Source of the DNA: Desulfomonile tiedjei DSM 6799
Lineage (GTDB): Bacteria; Desulfobacterota; Desulfomonilia; Desulfomonilales; Desulfomonilaceae
Reading direction: 5' to 3'
DNA length: 64,000 bases
Assembly: GCF_000266945.1 (NCBI RefSeq)
Contig: NC_018025.1
Span: 682,001-746,000 of the forward strand
Each line of letters opens with the position of its first letter. Position 1 is the first letter of the stretch. A program made the position numbers and the translations under genes. Of this stretch, positions 1-64,000 are shown one piece after another. The notes beneath the pieces are model-generated. The model saw only the letters and a list, made by a program, of their open reading frames with translations, was not told where the DNA came from and did not search any database.

Positions 1-2
1 CG

Positions 3-164
3 CATTCTGTGAAAGCACGAGACCGTGTGGAAACTCACTTCAAGAAGTACTTTGGACTGATGCTGGTTCCTGTACTCGCATACATTCGAGCCGAAGAACT
101 CCTTGAAGGCAGGCTTGAGACTCAAATTCTCGAGAACCTGAAGCCTTCTCTTATGGCTCCTTGA
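3..164 (+). CDS. C-terminal end of a protein that begins before the window
   Basis: An open frame runs from the window edge to a TGA at 162-164 and gives 53 residues ending in SLMAP. The fragment has an amphipathic, charged character (RAEELLEGRLETQILENL). It lies 20 bp upstream of, and on the same strand as, the next gene, so the two probably form an operon. A gene like the following one often sits beside recombination-associated genes such as rdgC, but the fragment is too short to identify. Confidence 0.55.
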   Translation, partial: HSVKARDRVETHFKKYFGLMLVPVLAYIRAEELLEGRLETQILENLKPSLMAP

Positions 165-184
165 CCTCCTGGTGGTGATACAAT

Positions 185-721
185 ATGGATTTTCTTGACA
201 TACTTCAGCAGAAAGCATTTCTGGGACGAGAGTTTCTCACGTGGTTATGGTTCAAGTCCGACCGGACTGGCGGACACGTGGATATACCTGGAAAACGAGT
301 AATCGAAATACTGTTTCTTGATCGCATGACGCTCGATCTTTCCGACGCGGAGAGTCCGCAGATAGTGGCGCTCAAGGGCGAGCAATCCGAGCTCAGAGAA
401 GGCCTCGCCGCATTGCGTGAAGGGAAGAAGATCGAAGAAGCACGTATTTCCATACGAGCGGGCGAGAATGATTTCACGTTGGTTCTGAAAGGCACATGGT
501 TTTCCTTCGGCTCTTTCAGGACGCCTCCGATTCTTCCTGCACAGGAGGCAGATGAGGAGGACGGCTTCGAAGCGGCATTTCTTGAAAAGGTGTACCTGAT
601 CGACGAAGGCATGCAAATCCTTGACGATCTTTTTGAGTACTTCATATCCTTACGGATCTCAGACCAGTGGGAGGCGGAGGAATTGCCGGCTCTCCGTCAG
701 TGGGTCGCATCTGGGGAATGA
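185..721 (+). CDS. Conserved hypothetical protein, 178 aa
   Basis: A soluble acidic protein without signal peptide or membrane segment. The N-terminus contains the stretch FLGREFLTWLW, which I recall from a family of bacterial hypotheticals often next to rdgC; that link is a recollection, not something shown here. The ATG follows a GGTGGTG Shine-Dalgarno-like stretch. It is the last gene before the tRNA-Asn and therefore belongs to the host flank rather than the island. Function unknown. Confidence 0.75.
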   Translation: MDFLDILQQKAFLGREFLTWLWFKSDRTGGHVDIPGKRVIEILFLDRMTLDLSDAESPQIVALKGEQSELREGLAALREGKKIEEARISIRAGENDFTLVLKGTWFSFGSFRTPPILPAQEADEEDGFEAAFLEKVYLIDEGMQILDDLFEYFISLRISDQWEAEELPALRQWVASGE

Positions 722-795
722 GATTTGCACGGGATGAGAATCCAGATTTAACGACCATCCCTTTGACTTTCTGCTCGAAAACACAAATTTCCGGA

Positions 796-824
796 TTGAC
801 AAACAGCCCGCATTGAGAGAAAAT
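796..824 (+). promoter_or_regulatory. Likely sigma-70 promoter of tRNA-Asn
   Basis: A perfect TTGACA at 796-801 is followed after 17 bp by GAAAAT (4 of 6 matches to TATAAT) at 819-824. Initiation would fall near 831, about 45 nt before the mature tRNA 5' end, a normal leader length. Confidence 0.5.
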
Positions 825-875
825 GGGGGTTCGTCTGATTCGGAGTGCATACCAAAGAACCAGACGAGCCACTTT

Positions 876-951
876 TCCCCGATAGCTCAATCGGCAGAGC
901 GGGTGGCTGTTAACCACTAGGTTGTAGGTTCGAGTCCTACTCGGGGAGCCA
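876..951 (+). tRNA. tRNA-Asn (anticodon GTT), CCA encoded
   Basis: A 76-nt cloverleaf: acceptor stem TCCCCGA/TCGGGGA with discriminator G and encoded CCA, D arm around AGCTCAATCGGCAGAGC, anticodon GTT at 909-911 in the loop CTGTTAA, and a T arm with the GGTTCGAGTCC signature. It is the integration target of the adjacent islands: its 3' half from the anticodon loop on recurs at 30914 and 35770. Confidence 0.97.
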
Positions 952-972
952 AAAAAGATAAATCATCCCGCA
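907..972 (+). repeat. attL: tRNA 3'-half direct repeat, copy 1
   Basis: The segment from the anticodon loop through the tRNA end plus 21 bp is identical to 30914..30979 (66 bp) and matches 35770..35826 over 57 bp. This is the usual core for tyrosine integrases that use tRNA 3' ends. The integrase stop codon lies inside the repeat. Confidence 0.9.
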
Positions 973-2069
973 ACGTTGGACACAACGGTTAGCGGGATTT
1001 TCTTTCTCAGGATAGTCAGTGCGGGACTTTTGCGGGACTGATCCACGCAGACCGCATTGGCAGCCGCCATCAAGCTCCTCAACTCAGGCATTGAATAATG
1101 GGTGGTGACCCGCCCCGATTTGTGCCCGAGAAGATCCTGCCTATCCTCGAAACTGACCCCCGCCGCCCGAAGCCTTCGCCCAAAAGTGTGCCGAAGATCA
1201 TGAATTCGCACGTGCTCTAAATTCACTTTCTTCCGTGCAGCTTTCCAGGCTGTGGTATTCATGGTTCGTAGGGGGTGCCCGTCATACGTGAACACCCATT
1301 CTTGATGTCGGGGGCGCACCAGCTCGATTATTTCTTCGGCTACCTTGTTCAAAATCACGACCTTATCCTGGCGATTCTTTATTCGCTGCCCAGGAATTAT
1401 GAAAACACTGGTATTCAGTTCTGGGACCTCGACCTCATACTCCCACCGCAGACCGCACACTTCCGAATCTCTGCATCCGGTATTTACTGCGAATGAGCAC
1501 ATGACCCGAAGATGTTCAGGCAGGATAGCGAACAGCTTTTGCTGTTCATCCCACGACAACGGATACGGGTCTCTTGCATCCGATCTCGGGAGCAATCTTA
1601 TTTTGGGAGCCGATCTCAGCCAAGTGAGCCCATTTTCGTCAAGCCATTCACCCGCAGCCAGATTCAGAATGTGCCTCACGACTTCCAAGGGCATATTTAT
1701 CGTCCGATGCTTTAAGCCTTTGCGCTTGGCGTCTTCGATATAGGGTCTCAAAGTCCCCATATGAACGTTTTCAATGGGGAGCCCCCCTATATATGGTTCA
1801 ATCCGTTTGAGGTTCCAGGCGTCTTTTTCCAAAGTGGCTTTCTCGGTTTCATTCATGTACTTAATCATTGCCTGTCGAAAACTTCTGGGGGGCCGCACTC
1901 CATAAACCTCGGCTTGCCGGATTTGCTCCCGTCTCCGGGCTAGATATTTTTCCGCTTCTTCGAGGTCGCCCGTTCCAGTGCTTTCGCAAATTCTTCTTCC
2001 TCTGATAACCTTGTCGATGTGCCATATCCCTTTCCTGTTGACGAGACCAGGGATCTTTTTGCGTCCCAT
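963..2069 (-). CDS. int: Tyrosine-family site-specific integrase, 368 aa, island 1
   Basis: Phage-type integrase that would insert and excise island 1 at the tRNA-Asn. The catalytic set is visible: Arg near residue 200 (NTGCRDSEVCGLRW), HDLRHTFGRRL (HxxR) near 290, LLGHKSG His near 315 and the nucleophile Tyr near 325 in TTHYS. The N-terminal 60 residues form the arm-binding part. The length is complete. The 5' end overlaps the excisionase-like gene by 130 bp in another frame, an arrangement repeated in island 3, so it is probably functional coupling. The stop lies inside the att repeat, so the gene 3' end and attL are the same DNA. Confidence 0.95.
   Translation of the reverse strand: MGRKKIPGLVNRKGIWHIDKVIRGRRICESTGTGDLEEAEKYLARRREQIRQAEVYGVRPPRSFRQAMIKYMNETEKATLEKDAWNLKRIEPYIGGLPIENVHMGTLRPYIEDAKRKGLKHRTINMPLEVVRHILNLAAGEWLDENGLTWLRSAPKIRLLPRSDARDPYPLSWDEQQKLFAILPEHLRVMCSFAVNTGCRDSEVCGLRWEYEVEVPELNTSVFIIPGQRIKNRQDKVVILNKVAEEIIELVRPRHQEWVFTYDGHPLRTMNTTAWKAARKKVNLEHVRIHDLRHTFGRRLRAAGVSFEDRQDLLGHKSGRVTTHYSMPELRSLMAAANAVCVDQSRKSPALTILRKKIPLTVVSNVAG
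965..1007 (+). terminator. Hairpin with T-tract after tRNA-Asn
   Basis: ATCCCGC at 965-971 pairs with GCGGGAT at 992-998, followed by TTTTCTTTCTC. Equivalent hairpins follow the other two att copies with changed loops but a conserved ATCCCGC/GCGGGAT stem. It could terminate tRNA transcription and also overlaps the integrase 3' codons. Confidence 0.5.
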
Positions 2070-2287
2070 GGCTTGTCTACTCCTTTCCGTTTGCCGGGAC
2101 GCCCGTTGCGACTCTTATAATCTTCGAACCACGCATCCAGGTCAAGACGATCAAAACCGATTCCTTGCTTACCAATTGGAATTTCAGTGACATAAGGTCG
2201 CACCTCCTCATTGAAGCGGTTCGGGTCCATACCCAAATACGCAGCAGCATCTCTAAGGCGAATCACTCTGGGCAATATGTTGCTCAT
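1940..2287 (-). CDS. AlpA/excisionase-like DNA-binding protein, 115 aa
   Basis: The first 55 residues hold a MerR/AlpA-type helix-turn-helix (RLRDAAAYLGMDPNRFNEEV, then IGFDRLDLDAW), typical of small recombination directionality factors and repressors encoded beside integrases. The tail is basic and low in complexity. A close relative with the same integrase overlap is at 36820..37155. Role as excisionase is inferred from family and position. Confidence 0.8.
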   Translation of the reverse strand: MSNILPRVIRLRDAAAYLGMDPNRFNEEVRPYVTEIPIGKQGIGFDRLDLDAWFEDYKSRNGRPGKRKGVDKPWDAKRSLVSSTGKGYGTSTRLSEEEEFAKALERATSKKRKNI

Positions 2288-2384
2288 TTAGATCCAATCC
2301 ACAGAATTAATCCCTCTTAAAAACGCCTGTCTCGATGCTTCATGATACGGTCACAAATGCTTCTCTTACGGGCGTCATGCGCTA

Positions 2385-2406
2385 GCATGGGAATTTATGC
2401 CCATGC
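2385..2406. promoter_or_regulatory. Inverted repeat upstream of the excisionase gene
   Basis: Perfect 7-bp arms GCATGGG (2385-2391) and CCCATGC (2400-2406) with an 8-bp centre, about 100 bp before the excisionase start. Possible operator. The rest of 2288-2607 shows no gene. Confidence 0.3.
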
Positions 2407-2607
2407 CGACAGGCTCAGTCATCGCTCTCGGCTCTAGGGCAATATCCTCTTCTAATGTGGAATCATTATAGATTCCAGCCAGGTCTCCTTACGCAGCGGT
2501 GAATTCAAATCGACCTGCACTTGAGTTGTGTAACTTGCCGAGGGAAAATTGCACAAATCAAACACAAGTACGACGGCGTTGACTGTTTTGAATTTGCTGG
2601 GGAATTA

Positions 2608-2664
2608 GGGGACCCATTGATCAGGGTCCCCGCCAAAAGTACTTGTTATATTTATAACAAGTAC
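2608..2664. repeat. Two adjacent perfect palindromes after the ankyrin gene
   Basis: First hairpin: GGGGACCC (2608-2615) and GGGTCCCC (2624-2631). Second: GTACTTGTTAT (2639-2649) and ATAACAAGTAC (2654-2664) with a 4-nt loop. Both lie just past the stop of the minus-strand ankyrin gene. Neither is followed by a clear T-tract, so terminator, protein-binding site or partition-type site all remain possible. Confidence 0.5.
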
Positions 2665-2672
2665 CCGGTCAG

Positions 2673-4409
2673 TTATTCGGAGTCTTCTTCGACCTCAACA
2701 TCCACCACTTTGTCCTGGTGTGTGTATTCTCTCAATAAATCCAATAGACTAGGCTCAAGATCCGTGAAGAGGGCTTCCGTCACCGGGATTTTTTTCTTCA
2801 GTTTACGAATGTTCCCAAGAAGGGCTGTGCTTTCTGTGGGTTCAAAGGCTGCTTTCATCCGTTCCTTGTCTTTCAAAAAGTCCTGGGTTTCCTCATCCGT
2901 CAACATGCGGAGGATATCCCCCACGTTTCTCATTACCGCTTTAGCGATTCGCTTGTCCTCCGATGAAATCTTGCCGAGTTGCTTCCCAACTCTCTCCTTT
3001 ACTTCACCGGCAGTGAGACGCTGCAATTCTACAAGTTGTGCGAGGGCGATTTGGTCCTTAAGTTTTGGTAACTTGGAGATCTCAGCGTAGTGGTAATACG
3101 TCAATGAGTCCAGGTGAAGCCCCGTTCTTCTAAGCTCCATATCCAGAGCAGCACATCGCACGCACTCAGACAGTCTCTGTCGAGTGAACGGCATGCCCTT
3201 CTGTTGGGCAAGTTCGTTCAAAGATGTCTGCTTCTTGGGGTTCCGGGAGAAGGCCTTGGCGGGATTTTTGTCAAAGAACACCACCAGTAGATAGTACCCT
3301 AAGAACATGAGGATATTACTTACGGCCGATGGGACGATGATCTGGATATCGTGTGCCACCTCCTTAATAGTGCGCCCTCGAAATCGTTCCAATGCGCCCT
3401 GCGAAAGCAGGTCGTACAATAACCGGGGATTGGCCACTCCCGGCATGACCATCCCCATTACGAAGGCGAGTGTGGTTTCGATGGGATTCGAGCGGGTATT
3501 CTCTACGGATGCTTTTTGATCATTCCCGTTGCCCTTGGGAGCCTCTACAACAGGGTTGGCATTTGGCTTTACAGGCGCTGTTCCTTCATCTTCCCGATTG
3601 TTCCCACTCTTGTCAGTGCTCGACTCAGAACCGACATCCGTGTGAGTGGACGCAGTTTCAGAAGTCTCAGCTACCGAGATTGCAGCAGGAGGGACGCCAG
3701 GACCATCATCCGACACCGCTATCTCTGTCACAGCGGACTCGGATTCACCATTTTTCGGCTGTGCCTCGGCCTCCTGTTTCCGATCTTCTGTCGTGGTATC
3801 GGACTCCTTCTGCAGTCTAAAGTATGGTGATTCCGCTACAGAAGGGAGCGCCTCCAAATCAAGATCCGGGACATACGGCTGGGGCTCTGACGAAGGAATC
3901 ATGGCAGCCGCTACCGGAAGCGAAGCCCCGCCAGGGCTGTCCGTACTCGGGCTGTCATCATCCGGCTCCGTCGAGATTTCTTCTCTGACACCGGTCATTG
4001 AACCGGCGGACTGCCCCGACAGTAAAGCAGCCAAGGCATCGTGTTTCCTCATTTGGGCGATTTCCAAGGCAGTGGAGCCGTCACTGTTCTGCATTTCCAA
4101 ATCGGCTCCGTTTTCGACCAGCACTTCCGCTACAGTGAGGTAACCACCGAATGCGGCTTTCATCAGAGCTGTTTCCCCATCATTATCCACAGCGTTCACA
4201 TCGCATTTATGGCGTATCATCACTCCTACTAATGCAGCGTTTCCTCTTTCGGAGGCTACAATGAGGGGTGTCCTGCCATTATCGTCTCTGCAATCCGGGG
4301 ACACGCCACGGGCCAACAGCTTTTCCATTTGGCCAACAGCCCCCTTTCCAATCGTTTCAAAGGCCTGTTCGCAATCGCTCGTTCTTCCTCTAATAAATCG
4401 TTCTCTCAT
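2673..4409 (-). CDS. Ankyrin-repeat membrane-associated protein, 578 aa
   Basis: About four ankyrin repeats occupy residues 20-140 (for example GRTPLIVASERGNAALVGV and GETALMKAAFGGYLTVAEVL). An acidic, Ser/Glu/Pro-rich, probably disordered linker follows to about 320. One hydrophobic segment (VSNILMFLGYYLLVVFF) lies near 370. The 200-residue C-terminal part is helical and contains LDSLTYYHYAEISKLPKLKDQIALA followed by a helix-turn-helix-like stretch, faintly like ParB/DUF1016-type helical DNA-binding segments. No signal peptide. The ATG follows GGAGG and AGAAGG. It is the first cargo gene inside island 1. Function unknown; tethering or protein interaction is inferred. Confidence 0.8.
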   Translation of the reverse strand: MRERFIRGRTSDCEQAFETIGKGAVGQMEKLLARGVSPDCRDDNGRTPLIVASERGNAALVGVMIRHKCDVNAVDNDGETALMKAAFGGYLTVAEVLVENGADLEMQNSDGSTALEIAQMRKHDALAALLSGQSAGSMTGVREEISTEPDDDSPSTDSPGGASLPVAAAMIPSSEPQPYVPDLDLEALPSVAESPYFRLQKESDTTTEDRKQEAEAQPKNGESESAVTEIAVSDDGPGVPPAAISVAETSETASTHTDVGSESSTDKSGNNREDEGTAPVKPNANPVVEAPKGNGNDQKASVENTRSNPIETTLAFVMGMVMPGVANPRLLYDLLSQGALERFRGRTIKEVAHDIQIIVPSAVSNILMFLGYYLLVVFFDKNPAKAFSRNPKKQTSLNELAQQKGMPFTRQRLSECVRCAALDMELRRTGLHLDSLTYYHYAEISKLPKLKDQIALAQLVELQRLTAGEVKERVGKQLGKISSEDKRIAKAVMRNVGDILRMLTDEETQDFLKDKERMKAAFEPTESTALLGNIRKLKKKIPVTEALFTDLEPSLLDLLREYTHQDKVVDVEVEEDSE

Positions 4410-5222
4410 ACCTTCTTTTCCTCCGTATTTGTTCTAATGTGTCGGTGAACGTACCTTGCCGGTTCGCATATATGGCTGTATGCGTCGGCGGACAAGAATC
4501 ATCGGGGTGGGGAAAGGAGACAGACTCAGACGGGAGATCTCACGTCGGCAATACATCATTCAAAAAGAATCTTGAAAAATGTACCGCACAATGAGATCAT
4601 TTAAGCGAAACTGGCCTGAGCGTCTGCGACCTTATCGTTGACGTTTCACCATTTTCAGAAAGCCTGCCCTGAGTCGCTGCCAAACGTCCAAGGGGCGGGC
4701 TTTCCTAAAGGCCAATGATTTTTTTGTGGGAAATCACCTCCTTAATTCGTTCAGTATTTGAAACCGACTGTCAAGCATAACTCTTAATTGAAAGCCGTGT
4801 TAGGAAGCAATTGTTACGGCAGCAAACACGACACCACGGCAACATTCCCGGTCATGAACAGTGAATCCGCCTCATAATTAGCGGATCACCTTTACTAATT
4901 TATATAAAAACCGCCTATAAGGTGGGACCTATGGAGTATAAAATACCTCATCTGAATATCAGTCCAGAAATCAGTCCATTCCGACCTTTATCGTGAAGAG
5001 AAAATCAGGACCGACGAGTTGCTGGAGGCCCAGTAAGATGCGAATCAAGATATTGGAGGGAGTGCGTAATATCTTGCATACTCCGGAAAGTGAGAGTATA
5101 TTCTAGACGCATACATGCTGAACTCCGGCAACTCACCGGGTGATTTCCAGCTGATTGCAACGAGCCCACGTCCGCCCGCCAAAGCTGAGCGTGGGTTTTG
5201 TTTTTCACCTCCATCAAATGGC
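4410..5222. other. 813-bp gap without a supported gene
   Basis: Only very short frames occur (about 21-22 codons near 4931 and 5038) with no convincing start signals. A hairpin-like stretch, CCCACG around 5164 pairing with CGTGGG followed by TTTTGTTTTT near 5189, could end transcription on the plus strand. The AT-rich part around 4890-4920 may hold promoters for the flanking minus-strand gene. Confidence 0.4.
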
Positions 5223-5945
5223 TCAGGACTTTTCAACAACAGGGCTATTGGTTTTCTTCTTGTTTTTCATAGAAGTCTTCACCGGTCTCTTTCTTTTGCC
5301 AAAAAGCTTTTTCGATTCAAAATAATAAGAGACAATTGACTCCAATAATTCCGAAATATCATCACCATCTGCTTCCTTATTAAGATGTTCCAAGAGCTTC
5401 TTATCTATTTTAGCTGTTAAGTTGGCTTTTTGATCTGTCGGGTCCGAATAGAGGGAAGCGGTCGCAGAAATATTTTGGTCTTCAGGTTGGCTAGGCTCTG
5501 AAGCTAAAGAATTTGGGCTAATCTTGTCCCACACGAGAAACCTTTCACCTAAGTATGAATCACGGGGAATACTTCGATATGGACAAGATGCATGAATTAA
5601 TCGAGCCAATTCACGCATCTGATTTTTTTCGAAGGCTTCAGGCGAGAGGCGACTTAGAGATTCTAAAACTTCCTCCCAATCAGATACGCCCATTTCAATT
5701 GGATTTTTTAGAGGCAAAATCGAGTTGAATTTTGGCTGGATCAGTGTTTTGAGAATTAAATTAGGAAGTCGCTTTGTTACTCTGGTGTGCACACGTGGAC
5801 TAATTGGCAGATTTTTTTGTTCGTAAATACGTAACATCGATGATGACATCTCCAAATCGCCAGCCATCTTCTCCTGCGTCAATTCTAAAACAAGTCTAAT
5901 GTTCTTGAGGAATTTGCCGTTAAAAGTTGGTTCGCAATTCTCCAT
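5223..5945 (-). CDS. Candidate island repressor: XRE-like HTH plus C-terminal RHH-like region, 240 aa
   Basis: Residues 8-50 resemble a Cro/cI-type helix-turn-helix (LKNIRLVLELTQEKMAGDLEMSS, then IYEQKNLPI). Residues 180-215 (NLTAKIDKKLLEHLNKEADG, then SELLESIVSYYF) resemble a ribbon-helix-helix dimer unit. The tail is strongly basic. The gene is AT-richer than its neighbours. Three tandem 10-bp repeats sit directly upstream (5966-5995), which suggests autoregulation. It probably faces the recombination genes at 6.4-8.5 kb as their repressor; this is inferred from layout only. Confidence 0.7.
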   Translation of the reverse strand: MENCEPTFNGKFLKNIRLVLELTQEKMAGDLEMSSSMLRIYEQKNLPISPRVHTRVTKRLPNLILKTLIQPKFNSILPLKNPIEMGVSDWEEVLESLSRLSPEAFEKNQMRELARLIHASCPYRSIPRDSYLGERFLVWDKISPNSLASEPSQPEDQNISATASLYSDPTDQKANLTAKIDKKLLEHLNKEADGDDISELLESIVSYYFESKKLFGKRKRPVKTSMKNKKKTNSPVVEKS

Positions 5946-5965
5946 ATCGGCTCCTTTTGTGGTGA

Positions 5966-5995
5966 CGCTAATTATCGCTAATCATCGCTAATTGT
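5966..5995. promoter_or_regulatory. Three tandem 10-bp operator repeats
   Basis: CGCTAATTAT, CGCTAATCAT and CGCTAATTGT follow each other without gaps, one helical turn apart, 20-50 bp upstream of the HTH/RHH protein start. Tandem helical-phase repeats suit cooperative binding by the adjacent regulator. Confidence 0.6.
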
Positions 5996-6075
5996 CAAGC
6001 AGTTTTTATTCGTGGATTTCTAAAAAAGTCAGCCGCAAGGTTGGGCATTGGCACAATTATTGCTTTTCTGACCGC

Positions 6076-6318
6076 TTATTGGTTGACCGGCGAACTACTC
6101 ACTCTTGGAATGAGATCCTTAAATTTTCCTCCGCATGAGAAAATTAAGGTATCCAGGATCTCCTTTTGGGTCCCATCAACAAGTTCCTGAAAAGAGTTAA
6201 GGGGCCCGGGGGGGTCAGGTTGACCGCTTTGCCAAGCCTTTCGGCCTTCCTCCCATAGATTCACGTTCCGATGCCAATCTGGATTTTTCGACATCCTGTC
6301 ATCGAACGTCTTTCGCAC
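6076..6318 (-). CDS. Small hypothetical protein, 80 aa
   Basis: Begins at a GTG shortly after a GGGGG run; an internal ATG lies at 6294. The sequence (DWHRNVNLWEEGRKAW, then SFQELVDGTQKEILDTLIF) looks protein-like, helical and soluble, but no family is recognised. It lies upstream of the regulator gene on the same strand. Confidence 0.4.
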   Translation of the reverse strand: MRKTFDDRMSKNPDWHRNVNLWEEGRKAWQSGQPDPPGPLNSFQELVDGTQKEILDTLIFSCGGKFKDLIPRVSSSPVNQ

Positions 6319-6440
6319 ACCCCCGAGACGGCTTTCTTCTTCTTACTTCTTCTTTGCCCTCCTCATGAGGGGTTTATGGTTTGAATAGAGGGGAGAAGAG
6401 AAACACGCCCCTTTCACCCATTCTTACACGGAGGTGGCCG

Positions 6441-6539
6441 ATGAAGTTACCATGGAATAAAGTTGTAGCGATTCTGCTGGCCGCAGCAGCGGAAATCCTC
6501 ATTGAGTGGTCGAAACAACGGAAACGACTCCGTACCTGA
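6441..6539 (+). CDS. 32-aa single-membrane-segment peptide
   Basis: ATG at 6441 is preceded by a strong GGAGGTGG Shine-Dalgarno. The peptide starts MKLPWNKVVAILLAAAAEIL and ends in a basic tail (KQRKRLRT). One hydrophobic helix spans residues 8-22. It opens the plus-strand run leading into the recombination genes. Such short phage-like membrane peptides are often missed; coding status rests on the ribosome-binding site and composition. Confidence 0.55.
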   Translation: MKLPWNKVVAILLAAAAEILIEWSKQRKRLRT

Positions 6540-6597
6540 TCACGGGTATCTTTATATTTTGGGAATAGATGGAACAAACATAGAAAGGAGTTTGATT

Positions 6598-7272
6598 ATG
6601 AAAGCGTCCAGCGCATTTAGAGAGGATGAACTGGTTTGCCGGAGACAGAAGATCAACGGCGAGTGGGTAGAAAACTACTTTCCCAGAGTGGGCGGCAGGC
6701 TGCGGCTCGCTCATGAACAGAACGAACAGCTCGGTATCCAGACCGATGTAATCCGTTTCGAGGAGAGCCTTGCAGTGGTCAAGGCAACCGTAGCAACAAA
6801 CAAAGGAAGCTTTTGCGGCTTCGGAACTGCTTCCGCCCAGCGTGATGCAAGGCTCGCTGATTCATTATTGGAGTTGGCAGAAACTCGCTCTATTGCCCGA
6901 GCATTGCGCTTCTCGGGGTTTGGCATGGAATTCACTTCCGCCGAGGAAATCAGCCATACAGTACAAGAAGCCGAGCGTAATGGCGCCGAAAATGACGGCA
7001 AACATCATAATCGAGTCTTTGAACATGAGGAAGGCCAGAACAAACCTGAATCAAAATCCACAGTTCCACCAAAGTCCAACGGGAACGGGAGCGGTGGTAC
7101 CATAACACAAGCTCAGTGTCGGGCGCTCTACGCATTAACCAAGAAAGCCCATTACACTCAGGCGGATATAGATGGCATGCTATCCTCAATGGGTGCCAAA
7201 TCTTTTGAAGACTTGACCCGAGAAACCGCCTCAAGACTCATCAGCTCAATTCAGACCGAGATCGCAGCCTAA
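6598..7272 (+). CDS. Putative single-strand annealing (Rad52/Sak-like) recombination protein
   Basis: Starts at the ATG after AGAAAGGAG. Residues 70-115 contain SLLELAETRSIARALRFSGFG followed by TSAEEI, a signature I associate with phage single-strand annealing and related proteins in which an AETxxxxRAL helix precedes a glycine-rich turn. A Ser/Gly/Asn linker (residues 125-165) joins a C-terminal helical domain (TITQAQCRALYALTKKAHYT, then SSMGAKSFEDLTRETASRLI). A RecB-like nuclease follows 89 bp downstream, giving the usual annealing-protein/exonuclease pair. Confident on coding, moderate on function. Confidence 0.65.
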   Translation: MKASSAFREDELVCRRQKINGEWVENYFPRVGGRLRLAHEQNEQLGIQTDVIRFEESLAVVKATVATNKGSFCGFGTASAQRDARLADSLLELAETRSIARALRFSGFGMEFTSAEEISHTVQEAERNGAENDGKHHNRVFEHEEGQNKPESKSTVPPKSNGNGSGGTITQAQCRALYALTKKAHYTQADIDGMLSSMGAKSFEDLTRETASRLISSIQTEIAA

Positions 7273-7360
7273 TCCAACCACACAATCATGATCCATCAGC
7301 AATTCCCAGGGGCGGGGCGCTATAGGTGCGTACCCGTCCCGAAGCCGAAAGGAGAAAGAG

Positions 7361-8143
7361 ATGAGAACCGCAGAAGAGCATGATCACCTGTCATTTTCGC
7401 AGGTCAGCTGCTACACGAATTGTTCGTTGAAATATCGCTTTCACTACATCGACTGCCTTGAAGAAGAATTCACCTCGTCCGCCCTGTTGTTCGGTTCGGG
7501 CATCCATTCGGGAATACAGGCATACCTCCAAAGCGTCTTGGAGGCAGATCCTCTGCGACCGGACCAGATCCTGGACGTATTCAAAGACGAGTGGAGAACC
7601 TCACAAAAAGGAAAGATCCGATACTCAGCCCGAGATTCCGAAGAATCGCTCACCAGCAAGGCACACGACCTGTTCACCCTGTTTGTGGATGGGTATGACC
7701 CTCACGGGGAAGTCATCGCAGTTGAAGAAGCGTTCAGCATAGATTTGAACGAGCATCTGCATGAGAGTCCTTGCACCTTGCCGCCATTGGTCGGGTCGAT
7801 AGATGCGATCATCAAGAATGGATCGACAGCACTCATAGACTTCAAGACCGCTTCCCGCAAGCCCAATGGTGACGTGAATGCGATGCAACTGGTGGCCTAC
7901 AGCCTCGGGGCAACCACTCTCGGGTATGAACCGGACGAGTTGGCATATCGTTATGAGTACCTGATAAAGACAGCGAAACCTGAGCTTGTGAACCATCCCG
8001 TGGCTATTAATGATGATGACCGGCGGAGATTTATGAAGATCGTCACGAGAGTCTGGAAAGCGATTCAGTCATCAATCTTCTACCCCAACCCGAGCTACCT
8101 ATGCAGCTCTTGCGGGTATCATAATCACTGCAAAGAATGGTGA
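7361..8143 (+). CDS. PD-(D/E)XK exonuclease, RecB/Cas4-like, probable Fe-S protein, 260 aa
   Basis: Nuclease core: the GSGIHSG His motif near residue 50, catalytic Asp148 in GSIDAI, and DFKTA (Asp160-x-Lys162), followed by the QxxxY-type helix NAMQLVAYSLG. Cys17/Cys21 and the C-terminal Cys248, 251 and 257 would ligate an iron-sulfur cluster as in Cas4 and AddB. RBS AAAGGAG. It probably resects DNA ends for the upstream annealing protein. No cas genes or CRISPR repeats are nearby, so a Cas4 role is unlikely. Confidence 0.85.
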   Translation: MRTAEEHDHLSFSQVSCYTNCSLKYRFHYIDCLEEEFTSSALLFGSGIHSGIQAYLQSVLEADPLRPDQILDVFKDEWRTSQKGKIRYSARDSEESLTSKAHDLFTLFVDGYDPHGEVIAVEEAFSIDLNEHLHESPCTLPPLVGSIDAIIKNGSTALIDFKTASRKPNGDVNAMQLVAYSLGATTLGYEPDELAYRYEYLIKTAKPELVNHPVAINDDDRRRFMKIVTRVWKAIQSSIFYPNPSYLCSSCGYHNHCKEW

Positions 8144-8155
8144 AAGGAGGACACA

Positions 8156-8467
8156 ATGGCAAAGAAAGAGTCCAACCGGGTATCAACCGACCTGATAACG
8201 CTTCAACCGGCAGATAGCATAAGCGTCTTGCCACCGAACTCCGGGATCGTCGGCACATTTTTGGAACAAACGGCCAACATGTTCAAAGCCAGAGAGATGC
8301 GAATGAATGGTTTGCTAAGGCGAATAGATGAGGCCGGACAACGAACCGAATCGCTTCTGAGGACGGCGGCGGAACGTATGGAAGCAGCGGAAGCGGCTTT
8401 GCAGGAGCAATTCAACAGGGAAGGATTAGTGCAACTGAACGATTCGGAATCGGAAAACAACTCGTAA
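8156..8467 (+). CDS. Small coiled-coil protein, 103 aa
   Basis: ATG follows AAAGGAGG, 12 bp after the nuclease stop, so it is co-transcribed. Residues 40-90 (FLEQTANMFKAREMRMNGL, then a run of Glu/Ala-rich heptads) form a predicted coiled coil. No membrane segment. It is probably an accessory of the recombination operon; no family recognised. Confidence 0.7.
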   Translation: MAKKESNRVSTDLITLQPADSISVLPPNSGIVGTFLEQTANMFKAREMRMNGLLRRIDEAGQRTESLLRTAAERMEAAEAALQEQFNREGLVQLNDSESENNS

Positions 8468-9002
8468 TCCATGAAGTCGTGTTGTGTGGCATTGTATAGA
8501 GACCTGAGGTCTCTATTTTCCCGTGGGATTGAGTTGACTTTGGTTCTTATGGCAACATATCAAAACATAAACAGCCAACATATAAGTCTCTTCTTCGCCA
8601 TTCGGCGTCTGCAAGCAAGGGCTTTTTGGCCTGCCGACCCGCTAAAACCCTTCATCCGCAATTGCAGCACAGGCCGATACCCATTAAGTAAATCAAATAC
8701 TTGTTGGATCATCCTATCCTTAAGTATCCGAGTGGCCTCATTTTATCTGCCATATAAACTACGATCTCGGGACGCCTGTAGCGAATGTTTTCCTTTTTTC
8801 GCAATCACCCTGGATATTTGTAGGCTTCATCAGCTCCGATCTGACCCCCATTTCTTCCAAGCTTTCCCTATTTTCCACGGGAGTATTCTGATGTTCAGTA
8901 TCGGCCACCATACGTACAGCCTGAAGTAGCCTTTGATCTTACCAATGATGGATAGTCTCGGTCTTCTTGGTCTTGTTCGTGGATTTAGCAGATTAATGCG
9001 AA
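8468..9002. other. Gap of about 530 bp without a supported gene
   Basis: A 152-codon frame at 8471-8929 exists on the plus strand, but its composition (scattered Cys, Ser, Arg, Phe, His, no domain) is that of non-coding DNA and it lacks a Shine-Dalgarno. No tRNA, repeat or clear hairpin is seen. Confidence 0.4.
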
Positions 9003-9266
9003 TCATCCTTGCTTCTGTCGACGATTGATCATGTGCTCAGCCTCGTACTGTTCCCGCATCCGTTGCACTTTCAAATCGTGTTTTCCCATACTAAAGCCAA
9101 GGCAAAATGTGTCATCCATATCAGACGGTGTATCTCTGTCTGATTCTCCGTCCTCAAAGCCTGCCTGCCATTTCTTGGTACGATCTGTATTCTTAGGATC
9201 TATCTTGGGGCAAGCTTGTTCATGGATAGGATCAGGTGCTCCACATTTATCACAATTCACTGACAT
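9003..9266 (-). CDS. Small zinc-ribbon-like protein, 87 aa
   Basis: N-terminal CDKCGAP and HEQAC supply a CxxC/H/C metal-binding set. The rest contains WQAGFEDGESDRD and CLGFSMGKHDLK, a GFEDG/GFxxGK repeat seen in small phage and island proteins. The ATG at 9266 is preceded by GGAAAG at 11 nt; a TTG three codons upstream is possible. No precise function can be assigned. Confidence 0.6.
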   Translation of the reverse strand: MSVNCDKCGAPDPIHEQACPKIDPKNTDRTKKWQAGFEDGESDRDTPSDMDDTFCLGFSMGKHDLKVQRMREQYEAEHMINRRQKQG

Positions 9267-9364
9267 GAGTTTCAATTCTTTCCGTCATTTGCTATTTTAG
9301 TCTTCATAGTCAAGGTAAGTCTTCATAAATGGGACGTTCTTGATATGCCAAAGCCTAGCCAGTA

Positions 9365-9886
9365 TCATTCTATCGTTTTAATTTTAATTTCATATTGCCG
9401 TTTCTCAGGTGCTGGCTGATTGAATATTCTATCGATTTGTTTCTCTGCTTCCCTATGTAGTCGCATATTTTTTTGCTGCTCTTTTTGCTGTGGAGTTGTT
9501 GGATAATATCTAGGATCATAGCTATCACTAGAGCGGTATCCAGGGGATGGCCTTGGACTACTTGAAGTTCCACTTAATAGTATCTTTTCATGGTATAATT
9601 TCTTGTCTACAATATGACATAGTACCACTATGATTGTAAGTCCTACAATGAGAATAATACGTGGCTTTATCCTCTGTTTATCAACTATATTATATATATA
9701 TTTGTCTCCTAGCAATATCTCCGCCAAGAATACTGCAAATCCTAATGGTAGAATTGCACCAATAAAGGCAGACCACGTATATGGCGTTATGATAAACCAG
9801 CAAAGTGTAATGGAGACACAACATGGTACAATCATTAGAATCAATCCAAAAATTTCCTTATTGCTCCACTCAGTCTCTTCTGCCAT
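9365..9886 (-). CDS. Inner-membrane protein with cytosolic tail, 173 aa
   Basis: Three hydrophobic segments (residues about 13-35, 38-58 and 75-93) are followed by a polar Pro/Ser/Gln-rich, basic tail of 75 residues. RBS AAAGGAGG. The segment is AT-rich compared with its neighbours. Unrecognised; it could be a membrane partner of other island genes. Confidence 0.65.
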   Translation of the reverse strand: MAEETEWSNKEIFGLILMIVPCCVSITLCWFIITPYTWSAFIGAILPLGFAVFLAEILLGDKYIYNIVDKQRIKPRIILIVGLTIIVVLCHIVDKKLYHEKILLSGTSSSPRPSPGYRSSDSYDPRYYPTTPQQKEQQKNMRLHREAEKQIDRIFNQPAPEKRQYEIKIKTIE

Positions 9887-10070
9887 GGGTTCGTCCTCCT
9901 TTCTACTTGCGTGCCCGTTCCACGAGCATTCACTTGTTCATCTTGATAGCAACTTGATCTCGGCACGAAGATCTTCCGGCACGCTTTCCATGTCCTCGGC
10001 CATCTTACTTATTTGTTTCTTGGCGTCCTTGACTTTCACTCTGATCAGCTTCAACACCTTACCATAACTT

Positions 10071-10084
10071 CAGACAATTGTCTG
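10071..10084. promoter_or_regulatory. Perfect 14-bp palindrome CAGACAATTGTCTG
   Basis: Lies 37 bp before the XRE-regulator start, symmetric around AATT; a typical Cro/cI-like operator. Confidence 0.5.
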
Positions 10085-10100
10085 TAGATTTTTGGTCTGC

Positions 10101-10130
10101 GGCCAGTCATTCAATCAGCAATGACTGACC
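10101..10130. promoter_or_regulatory. Inverted repeat over the XRE gene start
   Basis: GGCCAGTCATT (10101-10111) and AATGACTGACC (10120-10130) match at 10 of 11 positions, and the right arm covers the ATG at 10121. Binding here, or an RNA hairpin, would block initiation. Together with the palindrome at 10071 it suggests autoregulation. Confidence 0.5.
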
Positions 10131-10402
10131 AGATCCAAAATATGCCGAACCGGTCTGAGATTGCTAAAATCTTTGGTGAAGTCCTTCAGGAACTCCGCCG
10201 CAAGCGTGGACTGTCTCAAGAGGAATTCGGCTTCGAGTGCGAACTGCACCGAACCTACATCAGCCTCCTAGAACGTGGGAAAAGGATTCCTTCCTTGACG
10301 ACTATCATCCAACTTGCCATAGTCCTGAAAGTCTCTCCGTCGGAAATCGTTCGGCAGGTCGAGGCTCGGCTCGGTTGGCCAGCCACGAATATCTTCGACT
10401 GA
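10121..10402 (+). CDS. XRE-family transcriptional regulator, 93 aa
   Basis: Almost the whole protein is one Cro/cI helix-turn-helix: LQELRRKRGLSQEEFGF, then HRTYISLLERGKRIPSLTTI and QLAIVLKVSPSEIV. Single-domain members commonly act as repressors of mobile elements or restriction-modification systems. A truncated relative remains at 13743-13907. The gene is convergent with the secreted-protein gene ending at 10426. Confidence 0.85.
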   Translation: MTDQIQNMPNRSEIAKIFGEVLQELRRKRGLSQEEFGFECELHRTYISLLERGKRIPSLTTIIQLAIVLKVSPSEIVRQVEARLGWPATNIFD

Positions 10403-10425
10403 TGCCGAGGTACGGCCAAAGCCCT

Positions 10426-10833
10426 CTATTTCGCTGGCTTGACATCCTTTATCTTTAATGAAACGGCTGGACTAACGGGTGGTATTGTACTTGATCTTGC
10501 CATCGTAGCGATGACGAATTCGAATGTTTCTTTATCTCCCGATGAAAGATATTTTATTTTGCCTACAGGACCGCTCTTGCTCCATTCCCAGCAGTCTAAC
10601 CTGCAACTTTCAACACATTCCGTGCATTCTGCGGTTATGATGATATCTTTTGCATCGCTACTTCCAACGTTTTTTATAGTTCCTTTGGCCGCTAACAAAT
10701 ACAATGATCCACCATGCCTCATGGGTTCTCGCTCCATCGTGATATCATCTTTTACTATGACGACTCTCGGCTCACACCAAGCTATGGTGGCCTGTAGTAT
10801 CAGAATTAGCCCAATCGATATTATTTTTGTCAT
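10426..10833 (-). CDS. Small secreted protein, predicted ECF-sigma target
   Basis: Start chosen at the ATG at 10833 behind GGAGGAGAG. The signal peptide MTKIISIGLILILQATIAWC is followed by about 115 residues with a conserved-looking cysteine cluster (AECTECVESCRLDC, near residues 70-83), likely two disulfides or a metal site, within a beta-rich domain (KGTIKNVGSSDAKDIII resembles FxLYD-like beta-sandwiches). A copy of the island's ECF-type promoter lies about 95 bp upstream. It acts in the periplasm or on the surface; function unknown. Confidence 0.75.
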   Translation of the reverse strand: MTKIISIGLILILQATIAWCEPRVVIVKDDITMEREPMRHGGSLYLLAAKGTIKNVGSSDAKDIIITAECTECVESCRLDCWEWSKSGPVGKIKYLSSGDKETFEFVIATMARSSTIPPVSPAVSLKIKDVKPAK

Positions 10834-10925
10834 GTCTCTCCTCCGTGTCTCAGTTTGGAATTGATTCCCGCCGATCTTGTGATTCGTGCCCTCCACTCAT
10901 CAGCCGGATCGACTAGTGAGAGTGT

Positions 10926-10954
10926 TATTCGATGCGGGAAGAAAAAACCTGACA
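10926..10954 (-). promoter_or_regulatory. ECF-sigma promoter, copy 1
   Basis: Read on the minus strand: TGTCAGGTTTTT (10954-10943), 10 bp, TCGAATA (10932-10926). Both boxes are identical to the two copies between the sigma gene and the 12613 operon. Transcription would start near 10918 and read into the secreted-protein gene. Confidence 0.7.
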
Positions 10955-11028
10955 GGAGAAAATCATTTTTTCTTGATTCCGTCTTCAAGTTATTGCATGG
11001 TGCTTAGACATAGGGCAAATAGATTCTC

Positions 11029-11634
11029 TTAACGTCCCCTGAACCACGAAAGAAGTCTTGCTAATAGCCCCTTCGGCCGCTCTGGAGGCTCAGTCTGCTC
11101 GGGTGAGATAGGCTCATCTGCCGCTAAAGGCGTTTGCGGCTCCTCTGGTATTTCATCTGGCGGCTCAACGTCTGCTGCTATGGGAAGATCCAATTTGTCA
11201 CGGCGTCCCCCCTGTGCCGCTAACGGAATCTGGAAATCAAAATGTTGGCTTTCCCGCCCTAGTTTCACCAGTTTGTCATGCACCGCATCCCAAATCTCGG
11301 GAGGCATACCGTCAGCGGGTTGAAGGCACTTGAGGGACTGGACATCTTCCCGGCAGGATAGGCATTCTTTAAGGTGATCTGAAATTTTGCCCGCAGGATC
11401 GTTTCCAGTGGCCACGAAATCCGCAATCTCCGAAGGCTCGGGGCAAAACAGGTCTTTGTCCGTCCTGAGGGTGTGCATGATAACTTTCAGCCCATCAAGC
11501 TCTTTGCGAGCCTGTTCATTGGTCCGCAATAGCTCTGTTACCTTCTGTCCTTCCTCTTGCGGGAGAGATCCTTCAATATACTGGAGAAGAAGGACTCGGA
11601 GTTCTACCAATGAGCGATCAGATGAACTCGTCAT
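11029..11634 (-). CDS. Cytosolic zinc-binding anti-sigma factor, 201 aa
   Basis: Two N-terminal helical regions; the second carries HLKECLSC, the HxxxCxxC zinc-anti-sigma signature, near residues 87-94. The C-terminal half is acidic/proline-rich and ends in a basic amphipathic tail (LLARLLSWFRGR), with no true membrane span. The ATG overlaps the sigma-factor stop by 4 bp, so the two are translated together. It is expected to hold the upstream-encoded ECF sigma factor inactive until a signal, possibly redox or zinc-dependent, releases it. Confidence 0.85.
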   Translation of the reverse strand: MTSSSDRSLVELRVLLLQYIEGSLPQEEGQKVTELLRTNEQARKELDGLKVIMHTLRTDKDLFCPEPSEIADFVATGNDPAGKISDHLKECLSCREDVQSLKCLQPADGMPPEIWDAVHDKLVKLGRESQHFDFQIPLAAQGGRRDKLDLPIAADVEPPDEIPEEPQTPLAADEPISPEQTEPPERPKGLLARLLSWFRGR

Positions 11635-12266
11635 GCCCTCTGCCTCCTGCTTTCAATCTGCACGTAAGCGCCTCTCAGGTGTGCTATGCACCTGAGCACG
11701 TGCACATTGACCGAGTTCACCTTCTTCCCGAGGCGGTCCGCCATTTCTTCATAAGTGAGATCAGAGAAGAATCGAAGCTTGAGCAATTCTTGGCAGCCTT
11801 CGGATATGTGACTGAGGGCTGTTCTCACCATTTGTCCGAATTCAGCTTTCGCTACCTGTTCGTCTGGAGGATCGTCCCCGCATCGAAGAGCGACATGACC
11901 CGGATTGGTGTTGTCATGATGCTCGACAGGTTCATTGGTTCCGGTACGGCTCATCGTGGAAGTGCCTCGCCAGCAGTCTATACACGTCCGCTTGGCAACC
12001 ATGGACACATATGTTCTGAGCGAGCTTGAATGTCCGTCGTATTCTGCCAGGGCTTCCACAAGACTTTTGTACACTTCCTGGATCAAGTCTTCTCGGCCGT
12101 CGTCTGTGGAAGAGCGAGAATGTCTCCTTACGACCGCTTCAATAAGTAAATGGTACTGACCATGAAATTCTGTCCATGCCGCCTCTGATCCTGAAAGGCA
12201 GCTATCCACCAGTTCCATATCATCACGACGATCCCCGTTCCGCATTCCGATATTTTCGCCTCTCAT
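11631..12266 (-). CDS. ECF-subfamily RNA polymerase sigma factor
   Basis: Region 2 is visible as FHGQYHLLIEAVVRR and EDLIQEVYKSLVEAL, with SSLRTYVSMVAKRTCIDCWR around residues 85-104. Region 4 is LSHISEGCQELLKLRFFSDLTYEEMA and KKVNSVNVHVLRC. The longest start is annotated; ATGs at 12245 and 12218 are alternatives and no strong Shine-Dalgarno decides. Translationally coupled to the anti-sigma gene. A promoter of the shared TGTCAGG/TCGAATA type lies at 12489-12461, about 200 bp upstream, implying self-activation. ECF genes inside an integrative island are uncommon. Confidence 0.92.
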   Translation of the reverse strand: MRGENIGMRNGDRRDDMELVDSCLSGSEAAWTEFHGQYHLLIEAVVRRHSRSSTDDGREDLIQEVYKSLVEALAEYDGHSSSLRTYVSMVAKRTCIDCWRGTSTMSRTGTNEPVEHHDNTNPGHVALRCGDDPPDEQVAKAEFGQMVRTALSHISEGCQELLKLRFFSDLTYEEMADRLGKKVNSVNVHVLRCIAHLRGAYVQIESRRQRA

Positions 12267-12460
12267 TGAAATGCCACATCAAACCAAAGTCAGGAATATA
12301 GCGCATTTCTGCTCATCTCGTCCAGAAGTATTTTGGATTATCGGCTCTTAAATTCCGGCACCGAACCGAACAATTAATGCACGGTCAAAGATTTGTTATT
12401 GCATTGTGAAAGTTTCGCTAACAGCATCTACGGGTCTCTTCCTTCTTGTTCCACCTGCGG

Positions 12461-12489
12461 TATTCGAGTCTCCGATGAAAAACCTGACA
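12461..12489 (-). promoter_or_regulatory. ECF-sigma promoter, copy 2 (sigma operon)
   Basis: On the minus strand: TGTCAGGTTTTT (12489-12478), 10 bp, TCGAATA (12467-12461). It points at the sigma/anti-sigma operon. Together with copy 3 it forms a nested inverted repeat with exactly symmetric 10/20/10-bp spacers. Confidence 0.75.
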
Positions 12490-12509
12490 GAAAAAATTGG
12501 TTCGAAGGT

Positions 12510-12538
12510 TGTCAGGTTTTTGGAGGCCGGATCGAATA
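12510..12538 (+). promoter_or_regulatory. ECF-sigma promoter, copy 3 (small secreted operon)
   Basis: On the plus strand: TGTCAGGTTTTT (12510-12521), 10 bp, TCGAATA (12532-12538). Its -35 box is only 20 bp from that of the divergent copy 2. Predicted start near 12548, about 65 nt before the ATG at 12613. Confidence 0.75.
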
Positions 12539-12612
12539 CCAATATGACCTGAGATCGAGAGCTGGTCGGGTCCTCCCAGTGAGGGTTTTTGAAAGAGAGG
12601 AGGTTATGGCAA

Positions 12613-12882
12613 ATGAGGAAAATGTGCGGTCTGTTTTTTGTTTTGCTATTTCCCCTGCAGGTCGGAGCAGGATTTTCTGACGGAAGGGGACAATCATCTG
12701 CAGACGATCCCATTCGCATGGCCCAACATCAGCACGCCAGAGGGACGTGTTGCAAGTGTGAGCGATACGAACAAGGAAATTGGATAGTCGTTGGCACGGT
12801 CTGTGCGGAATTCGGAAGCTCTATCGAAGAGCGTTGCCGTCGAGCAGGTGGGACCCAATGCACGACCATCTGGACAAAATAG
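12613..12882 (+). CDS. Small secreted cysteine-rich protein, 89 aa
   Basis: ATG at 12613 lies 9 nt after GGAGG; earlier in-frame starts have poorer signals. A signal peptide (MRKMCGLFFVLLFPLQVGAG) is followed by a 65-residue mature part with six cysteines (CCKC, later VCAEF, RCRRAG and QCTT), which suggests a disulfide-rich periplasmic or extracellular domain. First gene behind ECF promoter copy 3. No family recognised. Confidence 0.7.
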   Translation: MRKMCGLFFVLLFPLQVGAGFSDGRGQSSADDPIRMAQHQHARGTCCKCERYEQGNWIVVGTVCAEFGSSIEERCRRAGGTQCTTIWTK

Positions 12883-12918
12883 GAACATAGTTCCAGGAAA
12901 CCCGAAAGGAGAATCGAA

Positions 12919-13062
12919 ATGGCAGTCCGAATCAATCTTCTCCCCAATTGGAGGGCTGAGCTTCGCAAGCTTCAGATGGCCAAAGAACTGTGCCTGTATG
13001 CGGTCATCTTTCTGGGAATGACATTGGGATTCGTAATCATGCTCATATTGCGAGTTCTTTGA
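12919..13062 (+). CDS. 47-aa membrane peptide resembling the PilN N-terminus
   Basis: RBS AAAGGAG, 7 nt before ATG. The sequence begins MAVRINLLPNWRAELRK and continues into one membrane segment (VIFLGMTLGFVIMLIL). The INLLP box followed by a single transmembrane helix is the hallmark of PilN, where the box binds PilM in type IV pilus assembly; the periplasmic domain is entirely missing here. It may bind a host PilM-like protein or be a stand-alone micro-protein. Second gene of the ECF-controlled operon, 36 bp after the first. Confidence 0.6.
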   Translation: MAVRINLLPNWRAELRKLQMAKELCLYAVIFLGMTLGFVIMLILRVL

Positions 13063-13149
13063 ACAAGAAATATCCGCTCAACTGAAACGCTTTCAAAGCA
13101 CTGTTTGCAGTAGCAACAGCACATTCAAAAAGATTTAAAGGAGTAAGTT

Positions 13150-13521
13150 ATGAACATCATGAAAAATCAGCAGCAGGAAACACTTGAGGAAAAACAGTTG
13201 CGTCGCAAAATGGCCGACCTTCGCAAAGCTCGGGCCAGAGTCGCCAAAAGCGAAAAGGAACTGAAAACAAGGTACAAAACCATTTTAGCTCTCGTAGGGG
13301 AGAAGGCCGCCGAGCTGGACGATGCTGTGCAGACACTTGAAAAACTATTGGAAAACCTGAGCAAGCATCGCTCCAATGAAGTGGATGGATCTCAGGTTGT
13401 TGTTGATGTTGACAAAGAAGTTCGGGATTTCAACGACTTCACAGTAAAATTGGGAGAAGTATTCCCGGACCTTTCGCAATTCTTGCCTAATAGTTCATCG
13501 ACATCCACCCAGAGGCTGTGA
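13150..13521 (+). CDS. Coiled-coil protein, 123 aa
   Basis: ATG follows AAAGGAG. Residues 5-75 form a long charged coiled coil (heptads in KQLRRKMADLRKARARVAKS, then DDAVQTLEKLLENLS). The C-terminus is acidic then Ser/Thr-rich. Cytosolic. Third gene of the likely ECF operon, 87 bp after the PilN-like peptide. No recognised family. Confidence 0.65.
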   Translation: MNIMKNQQQETLEEKQLRRKMADLRKARARVAKSEKELKTRYKTILALVGEKAAELDDAVQTLEKLLENLSKHRSNEVDGSQVVVDVDKEVRDFNDFTVKLGEVFPDLSQFLPNSSSTSTQRL

Positions 13522-13742
13522 AGTGAGCGAGAGGGGATTATTCAAGGACTTGTGGCCTATGATACGAGCCTTTGGGCTGCTGACAGAGAATTGGGAAAGG
13601 ACCGACAGGCGGAATCGATCTGGTCAAGTCTAAAGTTCCGAAAGTCCCTGCACGGTTCGGCTAACAATTTCAAAACCAGAACCATGAGAATGGTGCAGTC
13701 CTTCGTCGGATCAATGGGTCGGGCGAAAAATCTGAGGTTCTC

Positions 13743-13907
13743 ATGAAAGCAGCGGGGGACTACATGACTTTGGATTTGGATACGAAAATTGCACCGAACG
13801 TAAATAAGCTTGTTGGAAAGAGGAAAAAAGATTCCTTCGTTAACCCCACCATCATTCAATTGGCCACTGCCCTGCGAATTCGGCCTTCCAAAATAATCAC
13901 GGGTTGA
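13743..13907 (+). pseudogene. Remnant of an XRE-family regulator
   Basis: A 54-codon frame whose second half (NPTIIQLATALRIRPSKIITG) aligns with the C-terminal part of the XRE regulator at 10121 (TTIIQLAIVLKVSPSEIV). The DNA-recognition helices upstream are lost or scrambled. The surrounding 13522-14080 holds no other supported gene. Confidence 0.5.
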
Positions 13908-14080
13908 GGTCCAATTAAGAGACTGGGCAGGTGAGAAAGCCACTGACTGATGCGGCTCAACCGCAGTTTAGCGAAAAAGCTTTTATCATTTTATAGATCT
14001 CGTTTATGTAGTCTTGAATGCTGATCTGGTACAACATGATTCTTCGACGATATGGTGTGAACCAAATCCATGAGCCCATA

Positions 14081-14293
14081 TCACTGCTTTCTAAATTGAT
14101 ATATATTTTTCACCTCCCTATTCAAGAAACTGCCTTTAGACGGCGCATACATAATTTGGTCAAATATAGAGCGTGGAACGTCGCTGTAAACATAATATCC
14201 TCCCGACAAGAATTGGACATGCAGTTCCTGTGCATCCTCGTCATATCCGATAGCTTCGATATTGGACGAATCAACATAGATCATGTCAGGCAT
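14081..14293 (-). CDS. KTSC-domain protein, 70 aa, third gene of the SIR2-HerA operon
   Basis: The whole protein is a KTSC domain: VDSSNIEAIGYDEDAQELHV, FLSGGYYVYSDVP and SKGSFLNREVKNIYQF match the family pattern, which ends in a KGSFLN box. KTSC occurs alone and at the end of some lysyl-tRNA synthetases and is thought to bind nucleic acid. Its ATG overlaps the HerA stop by 8 bp, so it is translated with the SIR2-HerA pair, which is normally described as two genes. Confidence 0.85.
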   Translation of the reverse strand: MPDMIYVDSSNIEAIGYDEDAQELHVQFLSGGYYVYSDVPRSIFDQIMYAPSKGSFLNREVKNIYQFRKQ

Positions 14294-16076
14294 TAGTTTT
14301 CTCCTTATCAGTCATATCAGTTTGATTTCTCCAGTTGTTAAGAGCGGACTCATATTGCGAACCATCAGGACGATCCTGTCGCCACGCCCACGGCACATTA
14401 GGGTCGTCGCCAAGAGGCCTATGGCGAGCCTTGAAGAATTGAATTCGAGATGGAATCGGCATCGCTTCGCCCAAAACAATGCCTTCGCCCGTCCGCAGGG
14501 CTGGTAACATTCCAGAAAGGGCACCTAAGTCGTCCGGCATGGCCGACTCAACTTTCGAGCGATCAGCAGAATTCGTGAGCCTCAAAGCAATCATGGTTCC
14601 GCATTGACTCAGAATTGTGCTGTCAATCTCGCCGGGCCGTTGCGTTACAACACAAAGCCCGACTCCATATTTTCGTCCTTCTTTGGCGATCCTGGAAATT
14701 GTTCTGTGGGCAGCCGAGTCACCCCCTTCGGGTAAGAATAAATGCGCCTCTTCCAGAACGATCAATAGTGGTTGGTTCCGTCCGCTGATCGGTAGATCTA
14801 ATGCCCAATACAGCAGATCGTAAACAATCCTGATCAGGGTTCCCACGATTGTAGATAGCACATCGGGAGGTAAACCAGAAACATCAAGGACGGTTAGTGG
14901 TTTTTCGTGTCCGACCCACGATTGTACGAGATGATGCAAATCGTTGCCAATCTCACCTTTCAGGTTTGGTGCAAGACCTTCACCAAGTTGAAACAGGAAC
15001 GAATATCGAGAGTCCTGAAGACGACTCCGCAGTAATTCTAGCTGCTTGCCTATATTCCTGGGTCTTGGATGTGCAAAAGGGGCCTGGTTTCCAGGATTAG
15101 GTGCTGGATATTGGTTCGGCAGTAGGTCTTCCGCATTTCCTTCACTAATTTTCTGACTTGGTTTTGTCTTTTCTTTATCCTGAAAAGTCTGCCTCTCAAA
15201 ATCGTCTAACTCAAACCAGAGCCGCTTTAGACTGAACGGAATCGGGGAGTCAGCCGTTATTGCCGCATCGAGTGGAGTATTCTTAAGGTGAGCGGCTGCA
15301 GCTTTCTTTAGTGCAGTAATGTCGTCTCTGACGGCCGTTTCAGAACTGGGCTGCATTTGTCCTAAAGCAATTGCTTGAAGTTCGTCAAAAGGGAGCGCCC
15401 AGAAAGGAACATACAGCGGCAACTCTCCCTCGCCTGTATCTGGTCTGATCTTGAACACACGGCCATATTGCCCGACGGCGGAAGCATATTCTCCATGCGG
15501 ATCAATGACAAGGAGGCGTGCGGCTGGAAAACCTTGAGTTGCAATCGCCTCAAGCAGCACAGCAATGAAATTGGATTTTCCTGAGCCAGTGGACCCAACT
15601 ACAGCTGAGTGCTTGGTAACCATTCCGCCCAAGTTCAAGTCTCCCGAAATTCCTGATGCAGCCGCAATATGGCCAACAGTGATCACCCCATCTTCATTGG
15701 TCGATCCATATATTACCCGCATGTCTTGAGGCGAAACAAGATGGACTTCATCTTCAATGGTCGGGTACTGGCTGACTCCTCTGTCGAAAACTCCTCCTAT
15801 GGACTCACCAAATAATGTTGCGGATAGCCAGCGATGTCCTGGAGAACTGTTTGGTTCCTCAGTCCGAGGAGCTGCTGCGGCACCAACCAAAGTACACACT
15901 AGATACAGTTGATTGTAACCAAGAGGAATGCGTAGAAATGCCCCAACCTGGCCTATCCGATACGAATGGCCATCGATCATAATGAACGTTGGCATATTGT
16001 CCCGAAGACGAATTGTGACAACTCCACCTTTGACCGATTCAACGTAACCAATCAGTGTGGGCCATTCACGGGTCAT
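14286..16076 (-). CDS. herA: HerA-type ATPase of a SIR2-HerA anti-phage system, 596 aa
   Basis: Start set at 16076, where ATGA overlaps the SIR2 stop and GGGAGG lies upstream. N-terminal HAS-barrel-like region, then Walker A GSTGSGKS near residue 165, RLLVIDPHGEYASA, Walker B LLIVLEEAHLF, and the AKEGRKYGVGLCVVTQRP segment with the sensor and arginine-finger residues; this is the FtsK/HerA hexameric translocase core. A charged, proline-rich insertion separates the two halves of the ATPase. In the known defence system HerA assembles with SIR2 and licenses NAD+ depletion or DNA cutting during phage infection. Confidence 0.92.
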   Translation of the reverse strand: MTREWPTLIGYVESVKGGVVTIRLRDNMPTFIMIDGHSYRIGQVGAFLRIPLGYNQLYLVCTLVGAAAAPRTEEPNSSPGHRWLSATLFGESIGGVFDRGVSQYPTIEDEVHLVSPQDMRVIYGSTNEDGVITVGHIAAASGISGDLNLGGMVTKHSAVVGSTGSGKSNFIAVLLEAIATQGFPAARLLVIDPHGEYASAVGQYGRVFKIRPDTGEGELPLYVPFWALPFDELQAIALGQMQPSSETAVRDDITALKKAAAAHLKNTPLDAAITADSPIPFSLKRLWFELDDFERQTFQDKEKTKPSQKISEGNAEDLLPNQYPAPNPGNQAPFAHPRPRNIGKQLELLRSRLQDSRYSFLFQLGEGLAPNLKGEIGNDLHHLVQSWVGHEKPLTVLDVSGLPPDVLSTIVGTLIRIVYDLLYWALDLPISGRNQPLLIVLEEAHLFLPEGGDSAAHRTISRIAKEGRKYGVGLCVVTQRPGEIDSTILSQCGTMIALRLTNSADRSKVESAMPDDLGALSGMLPALRTGEGIVLGEAMPIPSRIQFFKARHRPLGDDPNVPWAWRQDRPDGSQYESALNNWRNQTDMTDKEKTNA

Positions 16077-17320
16077 CCGAATGCCCCTCCCATCGCTTTT
16101 AGGAAACGACAAAACCAGTTGAAGTCTCCCAGCCGCATTTTTCCAGTCAAATCATCAGTTCTATTCGCAGGAGAGCCTCCATCTTCTGGCATCGCATTGC
16201 TGTCAAATCCCATATCCATGAAAGCGCAAGTCTTCCTGTCCACGGGTTGTGTAAGCTGCCAGTGCCCCCAATTTGCAGAAATCACTGCCGCATTCGGTCC
16301 AACCACACTCAAATTTGGTCTCCGCAAGGCTTCCCGAACCAAATCGTCCTTCTCTTTCAATTCTTGAAATTGCAGTGCTATGATGTTCGCTGTAGGCCTG
16401 TTATCTAAGGCACCATATAATACAGCATTAATGTGCTCATCCCCAAAGCTGTATCCGCACGTGATCAAGAGCGCATGCTCTGCATTCAATATTCGAGAAA
16501 GCCTATCTATGTATGCGATATAAGGTTGCTTGCGAGACTCGTCATATTTGCGGTGCGAGGGTAAAATCAATTCCCCTGTGTCGGCGGGAGAACTCCTGAT
16601 GATGCGCCCCTTTCCAGTCCCATTCTCAAGTAGCCAGTTAACGGAACCATGGATCTTCCATAATCTAACCCATTTCGATTTCGGTAAGAGTTCCTCGTCT
16701 TCGAGGCACTCTGAATAGAAGAACGGGCGGTGCGTTCCCACAAAGCCATCAAATACAGGCACCCTCGCCGCTTCAAAGGCCCTCTCGAACAAGATGTCAT
16801 AGTTGGTCGTGAAGATTTCAACAGGAGTAGTCCGATTGATACTTTTAACCCAAGAAGCAAAACTGTCATGAGGCATATCAGTCGGGATCATATCTTCACT
16901 AGGATTCACCGTCTTGGCTATCGCAGCACAAACAGTTCTTTCAATGCTAATGAGACTTGCTTTGTCGAGACCTACCAAAGTCTCGCCATCGCCAATCGCA
17001 TCGATTTTCATTCGAACTTTGGAGAGTAAGTCTTCAACATTTGCAGGGCACGAATCCTGTTCGCATTGGCAGACCAGCTTGCCCCAAGCATCAGTTTGGT
17101 TTTCGCCTATACAGCACACTGCCCGGTAACAGATTTCTGTAAGGCCTTCAATTCCCGGTATAAGAGGCTGATGTGTCGGCTTTTGTCCTGGCAGAGCGGT
17201 TGGTGCTATATTCACTGAACTTGACGTTCCAGCCCCGAAGAGAAAAGAAAGAGTCCGGTCGTGCGTAGCCAGATGATCTCTCAAGTTCTCGATCACTTGT
17301 CTCGGATCATGGGTACTCAT
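16073..17320 (-). CDS. SIR2-domain effector of a SIR2-HerA anti-phage system, 415 aa
   Basis: Start at the ATG at 17320 behind AGGAGG, nine codons inside the longest frame. The SIR2_2-type Rossmann fold shows FLFGAGTSSS near residue 29 (NAD-binding GAGxS), IFTTNYDILFERAF (TxNYD) in the middle, and WKIHGSVNW carrying the catalytic His. A C-terminal SIR2 half (HALLITCGYSFGDEHINAVLY) follows. Family members paired with HerA are NADases that abort infection. First gene of a tight three-gene operon with HerA and KTSC. Confidence 0.92.
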   Translation of the reverse strand: MSTHDPRQVIENLRDHLATHDRTLSFLFGAGTSSSVNIAPTALPGQKPTHQPLIPGIEGLTEICYRAVCCIGENQTDAWGKLVCQCEQDSCPANVEDLLSKVRMKIDAIGDGETLVGLDKASLISIERTVCAAIAKTVNPSEDMIPTDMPHDSFASWVKSINRTTPVEIFTTNYDILFERAFEAARVPVFDGFVGTHRPFFYSECLEDEELLPKSKWVRLWKIHGSVNWLLENGTGKGRIIRSSPADTGELILPSHRKYDESRKQPYIAYIDRLSRILNAEHALLITCGYSFGDEHINAVLYGALDNRPTANIIALQFQELKEKDDLVREALRRPNLSVVGPNAAVISANWGHWQLTQPVDRKTCAFMDMGFDSNAMPEDGGSPANRTDDLTGKMRLGDFNWFCRFLKAMGGAFG

Positions 17321-17961
17321 GCCAACGCCTCCTAATACTCGCTTCATTATCGGCGCAATTTCGATTCCCTCGGTTTGGGAATACGCAAGTGCAAATCGTC
17401 CCAGGTCAGGTCAAAATGAGCAGGACCGATAATTTTGCCGCCCGAAAATCTTGAATGTCCAAACAGCCGCAACTCTTACTCATCTCGGAGTCTCTGTAAT
17501 CATTGTGTTTCCGAGCAATTCGAATAACACGGGATGAGTCTGTGGGCAACAGGAAAATCACTTTGGCGATCTTTTCTCCCGAGCACTTTCGATTTCAATC
17601 TGGCTGATCACCGCTCTTCTTTTTCCATAGACGACAGATTTCATGCCCAAATCTTAACAATACGCACAATGCTGAGGCTGAGAGAGGGGCACGACGTTCT
17701 CTCGTTGTGCTCTTTCGGCCACAATCGGAAGATATATCGGCATATTCGCTTCTCATATCGAAAGCACGGCGACAAATAGGGCCTAATTGCGGCAAGATCC
17801 TGCGAGCCCGGCAAGTCTGCTTCGGAGAAAGAATTCTTTAAGTAAACTACCCTAAACGCCCGATGGAAAATAGACAACGGAGGCGGCAACTTGCTCAAAA
17901 TGAAGCTGCTGTCCCAAAAATTATCTATTAGCATTCATGACTACACCATCAGAATATCCGA
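17321..17961. other. Gap of about 640 bp, no supported gene
   Basis: Presumably holds the promoter of the SIR2-HerA-KTSC operon near its right edge at 17321-17400. Frames here are short and unlike proteins, and no clear repeat is seen. Confidence 0.35.
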
Positions 17962-18255
17962 TCAAACTGCAACATTGCCGATTTGACATCGATTCAATCT
18001 CCTTATTTGCTCGCAAGTTTCCGTAATTTCCTCTAAAATGCTGTGGTAGATCCAAAAACAAAGTCCATTGAAAAGTTCCCAATCGCCGATGGCGTTGCCT
18101 ACAATCGAAGCAAGTGATACCTCCAGCTTGCCTGTCCCTGCCATTATTTCTTCGGTCAAATACCTGATCCGATCAGCTTCTTCCTATGGTGTTTCAGTCC
18201 AAATGGCATGATGAACAGCCATCACGACCCGACCGCCCATATTACGAGCTTTCAT
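17962..18255 (-). pseudogene. Interrupted small gene with an internal TAG
   Basis: From the ATG at 18255 the frame reads MKARNMGGRVVMAVHHAIWTETP, meets TAG at 18186-18184, then continues protein-like (EEADRIRYLTEEIMAGTG, later FNGLCFWIYHSILEEI) to a stop at 17962. The whole would give about 97 residues of plausible soluble protein. The amber codon most likely marks decay. Family unknown. Confidence 0.4.
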
Positions 18256-18480
18256 TTTTGAATACAGCCTGATAAGGGCAGGTTTTTTAGCAGATGGGAT
18301 TCGACCTGCATCAAGAGAATGGCTTTTATGATCGTATCAGCTTGGCACAGCTTATTCTTAATTTAGCAAAGGCAATCGTGGTACCAATGCCAATGTCGTG
18401 CTATTAACTAACCTTCTTCCTATAGTAGAGGCACATCATATGGTGACGCTCTACATGTCGAGATACCAGGAGGATCTTCA

Positions 18481-18744
18481 ATGAAAACTCTTTACAGCGC
18501 AACAGCGGCTGCGAGACTGCTGAACATCAATCCCGCTAGGCTACAGCGGTGGCTGAACTACGGCCATTTCAAGCCCATATATCGGGCCATGCTCGGTGAC
18601 GTGGAAGCACGGCTACTCACGGAAGGAGAGATTCAAAGCCTAAAAAAAGTGATGGATCTCATCAAAGGCGGAGTGCCTGTACAGAAGGCATTCGCTCAAA
18701 TCAACTCTCAGGAACTGGAGAGCACGGTAATTATCGATTTATGA
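18481..18744 (+). CDS. MerR-like helix-turn-helix protein, 87 aa
   Basis: The N-terminal winged helix (YSATAAARLLNINPARLQRW, then GEIQSLKKVMDLIKGGVPV) matches MerR/AlpA DNA-binding folds without an effector domain. Strong GGAGG Shine-Dalgarno. The stop overlaps the next frame (ATGA at 18741), so translation is coupled if the longest downstream start is used. It probably controls or assists the adjacent winged-helix protein. Confidence 0.75.
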   Translation: MKTLYSATAAARLLNINPARLQRWLNYGHFKPIYRAMLGDVEARLLTEGEIQSLKKVMDLIKGGVPVQKAFAQINSQELESTVIIDL

Positions 18745-18800
18745 GGAGGAGAAGAGGCGGAGCGAGGGACTTAGCCTCTCTTTCCGCCCGAGGAGGCAAC

Positions 18801-19436
18801 ATGTCAAACGGAACAACCAAACCAAAACCAAAGACTATTGATGAATGGCGTTCAGAAAGGAGAAGGAAAGCGAAGCGAGAAGGAGGATTTATACTCATCC
18901 CCCTGGAAATGTGGAACGGCGAGGCTTTTCACGTACTCACCAAGGCGGAAAAATTGATCCTGCTGGAATGCATGTCTCAGGTCAGATATGCCCCAAGAAG
19001 TTCTAAGAAAAGAGCAAACTTGCCAAAAGACAAAATTTATAGCTGTACCCTGGGCCATCTGCTGAACAGAGGAGAGTTCGGGCTGCCCACCAAGTACCTA
19101 CAGGAGCGAGGAATCAAAGGGGAAGACACAATATCGAGAGCCAAGAAACGCCTCGTGGAAATCGGTTTCATAGATGTGGTCGATCAAGGGAGCTTTGCCA
19201 AAGCGGGGCGGTTCAGATATTCTGATCGGTGGCGCAGCTACAATGCCGGGGCACTGTCCAAAGAGAACGGAAGCCCGATGTACGACGGCCCTTTACCAGG
19301 ATATTGTCATTACCCGAACATCATACAGTTTAATAAAGCAAGGGCCGAACAGAAATCTAGTATATTATCAAACGAGGAACAAACACAGGACTATAATCAA
19401 CTGGAGTTATTTCCCGAATTAGTTGATGCCGCATAA
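18801..19436 (+). CDS. Winged-helix protein, possible replication initiator, 211 aa
   Basis: ATG at 18801 follows GAGGAGG; a start at 18741 overlapping the MerR-like gene is also possible. Basic N-terminus (TIDEWRSERRRKAKREGG), then a winged-helix region with HVLTKAEKLILLECMSQV and DTISRAKKRLVEIGFIDVV, as in plasmid Rep and DnaD-like proteins. An aromatic C-terminal region (RYSDRWRSY) follows. Repeats of TGTGATAATC begin 44 bp downstream, as iterons often sit by rep genes. Replication role is inferred. Confidence 0.65.
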   Translation: MSNGTTKPKPKTIDEWRSERRRKAKREGGFILIPLEMWNGEAFHVLTKAEKLILLECMSQVRYAPRSSKKRANLPKDKIYSCTLGHLLNRGEFGLPTKYLQERGIKGEDTISRAKKRLVEIGFIDVVDQGSFAKAGRFRYSDRWRSYNAGALSKENGSPMYDGPLPGYCHYPNIIQFNKARAEQKSSILSNEEQTQDYNQLELFPELVDAA

Positions 19437-19479
19437 CGAAGAGCCGGAAATTTCTTACAACATATTGGTATATATATGA

Positions 19480-19595
19480 GATGTGTGATAATCGAATAGG
19501 AGAGGATCATTTTCGATGTGTGATAATCAAAGGAATCTTGGTGACGGTTTTGCAGGTATCAAAGGAATTTAGGGTAATCCGTTGGGATTATCACA
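19480..19595. repeat. Three TGTGATAATC sites (two direct, one inverted)
   Basis: GATGTGTGATAATC is repeated exactly at 19480-19493 and 19515-19528, 35 bp apart, and GATTATCACA at 19586-19595 is the inverted form. They lie between the winged-helix gene and the next gene. They may be iterons, partition sites or operators. Confidence 0.5.
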
Positions 19596-19608
19596 GTGAA
19601 AATTATCT

Positions 19609-19627
19609 GAGCCGCCATCGGCGGCTC
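19609..19627 (+). promoter_or_regulatory. Perfect hairpin directly before a ribosome-binding site
   Basis: GAGCCGCC and GGCGGCTC form an 8-bp GC-rich stem with a 3-nt loop, 5 nt before the AGGAG of the gene at 19642. No T-tract follows, so translational control or mRNA protection is more likely than termination. Confidence 0.4.
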
Positions 19628-19641
19628 TCACAGGAGAAATA

Positions 19642-20175
19642 ATGAACAACACAAATTCAACAATTAAAATCGGAATAGGGATGCTGAAAATTATAGCCGC
19701 CGTGGAAAGCATGAGCAGCTCAATCGAGAGGAAGATCGAAGCGCCTGTACCTATGTCAGGTGCGTGCAGATTAAAGGCCGATGCCATAGAAGAGAATTTG
19801 ACAAAAATCTATACGGCCTTAAACGTAGCAGTGGAGATTCAGTCAGCCATCTCCTTGAGCAACAAAGTCAAATTGGATCGTATACTTAGTGAACCCCGTG
19901 GGGCAAAGTACCCGGACATAAGCATCATAGACGACGATTCTGCGGCCAGCAGTTTGAAGTCGTTGCGAAAAGCAGCCCTGGGAACGAACTCGACATTACT
20001 TGATCATATGGAATCAATTTTTCGTAATTTGCGCTCGGAGGAAAATGTGATTGCGGGAGACCAAACAACGAGAGTAGAAGCCAGACTCCTAGAAGTTGAG
20101 GACATTATCGAGAAAGAAATGACCGTGATCGAGCACCTCCTAGCTGATTTATCCGATTCATCGGTGGCTATGTAG
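19642..20175 (+). CDS. Hypothetical helical protein, 177 aa
   Basis: RBS AGGAG. Predicted mostly helical, soluble, with stretches such as KADAIEENLTKIYTALNVAV and LEVEDIIEKEMTVIEHLLADL that suit helical bundles. No catalytic motif. It follows the TGTGATAATC repeats and a hairpin. It may belong to the same maintenance module as the winged-helix protein, but this is only positional. Confidence 0.6.
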   Translation: MNNTNSTIKIGIGMLKIIAAVESMSSSIERKIEAPVPMSGACRLKADAIEENLTKIYTALNVAVEIQSAISLSNKVKLDRILSEPRGAKYPDISIIDDDSAASSLKSLRKAALGTNSTLLDHMESIFRNLRSEENVIAGDQTTRVEARLLEVEDIIEKEMTVIEHLLADLSDSSVAM

Positions 20176-20439
20176 TCTCACCGTAATATGAGAATGGGCC
20201 AGGCTCCGTCTCCTGTTTCCACGAGCAGGACGACGGGGCACAAACCAGGTTCGTCGGACTGCAATTTCCTTGCGTATCCGGCTTTGTGTCGTACGGCTCC
20301 CACATTCCTGGGTGCCAGTCTCCAATTCCGGGGCGGGCTGGTCGTCAGGATGGCAGACGGAGAAGCGTGCGCCATAATCTTCCCGCCACAATTTCAGCAT
20401 CCACTTTCGTCCTTCCAGGGGATCTTCCGGTATTTCCAT
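20158..20439 (-). CDS. Small hypothetical protein, possibly frameshifted, 93 aa
   Basis: ATG at 20439 is preceded by AAGGAG at 10 nt. The first 55 residues (MEIPEDPLEGRKWMLKLW, then ARFSVCHPDDQPAPELETG) look like real protein. The remaining part is arginine-rich and unnatural, while another frame (VRHKAGYARKLQSDEPGLCP, then LVETGDGAWPILIL) looks better there. A single frameshift near 20300 would explain this. The 3' end overlaps the convergent gene by 18 bp. Confidence 0.4.
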   Translation of the reverse strand: MEIPEDPLEGRKWMLKLWREDYGARFSVCHPDDQPAPELETGTQECGSRTTQSRIRKEIAVRRTWFVPRRPARGNRRRSLAHSHITVRLHSHR

Positions 20440-20650
20440 TGTGGTCCGCTCCTTGCGTCATAAACTACCACAAAGCGGGATCGCCATGCACCTCCTCTTT
20501 GCAAAGCAGTTCGTATTGCTTGATTTGCTGGCGTCACTGGTCTATTCATATATCGCCTTAAAGGACGACGAGAACGCTTGTGGGCGATTTTCTCTTCTTG
20601 GGAGGGCTGTCCCCTTTCGAAGAATATAATTTCGTTCTATGGAGATCCTG

Positions 20651-21130
20651 ATGCGTTTCAGAACGAAGATGTATAAAGTCTATCTTGCATCCCCTCTCGG
20701 CTTCTCTCCAGAGCTGAAATCCTACAGGGACGAAATCAAGAGTAGGCTCAGTGAGTTGGGCTGCGCCGTTCTTGACCCGTGGGAAGGTCCATTCCGCCCC
20801 GCCATTGAAGAAGCAAGCGAAGTCCAAGATTGGTCCGCCCGCACAGCCGCCTTCAAGCAAATAGCGACGCAAATCGGCAAAGCCAACGAAGAAATGATAC
20901 GATGCTGTGATCTAGTTTTGGGCGTGCTGGACGGATCAGAAGTAGACTCGGGGACAGCGAGCGAAATCGGCTTTGCCGCCGCCCTCGGCAAGAAATGTTA
21001 TGGCTTGAGGACGGACTTTAGAAACTGCGGAGACTTCGATGGAATCCCCATCAACCTGCAAGTGCTCTATTGGATAGAATCGAGCGGAGGCCGGTTGTTC
21101 GGGCGGATTGAAGAAATAAGTCTACCCTGA
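20651..21130 (+). CDS. Nucleoside 2-deoxyribosyltransferase-family protein
   Basis: YLASPLGFSPELKSYRDEI at the N-terminus, NEEMIRCCDLVLGVLDG with the active-site Asp region, and SEVDSGTASEIGFAAALGK (family Glu) match the Nuc_deoxyrib_tr fold, which cleaves or exchanges the base of (deoxy)nucleosides. ATG at 20651 uses GGAG at 6 nt. A decayed copy lies at 22392-22700. In phage-defence neighbourhoods such folds can act in nucleotide signalling or depletion; whether this one does is unknown. Confidence 0.8.
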   Translation: MRFRTKMYKVYLASPLGFSPELKSYRDEIKSRLSELGCAVLDPWEGPFRPAIEEASEVQDWSARTAAFKQIATQIGKANEEMIRCCDLVLGVLDGSEVDSGTASEIGFAAALGKKCYGLRTDFRNCGDFDGIPINLQVLYWIESSGGRLFGRIEEISLP

Positions 21131-21237
21131 TTGGCATCCAAAGCTGATGCATTCCTGGATCACAGTTCAAGATGATTTGTCCCTTGATTAAGTACAGTGA
21201 AGAACGGTAGCCTCTCCTACTTGCAACGGTTGCAACT

Positions 21238-22134
21238 TTATACATTCTCTTGTGATAACCAGCCCTTGATTGCCTCAAATAATGCGGACTGCTGTTTTTT
21301 CGACAAGCCCTCGACTGAAATCTTTGTTCCGTCACCGGAAAGTCGCAGTTTGCATTCTCCCAATGCGGTATATTTAGGTTTTCGGCCTCTGCCATCCCTG
21401 CTCTTCTTCTTGCTTGCTTCCACTCGGTTTCGGACCTTTTTCTCGAACTCTTCGGCAGATTCCCTGGCTATTACCTCTTCGTGCTTTTCCACATACTCAA
21501 CACAATCTTTCAGGTGAGCAGCGGCCAAGAGTTTTCTTATGCCGAGATGTGAAAACAGAGGAAGCTTATCACCGAACCGTTCGTATACATGCATATAGTT
21601 GTAAGAATTCCTCTCGGGAAATCCCGTAATTTTCATCCACGTGAGGAAGAGCTTCTTGGGCTTGAGCGTATGCCTAACTTTGCCGAGAAATCTGCCTGTT
21701 TCCGTCATGGTCATTGCCATCTTTTCAGCAATGGGATAAGCCTCCTCAGCTAATCTGATGAACTGCTCTTTGTCCTCCCCCTCAAATTCGACCTCTTCAC
21801 CCTTATCATTTTTTATTGTTGTGGACTTTCGCAATGCATTTATTTGTTCTTTGAACTTTTCGTGAGGAATCAGGCTGATTGCCGGAGGCTGCTCTCCGGC
21901 TGCCGGTAGAGGTGGGGTGGGGGCGACTTGATCGCTGTCTGGCTGAGGCCCTTGCTCTGATTTGGCACTTTGAGACATGTCCATTATTTTCGGATCATCC
22001 GGCCCAGTGTAAGGTTCCGCCTCGGACTCCAGAGGTTTCAGGCTTTCTTCAACCAGCGGCTCAGTTCTAGATTCTTTTGATTTGGCGGCCCTTGCTTTTA
22101 CCTTTTCCTGTCCTTTTTCTTTGACTCTACCCAT
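21238..22134 (-). CDS. DUF3102/KfrA-like DNA-binding protein, 298 aa
   Basis: The long N-terminal 90 residues are Pro/Glu/Ser-rich and disordered. A core with LGKVRHTLKPKKLFLTWMKI, FPERNSYNYMHVYERFGD and HLGIRKLLAAAHLKDCVEYV follows the pattern of DUF3102-type proteins on plasmids and prophages. It is followed by a coiled coil (SAEEFEKKVRNRVEASKKKS) and a small beta-rich end. Start at 22134 behind GGGAGAG. It probably binds DNA and helps maintenance or regulation of the island; unproven. Confidence 0.65.
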   Translation of the reverse strand: MGRVKEKGQEKVKARAAKSKESRTEPLVEESLKPLESEAEPYTGPDDPKIMDMSQSAKSEQGPQPDSDQVAPTPPLPAAGEQPPAISLIPHEKFKEQINALRKSTTIKNDKGEEVEFEGEDKEQFIRLAEEAYPIAEKMAMTMTETGRFLGKVRHTLKPKKLFLTWMKITGFPERNSYNYMHVYERFGDKLPLFSHLGIRKLLAAAHLKDCVEYVEKHEEVIARESAEEFEKKVRNRVEASKKKSRDGRGRKPKYTALGECKLRLSGDGTKISVEGLSKKQQSALFEAIKGWLSQENV

Positions 22135-22167
22135 AAGTCTTTCTCTCCCAGAATATTGCAAATGTCT

Positions 22168-22189
22168 GCGAAAGGGCCTTTCGCTTTTT
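22168..22189. promoter_or_regulatory. GCGAAAGG palindrome with T5
   Basis: GCGAAAGG and CCTTTCGC around a single G, followed by TTTTT, directly upstream of the DUF3102-like gene. Near-symmetric, so it may be an operator for that protein, or a tight terminator for plus-strand transcripts. Confidence 0.4.
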
Positions 22190-22391
22190 GTCTCTAGTAG
22201 TCTTAATCATCCCAAAGGAATCCGGCATCCGTTCCCTTTGGAATGTCCTTTGCGGACTCGCCTTCTTTCTGGACTTTCGTGTCAGGCATTTCATCTCCGC
22301 TTTGTCACACGTTGGTGTGAACTCGCAAGTCAAATTTCAAAAGATTCTTATCATAATGAAGGTTTTTTGAAAAGAATTTTAATGGGTCTTT

Positions 22392-22700
22392 CGAGGGAAG
22401 CGAGCACTGTTCAGAAACGGTCTGCTCGGATTGCGGCTTTCAAGGAAATAGCGGGACAGATCGGCAAAGCAAATGAGGAGATGATAACGTCATGCGATGT
22501 TGGGCTCGGGCTGCTGGACAGGCTAGAGTTGGATTCAAGTGCCTGAGTGAATTATGGTTCGGTGCAGAGCGTCGGACGAACTTTTACAGCTCACGCACGG
22601 ATTTTCGAGGCTACGGTAATTTTGAAGGTATCCTGACCGGCCCACAGGTGCTATAGTGGATCGACTCCGGTCGGTCGAGGTTTGCTCAGGACATCGGTAA
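22392..22700 (+). pseudogene. Decayed copy of the deoxyribosyltransferase gene
   Basis: Residues RIAAFKEIAGQIGKANEEMI, a CDVGLGLLD box, and (in another frame) SRTDFRGYGNFEGI with WIDSG correspond in order to the intact gene at 20651, but premature stops and frameshifts break it. The two copies flank the DUF3102-like gene, which implies a local duplication. Confidence 0.75.
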
Positions 22701-22797
22701 CATGCCGCCATACGATCCAGGACATTCAACGGATTGATGAGAGTGTCCATATTCCAAGACAAGAGTCTCGTATATCGGGTTGTACGCGGGAGCCAAT

Positions 22798-23346
22798 ATG
22801 ACACAAGAAGAGAAGAATCAGATAATCGATATGACTTTAAGTGCAATTGGGCGGATCAACCACCCTCGATTCTTTCGTTCAGAGAGAGGATACCAAGGAG
22901 AACTCTACTGCAGACTGAGAGAAGAGTTTTTGAGCCAAAATTTGCTGGACGAAAGAATGTTAGAACCGGAGTACCAAAAGCGACCGACGGACCACCTGAC
23001 GCAACAGCGACCCGATATTATCTATCACATACCCGCCCCCGCAGAAGGGGAAGTTTTTATTAATAATTATACTGTTTGGGCCCTAAAGCTTCGGGCAGAT
23101 CACCCTGACGTGATCAGTGATTTTGAGAAATTGTACGAAATGATATCGCTGCTCCAGTATCCTTTAGCTGTTTTCCTTAATATAGACTCTGACAGTCATT
23201 ATCTCCATGACTGCATACCTGATTACAGAAATCGGATTGTCGCCTTTACCACAATGCGAAATGAGGCTGAAGGGAAACTGGTGATCTGCAAAGCATATTA
23301 CGACCGTAATGATCTGCAAGAAGAATTTTATTCAGTGGATTGGTAA
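22798..23346 (+). CDS. Putative PD-(D/E)XK-fold protein, first gene of a two-gene unit
   Basis: ATG at 22798 follows CGGGAG. Residues 28-50 (GYQGELYCRLREEFLSQNLL), RPDIIYHIPAP near 75 and NNYTVWALKLRAD near 97 fit the order Glu / RPDI / beta-strand plus Lys seen in restriction-like folds that carry RPDI(V/I) followed by (I/V)ExK. Here the Glu of ExK appears replaced (ALKL), so the site may be degenerate. It overlaps the HExxH gene by 7 bp. Family not firmly recognised. Confidence 0.55.
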   Translation: MTQEEKNQIIDMTLSAIGRINHPRFFRSERGYQGELYCRLREEFLSQNLLDERMLEPEYQKRPTDHLTQQRPDIIYHIPAPAEGEVFINNYTVWALKLRADHPDVISDFEKLYEMISLLQYPLAVFLNIDSDSHYLHDCIPDYRNRIVAFTTMRNEAEGKLVICKAYYDRNDLQEEFYSVDW

Positions 23347-24338
23347 TCGGATCGGAATTTCCGAATGAGCTTGTTGCTTTGGTCGTAGGCAAGTTATCTC
23401 TGCCAATTCCTGCTGTAAACGAGGTAATGATGGGAATATTAGTACAGGATCTGCCCATAAATCTTGAAGTTCTCAAGCGTTGCTGTTCGATAACTAATAG
23501 CAATCGGAACTGGAATGCGATTAGAAACTTGCTTGAGCTTCCTGAAATCAAGAAACTCAGAGCACATGTGACTCGGAACCGAGCACAGAATATGCCACGC
23601 ATTGGTGGAAAAAGGCTTGAAGAATCAATTTGTGATGAGATCAGTTTTCTTTTGAAATGGAAGAGTGACAATCTAAATAATCTGTACGACTCATTGGGGA
23701 ATTGTGGTCAACTCTTGGCAACTCGTGCACATGACAGGGCTCTTTCGGCCTTGAAGCATCATTACAGCCATATAGCCGCTTCGATTCATATATTGGTCGG
23801 TTTGCCACCAGAAATAGACGGGGTGACCTACGAACAGGATATTTTCTTAAATGCTCGGAGCCTGCTTAGTTTAAGTAACTCAGAGATTTGTGGATTGTTA
23901 GCTCATGAGCTAATACATGCGAGATTAGCGTTTCCCAAACCCGAGCAAACTTTAACATCCTTCATTCGAGTCGTGCTGGAGGAAGGACTGGCGACTCGGG
24001 CCCAGTTAAATTTTCCACCAAATTCTGAGGATTACTTGCGATGGGCGGACCAGATGAATAAAACCAACTTGAAGAATTATTCAGACGGCCTAAAAAAAGA
24101 TATTGAAGCCACTGCTTCAGCTATTACAATTGCCGATCTTGATGTGCATTTGACTGGTGCTAGGCCCGGTTATGCCGTCGGATTTGCGATCATTGAGAAC
24201 GGGATTAAAGAAATGGATTTCGGGGAGCTGATAGGACTAGCAAGAAATAAACCAAGTTATCTCTGGAATAAATACATAGATAGCGTGCCATCCTATGACT
24301 GGAACGAAACCGACTTCCCCGGTCCATGCTTAATATAA
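23340..24338 (+). CDS. Putative zinc peptidase (HELIH), second gene of a two-gene unit, 332 aa
   Basis: LLAHELIHARLAF carries an HExxH zinc motif near residue 190, and VLEEGLATRAQ about 27 residues on supplies a third ligand (EExxA), as in gluzincin or DUF2268-like peptidases. The N-terminal 130 residues are helical with no known domain. The annotated TTG overlaps the upstream stop; ATGs around 23426 are alternatives. No signal peptide, so it acts in the cytosol. It sits between defence systems and is convergent with the restriction gene, so a defence or toxin role is plausible but untested. Confidence 0.65.
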   Translation: MVIGSEFPNELVALVVGKLSLPIPAVNEVMMGILVQDLPINLEVLKRCCSITNSNRNWNAIRNLLELPEIKKLRAHVTRNRAQNMPRIGGKRLEESICDEISFLLKWKSDNLNNLYDSLGNCGQLLATRAHDRALSALKHHYSHIAASIHILVGLPPEIDGVTYEQDIFLNARSLLSLSNSEICGLLAHELIHARLAFPKPEQTLTSFIRVVLEEGLATRAQLNFPPNSEDYLRWADQMNKTNLKNYSDGLKKDIEATASAITIADLDVHLTGARPGYAVGFAIIENGIKEMDFGELIGLARNKPSYLWNKYIDSVPSYDWNETDFPGPCLI

Positions 24339-24396
24339 TATTACAGCGATCGACATGTTTTTTGCGATCCAATGTGGGAAATTGTTGAGGCTCAAT

Positions 24397-25254
24397 TCAT
24401 TCACATATTCTCGGAGTATAACCTAGTATTTCCTCGATAGACTGGCCATGCAGTTCGGTTACTTGCTGAAATAAAGGCGAACTTGTCAGCCACTCAGCAC
24501 GACGTACCGACGGCAAATGCTCGGCCCGAAACGGATAACGCAAATCGTAGATATCAAAAAGTTTGGAAAAAAACGGCTCCACCCTTAATGGAGTATCTGG
24601 CTCCGGGAACAGAGGGTTAATGGTCCCCATCGCTTCTGCAGAATTCTCGACCAGGACCAGCCCTACTGACTCATAGCGTGTGTAATCATTGCGAATAAAT
24701 CTGCGTCCCGCCATTTCGCACAAAGCTGCATAGTATCGCCGGATCTGGGGAGAAATTGTGTTGTCCTCCGCCACTCCCATATCGTTTGCAAGATACCCAT
24801 CACTCTGCCGATTTGCCCTCAAGAGGCTCAAGAACCCATAAACGAGACCTGGGTACATAACATGTACATTTGTGGAATCACCTATAGCCTCTTCCATCCG
24901 ATTCACTAGATTCCGATATGCCCTGAAAGTTCCTTTTACTGAAACGGCAACGACTGGACCGATACCATTCTTGGCGACAACCACATCAATTTGCTTGGTT
25001 TTCATACCGCCGAAGACAGTTTGTTCGCTGTCAGTTCGCTGTTCGGGGGCATATTCAAGTATCCATCCATTTCGGCTACGAGATGCTTTGACGGGCGGAT
25101 GAGGGGTAATCTCATCTGGGAAAAAGCCACCTTCGAGCACCAAACGCAAAGCAACGTATTGATGAGTCGGTTTTATGTGTTCCTGACTTTGGTGAGCCGT
25201 AGCACCGGCAAAAATACGCAATGCTTGAGAAATATTTCCGAAGTCAAGCGGCAC
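24397..25254 (-). CDS. Putative type II restriction endonuclease, 285 aa
   Basis: A PD-(D/E)XK-like core is suggested by KTKQIDVVVAKNG followed by VVAVSVKGTFRAYRN, where Asp and the VSVKG strand give the D/xxK residues. NRMEEAIGDSTNVHVMYPGL continues the fold. A GTG at 25254, nine bases after AGGAAGGG and directly past the methyltransferase stop, is the chosen start; the open frame extends to 25329. It partners the adenine methyltransferase upstream. It reminds me of XamI-type enzymes, but that cannot be confirmed here. Confidence 0.75.
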   Translation of the reverse strand: MPLDFGNISQALRIFAGATAHQSQEHIKPTHQYVALRLVLEGGFFPDEITPHPPVKASRSRNGWILEYAPEQRTDSEQTVFGGMKTKQIDVVVAKNGIGPVVAVSVKGTFRAYRNLVNRMEEAIGDSTNVHVMYPGLVYGFLSLLRANRQSDGYLANDMGVAEDNTISPQIRRYYAALCEMAGRRFIRNDYTRYESVGLVLVENSAEAMGTINPLFPEPDTPLRVEPFFSKLFDIYDLRYPFRAEHLPSVRRAEWLTSSPLFQQVTELHGQSIEEILGYTPRICE

Positions 25255-25255
25255 T

Positions 25256-26947
25256 TCAGTTGACCCTTCCTCGTCGGCTACGCCTCTCCGACAAAATTTT
25301 AAGTCCCTTAGCCAGCAACTCGCAATCACGTTTCGACAAGCCCAATAGTTTTTGCAGTATTTCTCGATCCACAGTCCTTCTTGCTACCTCGATTCCAGAA
25401 GAGCGATAGATGCAATCAACTTCCTCTCCAAACACATCTAGGTCGGTACTTGCAATAGCTGGGAGGATCACCTTGCGAGCCTCACCCGGTTCCATCTTTA
25501 GCATGCCACCGCCCAATGCATGGCCTTCAATTTCAGCACTTAACCCGGTAAGCGAATTATGCCAAAGGGTCGCCAATGCATCCGCCTTCATGTTTTGGGG
25601 ACCATGCAGCCTCACTACGTGTAAACTGTTCGGAGCAACAACCTGGGCAGAATTGGCAACGAGCTTTGGACAGGACCCCGACATATACGTAAGGAAGGCA
25701 TCTGGACAGTAAACGTGAGGAACCTTGTACCAAGGTGACCGATTACGACATTTAAAGGCATTCGGAATTCCTGAGTCCACGCCGTACTCCAAGTAGCGAG
25801 ATACCACTTCCGGAAGTTCAGAGAGGGCTTCTTCAATCAACAAGAGATAGCCAGTCTCTTCCGACATCAGGTTTAGTTCCCAATCGTGGAGCGTGAAGCG
25901 TGTGCCTTCAAAAATTCTCCCCCGTCGAACTGCCGGTCGAAGATATTTTTTGGGAATTTGCCAGTGTTCCACTTGGGTGGGGCTCAAATGGAAATAATGA
26001 TTGGCTCCAGTCACGTATCCGATACCGACATAAGCCAAATCTCCCAGAGAATGCATTTGAGGCAGAGTTTTGCATTCTTTATAAAGGAGCCGAATTTCTT
26101 CTGGGATTAGATAGTGAATGAGCCTCTCTTTGCCTTGAAGTAGCTCTGTGTGATTCAGAATCTTGCTCTTCAAATCGGTTCTAATAGGTTCTCTGGCACC
26201 CAGGAGCGTGAAAAGACTCTTGGGACCAGGAAGATCCTTCACGTGCAACTGACTCTTGCGTGAACCTTTGTCGGCGGCAAGAATCAAGAGAGTGTCTTCG
26301 TTTAGGCAACTGAATATTTTCTCCCGAAATGTGAGAAGCGTGACCTCTCCGAAGGAATGCAATAGATGTTGCAGCACTGGAAGGGCATACGATGCTTGAC
26401 ATAATGCGAAAGGAGCAACCATTGCGAGTCGCCCCCCCTTTTTGACCATCGAGACAGCGTGGACAAGGAAGGGTGCCCAAGAACTTGCAAGCTCCGATAA
26501 TTCGACTCCTTCATCTTTGGCTCTTTTCAATGCCCGTTTGCGCTGTTCGCCATTGAATCTCTGATATCGCACGAACGGCGGATTTCCCACAACAGCTTCT
26601 ACCTGATAGAAGGATGGCTCCAGATCAAAGAAATTTACCAAGCGCAGAGAATCCGCCGAAATAAAACTCAACTCTCCAGCCAAGGCCTGCGTTGTCAGTG
26701 TATAGGCATCCGAATTAATTTCCAGTCCGATGACCTGAGAAATTGGTTTTCCACCCAGAGCCGAGATTCTCTTGCAAGCGGAACGCAGAAAAGCACCGCC
26801 TCCAAATCCAGGGTCGAGTACCACGTCCGTGAGCCTTTGAACGGCCCAATTGACCAGGAAATCGCAGATTAATTCGTCGGTATAATATGCCCCAAGGATT
26901 TTACGGTTTTCAGTAGCGGTCGCTGCTGATATGGGCTGCGGCGGCAT
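25256..26947 (-). CDS. N6-adenine DNA methyltransferase of a restriction-modification pair, 563 aa
   Basis: Motif I DPGFGGGAFLRSA near residue 43, motif IV NPPFVRYQRF near 123, and further strands such as GGRLAMVAPFALCQASY place it among gamma-type class I adenine methyltransferases (Eco57I/TaqI-like fold). The C-terminal half would be the target-recognition domain. RBS GAGGT. Its product protects the host from the endonuclease encoded next on the same strand. Confidence 0.9.
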   Translation of the reverse strand: MPPQPISAATATENRKILGAYYTDELICDFLVNWAVQRLTDVVLDPGFGGGAFLRSACKRISALGGKPISQVIGLEINSDAYTLTTQALAGELSFISADSLRLVNFFDLEPSFYQVEAVVGNPPFVRYQRFNGEQRKRALKRAKDEGVELSELASSWAPFLVHAVSMVKKGGRLAMVAPFALCQASYALPVLQHLLHSFGEVTLLTFREKIFSCLNEDTLLILAADKGSRKSQLHVKDLPGPKSLFTLLGAREPIRTDLKSKILNHTELLQGKERLIHYLIPEEIRLLYKECKTLPQMHSLGDLAYVGIGYVTGANHYFHLSPTQVEHWQIPKKYLRPAVRRGRIFEGTRFTLHDWELNLMSEETGYLLLIEEALSELPEVVSRYLEYGVDSGIPNAFKCRNRSPWYKVPHVYCPDAFLTYMSGSCPKLVANSAQVVAPNSLHVVRLHGPQNMKADALATLWHNSLTGLSAEIEGHALGGGMLKMEPGEARKVILPAIASTDLDVFGEEVDCIYRSSGIEVARRTVDREILQKLLGLSKRDCELLAKGLKILSERRSRRGRVN

Positions 26948-27050
26948 AAGAATTACCTCAACGATTCTCAGGGCAACGTGCGAACATCGTCAATCCCTTT
27001 GGATTACCAGCTCCCATTTGAGGAATAGCTGAAAAACCATTTATCTAGTT

Positions 27051-27069
27051 CAACCACATGTTGTGGTTG
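27051..27069. promoter_or_regulatory. Palindrome in the divergent promoter region
   Basis: CAACCACA and TGTGGTTG with a TGT centre, about 105 bp before the methyltransferase start and 370 bp before the HerA-system nuclease. Outer GTTCA/TGAAC matches extend it. Candidate operator for restriction-modification control. The rest of 26948-27439 shows no gene. Confidence 0.45.
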
Positions 27070-27439
27070 GGCTGAACAATGGCACAATACTAGCTCCGGA
27101 GTCAACCGCCTTTTCAGAAAAACGTATGTGGTGAATGGAGAGAGACCTTCGATCCGAGTAATACGATCACGGGCTTGGAAAATGATTAAAAAGAGCCGCT
27201 CTGAAACCGGGCAGCACAGAACATTGCGCTTGACAGAGTGGGCCTTTGGTGGCAGTTTAGCTGTATTCGCAGGTTCAGCTTGATCGAATCCTGTTGAAAC
27301 TTTGAACTTAGCGAATGCGGTGAAAACGAACCAAGTGGTGAATCAGCAAAATTGAGAGTTGTATCTCAGATCGGCTCCCCACTAAGTTCTTTCGCCTCTT
27401 AGTGCTTTGGCGAGAAGCCATTTTGAATTGGGGGAATGG

Positions 27440-28645
27440 ATGTCGAGGGCAGCCGATTATACCATTCAGGGTTTTCTATATCAGTTCAACAAAACCCTTC
27501 TAGAAATCCTCTGTTCGACCGATGACTGTCCGATCACGATTGAGGGCATTATTGAAGATATAGACATTCAGACTGCCTCGGGCATTAAGGCCATTCAATG
27601 TAAATATCACGAGGCACAGCAGAATTTCACACTCAGCTTGGTCTATAAACCTATCCTGCAGATGATGCACCATTTTCACAACAATGGACATATGGATGTC
27701 CAATACGTCTTATATGTCTATTGTCCGAATGAAGAGCCGCACAAATATTCGCTTAAGAAACAAGAAATAGCCGCTGTTCTTAAATCAAAGAATCAGGATC
27801 TTGAAAAATATACAAAGCAGCTGGCAGGCGCTGTGGACACTGATAAATTTCTAAAGCACTTTTCAGTGGAATTCGGGCAATCATTGGATAATCTAACTAA
27901 AGACGTGTACGCAGCTCTCAAGAATGGTGGTATTCCCGAAATTGACATCGAAACTCTAGCATATCCCAATGCTATCCACGCAATGGCTACGATTAGCATC
28001 AAACACGACGAGCAACATCGCAGGATAACCAAATCTCAGCTGTTAGATGATCTCCAGAAGATCAGGAAAACAGCCATTTCCCGTTGGACTCTAGCTCTGA
28101 AAAGTCGCAAGAAAATAATGGCTGCCAGACAAAAACAGCTGAAAGCTAACTTGGACAAAAATGTCCGCACACGGTATTTCCTTGTTGAACCTTCTTCGAT
28201 AGAGGATTTTGATTCCAATATTATTCTGTTCATCACAAGTTTTCTGGATAAATATCATTTCAAGCAAACTCATCTAAAGACGCCTCTTTTCTGTCTGGAT
28301 TGCGATCCCACCAAGTTTGATGACATCAGATTTAGGCTGCATCAAAAGGGAATAAACGTGGCGGATGGATTTGTGGGTTCTCATTTTGATAAGGGGAGGT
28401 TCTTTCGGGAGCCGATGTCACGGAAAGTGGCAGCAGGCCAAATTGAGAAAGAGTTCAGAATGAGGCTGCTGAGATACGATTCCAACGAAGAAATATTAAA
28501 TCAATACAAATGCGATGATCTTTTCATTATTGGGGACTGCCAATATGATGGCCTCGACCTCACTGATGTAGATGTGGAGCATGTTGAGGCCCACAGTTTT
28601 GTTGAAATCAAGTACCTATTAGGAGTCAGCAATGTCTACGAATAA
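27440..28645 (+). CDS. DUF4297/Cap4-like nuclease of a second HerA defence system
   Basis: N-terminal AADYTIQGFLYQFNKTLLEI, IEGIIEDIDI and IKAIQCKYHE correspond to the QGFxYQ..D..(I/V)QxK layout of DUF4297/Cap4-type PD-(D/E)XK nucleases. The following VQYVLYVYCPNEE strand fits too. The C-terminal half is helical/beta with no known domain. ATG at 27440 behind GGGGGA. It overlaps the downstream HerA gene by 14 bp. Nuclease plus HerA pairs are known anti-phage systems in which the ATPase ring activates DNA cleavage. Confidence 0.8.
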   Translation: MSRAADYTIQGFLYQFNKTLLEILCSTDDCPITIEGIIEDIDIQTASGIKAIQCKYHEAQQNFTLSLVYKPILQMMHHFHNNGHMDVQYVLYVYCPNEEPHKYSLKKQEIAAVLKSKNQDLEKYTKQLAGAVDTDKFLKHFSVEFGQSLDNLTKDVYAALKNGGIPEIDIETLAYPNAIHAMATISIKHDEQHRRITKSQLLDDLQKIRKTAISRWTLALKSRKKIMAARQKQLKANLDKNVRTRYFLVEPSSIEDFDSNIILFITSFLDKYHFKQTHLKTPLFCLDCDPTKFDDIRFRLHQKGINVADGFVGSHFDKGRFFREPMSRKVAAGQIEKEFRMRLLRYDSNEEILNQYKCDDLFIIGDCQYDGLDLTDVDVEHVEAHSFVEIKYLLGVSNVYE

Positions 28646-30404
28646 AATCGGTCAAGTATTATCATGCGCCCCCAATTCGATCATCATAGAAATCGCTGAT
28701 CTAGGAACATTCGAGAAGCACAAATCTGATCTGCAGATTGGACGCTATCTAAAGATTGCACAGGGAAACAATGATTATACCATAGCTGCGATTAAGACAC
28801 TTAAAGGCGTCAATGATTCCGACAGGAACGGTAACCCAGAGTGGCAATTCACGATTGAATGCCAAGCCGTTGGCACTCTCGTCGGTAATGAGATTTTCGA
28901 GCGAGGGAGTATCCTTCTTCCCGTACCAACTGAACCAGTTTATATGGCTGACAAAATAACTCTGGACAAACTCTTTACTCTTGATGATCAATTTAATTTC
29001 CCATTTGGCCTCTTGTCTCTAAACAAGGAGATTTCACTGAAAATCGATGGAAATCGCTTTTTCAGCAAGCACATAGCGGTAGTCGGTTCTACAGGTTCGG
29101 GCAAATCCTGCACAGTCGCAAAAATACTGCATGATGTCGTAGGCATTGCAGGCTGCAAGAACCTTCTTTGCGAGCAGAATAATTCACACATAATTATATT
29201 CGATATTCACGACGAATATAGAAGTGCTTTTCAGTTGGACCAAGATCAATCCTTCACATTGAATGTCCTGGATGTTGATTCTCTAAAGCTGCCGTACTGG
29301 TTGATGAATTCTGAGGAATTAGAAAGCATGTTCATTGAAAGTAATGAGGCAAACTCACATAATCAGGTCTCGCAATTCAAGAACGCTGTTATACTAAACA
29401 AAGAAAAACATAATCCTCATGTGAAAGAAATGACTTACGACACGCCCGTTTTCTTTTCGATCCGAGAGGTCCGTCAATATATAGAAAACATGAACCGGGA
29501 AATAATCGGCAGGTTACCCAACGAAAACTTGCCTAAGCTAACCGACGGCCAACTCGTAGCTGATCGAAAGGATTTCTATTTTGACAAAATTCATGATTTC
29601 GTGCCGGCCTCGACCGCCAAAGAAACCAAAGCTACAAACGGCCCCTTTAATGGTGAATTCAATCGGTTTGTTTCCAGGTTAGAGACTAGTCTATCGGACA
29701 AGCGGCTCAAGTTCTTGTTAGATCCATTGAAACCAACCGGAGAACAGTATAGTACCAGTGATTTTGAGGAGATTATGCAGCAGTTCCTGGGCTATTTGAA
29801 CAAATCTAATGTGACAATAGTTGATCTGAGTGGCATCCCATTTGAGGTTCTGAGCATAACAGTAAGTCTGGTCTCTCGGTTGATTTTCGATTTCTGCTTC
29901 CATTATTCTAAATTGCGCCGTGATCAGGATCTACTGAACGATATTCCTGTGATGATAGTGTGCGAAGAGGCACATAATTATGTGCCACAAAACGATGCCG
30001 TCGCTTACCGGTCCTCACGAAAATCCCTCGAACGTATCGCAAAAGAAGGCAGGAAATATGGTCTTAGTCTAATGGTGGTCAGTCAGCGTCCTTCCGAAGT
30101 GTCGGAGACAATCTTTGCTCAGTGCAACAATTTTGTGGCCCTGCGTTTGACGAATGATAGCGATCAGGGATACGTTCGCCGCCTCTTCCCAGATAACACA
30201 TCAGCAATTACCGACATTTTACCAAATTTGGCTCCTGGGGAATGCATCGTGGTAGGAGACGCTGTTTTGCTTCCCGCTATCATACAGATGGGACTCCCAA
30301 ATCCACAACCTCAATCACAAAGCGTGAATTTCCATGAAGAGTGGCAATCACCTTGGCGGGACGTGACATTCAACGATGTGATCACCAGATGGAGAAAGGA
30401 ATAG
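28632..30404 (+). CDS. herA: HerA-type ATPase of the second defence system, 590 aa
   Basis: HAS-barrel N-terminus (GQVLSCAPNSIIIEIADLG), Walker A GSTGSGKSC near residue 155, IIIFDIHDEYRSAF, Walker B VMIVCEEAHNYVP and AKEGRKYGLSLMVVSQRPSE near 460-485. Same domain plan as the HerA at 14286 but clearly divergent, so it is not a recent duplicate. Translationally coupled to the nuclease gene. Expected to form a hexameric ring and partner the nuclease. Confidence 0.92.
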   Translation: MSTNKIGQVLSCAPNSIIIEIADLGTFEKHKSDLQIGRYLKIAQGNNDYTIAAIKTLKGVNDSDRNGNPEWQFTIECQAVGTLVGNEIFERGSILLPVPTEPVYMADKITLDKLFTLDDQFNFPFGLLSLNKEISLKIDGNRFFSKHIAVVGSTGSGKSCTVAKILHDVVGIAGCKNLLCEQNNSHIIIFDIHDEYRSAFQLDQDQSFTLNVLDVDSLKLPYWLMNSEELESMFIESNEANSHNQVSQFKNAVILNKEKHNPHVKEMTYDTPVFFSIREVRQYIENMNREIIGRLPNENLPKLTDGQLVADRKDFYFDKIHDFVPASTAKETKATNGPFNGEFNRFVSRLETSLSDKRLKFLLDPLKPTGEQYSTSDFEEIMQQFLGYLNKSNVTIVDLSGIPFEVLSITVSLVSRLIFDFCFHYSKLRRDQDLLNDIPVMIVCEEAHNYVPQNDAVAYRSSRKSLERIAKEGRKYGLSLMVVSQRPSEVSETIFAQCNNFVALRLTNDSDQGYVRRLFPDNTSAITDILPNLAPGECIVVGDAVLLPAIIQMGLPNPQPQSQSVNFHEEWQSPWRDVTFNDVITRWRKE

Positions 30405-30796
30405 CCTACCGTTGCGGACCGTTTCCAGAAACAAGGTTCAGGACTGGGACCGCTATCGGGTGGCCCTGTACTGCCGATAATGATAAACGGAAATGCTGCA
30501 ATCTTTCACCTTAGGAAATCAAATCGTGCAGACTCTTGGATGGATCAACTGTGGACACTTGCGGACAGTGCGGCCCTGATCACCGTGAACGACTTTGCAG
30601 AGAGTAGGCGACGTATTTTCAGGTGTCCCCAAAGTGTCTCCACTTTTTGAAAACGAAAGGGACGGTACGGGACCTGCATGGACTGAAAGAGATTGAAAAG
30701 ACTAAGGATCGTGGGCAAGTGGTTGATAAGATTAACGAGTCCCTTGGCTCTCACGACAGAGACGGAATGGGAGTAACAGCGAAGAAAAGCCAAAAC
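30405..30796. other. Gap at the right end of island 1
   Basis: No convincing gene. An 86-codon frame at 30623-30883 runs into the conserved right-end repeat and has a weak start, so it is probably not translated. Confidence 0.35.
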
Positions 30797-30913
30797 TCAG
30801 TGCGGGACTTTTGCGGGATTGAGTTATGGACTGTTATGGACGGTGCTGGATTTTATGCAACGGGTTCCGACAAACTTTGCTGATATCATTAATATTATTG
30901 CCCAGATGGGCGT
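30797..30913 (+). repeat. Conserved right-arm sequence of island 1
   Basis: About 115 bp directly before the att repeat is about 80% identical to 35653-35769 before the next att copy. It contains TGCGGGACTTTTGCGGGA, which also lies in the integrase 3' end at 1019-1036. Likely integrase arm-binding DNA. Confidence 0.7.
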
Positions 30914-30979
30914 CTGTTAACCACTAGGTTGTAGGTTCGAGTCCTACTCGGGGAGCCAAAAAAGATAAATCATCCCGCA
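30914..30979 (+). repeat. att repeat, copy 2 (island 1/island 2 junction)
   Basis: 66 bp identical to 907-972, containing the tRNA-Asn 3' half (anticodon loop to CCA) but no 5' half, so it is not a gene. It ends island 1 and starts island 2. Confidence 0.92.
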
Positions 30980-31029
30980 CTGTTGGAGACAACACGTAGC
31001 GGGATTTTTCTTTCTCGGGTGACAACTGT
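30970..31029 (-). pseudogene. Last 19 codons of an integrase, island 2
   Basis: RKIPLRVVSNSAG matches the C-terminus of the intact integrase (KKIPLTVVSNVAG) with the same distance to the att repeat. The rest of the gene is gone and is replaced by a transposase remnant. Confidence 0.7.
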
Positions 31030-31079
31030 ACCCAATTCGGACCCGTTGCGACTGCAAACTCGCTCTTCAGCTTGACATG

Positions 31080-31218
31080 CTGCTCTCCTTCTCCATTGCC
31101 GCCTCTCTGATGACGCCTCCCAGATGCTTCCTTGTGTCCCCCGAACGTCTTCTTCCGGTATTTCGGAATCCACACAAGAGGGTACTTGCAATCCCGTTTC
31201 GTGTGGCTTAGATTTATA
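31080..31218 (-). pseudogene. N-terminal remnant of an IS200-type TnpA transposase
   Basis: SHTKRDCKYPLVWIPKYRKK is the characteristic start of IS200/IS605 Y1 transposases (CKYHxVxxPKYRRK). A frameshift then leads into RKHLGGVIREAAMEKES, which also matches the family. The catalytic HxH and Tyr are missing, so it is dead. Confidence 0.65.
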
Positions 31219-31446
31219 CCTCGCCCATCGGATGTCTCCCTTTTTCTTGAACTTTGAGCGGTTCAGAAGGGGAGGCTCCGATGAACTCCCGGAAATGTCA
31301 AACTCTTTGGGGCCACCCGCAGAGCCGGAAATTTGCTCATTATTATTATGAGACAACATCATTGAGCGACACGGTATGCGTGACACCGTATTCTCAAGAA
31401 ACGGGACGATCCGAATGGCAGTTCTCCAGACCGAAAGGAGCAATTT

Positions 31447-31941
31447 GTGTCGGAAGCAGTGAGGGCTTATATCCGTTCGCAAGGAATCGGAGCGGCTGTG
31501 GGCAACATGGTGTTGAATCCGACTTTCGCATGGCTGGGGAACCGTGAGCTGGCGTTTACGCCACTCACCGGAGGCGGCAGCATCATCGTGGATACAGCCA
31601 TCACATCGGTAATTATGTCGTTAGTGGTAACCCTGTTCGTCGCGTCGGGGACGCGACGCGAAATCGCCGCTGGCCGTATCTCAAACTCCGATGGCTTGTC
31701 TTCAAGTTTGGGAATGTTGTCATGGCTGCCCCGTCAGGGGTGGGCTCTGGGGCTTATCATTGGAGTGGGAGTGGCGCTCGTGGTCACACCGCTCACTTTC
31801 ATTCTGTTCAGCGTTCTGGGCGTTGCCGGGCTTTCTTTCGTCCGGTTCGCTCTCTTTAAGGCAGTGTGGACGCCTCTGGTGGCGTTTGTCGTGGCCCGCT
31901 GGGTAGTCTTGCGTCAACTCTTGCCGGTTCCACCGACTTGA
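31447..31941 (+). CDS. Inner-membrane protein, 164 aa
   Basis: GTG start 6-7 nt after AAAGGAG. Four hydrophobic segments (around residues 50-68, 95-118, 120-138 and 140-158) separated by a short polar loop rich in Arg and Ser. No family recognised. First gene of the metabolic cargo of island 2, 130 bp before the dehydrogenase. Confidence 0.65.
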   Translation: MSEAVRAYIRSQGIGAAVGNMVLNPTFAWLGNRELAFTPLTGGGSIIVDTAITSVIMSLVVTLFVASGTRREIAAGRISNSDGLSSSLGMLSWLPRQGWALGLIIGVGVALVVTPLTFILFSVLGVAGLSFVRFALFKAVWTPLVAFVVARWVVLRQLLPVPPT

Positions 31942-32070
31942 TTCATGTGGCTCCTGGGGGGAATCTGGAGCATAGTTCACGGTCCTCTCAAGTCCTCGGC
32001 GTCCAAAGGAAAGAGAGCGCCGCGATCATAAAAGAACCACTTGTATAGAGCACTACAGGGAGACGACACC

Positions 32071-32910
32071 ATGTCTATTGAACAGTACTTTCGTGGTAAG
32101 GGCTGCGTTGTTACCGGCGCAGCGTCGGGCATTGGTTATGCCGTCAGCGAAGCACTGCTGAATGTTGGAGCGACCGTCTTCATGGCGGATCGGGACACGA
32201 AGACGCTGACCTCCGCTGTCGAGCAACTGAGCGGGCATGCGGACAGGGTTCATTCCGCGACTGTGGACGTTACCAAACAGGAACAGGTTCAGCACTTGAT
32301 CCACGACGCGGCTTCTCGGCATGGCAGGCTCGACATTCTTTTCAACAACGCCGGCATCGGCGGCACCATGCCGATTCTCGAAGCAACACTGGAACACTGG
32401 CGTCGGGTAATCGACATCAATCTGTGGGGTGTCATCTATGGGATTGACGCGGCCCTTCCCATCATGCGCAGCCAAGGCGGAGGCCACATCGTCAACACAT
32501 CGTCAATTGCCGGGCTCATACCCCTCCCCTATCAGGCAATTTACGCGGCATCTAAATTCGCGGTTGCCGGACTCAGCGAGTCACTTCGATTCGAGCTTGA
32601 GGAAGACGGCATTCTCTTTTCTGTTGTGTGCCCCGGAGACGTAGCGACCCGAATTTACGGAACTCCGATTCTTGGCGAACGAATAGAAGTAAAACCTCCG
32701 CCCAGCGCGATTCCCGCAGACGAGGCCGCTCGGACCATCCTTACAGGCGTTGCGAATAAAGAGGGAATCATAGCTTTCCCCGAAAACGCTCGGCAGGGGT
32801 GGCGGGCTTACTGGGCTTCCCCTGAAGGCAGCGAGAGCTATTTGCGCGACATGGCCCGTGATCGTCGCCGCGCTTATGAAACCTGTGGATCCTATTATTC
32901 TTCGGACTGA
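32071..32910 (+). CDS. Short-chain dehydrogenase/reductase, 279 aa
   Basis: Classical SDR: TGAASGIG nucleotide-binding loop near residue 15, NNAGIGG near 90, and catalytic Ser in NTSSIAGLIPLPYQAIYAASK with YxxxK. The start at 32071 follows GGGAG. It probably oxidises or reduces an alcohol/ketone with NAD(P). Sixty base pairs upstream of an acetoacetate decarboxylase-family gene, which suggests joint processing of a keto-compound. Confidence 0.9.
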   Translation: MSIEQYFRGKGCVVTGAASGIGYAVSEALLNVGATVFMADRDTKTLTSAVEQLSGHADRVHSATVDVTKQEQVQHLIHDAASRHGRLDILFNNAGIGGTMPILEATLEHWRRVIDINLWGVIYGIDAALPIMRSQGGGHIVNTSSIAGLIPLPYQAIYAASKFAVAGLSESLRFELEEDGILFSVVCPGDVATRIYGTPILGERIEVKPPPSAIPADEAARTILTGVANKEGIIAFPENARQGWRAYWASPEGSESYLRDMARDRRRAYETCGSYYSSD

Positions 32911-32969
32911 GAATGGCGGGTATTCCAGGATCCGCTCTGCGAATGTCCTAACAAATCCAGGAGGCTGAC

Positions 32970-33767
32970 ATGTTCAAATTCGACGACAACAAATGCTACA
33001 AGATGCCAGCGCACTTCGGCGGGTTCGATCATGACCCAACCCAAGTACTGTACTATCGTGATGTAGTAACTGTGAGCTACACGTACACAACCGATGGAGA
33101 CCGGCTTGCCGATTATTTGCCCGAAGGCTTTGAGCTGCTCAGGCCCGAACTGAATATAGCTTTGACTCAGGGCAGAGAGATCGACTGGATGGCGGGATCA
33201 GGCTACAATCTGATCGAGGTCGACGCACCGGTCCGCTTCAACGGCAAACGTGATCGACTGGAAGGGGCTTTTGCACTTGTAGTCTGGGAGAACAAGACAG
33301 CACCAATTCTTGGGGGAAGAGAAGAAACAGGAATTCCCAAAGTCTTTGCCGATATTGAAGATCTGCACCTATTCCAAGGGAACTGCTCCAGCAATGTCAG
33401 CCATGAAGGAAACACCTTCCTACGCCTAGAGATGACCGGAGCCCAGCCTTTGGACGGGGAGGAATTGGCTCAACTCAAGACTCTTGGGGCCAACAGAAAC
33501 CTATTTGGGTGGCGCTATATCGGCAAGGTTGGAGGTCCGGGTGCGGATTTGAGCCAGCCCATACTCTATCCGCAGAGTTCCGAGATCAACAGCGCCTGGA
33601 CGGGCAGCGGAATGGTCCAATGGATAGAGCAGACCTGGCAGCAAAATCCGATGCAGTTTCATATCATCAAGGCGCTGGCAGAGTTGCCTATTATCGAAAT
33701 GGCTCCTGTGCTCATGATCAAGGGCATGGCTCTTTTGAAACCAGCGGCAGCGCGTGTTCTTGAGTAA
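32970..33767 (+). CDS. Acetoacetate decarboxylase-family protein, 265 aa
   Basis: The ADC-family signature GGREETGIPKVFADI near residue 115 carries the Lys that forms the Schiff base in true decarboxylases. YLPEGFELLRPE and the C-terminal PILYPQSSEI also fit the family. RBS AGGAGG. With the preceding dehydrogenase it could degrade a beta-keto acid, but many family members act on other substrates, so the reaction is open. Confidence 0.85.
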   Translation: MFKFDDNKCYKMPAHFGGFDHDPTQVLYYRDVVTVSYTYTTDGDRLADYLPEGFELLRPELNIALTQGREIDWMAGSGYNLIEVDAPVRFNGKRDRLEGAFALVVWENKTAPILGGREETGIPKVFADIEDLHLFQGNCSSNVSHEGNTFLRLEMTGAQPLDGEELAQLKTLGANRNLFGWRYIGKVGGPGADLSQPILYPQSSEINSAWTGSGMVQWIEQTWQQNPMQFHIIKALAELPIIEMAPVLMIKGMALLKPAAARVLE

Positions 33768-33892
33768 CGACCAGCCTGCCTGGGTCAACTCGATTGTTTT
33801 GTCTTGACAAAGGATACGCCCCACGAAACATTGAAAGGCCGTCCCCCATTCAATGGACCAGTCTTGGGAATGCAATGTTTCGGAGGTAAAGT

Positions 33893-35611
33893 ATGGCCGC
33901 GTTACGCCTAAGCCAGCGGGTTGGTCTCACGTCTTTGGTGCTGCTCTTTTTTTCGGTTTCGTCGGCAGGTGCCTGGGAGTTCTCTACGACCGGGGTTTTC
34001 ACATGGGAGTTCTATCAGTTCGGCCAATTGGGCACGCGAGGCTTTTTCGGATTGTACGATCAGGATAGGAGTTCAGTAGCTGGTACGGTGAATCTCGCGG
34101 CCAGGAACGGCTGGCTTGGTCATGAGATTGCCCGAAACAATGTCGGCACCGATGATCTCGCTTCCGGTTCGGACGTGGCAGCCAATTATCTGTACACAAC
34201 CTTTTACCCCAAGTTCAAGCTGAACGAGGCGCTTTCGATTCAAGGAAGCTATAGAATCGGAAGCTGGGCCACCCCTTCCCTTGACACGTCACTTGGTCAG
34301 CTCAATGCATCGAGGTACTTGAATAGTGAAAGTGCAGGGATCGAACGGTCCTTCTCTCCTGGCTATTGGAATCTATGGTATGCAACGGCTACTTTGCCCT
34401 GGGGTGCAGTGATGGTCGGTAAGCAGCCTAACACCCTCGGCCTCGGCTTAATTATTGACGCTTACGAAAATACAACAGAGGCGGTGATTATAAGTGTACC
34501 GTTTGGTCCCTTCATCATCGGAGGACAATATTACCCCTGGGGGCCTGGGCTGGGGGTAAATTATCCGGTTAAAACGGACCGAAATGGCGCAAGCCATCCG
34601 CACTGGGCCGCGTTTCTTATGTACGATACGGGAAACTTTAGCTCACACACGTACATTGAATTTGCAAACGGCCATCAAGGTCCGGAATCCCAACTACTCC
34701 AAAATACTGCTGTACCGTCGAATCCGGACCAGCCGGGCAGGATCAATTTCCTACCTACCGATATTACCAAATTCTTCGGATTCACCAATTTCAGGTACTT
34801 CAACGGAAGGTTCTTTTTCAATGCTGAAGTTGGCTTTAATCATTATTATTTCAAGCAAAGCCGCAGCGAATCCAATAACCCGTTGCCTCGAACGCGTTAT
34901 TGGGAATTATGGGCAGGCATGATTGAGTCCGGTGTTGTGGCAGGTCCGGCAAAGATCAGTTTCTTGTGGGCCTATTATCCCGGTCCCGACAGGCGGGCGG
35001 GCGGGCTTATCGACAGACAGCCCTATATTCCGGGTCCTCTGACCAATAGCGGCGTAATCGTGTATAAGCCGTACAGCCTACTGCTCGGTTGTGATTACGG
35101 ATCGGGAAACGGTTCCATAGCTGCCGGTTCCAGCCACGGTTTCATAACAGACGCAAGCACGTACGCTGTTCGGTTGGACTATGCCATAGCTGCGAACTTG
35201 AATGCATATGCAACCTTCTTGTACGCTTACAGAATCTCTCAAGGATACGGTTGGGGGTGGATAAGGCCGGACCCTTCGTCCGCTAGTAAGTCGCCTGCGG
35301 TGGAATATGGGCTGAGCGGGCCTGTCAATGCCCCAACAAACTTGGCATTTTCCCCCGATGCCCCAAACATTCTTGAAAGAGATTTAGGATACGAAATTGG
35401 AGTAGGGATCGACTGGAAGCTCATCGAAGGATATTTGCTGACTGCGAGATTCGCTTGCTGGAAGCCCGGAGACTGGTTCAAGTTCGCGTGCGTAGACAGG
35501 ACGCAACCTAGCTGGGATATGCCGAACGCCGGAAACCGCTGGGGGATAAACCCCAATCGCGAAATTGATCCGATTTTCGGTACGCGTATAGCACTCCAAG
35601 TGGACTTTTGA
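33893..35611 (+). CDS. Outer-membrane beta-barrel protein, 572 aa
   Basis: Signal peptide with hydrophobic core LTSLVLLFFSVSSAGA, then alternating amphipathic strands rich in Trp, Tyr, Gly and Asn throughout (FTWEFYQFGQLG, YWNLWYATATLPWG) and a C-terminal Phe (ALQVDF) used by the BAM machinery. RBS GGAGG. Probably a porin for the substrate of the co-located dehydrogenase/decarboxylase. It ends 158 bp before the third att repeat. Confidence 0.8.
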   Translation: MAALRLSQRVGLTSLVLLFFSVSSAGAWEFSTTGVFTWEFYQFGQLGTRGFFGLYDQDRSSVAGTVNLAARNGWLGHEIARNNVGTDDLASGSDVAANYLYTTFYPKFKLNEALSIQGSYRIGSWATPSLDTSLGQLNASRYLNSESAGIERSFSPGYWNLWYATATLPWGAVMVGKQPNTLGLGLIIDAYENTTEAVIISVPFGPFIIGGQYYPWGPGLGVNYPVKTDRNGASHPHWAAFLMYDTGNFSSHTYIEFANGHQGPESQLLQNTAVPSNPDQPGRINFLPTDITKFFGFTNFRYFNGRFFFNAEVGFNHYYFKQSRSESNNPLPRTRYWELWAGMIESGVVAGPAKISFLWAYYPGPDRRAGGLIDRQPYIPGPLTNSGVIVYKPYSLLLGCDYGSGNGSIAAGSSHGFITDASTYAVRLDYAIAANLNAYATFLYAYRISQGYGWGWIRPDPSSASKSPAVEYGLSGPVNAPTNLAFSPDAPNILERDLGYEIGVGIDWKLIEGYLLTARFACWKPGDWFKFACVDRTQPSWDMPNAGNRWGINPNREIDPIFGTRIALQVDF

Positions 35612-35652
35612 ATCAAATATGTGAGGGTTCGTTCAACGACCAAAGCAAGATG

Positions 35653-35769
35653 AAGTTGCGGGACTTTTGCGGGAATGAGCTGTGGACCGTTATGGATTGT
35701 CGTGGATTTTGGCAACGGGCTACCGACAAACTTTGCTGAACTTATTAATATTATTAACTAAATTGGTAT
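35653..35769 (+). repeat. Conserved right-arm sequence of island 2
   Basis: Parallel to 30797-30913, including TTGCGGGACTTTTGCGGGA and CCGACAAACTTTGCTGA, ending at the att core. Shows that islands 1 and 2 share the same right-end architecture. Confidence 0.7.
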
Positions 35770-35826
35770 CTGTTAACCACTAGGTTGTAGGTTCGAGTCC
35801 TACTCGGGGAGCCAAAAAAGATAAAT
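35770..35826 (+). repeat. att repeat, copy 3 (island 2/island 3 junction)
   Basis: 57 bp identical to 907-963, again only the tRNA 3' half; divergence begins where copies 1 and 2 read AATCAT. Followed by an integrase gene in the same position and orientation as at 963. Confidence 0.92.
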
Positions 35827-36935
35827 TATCCCGCTCGGTTACCAACAAGCTGCGGCGGGATTTTTCGTCTCAGAATCGTCACTGCACCAGATTTGCACCA
35901 ATTCTCTCCGCAAACCCGCTCCGAAGCTTGTATCAAATTGATCAATTCGGGTGCCGAATAATGCGTCGTGATCCTCCCCGACTTATGGCCGAGGAGGTCC
36001 TGCCGATCCTCAGATGAAACACCCGCTGATCGTAACCTGCGACCATAGGTGTGCTTGAGATCGTGGATTCTCACAAACGGCAAGCCCACTTCCTCCCTTG
36101 CCGCCTTCCAAGCGGTATTGTACATGCTCTTTACGGGAGAGCGTTTGTAGGTGAAGCCCCACACAGGATGATCACCGCGCATCCGGTGAATCACTGCCCT
36201 TGCCACGCGATTCAGTACCACAAGACGATCTTCTTTATTCTTGACCCTCTCCTTCGGTATGATGAACACGCTGGTTTCCAATTCCGGAATCTCCACTTCA
36301 TCGTCCCACCGCAATCCACACACCTCTTTATTCCGGAGCCCCGTGTTGATGGCGAAGAGGCACATCATCCTGAGATGCTCGGGAAGAGCGGCAAACAGCC
36401 TCCTTTGCTCATCCCAGGACAAAGGATAAGGCTCCCTGGCATCGTCGCGCGGTAGCAAACGGATCTTGGGGGCAGACTGGAGCCAAGTAAGACCGTGCTC
36501 ATCCAACCACTCCCCAACGGCCAAATTCAAGATTCGTCTCACCACTTCCATGGGCATATTGATGGTCCGGTTCTTCCATCCTGCTTCTGCCCGTGCTCGA
36601 TATAGGGCCTCAAAGTCCCCATGTGAACATTCTCCAGATAAAGATCCCCAATGAACGGGTCTATTCTCTCAATGCACCAGGCATCTTTATCGAGCGATTT
36701 CTTTTGAACTTTCGTTCAAATACCTGGCTGCTGCCTCCCGGAAGGTGCGCTTTGGCCGAATGCCGTAAACCTCGGAATTTCTAATCTCTTCAGTCCGGTG
36801 CGTTAAGTATCTTTCCTCTTCAGCGAGTATGCTCGTTCCAGTGCTTTCTTGAATTCTTTTTCCACAGATTGTTTTTTTTTGATGTGCCAGATTTCACCAC
36901 GCCTGACGAGCCCTGGTGAGACTTTCTGTCCCATA
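35826..36935 (-). pseudogene. int: Frameshifted tyrosine integrase, island 3
   Basis: Homologous along its length to the integrase at 963. The start MGQKVSPGLVRRGEIWHIKK at 36935 is followed by a frameshift in a run of nine A. A second lies near 36720 (before SLDKDAW) and a third near 36580 (after RPYIE). The C-terminal 243 codons from 36557 remain open and keep the Arg, HDLKHTYGRRL, LLGHKSG and HYS motifs, so decay looks recent. Without all three corrections it cannot make a full enzyme. Confidence 0.85.
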
Positions 36936-37155
36936 ACGGCTTTCCTCCCATAGCCTTCCCGGGCCGCCCGTTGCTCTCCTTATGTTGATCGACCCACGCG
37001 TCCAAATCAAGTCGATCGAACGCGATGCCTTGTTTACCTATTGGAATTTCAATTAGATGTGGTCTAACTTCTGTATTAAAACGATTCGGGTCCATCCCGA
37101 GGTAGTGGGCTGCATCCCGCAGCCTGATCAGTCGAGGTAAAATTTGTCCGCTCAT
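36820..37155 (-). CDS. AlpA/excisionase-like protein of island 3, 111 aa
   Basis: Close homologue of the protein at 1940 (RLRDAAHYLGMDPNRFNTEV, IPIGKQGIAFDRLDLDAW), with the same large overlap on the integrase 5' end. The helix-turn-helix part is intact while the tail differs. It may still act on the related att sites in trans. Confidence 0.75.
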   Translation of the reverse strand: MSGQILPRLIRLRDAAHYLGMDPNRFNTEVRPHLIEIPIGKQGIAFDRLDLDAWVDQHKESNGRPGKAMGGKPLWDRKSHQGSSGVVKSGTSKKNNLWKKNSRKHWNEHTR

Positions 37156-37178
37156 TCAGTTTTTCCGTTGCTAATGTC

Positions 37179-37433
37179 CTAAATAGCGTTTTGAGGTTTT
37201 TTATTAGATGGGACATAGACACTTTGAGAAGCTATGTGGGTCTGGACCTGTTCACGCGTAAATCGACGATCCTTGTCAGTGACTTGCACGCATCCAAGTT
37301 TTCCTTCTCGCACTAATTTATGAACTGTCTTGGGAGCAATTTTCAGAATCTTAGCAATATCTTTAACATCCATGAGCTGAAGCATCGCTGCCTCAGGTTG
37401 TGGGTCACCATGGGGCGACCAGTTTTCTACCAT
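37179..37433 (-). CDS. Helix-turn-helix (excisionase-type) protein, about 84 aa
   Basis: The start is placed at an internal ATG near 37433 behind GGAGG. LMDVKDIAKILKIAPKTVHKL followed by REGKLGCVQV and RRFTREQVQTHI is the MerR-like HTH_17 excisionase pattern. It lies 24 bp upstream of the AlpA-like gene on the same strand, making a two-regulator module not seen in island 1. Confidence 0.75.
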   Translation of the reverse strand: MVENWSPHGDPQPEAAMLQLMDVKDIAKILKIAPKTVHKLVREGKLGCVQVTDKDRRFTREQVQTHIASQSVYVPSNKKPQNAI

Positions 37434-37650
37434 TTTGGTTTCCTCCAATTTGTCTTTTTGCTCACTGGAATATTTCCAGCTCTGTTGCCGGAACACCGGT
37501 GCCTTGTGCCCCGCCCCTCGCGGAGGTAACGACGGTAGGGCATAAAGAATCCAGAAGAGCTTCACGGAATTAACGGAGCCGTTTCGTTTTCAATAAAAGG
37601 GAAGCTTTCCTGGAAAGATTGACTTAACTAAGCAATTCTGGGGCTTCCAT

Positions 37651-37812
37651 TCAGGAATTTAGCCTTTTTAATACTCTCAGTTTCTTAGTAGACATTGGCC
37701 AAGATTGTCCCATTGATTCAGTGCAATGCACCAACAAATCAATATCTTCGATTAATTCCTTGACGGACACGGCGACCAAATCGTCTAAATTACGCCTACA
37801 ACGCTGCAGTCT
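37651..37812 (-). pseudogene. C-terminal remnant of an unknown gene
   Basis: A frame without start codon reads NLDDLVAVSVKELIEDIDLL, then SMGQSWPMSTKKLRVL, and ends at 37651; composition is protein-like. No other gene is supported in 37566-38081. Confidence 0.3.
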
Positions 37813-38081
37813 TTACGCGATCGTTGCTCGTCACGGCATTGAGTCTACGCGTGCTTCCATAGTCAATTCCTTTGCTCCGTGGGTTGGAGAACATCCTCGT
37901 AAGTCTACAAACTAACAAGGACCCGCATTATCGCCCCTCACTGATTATTGTTCTTTGACAGAGTATTGCAGCCAAGGGTAGGGATTTCCACTGGATTTCA
38001 CGGAGAATGTTTGTCGGGTTGACGAGTAAGTCAGTGCAGAGAACCACAGAATAGAACTGATCACGCATGGGCAGATTCGCT

Positions 38082-39164
38082 TTATTCTTCAGCGCCATGC
38101 GATTTCAACAATTCGATTGCCTCATTATATGCACGCCTTGCCGTAAAGAAATTGAAGCAAATTTTTGACCATCCTTTCCGTAATAATTCGCTACCGGGCT
38201 TTAGCCTTGGGTCGCCTGGTTCTATTCGTATGTTTTCCAAATCAGGACGGTGTTGCATACATAACTCTTCCGTCTTCTCCACTTTCCACCAATGTTTTGA
38301 GAAATCAGCATTCTTCTTGATCAGCATTAAAGCCGTGTTGCCGCTGTTGTCCTTTGCGTGTACATCCACCCCTGCATTCAATAGCGTGCTTATAGTGGAT
38401 ATGTAACCAATGATAAGTGATCCTGGATCTCCGTCCAAGGTATCGCAAATAACATGAAGGGAGGTTCTTCCCTTGTCATCTCTCAGATTTACGTTCAATC
38501 CTTTGGAAATAAGCAGCTCCAAAACAGGTCCCTTTCGCCCCCTTGCGGCCTTGTGTAGAGCGGTTTCACCTTGGGAGTCTCTTGCATTAATGTCAGCCCC
38601 ATTCTCCATTAGAAAAACCACAAGATTCTTGCGACCGTACGAACAGGCTGTCAGTAACGGGGTCTGCCTGGTTCCATCTTTCGCATCAATCGAAGCGCCT
38701 CGGGCAATAAGTAATGCCATTTTTCGGGGATCATCCATACTATATGCCGCGTAATGTAATGCCGTCTGGCCAGTCACATCTCTCAGGGTGACGTCTGCGC
38801 CATGAGAGAGCAACAGTTCCACAATTTCCGGTCCGCACCTATGACTTGCTTCTATCAAGGGGGTTTGGAATGAACGATTCTGATGATTAACGCGTGCTCC
38901 GTTGTTGAGGAGTAATTCCACGATATCGCGATGGCATGCTTGTTCGAGTACCCACATCAGAGGCGAATAGCAATGCTCATCCACTACATTTACGTTCGCG
39001 TCCAGTGAGATGAATTCCCTTATCGTTTCAATGTCACAGTGTCTAGCGGCATTTATGAGATCGTCATTAGGCAGACTCATGGCTACGGAACTCGACATCA
39101 ATTCGGCAAACGCGATGATCAGGATTAAGATGACGAAGCAAGTTCTAATTTTGTGATGTATCAT
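38082..39164 (-). CDS. Exported ankyrin-repeat protein, 360 aa
   Basis: The N-terminal hydrophobic segment (CFVILILIIAFAELMSS) acts as signal peptide or anchor. Seven or so ankyrin repeats follow (for example TPLIEASHRCGPEIVELLLS and TALHKAARGRKGPVLELLIS), then a 70-residue C-terminal helical part. It should act in the periplasm as a protein-binding scaffold. A longer exported ankyrin protein lies at 48596. Confidence 0.85.
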   Translation of the reverse strand: MIHHKIRTCFVILILIIAFAELMSSSVAMSLPNDDLINAARHCDIETIREFISLDANVNVVDEHCYSPLMWVLEQACHRDIVELLLNNGARVNHQNRSFQTPLIEASHRCGPEIVELLLSHGADVTLRDVTGQTALHYAAYSMDDPRKMALLIARGASIDAKDGTRQTPLLTACSYGRKNLVVFLMENGADINARDSQGETALHKAARGRKGPVLELLISKGLNVNLRDDKGRTSLHVICDTLDGDPGSLIIGYISTISTLLNAGVDVHAKDNSGNTALMLIKKNADFSKHWWKVEKTEELCMQHRPDLENIRIEPGDPRLKPGSELLRKGWSKICFNFFTARRAYNEAIELLKSHGAEE

Positions 39165-39311
39165 TTACTTCCTCATGTCGATACACTTACTGCGAGTGGG
39201 GGCGGTCATGAAGCCTCGGCAGATCGTGCGATTTCCTATTCCTTAGACAAGGAATTTGTTGTGCATAGCTCAAACATCTTGTCAGCTTGTCTATGAGTGT
39301 CTGCCATGAAC

Positions 39312-40811
39312 TCATGGTATCCAATGCTCATAAGACACATGGAGGATCTCATAACGTCGGCCGCCCTCTTCTCTCAGAGTGTTTGCTGCATTTTCATAAT
39401 AAATGTCGGGGTCAGGAATGCTATTATCAATTTTTTGCGTATCCGTTTTCCAGAAATGCCGTGTATCCCATACCCGCCTATCAATCGAATCCCAAGACAC
39501 CTGATTCCCTTCGGCATCTACTCCAAATTCCAAACACCAATCATTAGATGTCACCATAATGTTTTGACGCTCTTCGCTCCACCCAATAGATGCAATGCTA
39601 TTCTTGTCGGAACTTCCGAATACGGTCGTTTTTGACCAATAGGCTATCGTTGCGAGCACTCGCCGAGCCGTATAAGCATCAGATTCTTTGAGATCCTCAG
39701 GACTTGGGTCTCGGGGAGTTCCATCTGGAGATACGAAGACATTGGCACCTGCCACATCGCATATATCCAAATGGATCTCACCACCGTCAGCCATCACTTC
39801 TCCTATTTCTTTGAATACACTGTGATACCCGTGAGAGTAAAATGTGTCGTCCCAAATGCGTGATGTGCCTATTGTCACGAAGCCTTTATCATGCTGATAA
39901 ATCACAACCGTATCAATTTTCTGTTGGTTGGCGGAAGAGATACGTTGGATTTTGTCCTTCAGCGCCTCGATAGATTCTGAAGTTTCATATGTCACGTATT
40001 TTACATCTACGTTTACGAACCTGCTCGCCTCTTGGATTTTAGGCAACACGTTATCGCAAACGAATATTACGATTAACGGAGCTTGGGAAGTGTTGGTTTC
40101 GTTAACAGTGAGTGTGTCCGTGCCCGCTCCTGATGGATTGGGAATTTCCCAATTAACCAATAGTTTTTCACTCCATTGTCCATAAACCCAGGTCTTCGTT
40201 ATCACGGCGTCCGACGGAGGAGGGTTATCTTGATCTCCCGTGATCGGCAATGTGTTAAGCACGAAGGGAGGTTGAGGATCGTCAGGATCAGGGGGAGTCT
40301 GTTCGGCTTCCCATCCATCCACCACTCTCAATGGCTCCCCATCGTATCCAACACCATCGTAGTATTCCACAGCAAACTCGTTCATGCCGTGCCATCCGCT
40401 CATGGCGTATCTGGTATCCAGAAACTGCAAAACGCCATCCTGATGAGTCCATGAATGGCCGTCAAACACGTCCACTGTACCGATTCCACCTACAATCCGC
40501 ATCTGAAGCATGGGGACTTCAGTCCACGTGGCGCATGTGTCGATGCTGTAGGACCATATTCCGCGTCCATAGGAATACCATATGCCCGTAGTATCACGGT
40601 ATACCTGATTGCTCGGCAATGTAACCCAATTATCACCGGTTTCCGTTGCTCTGATCCATGCACCGTCTCCATAGTTCTCAAGCCACAACTCGCTGCCGTC
40701 GCTATAGTAGATGTGGATCACGTTCCCTTCATTGAGGATTTTGAAATTAGCTCCTTCTGGTTGATATTCCTCCATGTAGGGAGCGAGCCTCGTGACCAAC
40801 GATTCTGTCAT
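39312..40811 (-). CDS. DUF4347-like protein with beta-rich N-terminus, 499 aa
   Basis: Residues 1-200 are beta-rich with repeated aromatic strands (ELWLENYGDGAWIRATETGD, GIWYSYGRGIWSY), resembling a carbohydrate-binding or propeller-like module. Residues 230-360 (APLIVIFVCDNVLPKI, VKYVTYETSESIEAL, DTVVIYQHDKGFVTIG, GEIHLDICDVAG) follow the order of DUF4347, whose usual IxSHG is changed to IYQHDKG. DUF4347 is found in large secreted repeat proteins. No signal peptide is seen. Function unknown. Confidence 0.6.
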   Translation of the reverse strand: MTESLVTRLAPYMEEYQPEGANFKILNEGNVIHIYYSDGSELWLENYGDGAWIRATETGDNWVTLPSNQVYRDTTGIWYSYGRGIWSYSIDTCATWTEVPMLQMRIVGGIGTVDVFDGHSWTHQDGVLQFLDTRYAMSGWHGMNEFAVEYYDGVGYDGEPLRVVDGWEAEQTPPDPDDPQPPFVLNTLPITGDQDNPPPSDAVITKTWVYGQWSEKLLVNWEIPNPSGAGTDTLTVNETNTSQAPLIVIFVCDNVLPKIQEASRFVNVDVKYVTYETSESIEALKDKIQRISSANQQKIDTVVIYQHDKGFVTIGTSRIWDDTFYSHGYHSVFKEIGEVMADGGEIHLDICDVAGANVFVSPDGTPRDPSPEDLKESDAYTARRVLATIAYWSKTTVFGSSDKNSIASIGWSEERQNIMVTSNDWCLEFGVDAEGNQVSWDSIDRRVWDTRHFWKTDTQKIDNSIPDPDIYYENAANTLREEGGRRYEILHVSYEHWIP

Positions 40812-40978
40812 GGCGAATTACTCGGTGAACGTGATTTGGTAGGACCGATCCGGATCGAAGCATGTTTGATACGGGGCACACATGGACTTCGCACTGCTAT
40901 AACCTCGAAGGATGAATTGCCGTGTTTGCGACGCTGTTGTTGCATATGCTATGAGTTGGGAATAAGGAAAAGACCGAA

Positions 40979-41716
40979 ATGGAGAGCGACCCTTACGAGA
41001 ATCTTGCTGACCACTACGATTGGATGACTCAGAAAGATCTAGAGCGGGAGGAATTCTTTAGGCAGCTATTCAAGGACCACCGTATCTGTGATGTACTCGA
41101 CTGCGCATGCGGAACCGGCATGGACCTGATGATGTTTCATTCGTTCGGCTGCAATGTGATGGGATCTGACCTGTCCGATGCGATGCTCATCCGAGCGAGG
41201 AAGAATCTGAGTGAAGCTGGTCGGGAGATCCCCGTCAGGAAGGTGGACTTTCGAAAGCTTGAAAAGAGCTACACGGCACAATTTGATGCCGTGGTGTGCC
41301 TTTCGAATGCGATCAACGAAGTCCTCGATGAAGAAGGGCTGCGTCGAGCTCTCCGAAGCATGAAGGCAGTCTTGCGTCCTGGAGGGATACTGGTTTTTGA
41401 CCAGGGGCAGTCTGATGCAATGATGAAGAATCCCCCCAAATTCGATCCGGTCATAAACAATCGTGACTTTTCCCGATTGTTCGTACTTGAATATTCCGGA
41501 AATCTGATGAAGGTCAACATATTCGATTTCGTTCACACCGAGGAGAATTCTACATTTTACGCCGCATCTGTAAATGTGGCGATCCGGCTGAAGGATGATT
41601 GGGACAGATTGCTCTCCAAAACTGGATTCAATAATGTTGAGTGTTTTGGAGATTTCAAGTTCTCAACCTATGATAAGGAATCAAGTCGGCGTCTCATAGC
41701 AATTGCTCAGAAATAA
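40979..41716 (+). CDS. SAM-dependent methyltransferase, 245 aa
   Basis: Class I Rossmann fold: motif I VLDCACGTGMDLM near residue 39, acidic loop GSDLSDAML, motif II-III FDAVVCLSNAINEV and LRPGGILVFD. Overall it resembles glycine/sarcosine N-methyltransferase-like enzymes, but the substrate cannot be read. Stands alone between opposite-strand genes. Confidence 0.85.
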   Translation: MESDPYENLADHYDWMTQKDLEREEFFRQLFKDHRICDVLDCACGTGMDLMMFHSFGCNVMGSDLSDAMLIRARKNLSEAGREIPVRKVDFRKLEKSYTAQFDAVVCLSNAINEVLDEEGLRRALRSMKAVLRPGGILVFDQGQSDAMMKNPPKFDPVINNRDFSRLFVLEYSGNLMKVNIFDFVHTEENSTFYAASVNVAIRLKDDWDRLLSKTGFNNVECFGDFKFSTYDKESSRRLIAIAQK

Positions 41717-41867
41717 GGGGAGCACTTGCCTAACTAACCACAAGATGAACCGGACGGCGGAAGCACGCTGTTTGGTTGGCTCTGCGCATTCACTCCCGTC
41801 GCTTGTTATTTTGCCCGTTCAGGAACGTCCGTACACACTTTTACACCCTACTGAATAGACGCTTGGT

Positions 41868-42006
41868 CTGATACCGATTCGCTTTTCTTTTCATAATCCG
41901 GCTGGAGGTATCTTTCGCTCCAAACGACGGAAAGCCGTCTGATCACTCCGCTCAGGACACCCCAAGCCTTCGCCATCTTATGTGCACAACTGCGAAATGG
42001 TATGAG
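41868..42006. mobile_element. MITE-like repeat, copy A (139 bp)
   Basis: Begins CTGATACCGATTCGC and ends GCGAAATGGTATGAG, imperfect 15-bp terminal inverted repeats. The whole is about 80% identical to the reverse complement of 60138-60278. Too short to code for protein; a non-autonomous element spread by a transposase not present here. Confidence 0.75.
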
Positions 42007-42089
42007 AATTCGCAACAAAGACTCTGTGCTACGTTTGCAGCGCTCTCGTCACTCGAATCCGCGGACTGGGCGCATAAAATAATATGATG

Positions 42090-42118
42090 TTGACTTATAC
42101 AATAATACGCATTATTCT
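42090..42118 (+). promoter_or_regulatory. Promoter with embedded operator for the RHH gene
   Basis: TTGACT (42090-42095), 17 bp, TATTCT (42113-42118). AATAAT/ATTATT (42101-42116) forms an inverted repeat across the spacer and -10 box, well placed for autorepression by the ribbon-helix-helix protein that follows. Confidence 0.5.
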
Positions 42119-42147
42119 AAAAATACAGAAGATAATAGGAGAGCGTA

Positions 42148-42654
42148 ATGGTTAAGAAGTTCAACCTTTCGGTTCCTGATGAGTTGGCCGAGAAAATCGA
42201 TCAAAGGCGAGACTATTTGGGCAGCTTATCCGCTATTTTCCAAAAGGCGGTAGCTGAAAAGATCAAGAAGAAAGAAGCATTTGAGCAGCGGCTCGAAGGA
42301 GATGCAGAAATGGATCAGATAATTACGAGACTCAGGAAAGAGAAAACAGAGTTACAGGGAAACTACCGGGAAAAGGGCCGGAAAGAGGGGCTTCGATGGG
42401 CCAAAGCTTCCTCATATAAGGAATTGGAGTATGCGCGGAGGTTTAATCCGATCGATAAAGATGGTCTGTATGATCCGTCGATCCCTCTTCACGATGACAT
42501 TCTCGGGCATTATTTCATCGATGCGCTCGAGCCCGACGAGCTTACCAACCCGGAGTGGGACGAGGACGAACTCAACGAATTCGCCAAGCAATGGCTGGAC
42601 GGTTGGCTGGAGGCTGTAGCTGATTTTTGGGCACACGTGGAACCCAAGCTTTGA
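42148..42654 (+). CDS. Ribbon-helix-helix protein, 168 aa
   Basis: The N-terminus KKFNLSVPDELAEKIDQRRDY is a CopG/Arc-type ribbon-helix-helix. A coiled coil (residues 45-80) and an acidic C-terminal helical domain (TNPEWDEDELNEFAKQW) follow. RBS AGGAG. Longer than ordinary antitoxins and with no toxin gene beside it, so it is probably a stand-alone regulator. Confidence 0.75.
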   Translation: MVKKFNLSVPDELAEKIDQRRDYLGSLSAIFQKAVAEKIKKKEAFEQRLEGDAEMDQIITRLRKEKTELQGNYREKGRKEGLRWAKASSYKELEYARRFNPIDKDGLYDPSIPLHDDILGHYFIDALEPDELTNPEWDEDELNEFAKQWLDGWLEAVADFWAHVEPKL

Positions 42655-42762
42655 AGCGTACGAGCCATTTTGTAATGGACTGCTTCCTTGATTCAGTTGA
42701 GGAGCCAGTTATAGCGGATGACAATCTTTATCCGATTGCGAAAAGCGCTTCTCGAAAAGCGA

Positions 42763-42805
42763 TTGGTGGGTGTCGGCCTCCGTGCCGGCACCCACCAATA
42801 TTCTT
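42763..42805. terminator. Strong hairpin terminator
   Basis: TTGGTGGGTGTCGGC (42763-42777) pairs almost perfectly with GCCGGCACCCACCAA (42784-42798), followed by TATTCTTTTT. It terminates the RHH gene on the plus strand and stands between convergent genes. Confidence 0.75.
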
Positions 42806-42979
42806 TTTCTGAATCAGACATTAGTTTTGACACTTGCTATATGTCGACTGCTATAGAATGTTCCTGTCTTGCGGGTCACTGTCAATGAGGATCGCTAGAG
42901 GCGCCATTTGCGGTGCCCGGTTGCGACTCGCAGTGCCGGCCATTTCTGGCAAGCGCAGGCACCAAACCTGCCTTTCCCC

Positions 42980-44650
42980 CTAGGATTTTCTGTTCATTAA
43001 GGCATTGTAATAGAGCTGATCCTCGTACATCCGGAGAAAAACCTCATGCTTGGCATCATGGTATCTTGCTGCGGCGCCCTGGCAGGGTTCGATAACCGTG
43101 TCCGCGGCGCTCATTTTGGTCATCGCTTCCGCAACCGTGGCGTAGTCCCCGGCCGCGACCGCGCCGAGCATGGCCGAGCCGAGGAGCACGGCCTCGGCCT
43201 CTTTGGGGAGGACGATTCTTCGCCCGGTGATGTCCGCGTGTTCGCGTAGGAAGATGGGATTTTTGGCACCGCCACCGGTGGTGAGCACTGTTTCGATTTC
43301 ATAACCGCTGTCGGTCATGGCATCCAGGATGTGGCGTGTACCGTGTGCCACTGCTTGGATTGTGGCCAGGTAAAGCAGTGCGAGGTCTTCGAGGCTGTCG
43401 CTGAGCCGCAGACCCGAGATCATCCCGCGCGCGTGAGGATTGGCTCTGGGAGAGCGGTTGCCATGGAAATCCGGTTGCACGTGGAGTTCGCTGGTGAGCC
43501 CGGCGGGAAACTCCGTTCCAGTGGCGAGCCTATCCAGGACTTCCGCGAGGATTTCATAAACGGTGATCCCGCGCATTTTGGCATCTTGCTCAAGCTCACG
43601 GCTCCGAACGTGACTGAAGATGATGTGATCGATGAGCGCCCCAGTGGCGGATTGACCGCCCTCGGTGAGCCATAATCCTGGGACCATGGCTGAATAAAAC
43701 GGACCCCAGACTCCGTTGACAAATCGAGGGTCTTCGGAGACCGCCATGTGACAACTGGAAGTGCCGCCAATGAGCGCCAGCCGCTTTTCCAGCTCAATCT
43801 GCCCGCCTTCGGCAAGACGTGCTCCCAGCATTCCAATGCCACCGGCATGGGCATCGATAATGGACACCGCAACCGGCGTTCCCGGAACAAGGCCGAAATT
43901 CGCGGCAGCGCCTTTCGTAAGCCCCTGCCCGATAGGCTCTCCCATGGGCCGGATGCGGGTTCCGATACGGCGGTAGCCTTCCGCAACCAGTTCACCGAGT
44001 CCGATGGACTGCCAATAAGTGTCGTCCCAGCCTCCGACACTGCCTGGTATCTTGGGATCAAGGTGGCCCTGGTAGGTCCACTTGCAAACCGTGGTACATA
44101 ACGAGCGGGTTTCATCGCCGGTGGAGCGATAGGTGAGGAAATCAGCGAGATCGAAAAATCGACGAGTTCGCTTCCAGCAATCAGGGAAATTCTCTTTGAG
44201 CCAACTGAGCTTGGGCGACTCCATTTCAGGGGAGATGATCCCGCCAACGTAGCGCAGCACGGCATGTCCCCCGCCGTTGATGTGAGCCGTCTGCTCCAGG
44301 GCTCTGTGGTCCATCCAAACAATGACATTCTGTTCGTCGTTACCGGTAGGACTCACCGATACCGGCCGATCGTTCTCGTCCAGAGCAACCAGGGAGCAGG
44401 TCGCATCGAACCCGATCCCTCGCACGTTGACCGGATCGATATCTGCCTCTTTGACTGCTTGGCGTACTGCCACCGCACATGCGCCCCAAATGTCATCTGA
44501 CGATTGCTCCACGAAGTCGGCCTGCGGCCTCCACATTCTGATAGGGTGCGAGCTTTGCCCGAGCATTTTGCCGCTTGCGTTAAAAACCCCCGCCCGCGCA
44601 CTCCCCGTCCCAACGTCGATGCCGATATAGCAGTGCCGATCCTGCGTCAT
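42980..44650 (-). CDS. FGGY-family carbohydrate kinase (ribulokinase-like), 556 aa
   Basis: Start at 44650 behind [27 protein letters not shown] is the N-terminal phosphate-1 motif; [24 protein letters not shown] and [20 protein letters not shown] complete the FGGY fold. Length and features suit pentulose kinases of the ribulokinase type. The isomerase gene ends one base before the start, so the pair converts an aldose to its ketose phosphate. Exact sugar unknown. Confidence 0.88.
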
Positions 44651-44651
44651 A

Positions 44652-46175
44652 TTATGCGCTCCTTCCCAGAAAGCGAACTCGGAAGCCGAGCGTTTGCGAG
44701 AGCGCTGCCATTTCCTCGAGGATATCGCCATAGGCCACCGCTATGTGGTTGCTCAGATAATGTGCCATCAAGGTCTCTCGCGAGACTCCCAGATCGGCAG
44801 CCATGAACGGCCACTGGCGTGTGGTTCCGCACCACCATTGCTCGCGGATTTGTTCGGGCAACGTGACGACTTCTCCTTGCCCGACGTCCATCCACAGGTC
44901 GTTATCTTTGAGATATGCCCTGGCCCAGGTGATGTTGCCCGGCTGCGATTCTCCGGCGAATGTGCCGCCGGGTATCGGGAAGTACTCCGCGGGTTGACGG
45001 TAAGAGTGCACGCCCTTGAGTGTGGCGGGGTCACCGCTCATAGCGTACCCTCCGCACGAGCCGGAGTTGAGCAGCACCCAGAGAAATTGTCCTTGATACT
45101 CGGCACCCCAGCGAACGTCATGGAACATCACGGCCTGGTGCAGCCCTTTGACTTTGAGCAGCCGCTTCATCAGCTCCATGGGAATGAGATTGCCTTGATC
45201 TCCCTCCGTGGAAGTTATGATCACATCGCCGTTACTCTCCGGCCGGCAAACGGAATTGAGCAGCCCTTCCGCAAAATCCGATGGCGGCCGCAGCGGCACC
45301 AGACCGAGCTGATACTGCCAACCCACGCAGTCGGCTTTGAATTCGCTTACCAGGTCGAGCACGGTCAGGTAGTCCCGCAACTGCTCTCGTGTAGCGTTTT
45401 CGTCGAAATCGTCCGCACCGTCTTCACCCCAGTGGAACGTCACGCCGCTTTTCTTTACGAAGTTCATCGCCCTGTTGAGCCGGTCATCGGAGATGGAACG
45501 GCCCCGGTCGATGATCCATGCCTGGTCTACTTTGTGTTCCGAGAATCCGATGGGGGCAAGCCGCCGTGGACCGAAGTAGCCGTTAATCATCCCCATGGAG
45601 GTATCCCCGAGCATCAGCGCGAGAATCCTTCTCTTCCTGATCTCCTCGACAACGAGTCTCGAGTGAGCATGTGCTTCTTTGGAAATGGGAACCGAATACC
45701 CGATCTGTTCGGTGGAGTAGCCGATGCGACCCGTGCTGCACCACTCGGCCAAACGAGCCATGAAAGCGTCGTCTGCGGTCCAGTCCTTTGCATCGCTCCA
45801 CACACGAGAGAATTTGCGGCCCAGGCTCTCCAGGCAGGCACCGGTGTTAAGCAGTCCAACGAGCCCCGGCCACTGACCGGAGAAATTACTTGCCAGCAGC
45901 AACGGGCTGTCTTTGCCCACAACGCCGTCTGTGGTGTGCGGCCCGTAGCACCAGTGCACGCAGACACCGATAAGAGGATCGTCCACCGGACCGAGCTTTT
46001 CGATGGCTTCGTGAGGTCGCGTGAGAAAACCTTCGATGCGATAGCTCTTGCGGCCGAGTTTTTTCAGGGCCCGCTCCAGTTGGACTGTGGCCTCTTCTGC
46101 GTTTGGCCGAGCCAGTTCGTTGGGCTTGGAGCGGTAATCGCCAGGCCAGAAAATACCGATTTTAGCTGTGGACAT
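44652..46175 (-). CDS. Fucose/arabinose isomerase-family sugar isomerase, 507 aa
   Basis: Family pattern of L-fucose/L-arabinose isomerases: a three-layer N-terminal region ([17 protein letters not shown]), [20 protein letters not shown], a metal-site-like segment ([19 protein letters not shown]) and a C-terminal [15 protein letters not shown]. Upstream of and nearly fused to an FGGY kinase. RBS AGGAG within the 5' sequence that is duplicated at 46696. A ribose-type ABC transporter further upstream on the same strand likely feeds it. Confidence 0.82.
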
Positions 46176-46214
46176 CTCTCCTCCTTCACGCGACAGAAAT
46201 CTTGGGACATAAAG

Positions 46215-46676
46215 TCATCTCTCGTCCGCAGATTTTGCAGATTTTCGCAGATTAGAAAATGCAAAACGCTTGAATTCAAGGCTTTGTCGACCGAAATTCA
46301 GCAGTAGTCCTCGCTCGAGACGTGTTGTCCTGAGATAGTTCAAGAGCTGGGCTTGTTCGATGTTAGTGATCGCTTTCAACGCCTTCAACTCAACGATCAC
46401 CTCGCCGGAACATATAAAATCAGCGCGATAAGAGCAGGTTAGCCGCTCCCCCTTGTAGTACACCGGCAGATCCACCTCCTTCGCAAAAGGAACACCTCTG
46501 GCCGAGAATTCCATAGCGAGCGTCTGATGATAAACCGCTTCCAGGAATCCCGGACCAAGGTGTCGATGAACCTCCATTGCTGCGCCGATGATGGCATGGG
46601 TTTGTTCGTCTTTTGAATCTGCGGCCATCTGTGAAATCTGCGGATTCGTTTCTGAAATGGCATCATCCCTCTGCAT
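46215..46676 (-). CDS. GxxExxY protein, 153 aa
   Basis: Start at 46676 behind GGAGGAG. HRHLGPGFLEAVYHQTLAME contains the GxxExxY motif; VIVELKALKAI and QLLNYLRTTRLERGLLLNFG complete the family, which has a PD-(D/E)XK-like fold (DFIC, ELK). Biological role unknown in general. It is wedged between the isomerase start and a scrap of a second isomerase, suggesting insertion. Confidence 0.85.
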   Translation of the reverse strand: MQRDDAISETNPQISQMAADSKDEQTHAIIGAAMEVHRHLGPGFLEAVYHQTLAMEFSARGVPFAKEVDLPVYYKGERLTCSYRADFICSGEVIVELKALKAITNIEQAQLLNYLRTTRLERGLLLNFGRQSLEFKRFAFSNLRKSAKSADER

Positions 46677-46695
46677 AAGGCTCCTCCGCGATAGG

Positions 46696-46764
46696 CAGAG
46701 CCAACTCATTGGGTTTGGAACGGTAATCGCCGGGCCAGAAAATACCGATTTTCGTTGTGGACAT
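46696..46764 (-). pseudogene. First 23 codons of a second isomerase gene
   Basis: From ATG at 46764 the frame gives [20 protein letters not shown], matching the isomerase N-terminus ([20 protein letters not shown]), and the upstream leader with its ribosome-binding site is duplicated as well (about 105 bp in all, about 85% identity). The rest of the gene is absent. Confidence 0.8.
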
Positions 46765-46866
46765 TTCTCCTCCTTCACGCGACGAATTGCGGGCACATAA
46801 TACCATTTTTCAGGCAAAGTGTTTCCATCGAGACCCTATTTTTGTTCTGTTGACATGAGCATATGT

Positions 46867-46890
46867 ATGATACGTATTAATACATATCAT
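46867..46890. promoter_or_regulatory. 24-bp palindromic operator of vapBC
   Basis: ATGATACGTATT and AATACATATCAT are mirror images at 11 of 12 positions, 22 bp before vapB. A TTGACA lies at 46850-46855. Typical binding site for a VapB dimer or VapBC complex. Confidence 0.65.
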
Positions 46891-46911
46891 TTAGATGAAG
46901 GGCGCATCGAG

Positions 46912-47109
46912 ATGAGAACCACGCTTAATATTGAAGACACATTGATTGAAAAAGCGTCGGAATTAACCGGTATTAAGGAAAAAACCACATTGGTGAGACT
47001 TGGCCTCGAAGCTTTGATAGCCAGAGAAAGTGCCAGAAGGTTGGCGCAATTGGGTGGGACAGAGAAACAACTGAAAGCCATCCCGAGACGACGAACCACG
47101 GAGCAGTGA
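46912..47109 (+). CDS. vapB: VapB-type antitoxin, 65 aa
   Basis: MRTTLNIEDTLIEKASELTG is the ribbon-helix-helix start of type II VapB antitoxins; the C-terminal tail is basic and would wrap the toxin. The start at 46912 is preferred over longer frames because it begins the domain. Two base pairs before vapC. Confidence 0.88.
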   Translation: MRTTLNIEDTLIEKASELTGIKEKTTLVRLGLEALIARESARRLAQLGGTEKQLKAIPRRRTTEQ

Positions 47110-47111
47110 AG

Positions 47112-47486
47112 ATGGTCCTCGTAGATACATCAGTGTGGGTATGTCACCTTCGAGAAAGTGACTCCAACCTTGAACGTCTGCTGCATGGTGGACAAGTGAT
47201 GTGTCACCCGTATATTGTTGGAGAACTCACTTGTGGAAACATGAAGAACAGGCGGGAAATCCTCTCTCTCATTCAAGACCTACCTCAGGCAACTCTGGCA
47301 CAGCTCGAGGAGATCTTCGGGTTCATAGAATCGAACCACCTGATGGGAAAAGGCCTCGGCTACATTGACGTCCATCTTTCTGCCGCCGCTTTATTGACCG
47401 GAGTCCCTCTGTGGAGCTATGACAAGCGGCTCAATGAGACCAACGAAATGCCGGGTATAAGCTTCGATCCTGTAATGTTTCGATAA
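47112..47486 (+). CDS. vapC: VapC PIN-domain toxin, 124 aa
   Basis: MVLVDTSVWVCHLRE (first acidic residue), GELTCGN (second), GYIDVHLSAAALL (third) and WSYDKRL (fourth) form the PIN-domain magnesium site of VapC RNases, which cleave tRNA or rRNA. ATG at 47112 has GGAG upstream; a GTG two codons earlier is possible. Complete, so probably active. Confidence 0.9.
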   Translation: MVLVDTSVWVCHLRESDSNLERLLHGGQVMCHPYIVGELTCGNMKNRREILSLIQDLPQATLAQLEEIFGFIESNHLMGKGLGYIDVHLSAAALLTGVPLWSYDKRLNETNEMPGISFDPVMFR

Positions 47487-47494
47487 TCAGCGCA

Positions 47495-47566
47495 TCAACC
47501 CGACAGGCAACCGTGGAGCAAGTCCACCGCTACTGCGAGGACGATAACCACCCGAGTCACAATCTT
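47495..47566 (-). pseudogene. 3'-end scrap of an ABC sugar permease
   Basis: VVIVLAVAVDLLHGCLSG matches the C-terminus of the intact permease at 51476 (VVIVLAVAVDQFNRSKAG), and the DNA is close to identical over about 35 bp. It lies directly beyond vapC in the orientation of the sugar operon. Confidence 0.75.
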
Positions 47567-47625
47567 TCTCAAGTCTATCATTCCCAGTCGCAAAGCTACA
47601 AGAAGTACTTAAAAGGGAAGAACAA

Positions 47626-47899
47626 ATGAGCAAGCTAGATCCGGAAGAGAGAGATCCTGGAGTCTTATGATAGAGATGAGTGGCAATCAGTACCAAACCT
47701 GAAATCCGAGTCTGAGCGGTATCAGAAGTATGCCGGTGCGACATTCAAGAAAGATAAGCGAGTAAACATCCGCATGTCACAGAAAGACCTGGTGGCGATC
47801 CAAAAGAAGGCTCTGGAAGAAGGAATCCCTTACCAGACACTACTTTCAAGCATTATCCACATGTACGTGTCAGGCCGTTTGACTGAAAAGAACGCTTAG
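47626..47899 (+). pseudogene. Frameshifted CopG/BrnA-like antitoxin
   Basis: ATG at 47626 with AAGGGAAG opens MSKLDPEE, but a GAGAGAGA tract has lost or gained bases. The conserved frame continues one step out of phase as REILESYDRDEWQSV, FKKDKRVNIRMSQKDLVAIQ and GIPYQTLLSSIIHMYVSGRL to TAG at 47897. It is a standard type II antitoxin sequence apart from the slip. No intact toxin lies beside it. Confidence 0.7.
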
Positions 47900-47949
47900 C
47901 GAGCATTTATCTCGGAATGAACAACCCGAATTCCCGCAGAGGTCGGGTC

Positions 47950-48294
47950 ATGACAGAAACTCAAGACACGATTGGTTCCATACTGGAGGACATCGTGAAA
48001 GCCATCGTCGCAGCTTCCGATCCGGACCGTATCATTCTCTTCGGGTCGGCAGCCCGAGGAGATACGGGATCGGATTCGGACGTGGATCTCCTTGTCGTTG
48101 AAAAAGAATCGTCGTTCCAAGGTGGATCCCGGTGGAGCGAGTCCAGCCGCATACGGAAGGCACTCTGGCGGTTTCCCGTTCCTATAGACGTACTCTTATT
48201 CACGCCTGAAGAGATCGAAAAGTGGAAAGACTCAACAAACCATGTGATAGCCCGCTCCATGAGAGAAGGCAGGGTCCTTTATGATCGACCGTGA
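47950..48294 (+). CDS. MNT-type minimal nucleotidyltransferase, antitoxin of HEPN-MNT
   Basis: IILFGSAARGDTGSDSDVDLLVV is the GSxxRG...SDxD active-site signature. Members paired with HEPN proteins block the toxin, often by adding AMP. Start at 47950 behind AGAGGT. It overlaps the small HEPN-like gene by 14 bp. Confidence 0.88.
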   Translation: MTETQDTIGSILEDIVKAIVAASDPDRIILFGSAARGDTGSDSDVDLLVVEKESSFQGGSRWSESSRIRKALWRFPVPIDVLLFTPEEIEKWKDSTNHVIARSMREGRVLYDRP

Positions 48295-48514
48295 AGACGC
48301 AGAAAGGCTGCTCCTGAATCTCCTAGAGGTCAAGGCTCAAGAGGACTGCCAAAGGTTCGAGTCACTTGTAGATCTGACTGACTTCGCAGTGCAGTTCCGA
48401 TATGATTCTCCCACTCCCGCACACGGCCTTGATCGCTATTACATGGTCTCTGAAACACAGTCCGTGATCGCCCATGAGGAACGGCTATTACAAGATATGG
48501 ATATAATTGAATAG
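48281..48514 (+). CDS. Truncated HEPN-like partner of MNT, 77 aa
   Basis: Position and overlap mark it as the HEPN gene. The C-terminal part (LVDLTDFAVQFRYDSPTPAH) resembles the last helices of HEPN toxins, but the middle with the RxxxxxH RNase motif is missing, so it is about 55 residues short. The frame is intact. It is probably a deletion derivative without RNase activity. Confidence 0.55.
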   Translation: MIDREDAERLLLNLLEVKAQEDCQRFESLVDLTDFAVQFRYDSPTPAHGLDRYYMVSETQSVIAHEERLLQDMDIIE

Positions 48515-48595
48515 GACCATTATTTCCAGTCGCAAAGCCAGCAAGCGCTTATCTCGGGATGAACAACCCAGATTATTACACTTGAACTCGTGGGA

Positions 48596-49957
48596 TCACT
48601 TCGCTCCATGAGCCTTCAAATACCGAACCGTTTCGGACCGGTTTTTGGCGGAAGCGACGCTCAAAGCCGTTTTGCCGTCTTTGTCCTTGGCATTCAGATC
48701 GGCTCCTTTTTCGGTGAGGAATTTCACTACGTCGAGATGCCCATTCGAGGCAGCCCCCATTATTGCCGTTTTGCCGCCTTTATCCTTGGCGTTCACATCG
48801 GCTCCTTTATCCACCAGGAAGTTAACGATTTCGAGATGCCCCCAGTCGGCAGCTTCCATAAGAGCCGTTTGATCGTACTGGCTCTTCGCATTAACATCGA
48901 GCCCGCGATCGATGAGGAGTTCCATCACCTTGAGGCTTGTCCCCCAGGCAGCTTTGATGAGAGCCGTTTGCCCGTATTTGTCTTTGGCATTCAGATCGGC
49001 TCCTTTTTCAATGAGGAATCTGACGACTTCAAAACGTCCCATTCTGGCAGCTTCCATGAAGACCGTTTCGCCGTCTTCATCCTTAATATTCACGTCAGCT
49101 CCCTTATCGATCAGAAATTTCAAGAGTCTGAGATCTTCGTAGGCGGACATAGGAGCCGTTCTGCCATTCTTGTTCTTGGCATTCACGTCGGCTCCCCTAT
49201 CGATAAGGAACTTCGCGACTTCGAAATTTTTTCTCCACGCAGCCTCCATGAGGGGCGTGTTGCCATCTTTATCTTTGGCGTTCACGTCGAGGCCCTTATC
49301 CATAAGGAGCTTCACGACTTCGAGATTCCGCCACTCGATAGCCTCTGTCAGGACCGTTTCGTGGCTGTCGTACTCGGCATGTATGTCCGCACCCCTATCG
49401 ATGAGAAAGTTCGCTATTCCCAGATTTCCCCTTTCGGCGGCGTCCATGAGAGCTGTTTTGCCCTTTTTGTTCTTAGCATTCACGTCAAGGCCTTTATCGA
49501 CGAGAAATTTCACGACTTCAAGATTTCCTGATATGGCAGCCTCCATAAGCACCGTTTCGCCGTCATTGTCCGTTCCATTCACGTCGGCACCTTGGTCGAT
49601 GAGGAACTTCACTATTTCAAGATTTCCCATCCAGGCGGCGTCCATAAGGACCGTGTCCCCGATCTTGTCCCTTGCGTTCACGTCGGCCCCTTTACCAATG
49701 AGGAGTCTGACGGCTTCAATATTTCCCGATCTGGCAGCTTTCATGAGGACCGTGATGCCAATGTTGTCCTTGGCATTCACGTCCCCACCTTTTGCCAGTA
49801 AGGTGTTGATCTGGTCCAGAGAGCCGCACTCGGCTGCCCGCAGCAATTGTTCATTCACTGAGCCCTTTGCTGCCATTACGGTTGTGAGGAACAAAAGACA
49901 GGCCAGAATTGCGGCCGTGGTTAGCGTCCAATAGACCCAATTACAATTCATTCTCAT
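48596..49957 (-). CDS. Exported ankyrin-repeat protein with about twelve repeats, 453 aa
   Basis: A signal anchor (WTLTTAAILACLLFLTTVMA) precedes about twelve almost uniform 33-residue ankyrin units, such as GETVLMEAAISGNLEVVKFL with GADVNAKDKDGKTAL-type loops. The regularity of the repeats at DNA level suggests recent expansion. A periplasmic binding scaffold is the natural reading. Confidence 0.9.
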   Translation of the reverse strand: MRMNCNWVYWTLTTAAILACLLFLTTVMAAKGSVNEQLLRAAECGSLDQINTLLAKGGDVNAKDNIGITVLMKAARSGNIEAVRLLIGKGADVNARDKIGDTVLMDAAWMGNLEIVKFLIDQGADVNGTDNDGETVLMEAAISGNLEVVKFLVDKGLDVNAKNKKGKTALMDAAERGNLGIANFLIDRGADIHAEYDSHETVLTEAIEWRNLEVVKLLMDKGLDVNAKDKDGNTPLMEAAWRKNFEVAKFLIDRGADVNAKNKNGRTAPMSAYEDLRLLKFLIDKGADVNIKDEDGETVFMEAARMGRFEVVRFLIEKGADLNAKDKYGQTALIKAAWGTSLKVMELLIDRGLDVNAKSQYDQTALMEAADWGHLEIVNFLVDKGADVNAKDKGGKTAIMGAASNGHLDVVKFLTEKGADLNAKDKDGKTALSVASAKNRSETVRYLKAHGAK

Positions 49958-50034
49958 TGGTGGCCTTCCTGTCGTAGCAATGTCGAGTGCCTTGAAATCG
50001 CTACCTAGCCGCGCAATATTAAAATGTTTACCAT

Positions 50035-50682
50035 TTACTGCAGCACCGTTTTGAAGACCCCGTAAAGTTGGATAAATCTCGGAGGCCTATCGGGATATTG
50101 CGGGTGGATTAGCTCGTCCAAGATTTCAATGTCAATCCTGCCTTTGATAACGTCGCCCTTTTGGTACGCCTTTTTGTCCAGAGTCAACTTTTGCCGTTTC
50201 GTCGTCCATGTCAAACCTTTGCGTGGACCGGCTTTATACAACGTCCAAAATTGACTAGTAAACATTCCATTTTTGATCTGAACTCTCAGATTGTCAAAAA
50301 AAGCTGGGTTATTCTCATGGATGAAGAGATCGATCATGTCGACATCACGTAACTTGGCTTCACAGAATCTGACCTCATGCTTGGCCCCAAACGAGGTGGA
50401 AACACATCTCGCAGTATGCTTCAATTTGCTTGGAACTTTTCCTGGAGGAAATCTTCCAGATTCAGGGTTTTCCCTACTGCCCTCCCAATAGCTCCACTCT
50501 TCTGACTCGAAGAATGGATCGCTCAGCTTGGGATCGTAAGCAACACGAGACCACATTTGCTCAGGTTGCACGCCTGGGGGATCTCGCCATTCACGGCCAT
50601 ATCCATTACCAAGAAGCAAGAGGGCCAAGAAAGGTGCCAACAATATCCATTCGAGAAATCGAATGCTCACGAAAGCTCCCAT
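50035..50682 (-). CDS. Secreted protein of unknown function, 215 aa
   Basis: The hydrophobic N-terminus (LEWILLAPFLALLLLGNGYG) is a signal peptide. The mature part has beta-rich stretches (GKVPSKLKHTARCVSTSFG, KGDVIKGRIDIEILDELIHP) and two cysteines about 13 residues apart. No family recognised. Forty base pairs downstream of vapC on the same strand. Confidence 0.7.
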   Translation of the reverse strand: MGAFVSIRFLEWILLAPFLALLLLGNGYGREWRDPPGVQPEQMWSRVAYDPKLSDPFFESEEWSYWEGSRENPESGRFPPGKVPSKLKHTARCVSTSFGAKHEVRFCEAKLRDVDMIDLFIHENNPAFFDNLRVQIKNGMFTSQFWTLYKAGPRKGLTWTTKRQKLTLDKKAYQKGDVIKGRIDIEILDELIHPQYPDRPPRFIQLYGVFKTVLQ

Positions 50683-50722
50683 TTAATAGAATACAGACGG
50701 ACCAGATCTCCGCATGGATCGC

Positions 50723-51151
50723 TCAGACGAGAGGATTCTTCCATTTCAGCTTGGGAAAACGTGCAAAATCAGAATCGGTAGAGGCTAGCTCGCAGCCATG
50801 CTCGATAGCAAGAGCGGCCAAATGTGCGTCTGTAACCAGGTTGGCGACGGCCTGACCATCCGCCATTACCTCTCGAAAAACAATCCAATGTCGCTCAGCC
50901 GGGTGAACGACTCGCGTACACGGTTGGTCCAGCCAGCTCTGGACGCGAGCAACTGCTTGTTCCAGAGAAAGCGGGTTTTCGAAAGCCCTGGGGTTAGTCG
51001 CTATTCGGATAAACGCGCAGAGAACTGTCCAGCACAAACAAACAACTTCATTACCGGATAACTGAGCGTCCCACCATGCACGGGCTTGCTCGTGATGAGG
51101 GTGAAGCGAATCTTCAGCGTACAAGAGGATATTGGCATCGACGAGAATCAA
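50723..51151 (-). CDS. vapC: VapC PIN-domain toxin, 142 aa
   Basis: MILVDANILLYAED, the EQARAWWDAQL helix, NLVTDAHLAALAIEHG and LASTDSDFARF supply the acidic PIN-domain residues. Belongs to the longer VapC subgroup with a W-rich middle. The ATG overlaps vapB by 4 bp. Second VapBC in this stretch, of another subfamily. Confidence 0.9.
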   Translation of the reverse strand: MILVDANILLYAEDSLHPHHEQARAWWDAQLSGNEVVCLCWTVLCAFIRIATNPRAFENPLSLEQAVARVQSWLDQPCTRVVHPAERHWIVFREVMADGQAVANLVTDAHLAALAIEHGCELASTDSDFARFPKLKWKNPLV

Positions 51152-51393
51152 CGGGAGCCCTCGCCTTCAATCCCGGCAAGTAATTCCTGGATGTTATCTA
51201 AATTGCGGCCAGATCGGAGGCCCATGGCGTGAGGTTCTGTCTTATAGGGACGTTGCTTCGCCGGTTCTTCCACGTGATCGAGACCGGCTCGAAGAGCTTC
51301 ATTTACAATTGTCCGGAACGGCCTGTGCAATTTGGCTGCAATGGCCCTCGCCCTGTCAAGCACATCATCGTCTATTGACAGTGTTGTTCTCAT
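51148..51393 (-). CDS. vapB: VapB-type antitoxin, 81 aa
   Basis: MRTTLSIDDDVLDRARAIAA begins a ribbon-helix-helix domain; FRTIVNEALRAGLDHV is the second helix. The tail (LRSGRNLDNIQELLAGIEG) is the toxin-binding part. Ends in an ATGA-type overlap with vapC. Confidence 0.9.
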   Translation of the reverse strand: MRTTLSIDDDVLDRARAIAAKLHRPFRTIVNEALRAGLDHVEEPAKQRPYKTEPHAMGLRSGRNLDNIQELLAGIEGEGSR

Positions 51394-51400
51394 GAAATCA

Positions 51401-51428
51401 TCATTAGCATCTTTTGGTATGATGTCAA
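51401..51428 (-). promoter_or_regulatory. Likely promoter of the second vapBC
   Basis: On the minus strand TTGACA (51428-51423), 16 bp, TAATGA (51406-51401), ending 8 bp before the vapB ATG; the transcript would be nearly leaderless. Confidence 0.4.
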
Positions 51429-51475
51429 GACATCACGTCGGTATGAAAAGGTATCCATGCCGGTTCTCGGAAAAT

Positions 51476-52432
51476 TCATGTTGTGTCGCCTGCCTTACTG
51501 CGGTTGAACTGGTCCACCGCTACTGCAAGGACGATAACCACGCCGATTACAATCAACTGAGCGTTGGTCGAGATGCCCACGAGGGTGCATCCATTACGCA
51601 AGAAGCTGATGAGTAAAGTACCTACGATAGTTCCCGTAATGGTTCCCTGGCCTCCCGATAGACTGGCGCCACCGATCACTACCGCAGCGATGACGTCAAG
51701 CTCGGCGCCCACGCCTGCGGTGGGTTGCGCCGAGACGGTCCGGCTCATGGCGATCATCGCAGCAAGTCCGGTGAGCAGTCCTCCGAGCGTGTAGATGCCG
51801 ATCAGAGTTCGGTCCACTCTCACCCCTGCGTGATGCGCAGCTTCCACATTGGACCCGATAGCGTAGGTGTGACGACCGAATCGTGTGAACTGCAGGACGG
51901 CTCCAGCCAAGGCGATGACTGCCAGGAACAGAACCACTGAAATCGGTATCCCGAGCAGAGTGCCTTCACCAAGATAGCGGTACGATGACACGTTGATCGG
52001 CTGCCCGTCGTACATGACCAGCGCTATCCCGCGATAGAGACTCATGGTGCCCAAAGTGGCAATGAAGGGTTGAAGCTTCAGCCTGGTGATCAACACCCCC
52101 GAGATCACTCCACCCACTGCACCGGCCAGGAGTCCGACAGCAGTTCCCAGAGCCATAATCCCTAAAGATGGATTTTCTCCGCCGACACGGATCATTGCTC
52201 CTGCTGCGCACATGCCGCACAACGCAAGGAGAGAGCCTACAGAAAGATCGATTCCGCCGGAAATGATGACGAAAGTCATCCCAACAGCGATGATGCCGTA
52301 CACCGACGAACGGCGCAGCACGTTGAGAAAATTATCGAGTGTCAGGAAGCTGTCAGGCTGCCAGATCGACAAGATGGCGATGACCAGGATGAGACTCCCG
52401 AACGGTAGAAGTTCTCGAACGAGTTTGTTCAT
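51476..52432 (-). CDS. Ribose-type ABC sugar permease, 318 aa
   Basis: RbsC/BPD_transp_2 family: about nine membrane segments, SSVYGIIAVGMTFVIISGGIDLSVGS near residue 50, and VIAAVVIGGASLSGGQGT, the EAA-like loop. It overlaps the ATPase gene by 4 bp. Its C-terminal codons are duplicated as a scrap at 47495. Confidence 0.93.
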   Translation of the reverse strand: MNKLVRELLPFGSLILVIAILSIWQPDSFLTLDNFLNVLRRSSVYGIIAVGMTFVIISGGIDLSVGSLLALCGMCAAGAMIRVGGENPSLGIMALGTAVGLLAGAVGGVISGVLITRLKLQPFIATLGTMSLYRGIALVMYDGQPINVSSYRYLGEGTLLGIPISVVLFLAVIALAGAVLQFTRFGRHTYAIGSNVEAAHHAGVRVDRTLIGIYTLGGLLTGLAAMIAMSRTVSAQPTAGVGAELDVIAAVVIGGASLSGGQGTITGTIVGTLLISFLRNGCTLVGISTNAQLIVIGVVIVLAVAVDQFNRSKAGDTT

Positions 52433-53952
52433 GAGCGGCCCTTGTCCACAGCGGCGAGTTGCATCACTGCCTCCTGGGTGGTTTCTGAGGTGACGAGGTC
52501 GGCAACGAGGCGGCCCCGGCGCATTACGAGAATGCGGTCGGTGATTCCGAAAAGCTCGGGCAGTTCCGAAGAGATGATGAGAATCGCCTTTCCTTCAGCG
52601 GCCATCCGCCCGATGAGCTCGTAGATATCGACTTTGGCGGCGATATCGATACCGCGAGTAGGCTCATCCAGCACCCACAGTCGAGATTGAGCGATAAGCG
52701 CTCGACCGAGCAGCAGCTTTTGTTGATTGCCACCCGACAGAGCGCTTGCAGGCGCTTCCGGCCCGGACCACTTGAGCGCGAGCTTCTTGCCTGTTTCTTC
52801 GGCGATTGCGTTTTCGCGACTGCGGTGCAGGATATATCTCATGCCCAGTTCCGCGAGGCACGGGAGCGTCATGTTCCACGCTGCCGGGAGATCGAGGCAT
52901 AGACCCGTGCGTTTTCGATCTTCCGTGACGTACATGATTCCCAGGGAGAATGCGTCCACAGGCGTTGCGATGCTTACGCTTTTCCCGTCGAACTCTATTC
53001 TGCCGCGGATTGAGGGCTCCAGACCGCACAGGACACGAGCAAGGTCAGTGCGACCTGCGCCCACTAATCCGGCAATGCCAACGATCTCTCCCCAGCGCAG
53101 ATCGAAGCTGATGTTTTCGACGGCTTGGGACGAAAGCCCTGACACTCTCAGGGCCGTGGCCCCTGCTTCAACCGCCTTTTTGGGGTAGTAGTCTTTGAGG
53201 TCGCGACCGACCATGTGTTTGACAATGTCAGGAATTCTGAGGTCCTTCATAGGGCCGGTGTGCACTACTCGTCCGTCGCGGAGAACAGTGATGTCCTCTG
53301 CAATCTCAACAACTTCTTCGAGCCTATGGGAGATGTAGATGATTGTGGTCCCGGATTGGCTGAGTTTCTTGACCATTTCGAGAAGCACTGCCACTTCGGC
53401 CTCGCCACAGGAGGAAGTCGGTTCGTCCATCACCAGAATCTCGGCATTGCGGGCAAGGGCCTTCAACACTTCGACAATCTGGCACGTGCTCGCTGGAAGG
53501 TTCTGCACCTTTTGATCGGGATCCACATCGAAGCCGTGTCTTACGGCCAGGGCACGAGTGTCTGCGAGCATTCGCTTCTTGGAGTAGGTGCCGGGCAGCG
53601 CGCCACGGGGCTCGATCCCGAGCCACACGTTTTCGGCAATGGTGAGATCCGGGGCGAGGCTGAGCTCCTGGTAGATCATGGCGACCCCGGCGGCGAGGGA
53701 GTCCGAGGGATGTTTCCACACGCATGCTTTACCGTCTTGAACGATAGTCCCGGTGTCGGGCTGAAGCACTCCGGAGAGGATCTTCATCAAAGTGGATTTG
53801 CCCGCGCCGTTTTCGCCGACCAAGGCGTGAACCGTCCCAGGCGAGACGCGTAGAGTGACATCTTCCAGGGCCTTGATGGGACCAAAGCTCTTACCGATCC
53901 CCTGCATCTCGAGGGCAAACCCGGAAGAATCGACGAGCTGGTTTAGTGCCAT
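52429..53952 (-). CDS. Ribose-type ABC sugar importer ATPase with two nucleotide-binding domains, 507 aa
   Basis: The first domain has GENGAGKSTLMKIL (Walker A) and ILVMDEPTSS; its signature LPASTCQIVEVLKAL is degenerate, as usual in RbsA. The second has VGAGRTDLARVL in place of Walker A and ALSGGNQQKLLLGRAL with LWVLDEPTRGID. ATG at 53952 overlaps the binding-protein stop (TGATG). Drives sugar import with the permease next to it. Confidence 0.93.
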   Translation of the reverse strand: MALNQLVDSSGFALEMQGIGKSFGPIKALEDVTLRVSPGTVHALVGENGAGKSTLMKILSGVLQPDTGTIVQDGKACVWKHPSDSLAAGVAMIYQELSLAPDLTIAENVWLGIEPRGALPGTYSKKRMLADTRALAVRHGFDVDPDQKVQNLPASTCQIVEVLKALARNAEILVMDEPTSSCGEAEVAVLLEMVKKLSQSGTTIIYISHRLEEVVEIAEDITVLRDGRVVHTGPMKDLRIPDIVKHMVGRDLKDYYPKKAVEAGATALRVSGLSSQAVENISFDLRWGEIVGIAGLVGAGRTDLARVLCGLEPSIRGRIEFDGKSVSIATPVDAFSLGIMYVTEDRKRTGLCLDLPAAWNMTLPCLAELGMRYILHRSRENAIAEETGKKLALKWSGPEAPASALSGGNQQKLLLGRALIAQSRLWVLDEPTRGIDIAAKVDIYELIGRMAAEGKAILIISSELPELFGITDRILVMRRGRLVADLVTSETTQEAVMQLAAVDKGRS

Positions 53953-54971
53953 CAACCTTCGCTTCCGATGAGGGCACGAATCTCTGGCAAATTCAAACGA
54001 TCCCTGGTGACGAGTTCCACCCCTGTGTCGATTCTTGCGTTGACGTTTTCGCCTTTGATTGCCGCGACTGCGCTGCATACGCCTTTATATCCCATGGCCT
54101 GAGGATTCTGAACCACGAGCGCCTCGATACGTCCGGCAGCAAGACCTTTGAGCAGTGAGTCAGCAGCGTCGAAGCCGATCATCTTTACGGTGTCAGCCCG
54201 TCCCTGACTCTCCAGCGCTCTCAGAGCACCACGGGAAGTGGACTCGTTACACGCGAAGATGCCATTGAGCTCCTTGTGGCGAGTGAGCACGTCTTCAGCG
54301 GCAGAGAGCGCTGTTTCCACCGTGTCCATGCCGTAGCGGTCTTCAACGAGTTGGATCTCGGGAAACTCCTTCTTTAGTGTTTCGATGAAGCCGTTTTCAC
54401 GAGCAGTGGTGGAAGCGGAACCAGCCATGTACTTGATGACGGCCACTTTGCCCTTTCCGCCCAGGAGTTTCGCCATGTGCTTCGCAGCGAGGGCACCGCC
54501 GGAGTAGTTATCGGTAGCCACGAAGGAGACCCGTTGAGGAGTCTCTATATCCGAGTCAATGATGACAACCGGTATCTTTGCGGCCGCTGCACGTTCGACC
54601 ACTGGGACGAGGGCACCTGCATCCGTAGGAGCCAGCACGATACCGGCCACTTTCTTGACGATGAAGTCCTCGACGATTTGGATCTGCTTTTCACGGTCAC
54701 CCTCGCGGTCAGGACCCGTCCAGAAGATCTCCACATTGTTTTCTTTTGCCGCCTTCTGTGCACCAGCGAGAACCGAGTTCCAGAACGAATGGGTAGTCCC
54801 CTTGGGAATGACTGCAATGGGGCCCATTCTCTTGAGCTGTTCGGAAGAGGTCTCGGTTTGGGAGAGGTTCAACTTGGCCGCGGTATTGTCTCCTTTTTTG
54901 AGAAACAATCCGGCACCCACGGCTGCGCCTGCGAACAGCAGAAATACCAGAACCAGAACGTTCTTATTCAA
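53952..54971 (-). CDS. Periplasmic sugar-binding protein, ribose family, 339 aa
   Basis: N-terminal hydrophobic segment (VLVLVFLLFAGAAVGAGLFL) for export. Peripla_BP_4 fold: IAVIPKGTTHSFWNSVLAGA, IVLAPTDAGALVPVVERA, VVIIDSDIE, FVATDNYSGGALAAKHMA, and the NESTSRGALRALE hinge region. First gene of the ABC operon; a 10-bp-arm palindrome lies about 55 bp upstream. Confidence 0.92.
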   Translation of the reverse strand: MNKNVLVLVFLLFAGAAVGAGLFLKKGDNTAAKLNLSQTETSSEQLKRMGPIAVIPKGTTHSFWNSVLAGAQKAAKENNVEIFWTGPDREGDREKQIQIVEDFIVKKVAGIVLAPTDAGALVPVVERAAAAKIPVVIIDSDIETPQRVSFVATDNYSGGALAAKHMAKLLGGKGKVAVIKYMAGSASTTARENGFIETLKKEFPEIQLVEDRYGMDTVETALSAAEDVLTRHKELNGIFACNESTSRGALRALESQGRADTVKMIGFDAADSLLKGLAAGRIEALVVQNPQAMGYKGVCSAVAAIKGENVNARIDTGVELVTRDRLNLPEIRALIGSEG

Positions 54972-55024
54972 AACGACTCCTTCTTCTTAGCGCTCGTTTT
55001 TCAACTTCCGTAATCGACTATGTC

Positions 55025-55052
55025 GCTCATTTGAGACGAGTGTCAAATGAGC
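55025..55052. promoter_or_regulatory. Palindromic operator before the sugar ABC operon
   Basis: Perfect 10-bp arms GCTCATTTGA (55025-55034) and TCAAATGAGC (55043-55052) with an 8-bp centre, 54-81 bp upstream of the binding-protein start. Suited to a sugar-responsive repressor or activator; the regulator is not in the window. Confidence 0.6.
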
Positions 55053-55255
55053 CCAGATTGCCAGACATTAGCGAGCGGCAGGTCGACTGGTCGACAAATC
55101 CGCCCATTTTTCCGTAAGGACATACGGCCGTGTTATCAACCTATTTCGTTGGAGTAAACAGAAAATTGATATCTTACCATGAGAAGGCTCGAGAAGTACT
55201 CTCAAAACCGGCGAAAAACGTCCTCATCAGGTGGAGACGGGAAGGATGACAAAAC

Positions 55256-57385
55256 TCAACGCATGGACAGGGAAATCCGTTTACGGGAAATATCCACGTC
55301 CAACACCGTCACGGAGACTCTTTGCTGCGGCTTTACCACTTCTGTAGGATCGCTAATGAAACGGTCCGCCAATTGGCTGATATGAACGAGTCCGTCCTGA
55401 TGGACCCCGATGTCTACGAATGCTCCGAACTTTGTCACGTTGGTTACAATCCCGGGCACTTTCATGCCCGGTTTCAAGTCTTCGATTGAGTTTACCCCTT
55501 CAGCGAAATGGAATGGCTCGAATTTTTCCCGAGGGTCTCGGCCCGGCTTTGCCAACTCCTCCATGATGTCCCTGAGTGTGGGCATCCCCACTTTTTCGCT
55601 CAAGAAATCCTCAAGACGCACTTTGTTGCGCAGTTCCTCGTTCCCCATGAGATCTTTAACCGAACACCTCAGGTTTCGGGCGAACTGTTCGACAATTGGA
55701 TAGCTTTCCGGGTGTACTGCGCTTGCGTCGAGAGGGTTCTCTCCGTCGCTGATGCGCAAAAATCCAGCAGCCTGTTCAAAAGCTTTCGGTCCGAGCCGGG
55801 GAACATTGAGAAGTTCCTTTCGGGTACGGAAAGGGCCACTGGTGCTTCTTTGGAGGACGATGTTTTTCGCCAGGGTAGGGCCCAACCCTGAAACATAGCT
55901 GAGAAGCTCTTTGCTGGCAGTGTTCACTTCGACCCCTACACGGTTGACACAGGATATCACCACGTCGTCCAGGCTCCGCTTGAGATCGGTTTGATCCACA
56001 TCGTGTTGATACTGACCGATGCCTATGGATTTGGGGTCTATTTTCACGAGTTCAGCAAGCGGGTCAAGCAAACGACGTCCTATAGATATTGCCCCGCGCA
56101 CTGTGACGTCCTGGTCGGGAAATTCTTCTCTCGCCGCTTTAGAAGCGGAATATATTGAAGCGCCGCTCTCGTTTACCATAACCACGGTGATGGATTTTGG
56201 AAGACCGAGGGAGCGCACGAATGTTTCGGTCTCGCGTCCGGCAGTGCCGTTTCCCACGGCTATGGCTTCAATTTCAAAACGACGGCACAGTTCTTTGACG
56301 ATAGTAGCCGCTTGTTCCGCCATCTTCTCAGATTGCGTTGGATAGATGGTGTCATGGTGGAGCAGCTTCCCTTGAGAATCGAGACAGACCAGCTTTGCTC
56401 CGGTACGAAACCCCGGATCCAGGGCCAGCACCCGTTTCCGTCCCAGAGGAGCCGACAGAAGCAGTTCACGAAGGTTTTTTGCAAAGACTCGGATAGCTTC
56501 TTCGTCAGCTCTTTTCTTCGCTCCCTGGCGTGTTTCCGTCTCCATAGACGGTGCGAGCAATCTTTTGTACCCATCTACAAGGGCCAGTTCCACCTGTTGC
56601 GCTGCTTCGTTCCGAGCTTTGAGTACCAGTCTCCTGAGTACACCCAGAGCTTCGTCTTCTGACGGACGAATCTGAAGCGAAAGCACGCCTTCCTTTTCTC
56701 CTCGGAACATGGCGAGCAACCGATGTCCGGGCGCTGAAGATATTCTTTCGGAGGAGTCGAAATAATCCTGGAATCTCGTCCCCTCATCTTCTTTACCCGA
56801 AATGACCTTGGACCGCACTATGCCTTTTTCAAAAAACAGCTTGCGGATTGCCGAGCGCACTCCGGAATCCTCGTTGATTGTTTCCGCAATGATGTCGCGG
56901 GCTCCCGCCAGAGCAGCTTCCGAGGACTCCACTCCTTTCTCGGAATCGACAAAGCGCAATACCTCACCTGCAAGATGAAAGGACTCCTGCGAGTATATCT
57001 TGATTGCGAGCTCTTCAAGTCCACGCTCCCGGGCTATCGAGGCTTTTGTCCTGCGCTTCGGCCGATAAGGCAGATAGACGTCTTCCAGTTCTGCCAGGGA
57101 ATCAGCCTTCATAACGGTCTGTTTGAGTTCTTCCGTGACGAGCCCCCGTTCCTCGAGAGACTTCATTATCGCTTCGCGACGCTGTTCGAGCACGGCCAAT
57201 TGTTCCAGGCGATCGCGGATCGTAGCTGTCTGCACTTCGTCCAAAGACCCAGTAGCTTCCTTACGATACCGGGCAATGAACGGAACAGTGCAGCCGTTTT
57301 CGAGCAGTTCGGCGGCTGCCCGTACCCGGTTAACCTGAATACTCAATTCATCCGCAATTAGCTTCAGCCGATTTTCGTCAAGCAT
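55256..57385 (-). CDS. tex: Tex-family transcription accessory protein, 709 aa
   Basis: Full-length Tex: helical N-terminus with VPFIARYRKEATGSLDEVQ, YqgF-like RNase fold (GRKRVLALDPGFRTGAKLV), helix-hairpin-helix pair (YVSGLGPTLAKNIVLQR and LLNVPRLGPKAFEQAAGFLR), and a C-terminal S1 RNA-binding domain (GIVTNVTKFGAFVDIGVHQD). Conserved housekeeping protein; the gene marks non-island chromosome. Confidence 0.95.
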   Translation of the reverse strand: MLDENRLKLIADELSIQVNRVRAAAELLENGCTVPFIARYRKEATGSLDEVQTATIRDRLEQLAVLEQRREAIMKSLEERGLVTEELKQTVMKADSLAELEDVYLPYRPKRRTKASIARERGLEELAIKIYSQESFHLAGEVLRFVDSEKGVESSEAALAGARDIIAETINEDSGVRSAIRKLFFEKGIVRSKVISGKEDEGTRFQDYFDSSERISSAPGHRLLAMFRGEKEGVLSLQIRPSEDEALGVLRRLVLKARNEAAQQVELALVDGYKRLLAPSMETETRQGAKKRADEEAIRVFAKNLRELLLSAPLGRKRVLALDPGFRTGAKLVCLDSQGKLLHHDTIYPTQSEKMAEQAATIVKELCRRFEIEAIAVGNGTAGRETETFVRSLGLPKSITVVMVNESGASIYSASKAAREEFPDQDVTVRGAISIGRRLLDPLAELVKIDPKSIGIGQYQHDVDQTDLKRSLDDVVISCVNRVGVEVNTASKELLSYVSGLGPTLAKNIVLQRSTSGPFRTRKELLNVPRLGPKAFEQAAGFLRISDGENPLDASAVHPESYPIVEQFARNLRCSVKDLMGNEELRNKVRLEDFLSEKVGMPTLRDIMEELAKPGRDPREKFEPFHFAEGVNSIEDLKPGMKVPGIVTNVTKFGAFVDIGVHQDGLVHISQLADRFISDPTEVVKPQQRVSVTVLDVDISRKRISLSMR

Positions 57386-57643
57386 AGACTACTCCATAGG
57401 TACTCAATCGAGGGTCTGATACCGGCAGTGACCCTCTCGCCAAAAGGTCACCCCCGTCAGGAAAGTACAAGTTTGCCTGATTGACGGGGCGTCCGTTTTC
57501 CGAGAGGTGACCGATTATTCATATCAGAAAGAATTATGATGTGTAAGGCTGGAAAATTTTGGCAACACATACCACCCCGTCAACCAAGTTGTCCACAATT
57601 GGATTGTATTATTTGCGGAAACGCGAAACACCGGTCGCGTCTT
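57386..57643. other. Inverted-repeat-rich spacer upstream of tex
   Basis: CCCCGTCA near 57452 pairs with TGACGGGG at 57482-57489, and GGTCACC near 57446 with GGTGACC near 57505. This gives a possible branched leader or terminator region; no gene. Confidence 0.35.
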
Positions 57644-58132
57644 TTATGTCGTCTGCTCTTTCATTTTTTCAAAGAACTCATTCCCACGTTTGCGAATCTC
57701 TTCTTCACTGAGATCCTGAGTATGTGTTGCCAAAGTCCAAATATGGCCTGAGGGATCGATCACTTCTCCAATCCGGTCTCCCCAAAACATATCCTGCACC
57801 GGCATCTTTTCCTTGGCCCCTGCATCGACAGCGGTCTTGAATGCAGCGTCAACATCCTCCACGTACACATAAAAAGAGACTGGCGTACCTCCGAATGATG
57901 CTGGTGAGCGACATTCCTGCCCAGGCATTTCTTCTCCCAACATGACGATGGAATTTCCGATCTTGAGTTCTGCATGCACAACTATATCACTATTTGGAGC
58001 CTGCATGCGGAATCGTTCCTCAGCGCCGAATGCCCTCTTGTAAAAGTCAATCACGGCAGCGGCGTTCTTAACGGTGAGCATTGGAGTCACAGTATGATAT
58101 CCTTCTGGTATTGATTTCACTTCATTCGCCAT
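57644..58132 (-). CDS. VOC/PhnB-like glyoxalase-fold protein, 162 aa
   Basis: VTPMLTVKNAAAVIDFYKRAFG, KIGNSIVMLGEE, VSFYVYVEDVDAAFKTAVDAG and GEVIDPSGHIWTLATHTQDL follow the YcgJ/PhnB (3-demethylubiquinone-9-like) glyoxalase superfamily pattern. RBS AGGAGG. Substrate unknown. The DPSGHIW tail is typical of the PhnB subgroup. Confidence 0.9.
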   Translation of the reverse strand: MANEVKSIPEGYHTVTPMLTVKNAAAVIDFYKRAFGAEERFRMQAPNSDIVVHAELKIGNSIVMLGEEMPGQECRSPASFGGTPVSFYVYVEDVDAAFKTAVDAGAKEKMPVQDMFWGDRIGEVIDPSGHIWTLATHTQDLSEEEIRKRGNEFFEKMKEQTT

Positions 58133-58308
58133 TACTTTCCTCCTGTTTTGAAGTGTACCGATTCTCCTACAATTCTCATTTTTTGAGCCATCCGAACACT
58201 CTTACTATCACGGTAATTGCGCTATGAGAACCAGTCAACTTTATGATGCGGCCTGGTCACGCTTTATGCGACTTTGCAGGTCATACCATTTGCTTTCAAA
58301 GCTGGACG

Positions 58309-58356
58309 AAAATCCCCTCTAACCCCCCTTTATAAAGGGGGGAATGGGGGGATTTT
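58309..58356. repeat. 48-bp REP-like palindrome
   Basis: The perfect 20-bp core CCCCCCTTTATAAAGGGGGG (58323-58342) is flanked by AAAATCCCC and GGGGATTTT on the same axis, with 5 unpaired bases on each side. Similar CCCC(N)GGGG palindromes are dispersed in many genomes. The rest of 58133-58572 shows no gene. Confidence 0.7.
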
Positions 58357-58572
58357 GAATGCAAATTCCCATGAAAGTCCCGAGCTACACAGCAAGGGTT
58401 TGAGGTTTTCTTATGTTCATGGTTGATCTCCATTCGAGAAAGCCGGCAAGTTTAAGAAGATTCCCATGCGTGGTCTCCGAAAGGAGCCGACAGTTTGTTG
58501 TGCCAGCCGGCGATTGGTCATGTTGGTATTCGAGCTCACGGCTTCAGTTTGCGTTTCGACTTTGATGCGCTT

Positions 58573-59868
58573 CTAAGTGAATATAGGTGCTTGGGCTGTT
58601 GCTGCCGGTTGATCCAGGGGTACGAGTTCGTACCCAATGAGAGACGCTTGCCAGGTAAGGTATTTTATCTTGGCCTCTCGGTTTCTTTCGAGCAGGTAAG
58701 TCTCTCCGAGATCTTTGAAATGTACTCCGTATTTGAGTACATGGTAAATGGTTTTAAGGATTTTGTGGGCTACTGCGATTATGGCCTTTTTGGCCCCCAA
58801 GCGCGCTTTCAGGGCGTAATATTTGGCCCGGTAGTAGGATCCTCGTGCCTTGATTGCCGGCCAGGCTACTTCAACCATGATGGTTTTTAGGTGGTTCTTT
58901 TTGACAGGGCTCTTGCCACTGAATCGCTTGCCACCGCTTTGGTTGTTTCCGGGAGAGAGGCCACACCAGGAAGCGAGGGCATGGGCGGTGGGGAACTCAG
59001 TCAGGGTTGGGCCTATCTCGGCCAATATGGCATGGGAGGAAACCGCGCCTACACCGGGAATCTCTTCGAGCCGCCGGATCGCTTCCTGAGCGTCTCTCAT
59101 TACTTCCTTGATACGGGATTCAAGGATAGAGATTTGGGTCTCTAGGTTTTCGATCGTGTTGAGCAAAAGAGACAACAGGAACCGGTGATGGGCCTCGAAG
59201 AAGCCTTGGACAGAGCGATGGAGCTCCGCTGCCTTGTCTTGCAGCGATCCTCTCAGACAATTTTCAACCTCGGAAATCGTAGGGGAATTGTCGCCTGAGA
59301 TTAAGAGTTTCATGAGGTTGCGGCCCGTTGCGCCGAACAGGTCGGATACCACGGAATCGATTTTAATGTTTGACTGTTGAAAGAGCTTGTGAACGCGGCG
59401 TTGGAAATCCCCGAGGTCTTCTTTGTAGTTTCTTCTCATTCGGGTCAAATCACGCCACTGTCTTTGATGTTTCGGAGGAATAAAGGCGGCCTTGAGCAGG
59501 CCGTGACGCAAGAGTCCGGCTAGCCATCTGCTGTCGCTGATGTCGGTCTTATGGCCTGGAACATTTCTCATGTGTCGGGCATTCACCAAGATAACCTTGA
59601 CGGAATCTTCAAGGACGTTATGAACAGGAGTCCAATATGGTCCTGTACTCTCCATCGCAATTACAGGACACTCTCGTTCCAGGAGCCATTCCTTGAGTTT
59701 GATAAGGTCATCTGTGAATGTTTGGAACTCACGCATTTCGGATTGCTCTGTACCGGAACTGTCTGAATACAACAGACACGCTGACACGGAATTTTTGTGG
59801 ACGTCCAATCCGCACGATATCTCGTGCACGACTGATATGGTAGTGTTATTCTGGTTTCTTGAGGGCAT
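58573..59868 (-). mobile_element. IS110-family transposase gene, 431 aa
   Basis: Start at 59868 behind AGGAGG. The N-terminal DEDD domain (SCGLDVHKNSVSACLL, VIAMESTGPYWTPVHNVL, NARHMRNVPGHKTDISDS) supplies the acidic residues. The C-terminal transposase_20 domain (LEEIPGVGAVSSHAILAEIG, LASWCGLSPGNNQSGGK) carries the catalytic Ser region. Complete and probably active. IS110 recombinases lack terminal inverted repeats and use a bridge RNA from the non-coding end. Confidence 0.93.
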
Positions 59869-60137
59869 GACACGCCTCCTAGTGTTGTTTGATTTCATCT
59901 CATACTAGGCAGGTAGCCATGCTCTCATCTCAGTTCAAGGGACTTTCATCCTTCGTTGTGGCGCTCTTCGCCATGGGAGTTGGTATCAGTTGCCTAGTGT
60001 GGCGATACTATTCTGTGCCTAGAAATGCCCTGTTTTGTTGTTACGTGAAAGCCGTGACGGAGGCTCCCACACGCTCATCTGCCAATTTATGACCGGACAA
60101 TCCCTTCATCGCACGGCTGTCGTGTGTTTCCGAGCAT
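59869..60137. ncRNA. Candidate bridge-RNA region of the IS110 element
   Basis: Non-coding DNA directly upstream of the IS110 gene, where IS110-group elements encode the RNA that pairs with target and donor. The element border within it is not visible because such elements lack inverted ends. Assignment rests on family knowledge and position only. Confidence 0.35.
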
Positions 60138-60278
60138 CTGATACCATTTCGCAATTATGCATATAAGATAGCGCAGGCTGAGTTGTTCTGAGCGGAGTGA
60201 TTAGACGGCTTTGCGTCGTCCGGAGCGAAGGATACCTCCAGCCTGCCAGATTATAAAAGAAAAGCGAATCGGTATGAG
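60138..60278. mobile_element. MITE-like repeat, copy B (141 bp)
   Basis: Ends CTGATACCATTTCGC and GCGAATCGGTATGAG; inverted relative to 41868-42006 and about 80% identical. Located between the IS110 upstream region and the molybdenum hydroxylase operon stop. Confidence 0.75.
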
Positions 60279-60309
60279 TCCTTGGAAATGAGACCTTCAC
60301 ACTACATTT

Positions 60310-62532
60310 CTACAGCAACTTATCGAGTGTAATCGGCAAGTCCCGGATGCGTTTGCCGGTGGCATGGAAGACGGCATTGGCGATGGCTGCTGCCACCCCT
60401 ACGATGCCGATCTCACCGAGCCCCTTGGCGCCGAGCGGGCTGACCGCCTCGTCGTGTTCTTGAACGAAAATTATGTCGATATTCTGCACGTCAGCGTTAA
60501 CCGGGACGTGGTAGTCCGCCAGATTGTGAGTCATGAACCGCCCGAAGGTATGATCGATCACGCTTTCCTCTTCCAACGCAGTCCCGATGCCCATGACAAT
60601 CGAGCCGAGAACCTGACTCCTGGCCGTCTTGGGGTTAAGGATGCGGCCTCCGGCAACAGCGCTGACGACCCGCGTGACGCGGATGGTGCCGAGGTCCGGA
60701 TCGATTTTGACCTCCGCGAAAACCGCGGAATGCGTGTAGTGCGAATATTCCATCTGCTGCGGCATTGACTCGCCGGAAGCTTTCTCTTCGATAGCACCGA
60801 GCCCGCCGTGCCGCATCGCCTCAATGATCGAAACGGCTCGAGACTCGTCTTTGCGCAAACGGATGTGTCCATTCGTAAAGATCACGTCTTCCGGCTTTGA
60901 CTCAGCGAGCGGGGAACCATCGATGCTCTGCGCCAACTGGAACAGCTTATTCCGTATCTTTTCGCAGACGGATTTGACTGCCGATCCGATTGAGGATGCC
61001 GTCCATGAGCCTCCCTCCACAGGCGATTTCGAAAGAGACGAATCGCCGAGCCTGAATGTCACGTCCTCGATGGGCAGCCCGAGCGCCTCTGCAGCAATCT
61101 GGGTCATGATGGTGTACGTGCCGGTTCCGATATCCGCTGTTGCACTGCCTACCGTGAGTTTGCCGTCCGCGGTCAGCACAGCCTTTGCCTCTGCTGTTAC
61201 ATGGAACGCGTCCCAAACGCCGGTGGCCATGCCCCAACCGATGAGCATTTCGCCGTCTCTCATTGACCGTGGCTGAGGATTGCGTTTCGACCAACCGAAC
61301 CTCTCCGCGCCGATCCGGTAACAGGCACGGAGTTCTTTGCTTGAGAACGGCTTGTCCTCTAACTGGTCTCTTTCAGTGTAGTTCTTAAGCCTCAGCTCGA
61401 TTGGGTCAATTCCGGCCTTGAAGGCGAGCTCGTCCATGGCACATTCCAATGCATACAAGCCCCATACAGCTCCCGGTGCCCGCATGTCGCCGGGTGTGTA
61501 CACGTCGAGCTGCACGACCCTGTGGCTAAGCTTAATGTTCTCGCACTGATAAAGCAGGCCTGTCCACGTGACCACGGGCTCGCTGTAGTCTTCGAATCGC
61601 GAAGTCTCAGCTATCGCTTCGTGTGTGACGGATTGGAGCGTGCCATCGGCTGCGGCTCCCAGAGCCAAGCGTTGCCAGGTGGCAGGACGATGCGTGAAGG
61701 TAAACATCTGCTGGCGCGTGAGCGAAACTCGGACGGAGCGTTTCAATTCCCGCGCAGCCAATACGGCCAAAAATACCTGATACACCGGGCGTAGACCCGA
61801 ACCGAACGCCCCACCGACAAACGGCGATACGACTCGCAGATCTTCCTTTGAGCAACCGAACACGTTACAGAGGTAGTTTTGGACGTTCTGCACGCCTTGA
61901 GTTTTATCGTAAACCGTGAGCCTGCCATTTTCGTCCCAAAGCACAGTCGTCGCAAACGGCTCCATGGGATTGTGATGCTCGGCAGGCGCATAATACTCAA
62001 CTTCAAGCTGCACGGCGGCCTGGGCGAAGGCTTTCTCAGGATTGCCGCGTGGAGGCGGTGGCGGAGGGATAAACTCCCTGGGTTTCGGTTGATAAGCCTT
62101 TTCACGTTCCTGATTGAGATTCGTAGCATGAGGTTGTCGCTCGTATTCAACCCGAATGAGTGAAGCGCCATGCTGCGCGAGCTCAAAGGTGTCGGCCACT
62201 ACCAAAGCAACCGGTTGGGCGCTGTATTTGATGTGGCCGTCGTAAAGCGGGCGAAAAGGAGATCCGGGCGGTGCGACCTCGTCGCGATAGCTGTCGTCGG
62301 ATTGTGCCAGTTGAGGGATATTTTCGTGAGTGAACACTTGCAGGACGCCGGGCAGTTTGAGCGCCTGGGTCATATCGATCCGAACGATCTTCCCTTTGGC
62401 AATGGCGCTGGACACGACGACACCATAGACAAGCCCGGTGATGGAGTACTCTCCTGCGTACTTCGCTGTACCCATCACCTTGGCGCGTCCGTCGACGCGG
62501 CTGGTCGGTTTTCCGATATGTTCAGTCCTCAT
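60310..62532 (-). CDS. Molybdopterin-binding subunit of an aldehyde oxidoreductase (PaoC/XdhA type), 740 aa
   Basis: Xanthine dehydrogenase family large subunit. Motifs: FVGGAFGSGLRPVYQ (Mo-cofactor loop), RAPGAVWGLYALECAMDELA, GSATADIGTGTYTIMTQIAAEALG, and GAKGLGEIGIVGVAAAI with the catalytic Glu. Together with the next two genes it makes the small/medium/large arrangement of PaoABC (YagTSR), which oxidises aromatic aldehydes in the periplasm. It overlaps the FAD subunit gene by 4 bp. Confidence 0.92.
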   Translation of the reverse strand: MRTEHIGKPTSRVDGRAKVMGTAKYAGEYSITGLVYGVVVSSAIAKGKIVRIDMTQALKLPGVLQVFTHENIPQLAQSDDSYRDEVAPPGSPFRPLYDGHIKYSAQPVALVVADTFELAQHGASLIRVEYERQPHATNLNQEREKAYQPKPREFIPPPPPPRGNPEKAFAQAAVQLEVEYYAPAEHHNPMEPFATTVLWDENGRLTVYDKTQGVQNVQNYLCNVFGCSKEDLRVVSPFVGGAFGSGLRPVYQVFLAVLAARELKRSVRVSLTRQQMFTFTHRPATWQRLALGAAADGTLQSVTHEAIAETSRFEDYSEPVVTWTGLLYQCENIKLSHRVVQLDVYTPGDMRAPGAVWGLYALECAMDELAFKAGIDPIELRLKNYTERDQLEDKPFSSKELRACYRIGAERFGWSKRNPQPRSMRDGEMLIGWGMATGVWDAFHVTAEAKAVLTADGKLTVGSATADIGTGTYTIMTQIAAEALGLPIEDVTFRLGDSSLSKSPVEGGSWTASSIGSAVKSVCEKIRNKLFQLAQSIDGSPLAESKPEDVIFTNGHIRLRKDESRAVSIIEAMRHGGLGAIEEKASGESMPQQMEYSHYTHSAVFAEVKIDPDLGTIRVTRVVSAVAGGRILNPKTARSQVLGSIVMGIGTALEEESVIDHTFGRFMTHNLADYHVPVNADVQNIDIIFVQEHDEAVSPLGAKGLGEIGIVGVAAAIANAVFHATGKRIRDLPITLDKLL

Positions 62533-63524
62533 GCGTGTCCCTCCTTGAAAGCCGCCTGACTTAAGGCGCGCACAATGGCGATCTTCGCCAGCTCGATCTT
62601 GAAATTGTTGTGACCATAGCCCTTCGCGTCCTGCAGTAGGGCTCCGGCAATTCGCTCGAAGTTGTTCCGACTGGCGTTTTGGCCGTGCAGCAGTGCCTCG
62701 ATTTTGGGATCACGCCACGGCTTATGTGCCACGCTACCCAGCGTGATCCTGGCTTCCGTAATCCTGTCGCCATCCATCTCCAGCGCTACAGCCACTGAAA
62801 CAAGAGCGAAAGCATATGAGGCCCGATCGCGGACTTTGAGGTACGAATAGTGTTCGGCAAAGCCTTTCGCTGGTAAATCGACCGCTGTGATGATCTCGTC
62901 GGTTCGCAGGTTCGTGTCGATTTCGGGTGAATCGCCGGGCAGCCGATGGAAATCGACCAATGCGACGGTCCGCTCGCCTGTCGGCCCGGTAACGTGAACG
63001 ACAGCGTCAAGTGCAGCCAGGGCTACGCACATGTCCGACGGATGTGTGGCAATGCAGTGACCGCTCGTCCCGAGGATAGCGTGAGAGCGGTTGAACCCTG
63101 CCATGGCAGAGCAGGCAGTCCCAGGCTCGCGCTTGTTGCACGGCGTAGCCGTGTCGTAGAAATAGCAGCACCGGGTCCGCTGCATCAGATTTCCCCCAAC
63201 GGTCGCCATGTTGCGGAGCTGCGCCGATGCCCCGGCCAGGATAGCCTTGGAGAGCAAGGGATAGCGTCGCTCGATTTCCTCGTTGTAAGCGACCTCGGTG
63301 TTCGTTACCAGCGAGCCGAGTCGCAAACCCCCATCCTGCCCAGGCTCGATTTCCCCCAGAGTAAGGCGAGTGATGTCAATGAGCCGGCTCGGCCGCTCTA
63401 CGTTTTCCTTCATCAGATCAACAAGATTTGTGCCTCCCGCGATGAACTTCGCTCCTTTGTCCGATGCGACCTCGCGTACGGCGATACTAACGTCGTCGAC
63501 TCGGGTGTAGGTAAAGCTGTTCAT
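62529..63524 (-). CDS. FAD-binding subunit with extra cysteine cluster (PaoB type), 331 aa
   Basis: KFIAGGTNLVDLMKENVERP is the FAD pyrophosphate motif and ATVGGNLMQRTRCCYF the second FAD loop. RCCYFYD, PCNKREPGTACSAMAGFNRSHAILG and CIATHPSD contain the insert that binds a [4Fe-4S] cluster in PaoB but not in xanthine dehydrogenase. It passes electrons from the Mo and [2Fe-2S] subunits to an acceptor. Confidence 0.92.
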   Translation of the reverse strand: MNSFTYTRVDDVSIAVREVASDKGAKFIAGGTNLVDLMKENVERPSRLIDITRLTLGEIEPGQDGGLRLGSLVTNTEVAYNEEIERRYPLLSKAILAGASAQLRNMATVGGNLMQRTRCCYFYDTATPCNKREPGTACSAMAGFNRSHAILGTSGHCIATHPSDMCVALAALDAVVHVTGPTGERTVALVDFHRLPGDSPEIDTNLRTDEIITAVDLPAKGFAEHYSYLKVRDRASYAFALVSVAVALEMDGDRITEARITLGSVAHKPWRDPKIEALLHGQNASRNNFERIAGALLQDAKGYGHNNFKIELAKIAIVRALSQAAFKEGHA

Positions 63525-64000
63525 CGTTTGTTCCCTCGTTCTTCCGTCTGTATCACTTGCTCGATTGCGGCGATGATATTCGAGTAAGCTCCGCAGCGAC
63601 AGATGTTCCCGCTCATCAGTTCCCGGATGTCGTCCGGTGATTTCGCTCTGCTTTCACCTATCAACCCCACTGCCGAGCAGATTTGGCCGGGCGTGCAGTA
63701 CCCGCATTGAAAGGCGTCGTGTTCGATAAATGCTTCTTGCAAGGGGTGAAGCACCTCTCCCTCTGCAAGCCCTTCGATAGTCGTCACCTCTGCGCCGTCC
63801 TGCATGATCGCCAGGGTCAGGCAAGAGTTGATGCGCTTCCCATTCACGAGGACCGTGCAGGCTCCACACTGGCCGTGATCGCACCCCTTCTTCGTCCCGG
63901 TCAGGCCGAGATGTTCCCGCAGTGCATCCAGCAGGGTTGTCCAGGGAGCAACCCATAGCTGTTTCACTGCACCATTGATTTTGAGAGTGATTTTGCTTTC
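63521..64000 (-). CDS. [2Fe-2S] subunit of the aldehyde oxidoreductase, 5' end outside the window
   Basis: GCDHGQCGACTVLVNGKRINSC binds the plant-type cluster; FQCGYCTPGQICSAV and SGNICRCGAY bind the second. The frame stays open through 64000 (SKITLKINGAVKQLW), so the start and any Tat signal lie beyond the edge. First gene of the operon, overlapping the FAD subunit by 4 bp. Confidence 0.93.
   Translation of the reverse strand, partial: ESKITLKINGAVKQLWVAPWTTLLDALREHLGLTGTKKGCDHGQCGACTVLVNGKRINSCLTLAIMQDGAEVTTIEGLAEGEVLHPLQEAFIEHDAFQCGYCTPGQICSAVGLIGESRAKSPDDIRELMSGNICRCGAYSNIIAAIEQVIQTEERGNKR

Follow-up and report, generated by a model that had tools for sequence, protein, structure and literature searches.

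Does a mobile island in this genome control its own genes through a sigma factor of its own, and are the promoters that such a factor would read private to the island? The question is raised by a two-box sequence, TGTCAGGTTTTT-N10-TCGAATA, which occurs in three exact copies (19 specified bases) in the 64-kb window, that is, the whole stretch of DNA that was analysed:

10926..10954, minus strand: predicted promoter site 1, exact match with 23 bases from TGTC to CGAAT, before a secreted-protein gene
12461..12489, minus strand: predicted promoter site 2, exact match, before the sigma and anti-sigma genes (putative autoregulation)
12510..12538, plus strand: predicted promoter site 3, exact match, divergent from site 2, before the genes for a Cys-rich protein, a membrane peptide, and a coiled-coil protein

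With up to 3 mismatches allowed, no fourth match to the 19-base motif was found in the window (0.04 expected in shuffles; 0/100 shuffles reached 3). In the island's own 6.5-Mb genome (contigs of 6,500,104 and 26,923 bases), only the three island sites matched at up to 2 mismatches, and 3 mismatches added two further places, the same number as with the reversed control. The initial annotation had reported three exact copies at these positions and had proposed a whole-genome search for more; the window and genome searches confirmed the former, and the latter gave no extra copy within 2 mismatches. Among 395 genomes of the phylum, the motif with up to one mismatch was found in the own genome and at one other place only (L054), a match that we took as chance, there being no sigma gene in its 3 kb (open reading frame list, by eye). 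Compared pairwise, the three sites share 2 to 4 of 10 spacer bases and 9 to 14 of 40 flanking bases per side. These differences rule out that the sites are copies of one promoter segment, so they are not recent duplicates, and they argue for the earlier view that selection, rather than duplication, has probably kept the boxes identical. Each site points toward a start codon: site 1 toward that of the secreted protein (10833, ~90 nt away), site 2 toward that of the sigma (12266, ~195 nt), and site 3 toward that of the Cys-rich protein (12613, ~75 nt), in agreement with the earlier proposal that they would serve the sigma operon and two other transcripts.

The sites lie in an island delimited by the following features:

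876..951, plus strand: tRNA-Asn, integration site of the island (tRNA search)
907..963, plus strand: left attachment repeat, made up of the tRNA 3' end (three identical copies of 57 bases)
963..2069, minus strand: tyrosine integrase (Pfam PF00589, 1.9e-21; phrog_1)
30914..30970, plus strand: copy of the attachment repeat (57 identical bases), right end of the island that carries the sigma unit

The identical 57-base repeats at the tRNA and at 30914 place the sigma unit inside an element of ~30 kb, followed by a remnant (31.0-35.8 kb), with a third copy of the repeat at 35770, and then by a second element with a related integrase. An excisionase-like gene is found near the tyrosine integrase, past the tRNA-Asn, and PHROGs matches in the element include an exonuclease and a DnaD-like loader. 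With an integrase by the tRNA and direct repeats of the tRNA 3' end, the region has the structure of a tRNA-integrated island, and the location that the initial annotation had assigned to the sites, on a mobile and integrative island, appears correct. The second integrase/excisionase-like pair (35826-37155) has 66% DNA identity to the first, indicating tandem elements at the same tRNA-Asn, and its integrase ORF is the shorter one (243 versus 368 aa). Genes predicted by PADLOC to act in defence are present in the island, namely a HerA/SIR2 pair, a DUF4297/HerA pair, and a type II methylase whose companion nuclease matched weakly; the two HerA-type pairs lie at 14286-17347 and 27407-30404 of the window. 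None of the defence genes is preceded by any of the three sites.

Between sites 1 and 2 lie two genes:

11631..12266, minus strand: ECF sigma factor, 211 aa (TIGR02937, 9.6e-26; Pfam Sigma70_r2 and r4_2 above cut-off)
11029..11634, minus strand: anti-sigma, 201 aa, apparently soluble, homologous to proteins adjoining related sigmas

The earlier gene labels were thus broadly right. The sigma consists of regions 2 and 4 only, with the region 4 match at 145-198 (Pfam), its ORF is overlapped by that of the anti-sigma, and the adjacent product carries H-x3-C-x2-C; these are the marks of an ECF (group 4) sigma with a class I anti-sigma. We consider it probable, at roughly 85%, that the three sites are promoters of this adjacent ECF sigma and that together they form an autoregulated unit held by the soluble anti-sigma.

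Relatives of the sigma (E ≤ 0.001) were detected in all 18 genomes of the order; at the stricter E ≤ 1e-25, four of the 395 phylum genomes had a match, and these four belong to the host's family. The six closest-compared relatives (L007, L023, L024, L027, L030, and L042) are 32-37% identical to the island sigma. In a tree of 21 sequences, from which L046 was left out as it is cut by a contig end, the island sigma pairs with L023 (95/95), whose neighbourhood looks chromosomal by eye, and falls inside a clade of 13 rows, clade A (89/87). The own genome holds, besides the island pair, a chromosomal paralogous sigma/anti-sigma pair (L007), whose sigma gene is at 1825642. No close orthologue of the sigma was found among plasmids, phages, viral contigs, and named genome contigs, where all matches were at most 30% identical. 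These comparisons indicate that the island unit has its origin in a family of sigma/anti-sigma pairs found within the host's bacterial family. The leader RNA of the sigma gene was not more stable than its shuffles, 178 of 200 of which folded at least as well.

The kinship bears on whether the motif is private, as the initial annotation had it. A reduced core, TGTCAGRTTN{12,15}CGAAT, gave 18 matches in 8 of the 18 genomes of the order, and the reversed control gave 0 in 18; the pattern was partly learned from loci that were later counted, and the reversed control and the sister clades serve as its checks. Three of the matches are the island sites, four lie before Cys-rich genes at sigma loci, and five are on two contigs of one genome (G009), roughly 7-21 kb from a sigma/anti-sigma pair or an orphan anti-sigma, three of these being in one duplicated segment and hence not independent. 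The remaining six have no known link to a sigma locus: five are on contigs without a sigma match, and one is on a further G009 contig whose start is a 90% identical copy of the start of one of the two G009 contigs just mentioned. At four loci, one in the own genome (L007, site at 1825089) and one each in G011, G012:C47, and G013 (L024, L027, and L030 being the locus handles), an exact TGTCAG[GA]TT-N13-CGAAT stands before a gene for a small secreted Cys-rich protein, which adjoins the sigma gene on its upstream side; at L025 a weak core with 3 mismatches precedes such a gene. A secreted family of 71-76 aa (CC..C..C...GG..C..C) directly precedes sigma and anti-sigma in five genomes (L007, L024, L025, L027, and L030).

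When the available upstream DNA of each locus, up to 1.5 kb, was searched, a core with at most one mismatch was found upstream of the sigma in 7 of 13 clade A members (6 of 12 relatives when the island is set aside), 0 of 6 in sister clade B, and 0 of 2 in clade C. The best sites at the clade A loci that missed had 2 (L028 and L029), 3 (L025 and L041), or 4 mismatches (L040 and L026, the last with 168 bases of upstream DNA only). At the five exact-match loci and at L042, the observed value was reached by 0 of 40 shuffles. The one-mismatch site of L023 was reached by 1 of 40 shuffles, and a 2-mismatch site of L044 in a sister clade scores alike. L042 has a divergent layout like that of the island, with a site on each strand: 2 mismatches in the one toward the sigma, and 1 in the one toward a gene whose product has a signal-like beginning. 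In four of the six relatives with a site, the Cys-rich gene comes in between: the site stands in front of that gene, 500-600 bases upstream from the sigma, rather than immediately before the sigma. A weight-matrix scan trained on the relatives gave 21.0, 17.1, and 14.8 for the island sites and 15.8 for position 60244 of the window, and ten random sequences as long as the window had top scores between 11.6 and 20.0. Downstream bases missing from the island had gone into the matrix, and four spacings were allowed; the scan lends no support.

Judged from sequence, the core motif is family-wide and not private to the island. Chromosomal sigma loci in related genera have it, and in the own genome an extra core site lies at 1825089, before the Cys-rich gene beside the paralogous pair. 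The earlier word "private" is thus not supported as it stood; what remains of it is that the exact 19-base version and the 23-base spacing were found in the island only. The occurrence of the same core at four related-sigma loci supports the reading of the island sites as ECF promoters, which the initial annotation had proposed.

The shared core also leads to another explanation, in which the sites serve mainly, or also, the chromosomal paralogous sigma or another host sigma, with the island unit under the control of the host system. The paralog does have the same core site before its own Cys-rich gene, and the region 4 residues are similar across clade A (by eye), but a separate sigma gene adjoins the sites in the island, and the spacing differs. 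From TGTC to CGAAT there are 23 bases, together with an invariant TCGAATA, in three of three island sites, which share one sigma and are not independent, versus 22 bases in all nine non-island exact-core sites beside, or on contigs with, related sigma/anti-sigma genes (about seven of the nine independent; spacings of 21 to 24 searched). A need for a rigid spacer is reported for ECF sigmas in a passage of PMC6411747. We therefore regard service to a host sigma as unlikely.

The island anti-sigma differs from its relatives in length. It has neither the membrane helix nor the periplasmic domain that are present in the 10 relatives measured, and its hydropathy maximum is 0.65 versus 2.02-2.77 in those 10. 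Its open frame encodes 207 aa; those of the 21 anti-sigma relatives, ten of which were measured for the helix, all encode 333 aa or more. The island sigma thus belongs to clade A by its place in the tree but is not accompanied by a membrane-anchored anti-sigma. Twenty of the 21 relatives adjoin a sigma match, in one case (G014) a sigma fragment at a contig end, and the remaining one (G009:C41) is an orphan; this orphan, L083:1024-2169, is on a contig that has core sites and no sigma match. The second zinc finger, C-x22-H-x3-C-x2-C, is kept, with C64, H87, C91, and C94 invariant in 11 of 11 aligned sequences. The first H-x3-C-x2-C is missing in 2 of the 11, the island protein and that of L023, and the latter is otherwise full length; the loss of the first finger is therefore probably older than the truncation. 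Pfam zf-HC2 remained below cut-off on the island protein, which is called an anti-sigma on the strength of its zinc-finger motif and its homology to proteins beside related sigmas. RsrA and ChrR are soluble zinc-binding anti-sigmas, short and with H-x3-C-x2-C. The island protein is likewise short and carries the same motif, its upstream zinc ligand presumably being Cys64. The C-terminus, RPKGLLARLLSWFRGR, could be an amphipathic helix and so make loose membrane contact. According to a passage of PMC8103513, soluble anti-sigmas arose by truncation of membrane-anchored ones, and an excerpt of PMC7406223 gives a zinc-binding motif in about 72% of soluble class I anti-sigmas; as far as these sources go, both statements fit a soluble, truncated island protein.

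It may be asked whether the unit is instead a decaying relic, with a dead anti-sigma and leftover promoters. The missing finger, helix, and sensor domain would suit such decay, and no close orthologue was found with which selection could be tested; against it, each of the three sites retains every one of the 19 box bases, the sigma and anti-sigma frames are open and overlapping, the four presumed ligands of the second finger are kept, and the absence of the first finger is common to the otherwise full-length L023. Decay is accordingly quite improbable. A role of the motif as the operator of some DNA-binding regulator, such as the XRE-type protein encoded by the helix-turn-helix gene that adjoins the region (10121-10402), is very improbable, since the motif is not palindromic, consists of two boxes at near-fixed spacing, points at island genes, and tracks this sigma clade across genera.

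The genes behind sites 1 and 3 are as follows:

10426..10833, minus strand: small secreted protein, Cys-containing (ORF; N-terminal signal-like segment; no family match)
12613..12882, plus strand: small secreted Cys-rich protein, 89 aa (ORF; signal-like segment)
12919..13062, plus strand: 47-aa peptide with one predicted membrane helix (hydropathy 2.75; no family match)
13150..13521, plus strand: 123-aa protein, likely a coiled coil by eye (ORF; weak family matches below cut-off)

None of the four had a family match above cut-off, and "secreted" here denotes an N-terminal hydrophobic segment recognized by eye and by hydropathy scan. For the product of 10426..10833, no relative was found in the 17 other genomes of the order, and the structure model, with beta strands, was of low confidence (mean pLDDT 45.7) and hence too poor for a structure search. 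The protein of 12613..12882 resembles the Cys-rich proteins of the relatives only faintly and not significantly (4 bits, E 0.0045 against a single target; HHalign probability 0.7%), and we claim no homology. Viral contigs held no relatives of either secreted protein. The 47-aa peptide had been called PilN-like, for which the Pfam search gave no family support. The group had also been called surface proteins; the signal-like segments and one membrane segment are there, and a surface location is plausible from them. An anti-phage or exclusion role for the exported proteins is a possibility, given that the island carries predicted defence genes.

Most likely, then, an ECF sigma carried by the island controls its own operon and, in addition, two transcripts that encode small proteins destined for export or for the membrane. 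The sigma would bind TGTCAGG as the -35 box and TCGAATA as the -10 box at the three sites. From site 2, the sigma/anti-sigma operon would be transcribed in a positive feedback; a passage of PMC8103513 puts the share of autoregulated ECF regulons at about 55% of those predicted. Site 3 would give a transcript for the Cys-rich secreted protein, the single-helix membrane peptide, and the coiled-coil protein, and site 1 one for a single secreted protein. The N-terminal zinc-finger domain of the anti-sigma would keep the sigma inactive. As the anti-sigma lacks membrane helix and periplasmic sensor, release of the sigma would have to follow an intracellular event, such as zinc or thiol chemistry, proteolysis, or a partner protein, or else involve a partner that replaces the lost part.

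A further idea, possible but doubtful, is that capture by the island insulated the sigma unit: the envelope sensor was shed and one base was added, so that the sigma and its paralog would read different spacings of the same core. The insulation case is weakened by ECF41 promoters, which tolerate a spacer of 16 +/- 1 (passage of PMC3426412), and strengthened by M. tuberculosis sigma-H, which loses activity off its best spacing (passage of PMC6411747). If insulation were true, the host's envelope-sensing copy would be joined by an island-run envelope programme under intracellular control, triggered for example by excision of the island, by replication, or by an attacking phage, and the membrane peptide of 12919-13062 would possibly replace the lost anchor.

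Several known systems resemble the island unit in part. The initial annotation had likened the sites to promoters of the TGTCACA/CGTC type; as the consulted part of PMC3426412 describes ECF41, the -35 box begins with TGTCA and the spacing is similar, but the remainder differs, the promoter being TGTCACA-n16-CGTC, and ECF41 has a fused C-terminal domain and no anti-sigma. The -10 TCGAATA, the -35 TGTCAGG, the length of 211 aa, and the presence of an anti-sigma rule out that the island sigma is an ECF41. CnrYXH of pMOL28 is, in the part of PMC9045368 consulted, likewise an ECF sigma/anti-sigma system on a mobile element with promoters for its operon and targets, but the CnrYX complex is membrane-bound and the system makes the expression of an efflux system depend on nickel. 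According to passages of PMC10028731, the type III-E CRISPR defence locus likewise encodes an ECF sigma, CASP-sigma, with three sites inside that locus and an inhibitor of its own, but the inhibitor is Csx30, a substrate of the TPR-CHAT protease Csx29; a family search of the unit's proteins gave nothing pointing to a Csx30/Csx29-type protein, Csx30 itself being outside the search. An island with its own sigma had been deemed unusual, and CnrH on pMOL28 (PMC9045368) and CASP-sigma (PMC10028731) are precedents, as far as the consulted parts go; this particular island sigma unit was not described among the titles and abstracts of the matches listed in a literature search that included the string TGTCAGGTT. 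On G009 contigs with related sigma/anti-sigma genes, we observed by eye two large TPR proteins with CHAT-like C-termini (L082:9860-12739 and 13040-16147) and a caspase-like protein (L080:12934-14370), which sit beside big ankyrin and Sel1-type proteins; this context recalls the protease/sigma pairing of type III-E CRISPR.

The nearest comparison is with the six family relatives. Like the island, they have an adjacent anti-sigma and the core, exact in four of the six and with one mismatch in two; unlike it, they have a membrane helix and a periplasmic domain in the anti-sigma, a 22-base spacing, and, in four cases, a site that stands in front of a Cys-rich gene, itself upstream of the sigma. 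The unit is most readily understood as a variant, carried by an island, of a regulator type already known; what makes it interesting is how it compares with its chromosomal parent family, rather than any privacy of the motif. TGTCAG[GA]TT-N13/14-CGAAT offers a pattern for finding regulon genes in the host's bacterial family. Within one genome, a chromosomal ECF system and its island relative have the same core, spacings one base apart, and a sensor kept in the one versus lost in the other, a direct comparison that makes two questions testable: how a duplicated sigma comes to be insulated from the system that it arose from, and what advantage a sigma of its own brings to a mobile element.
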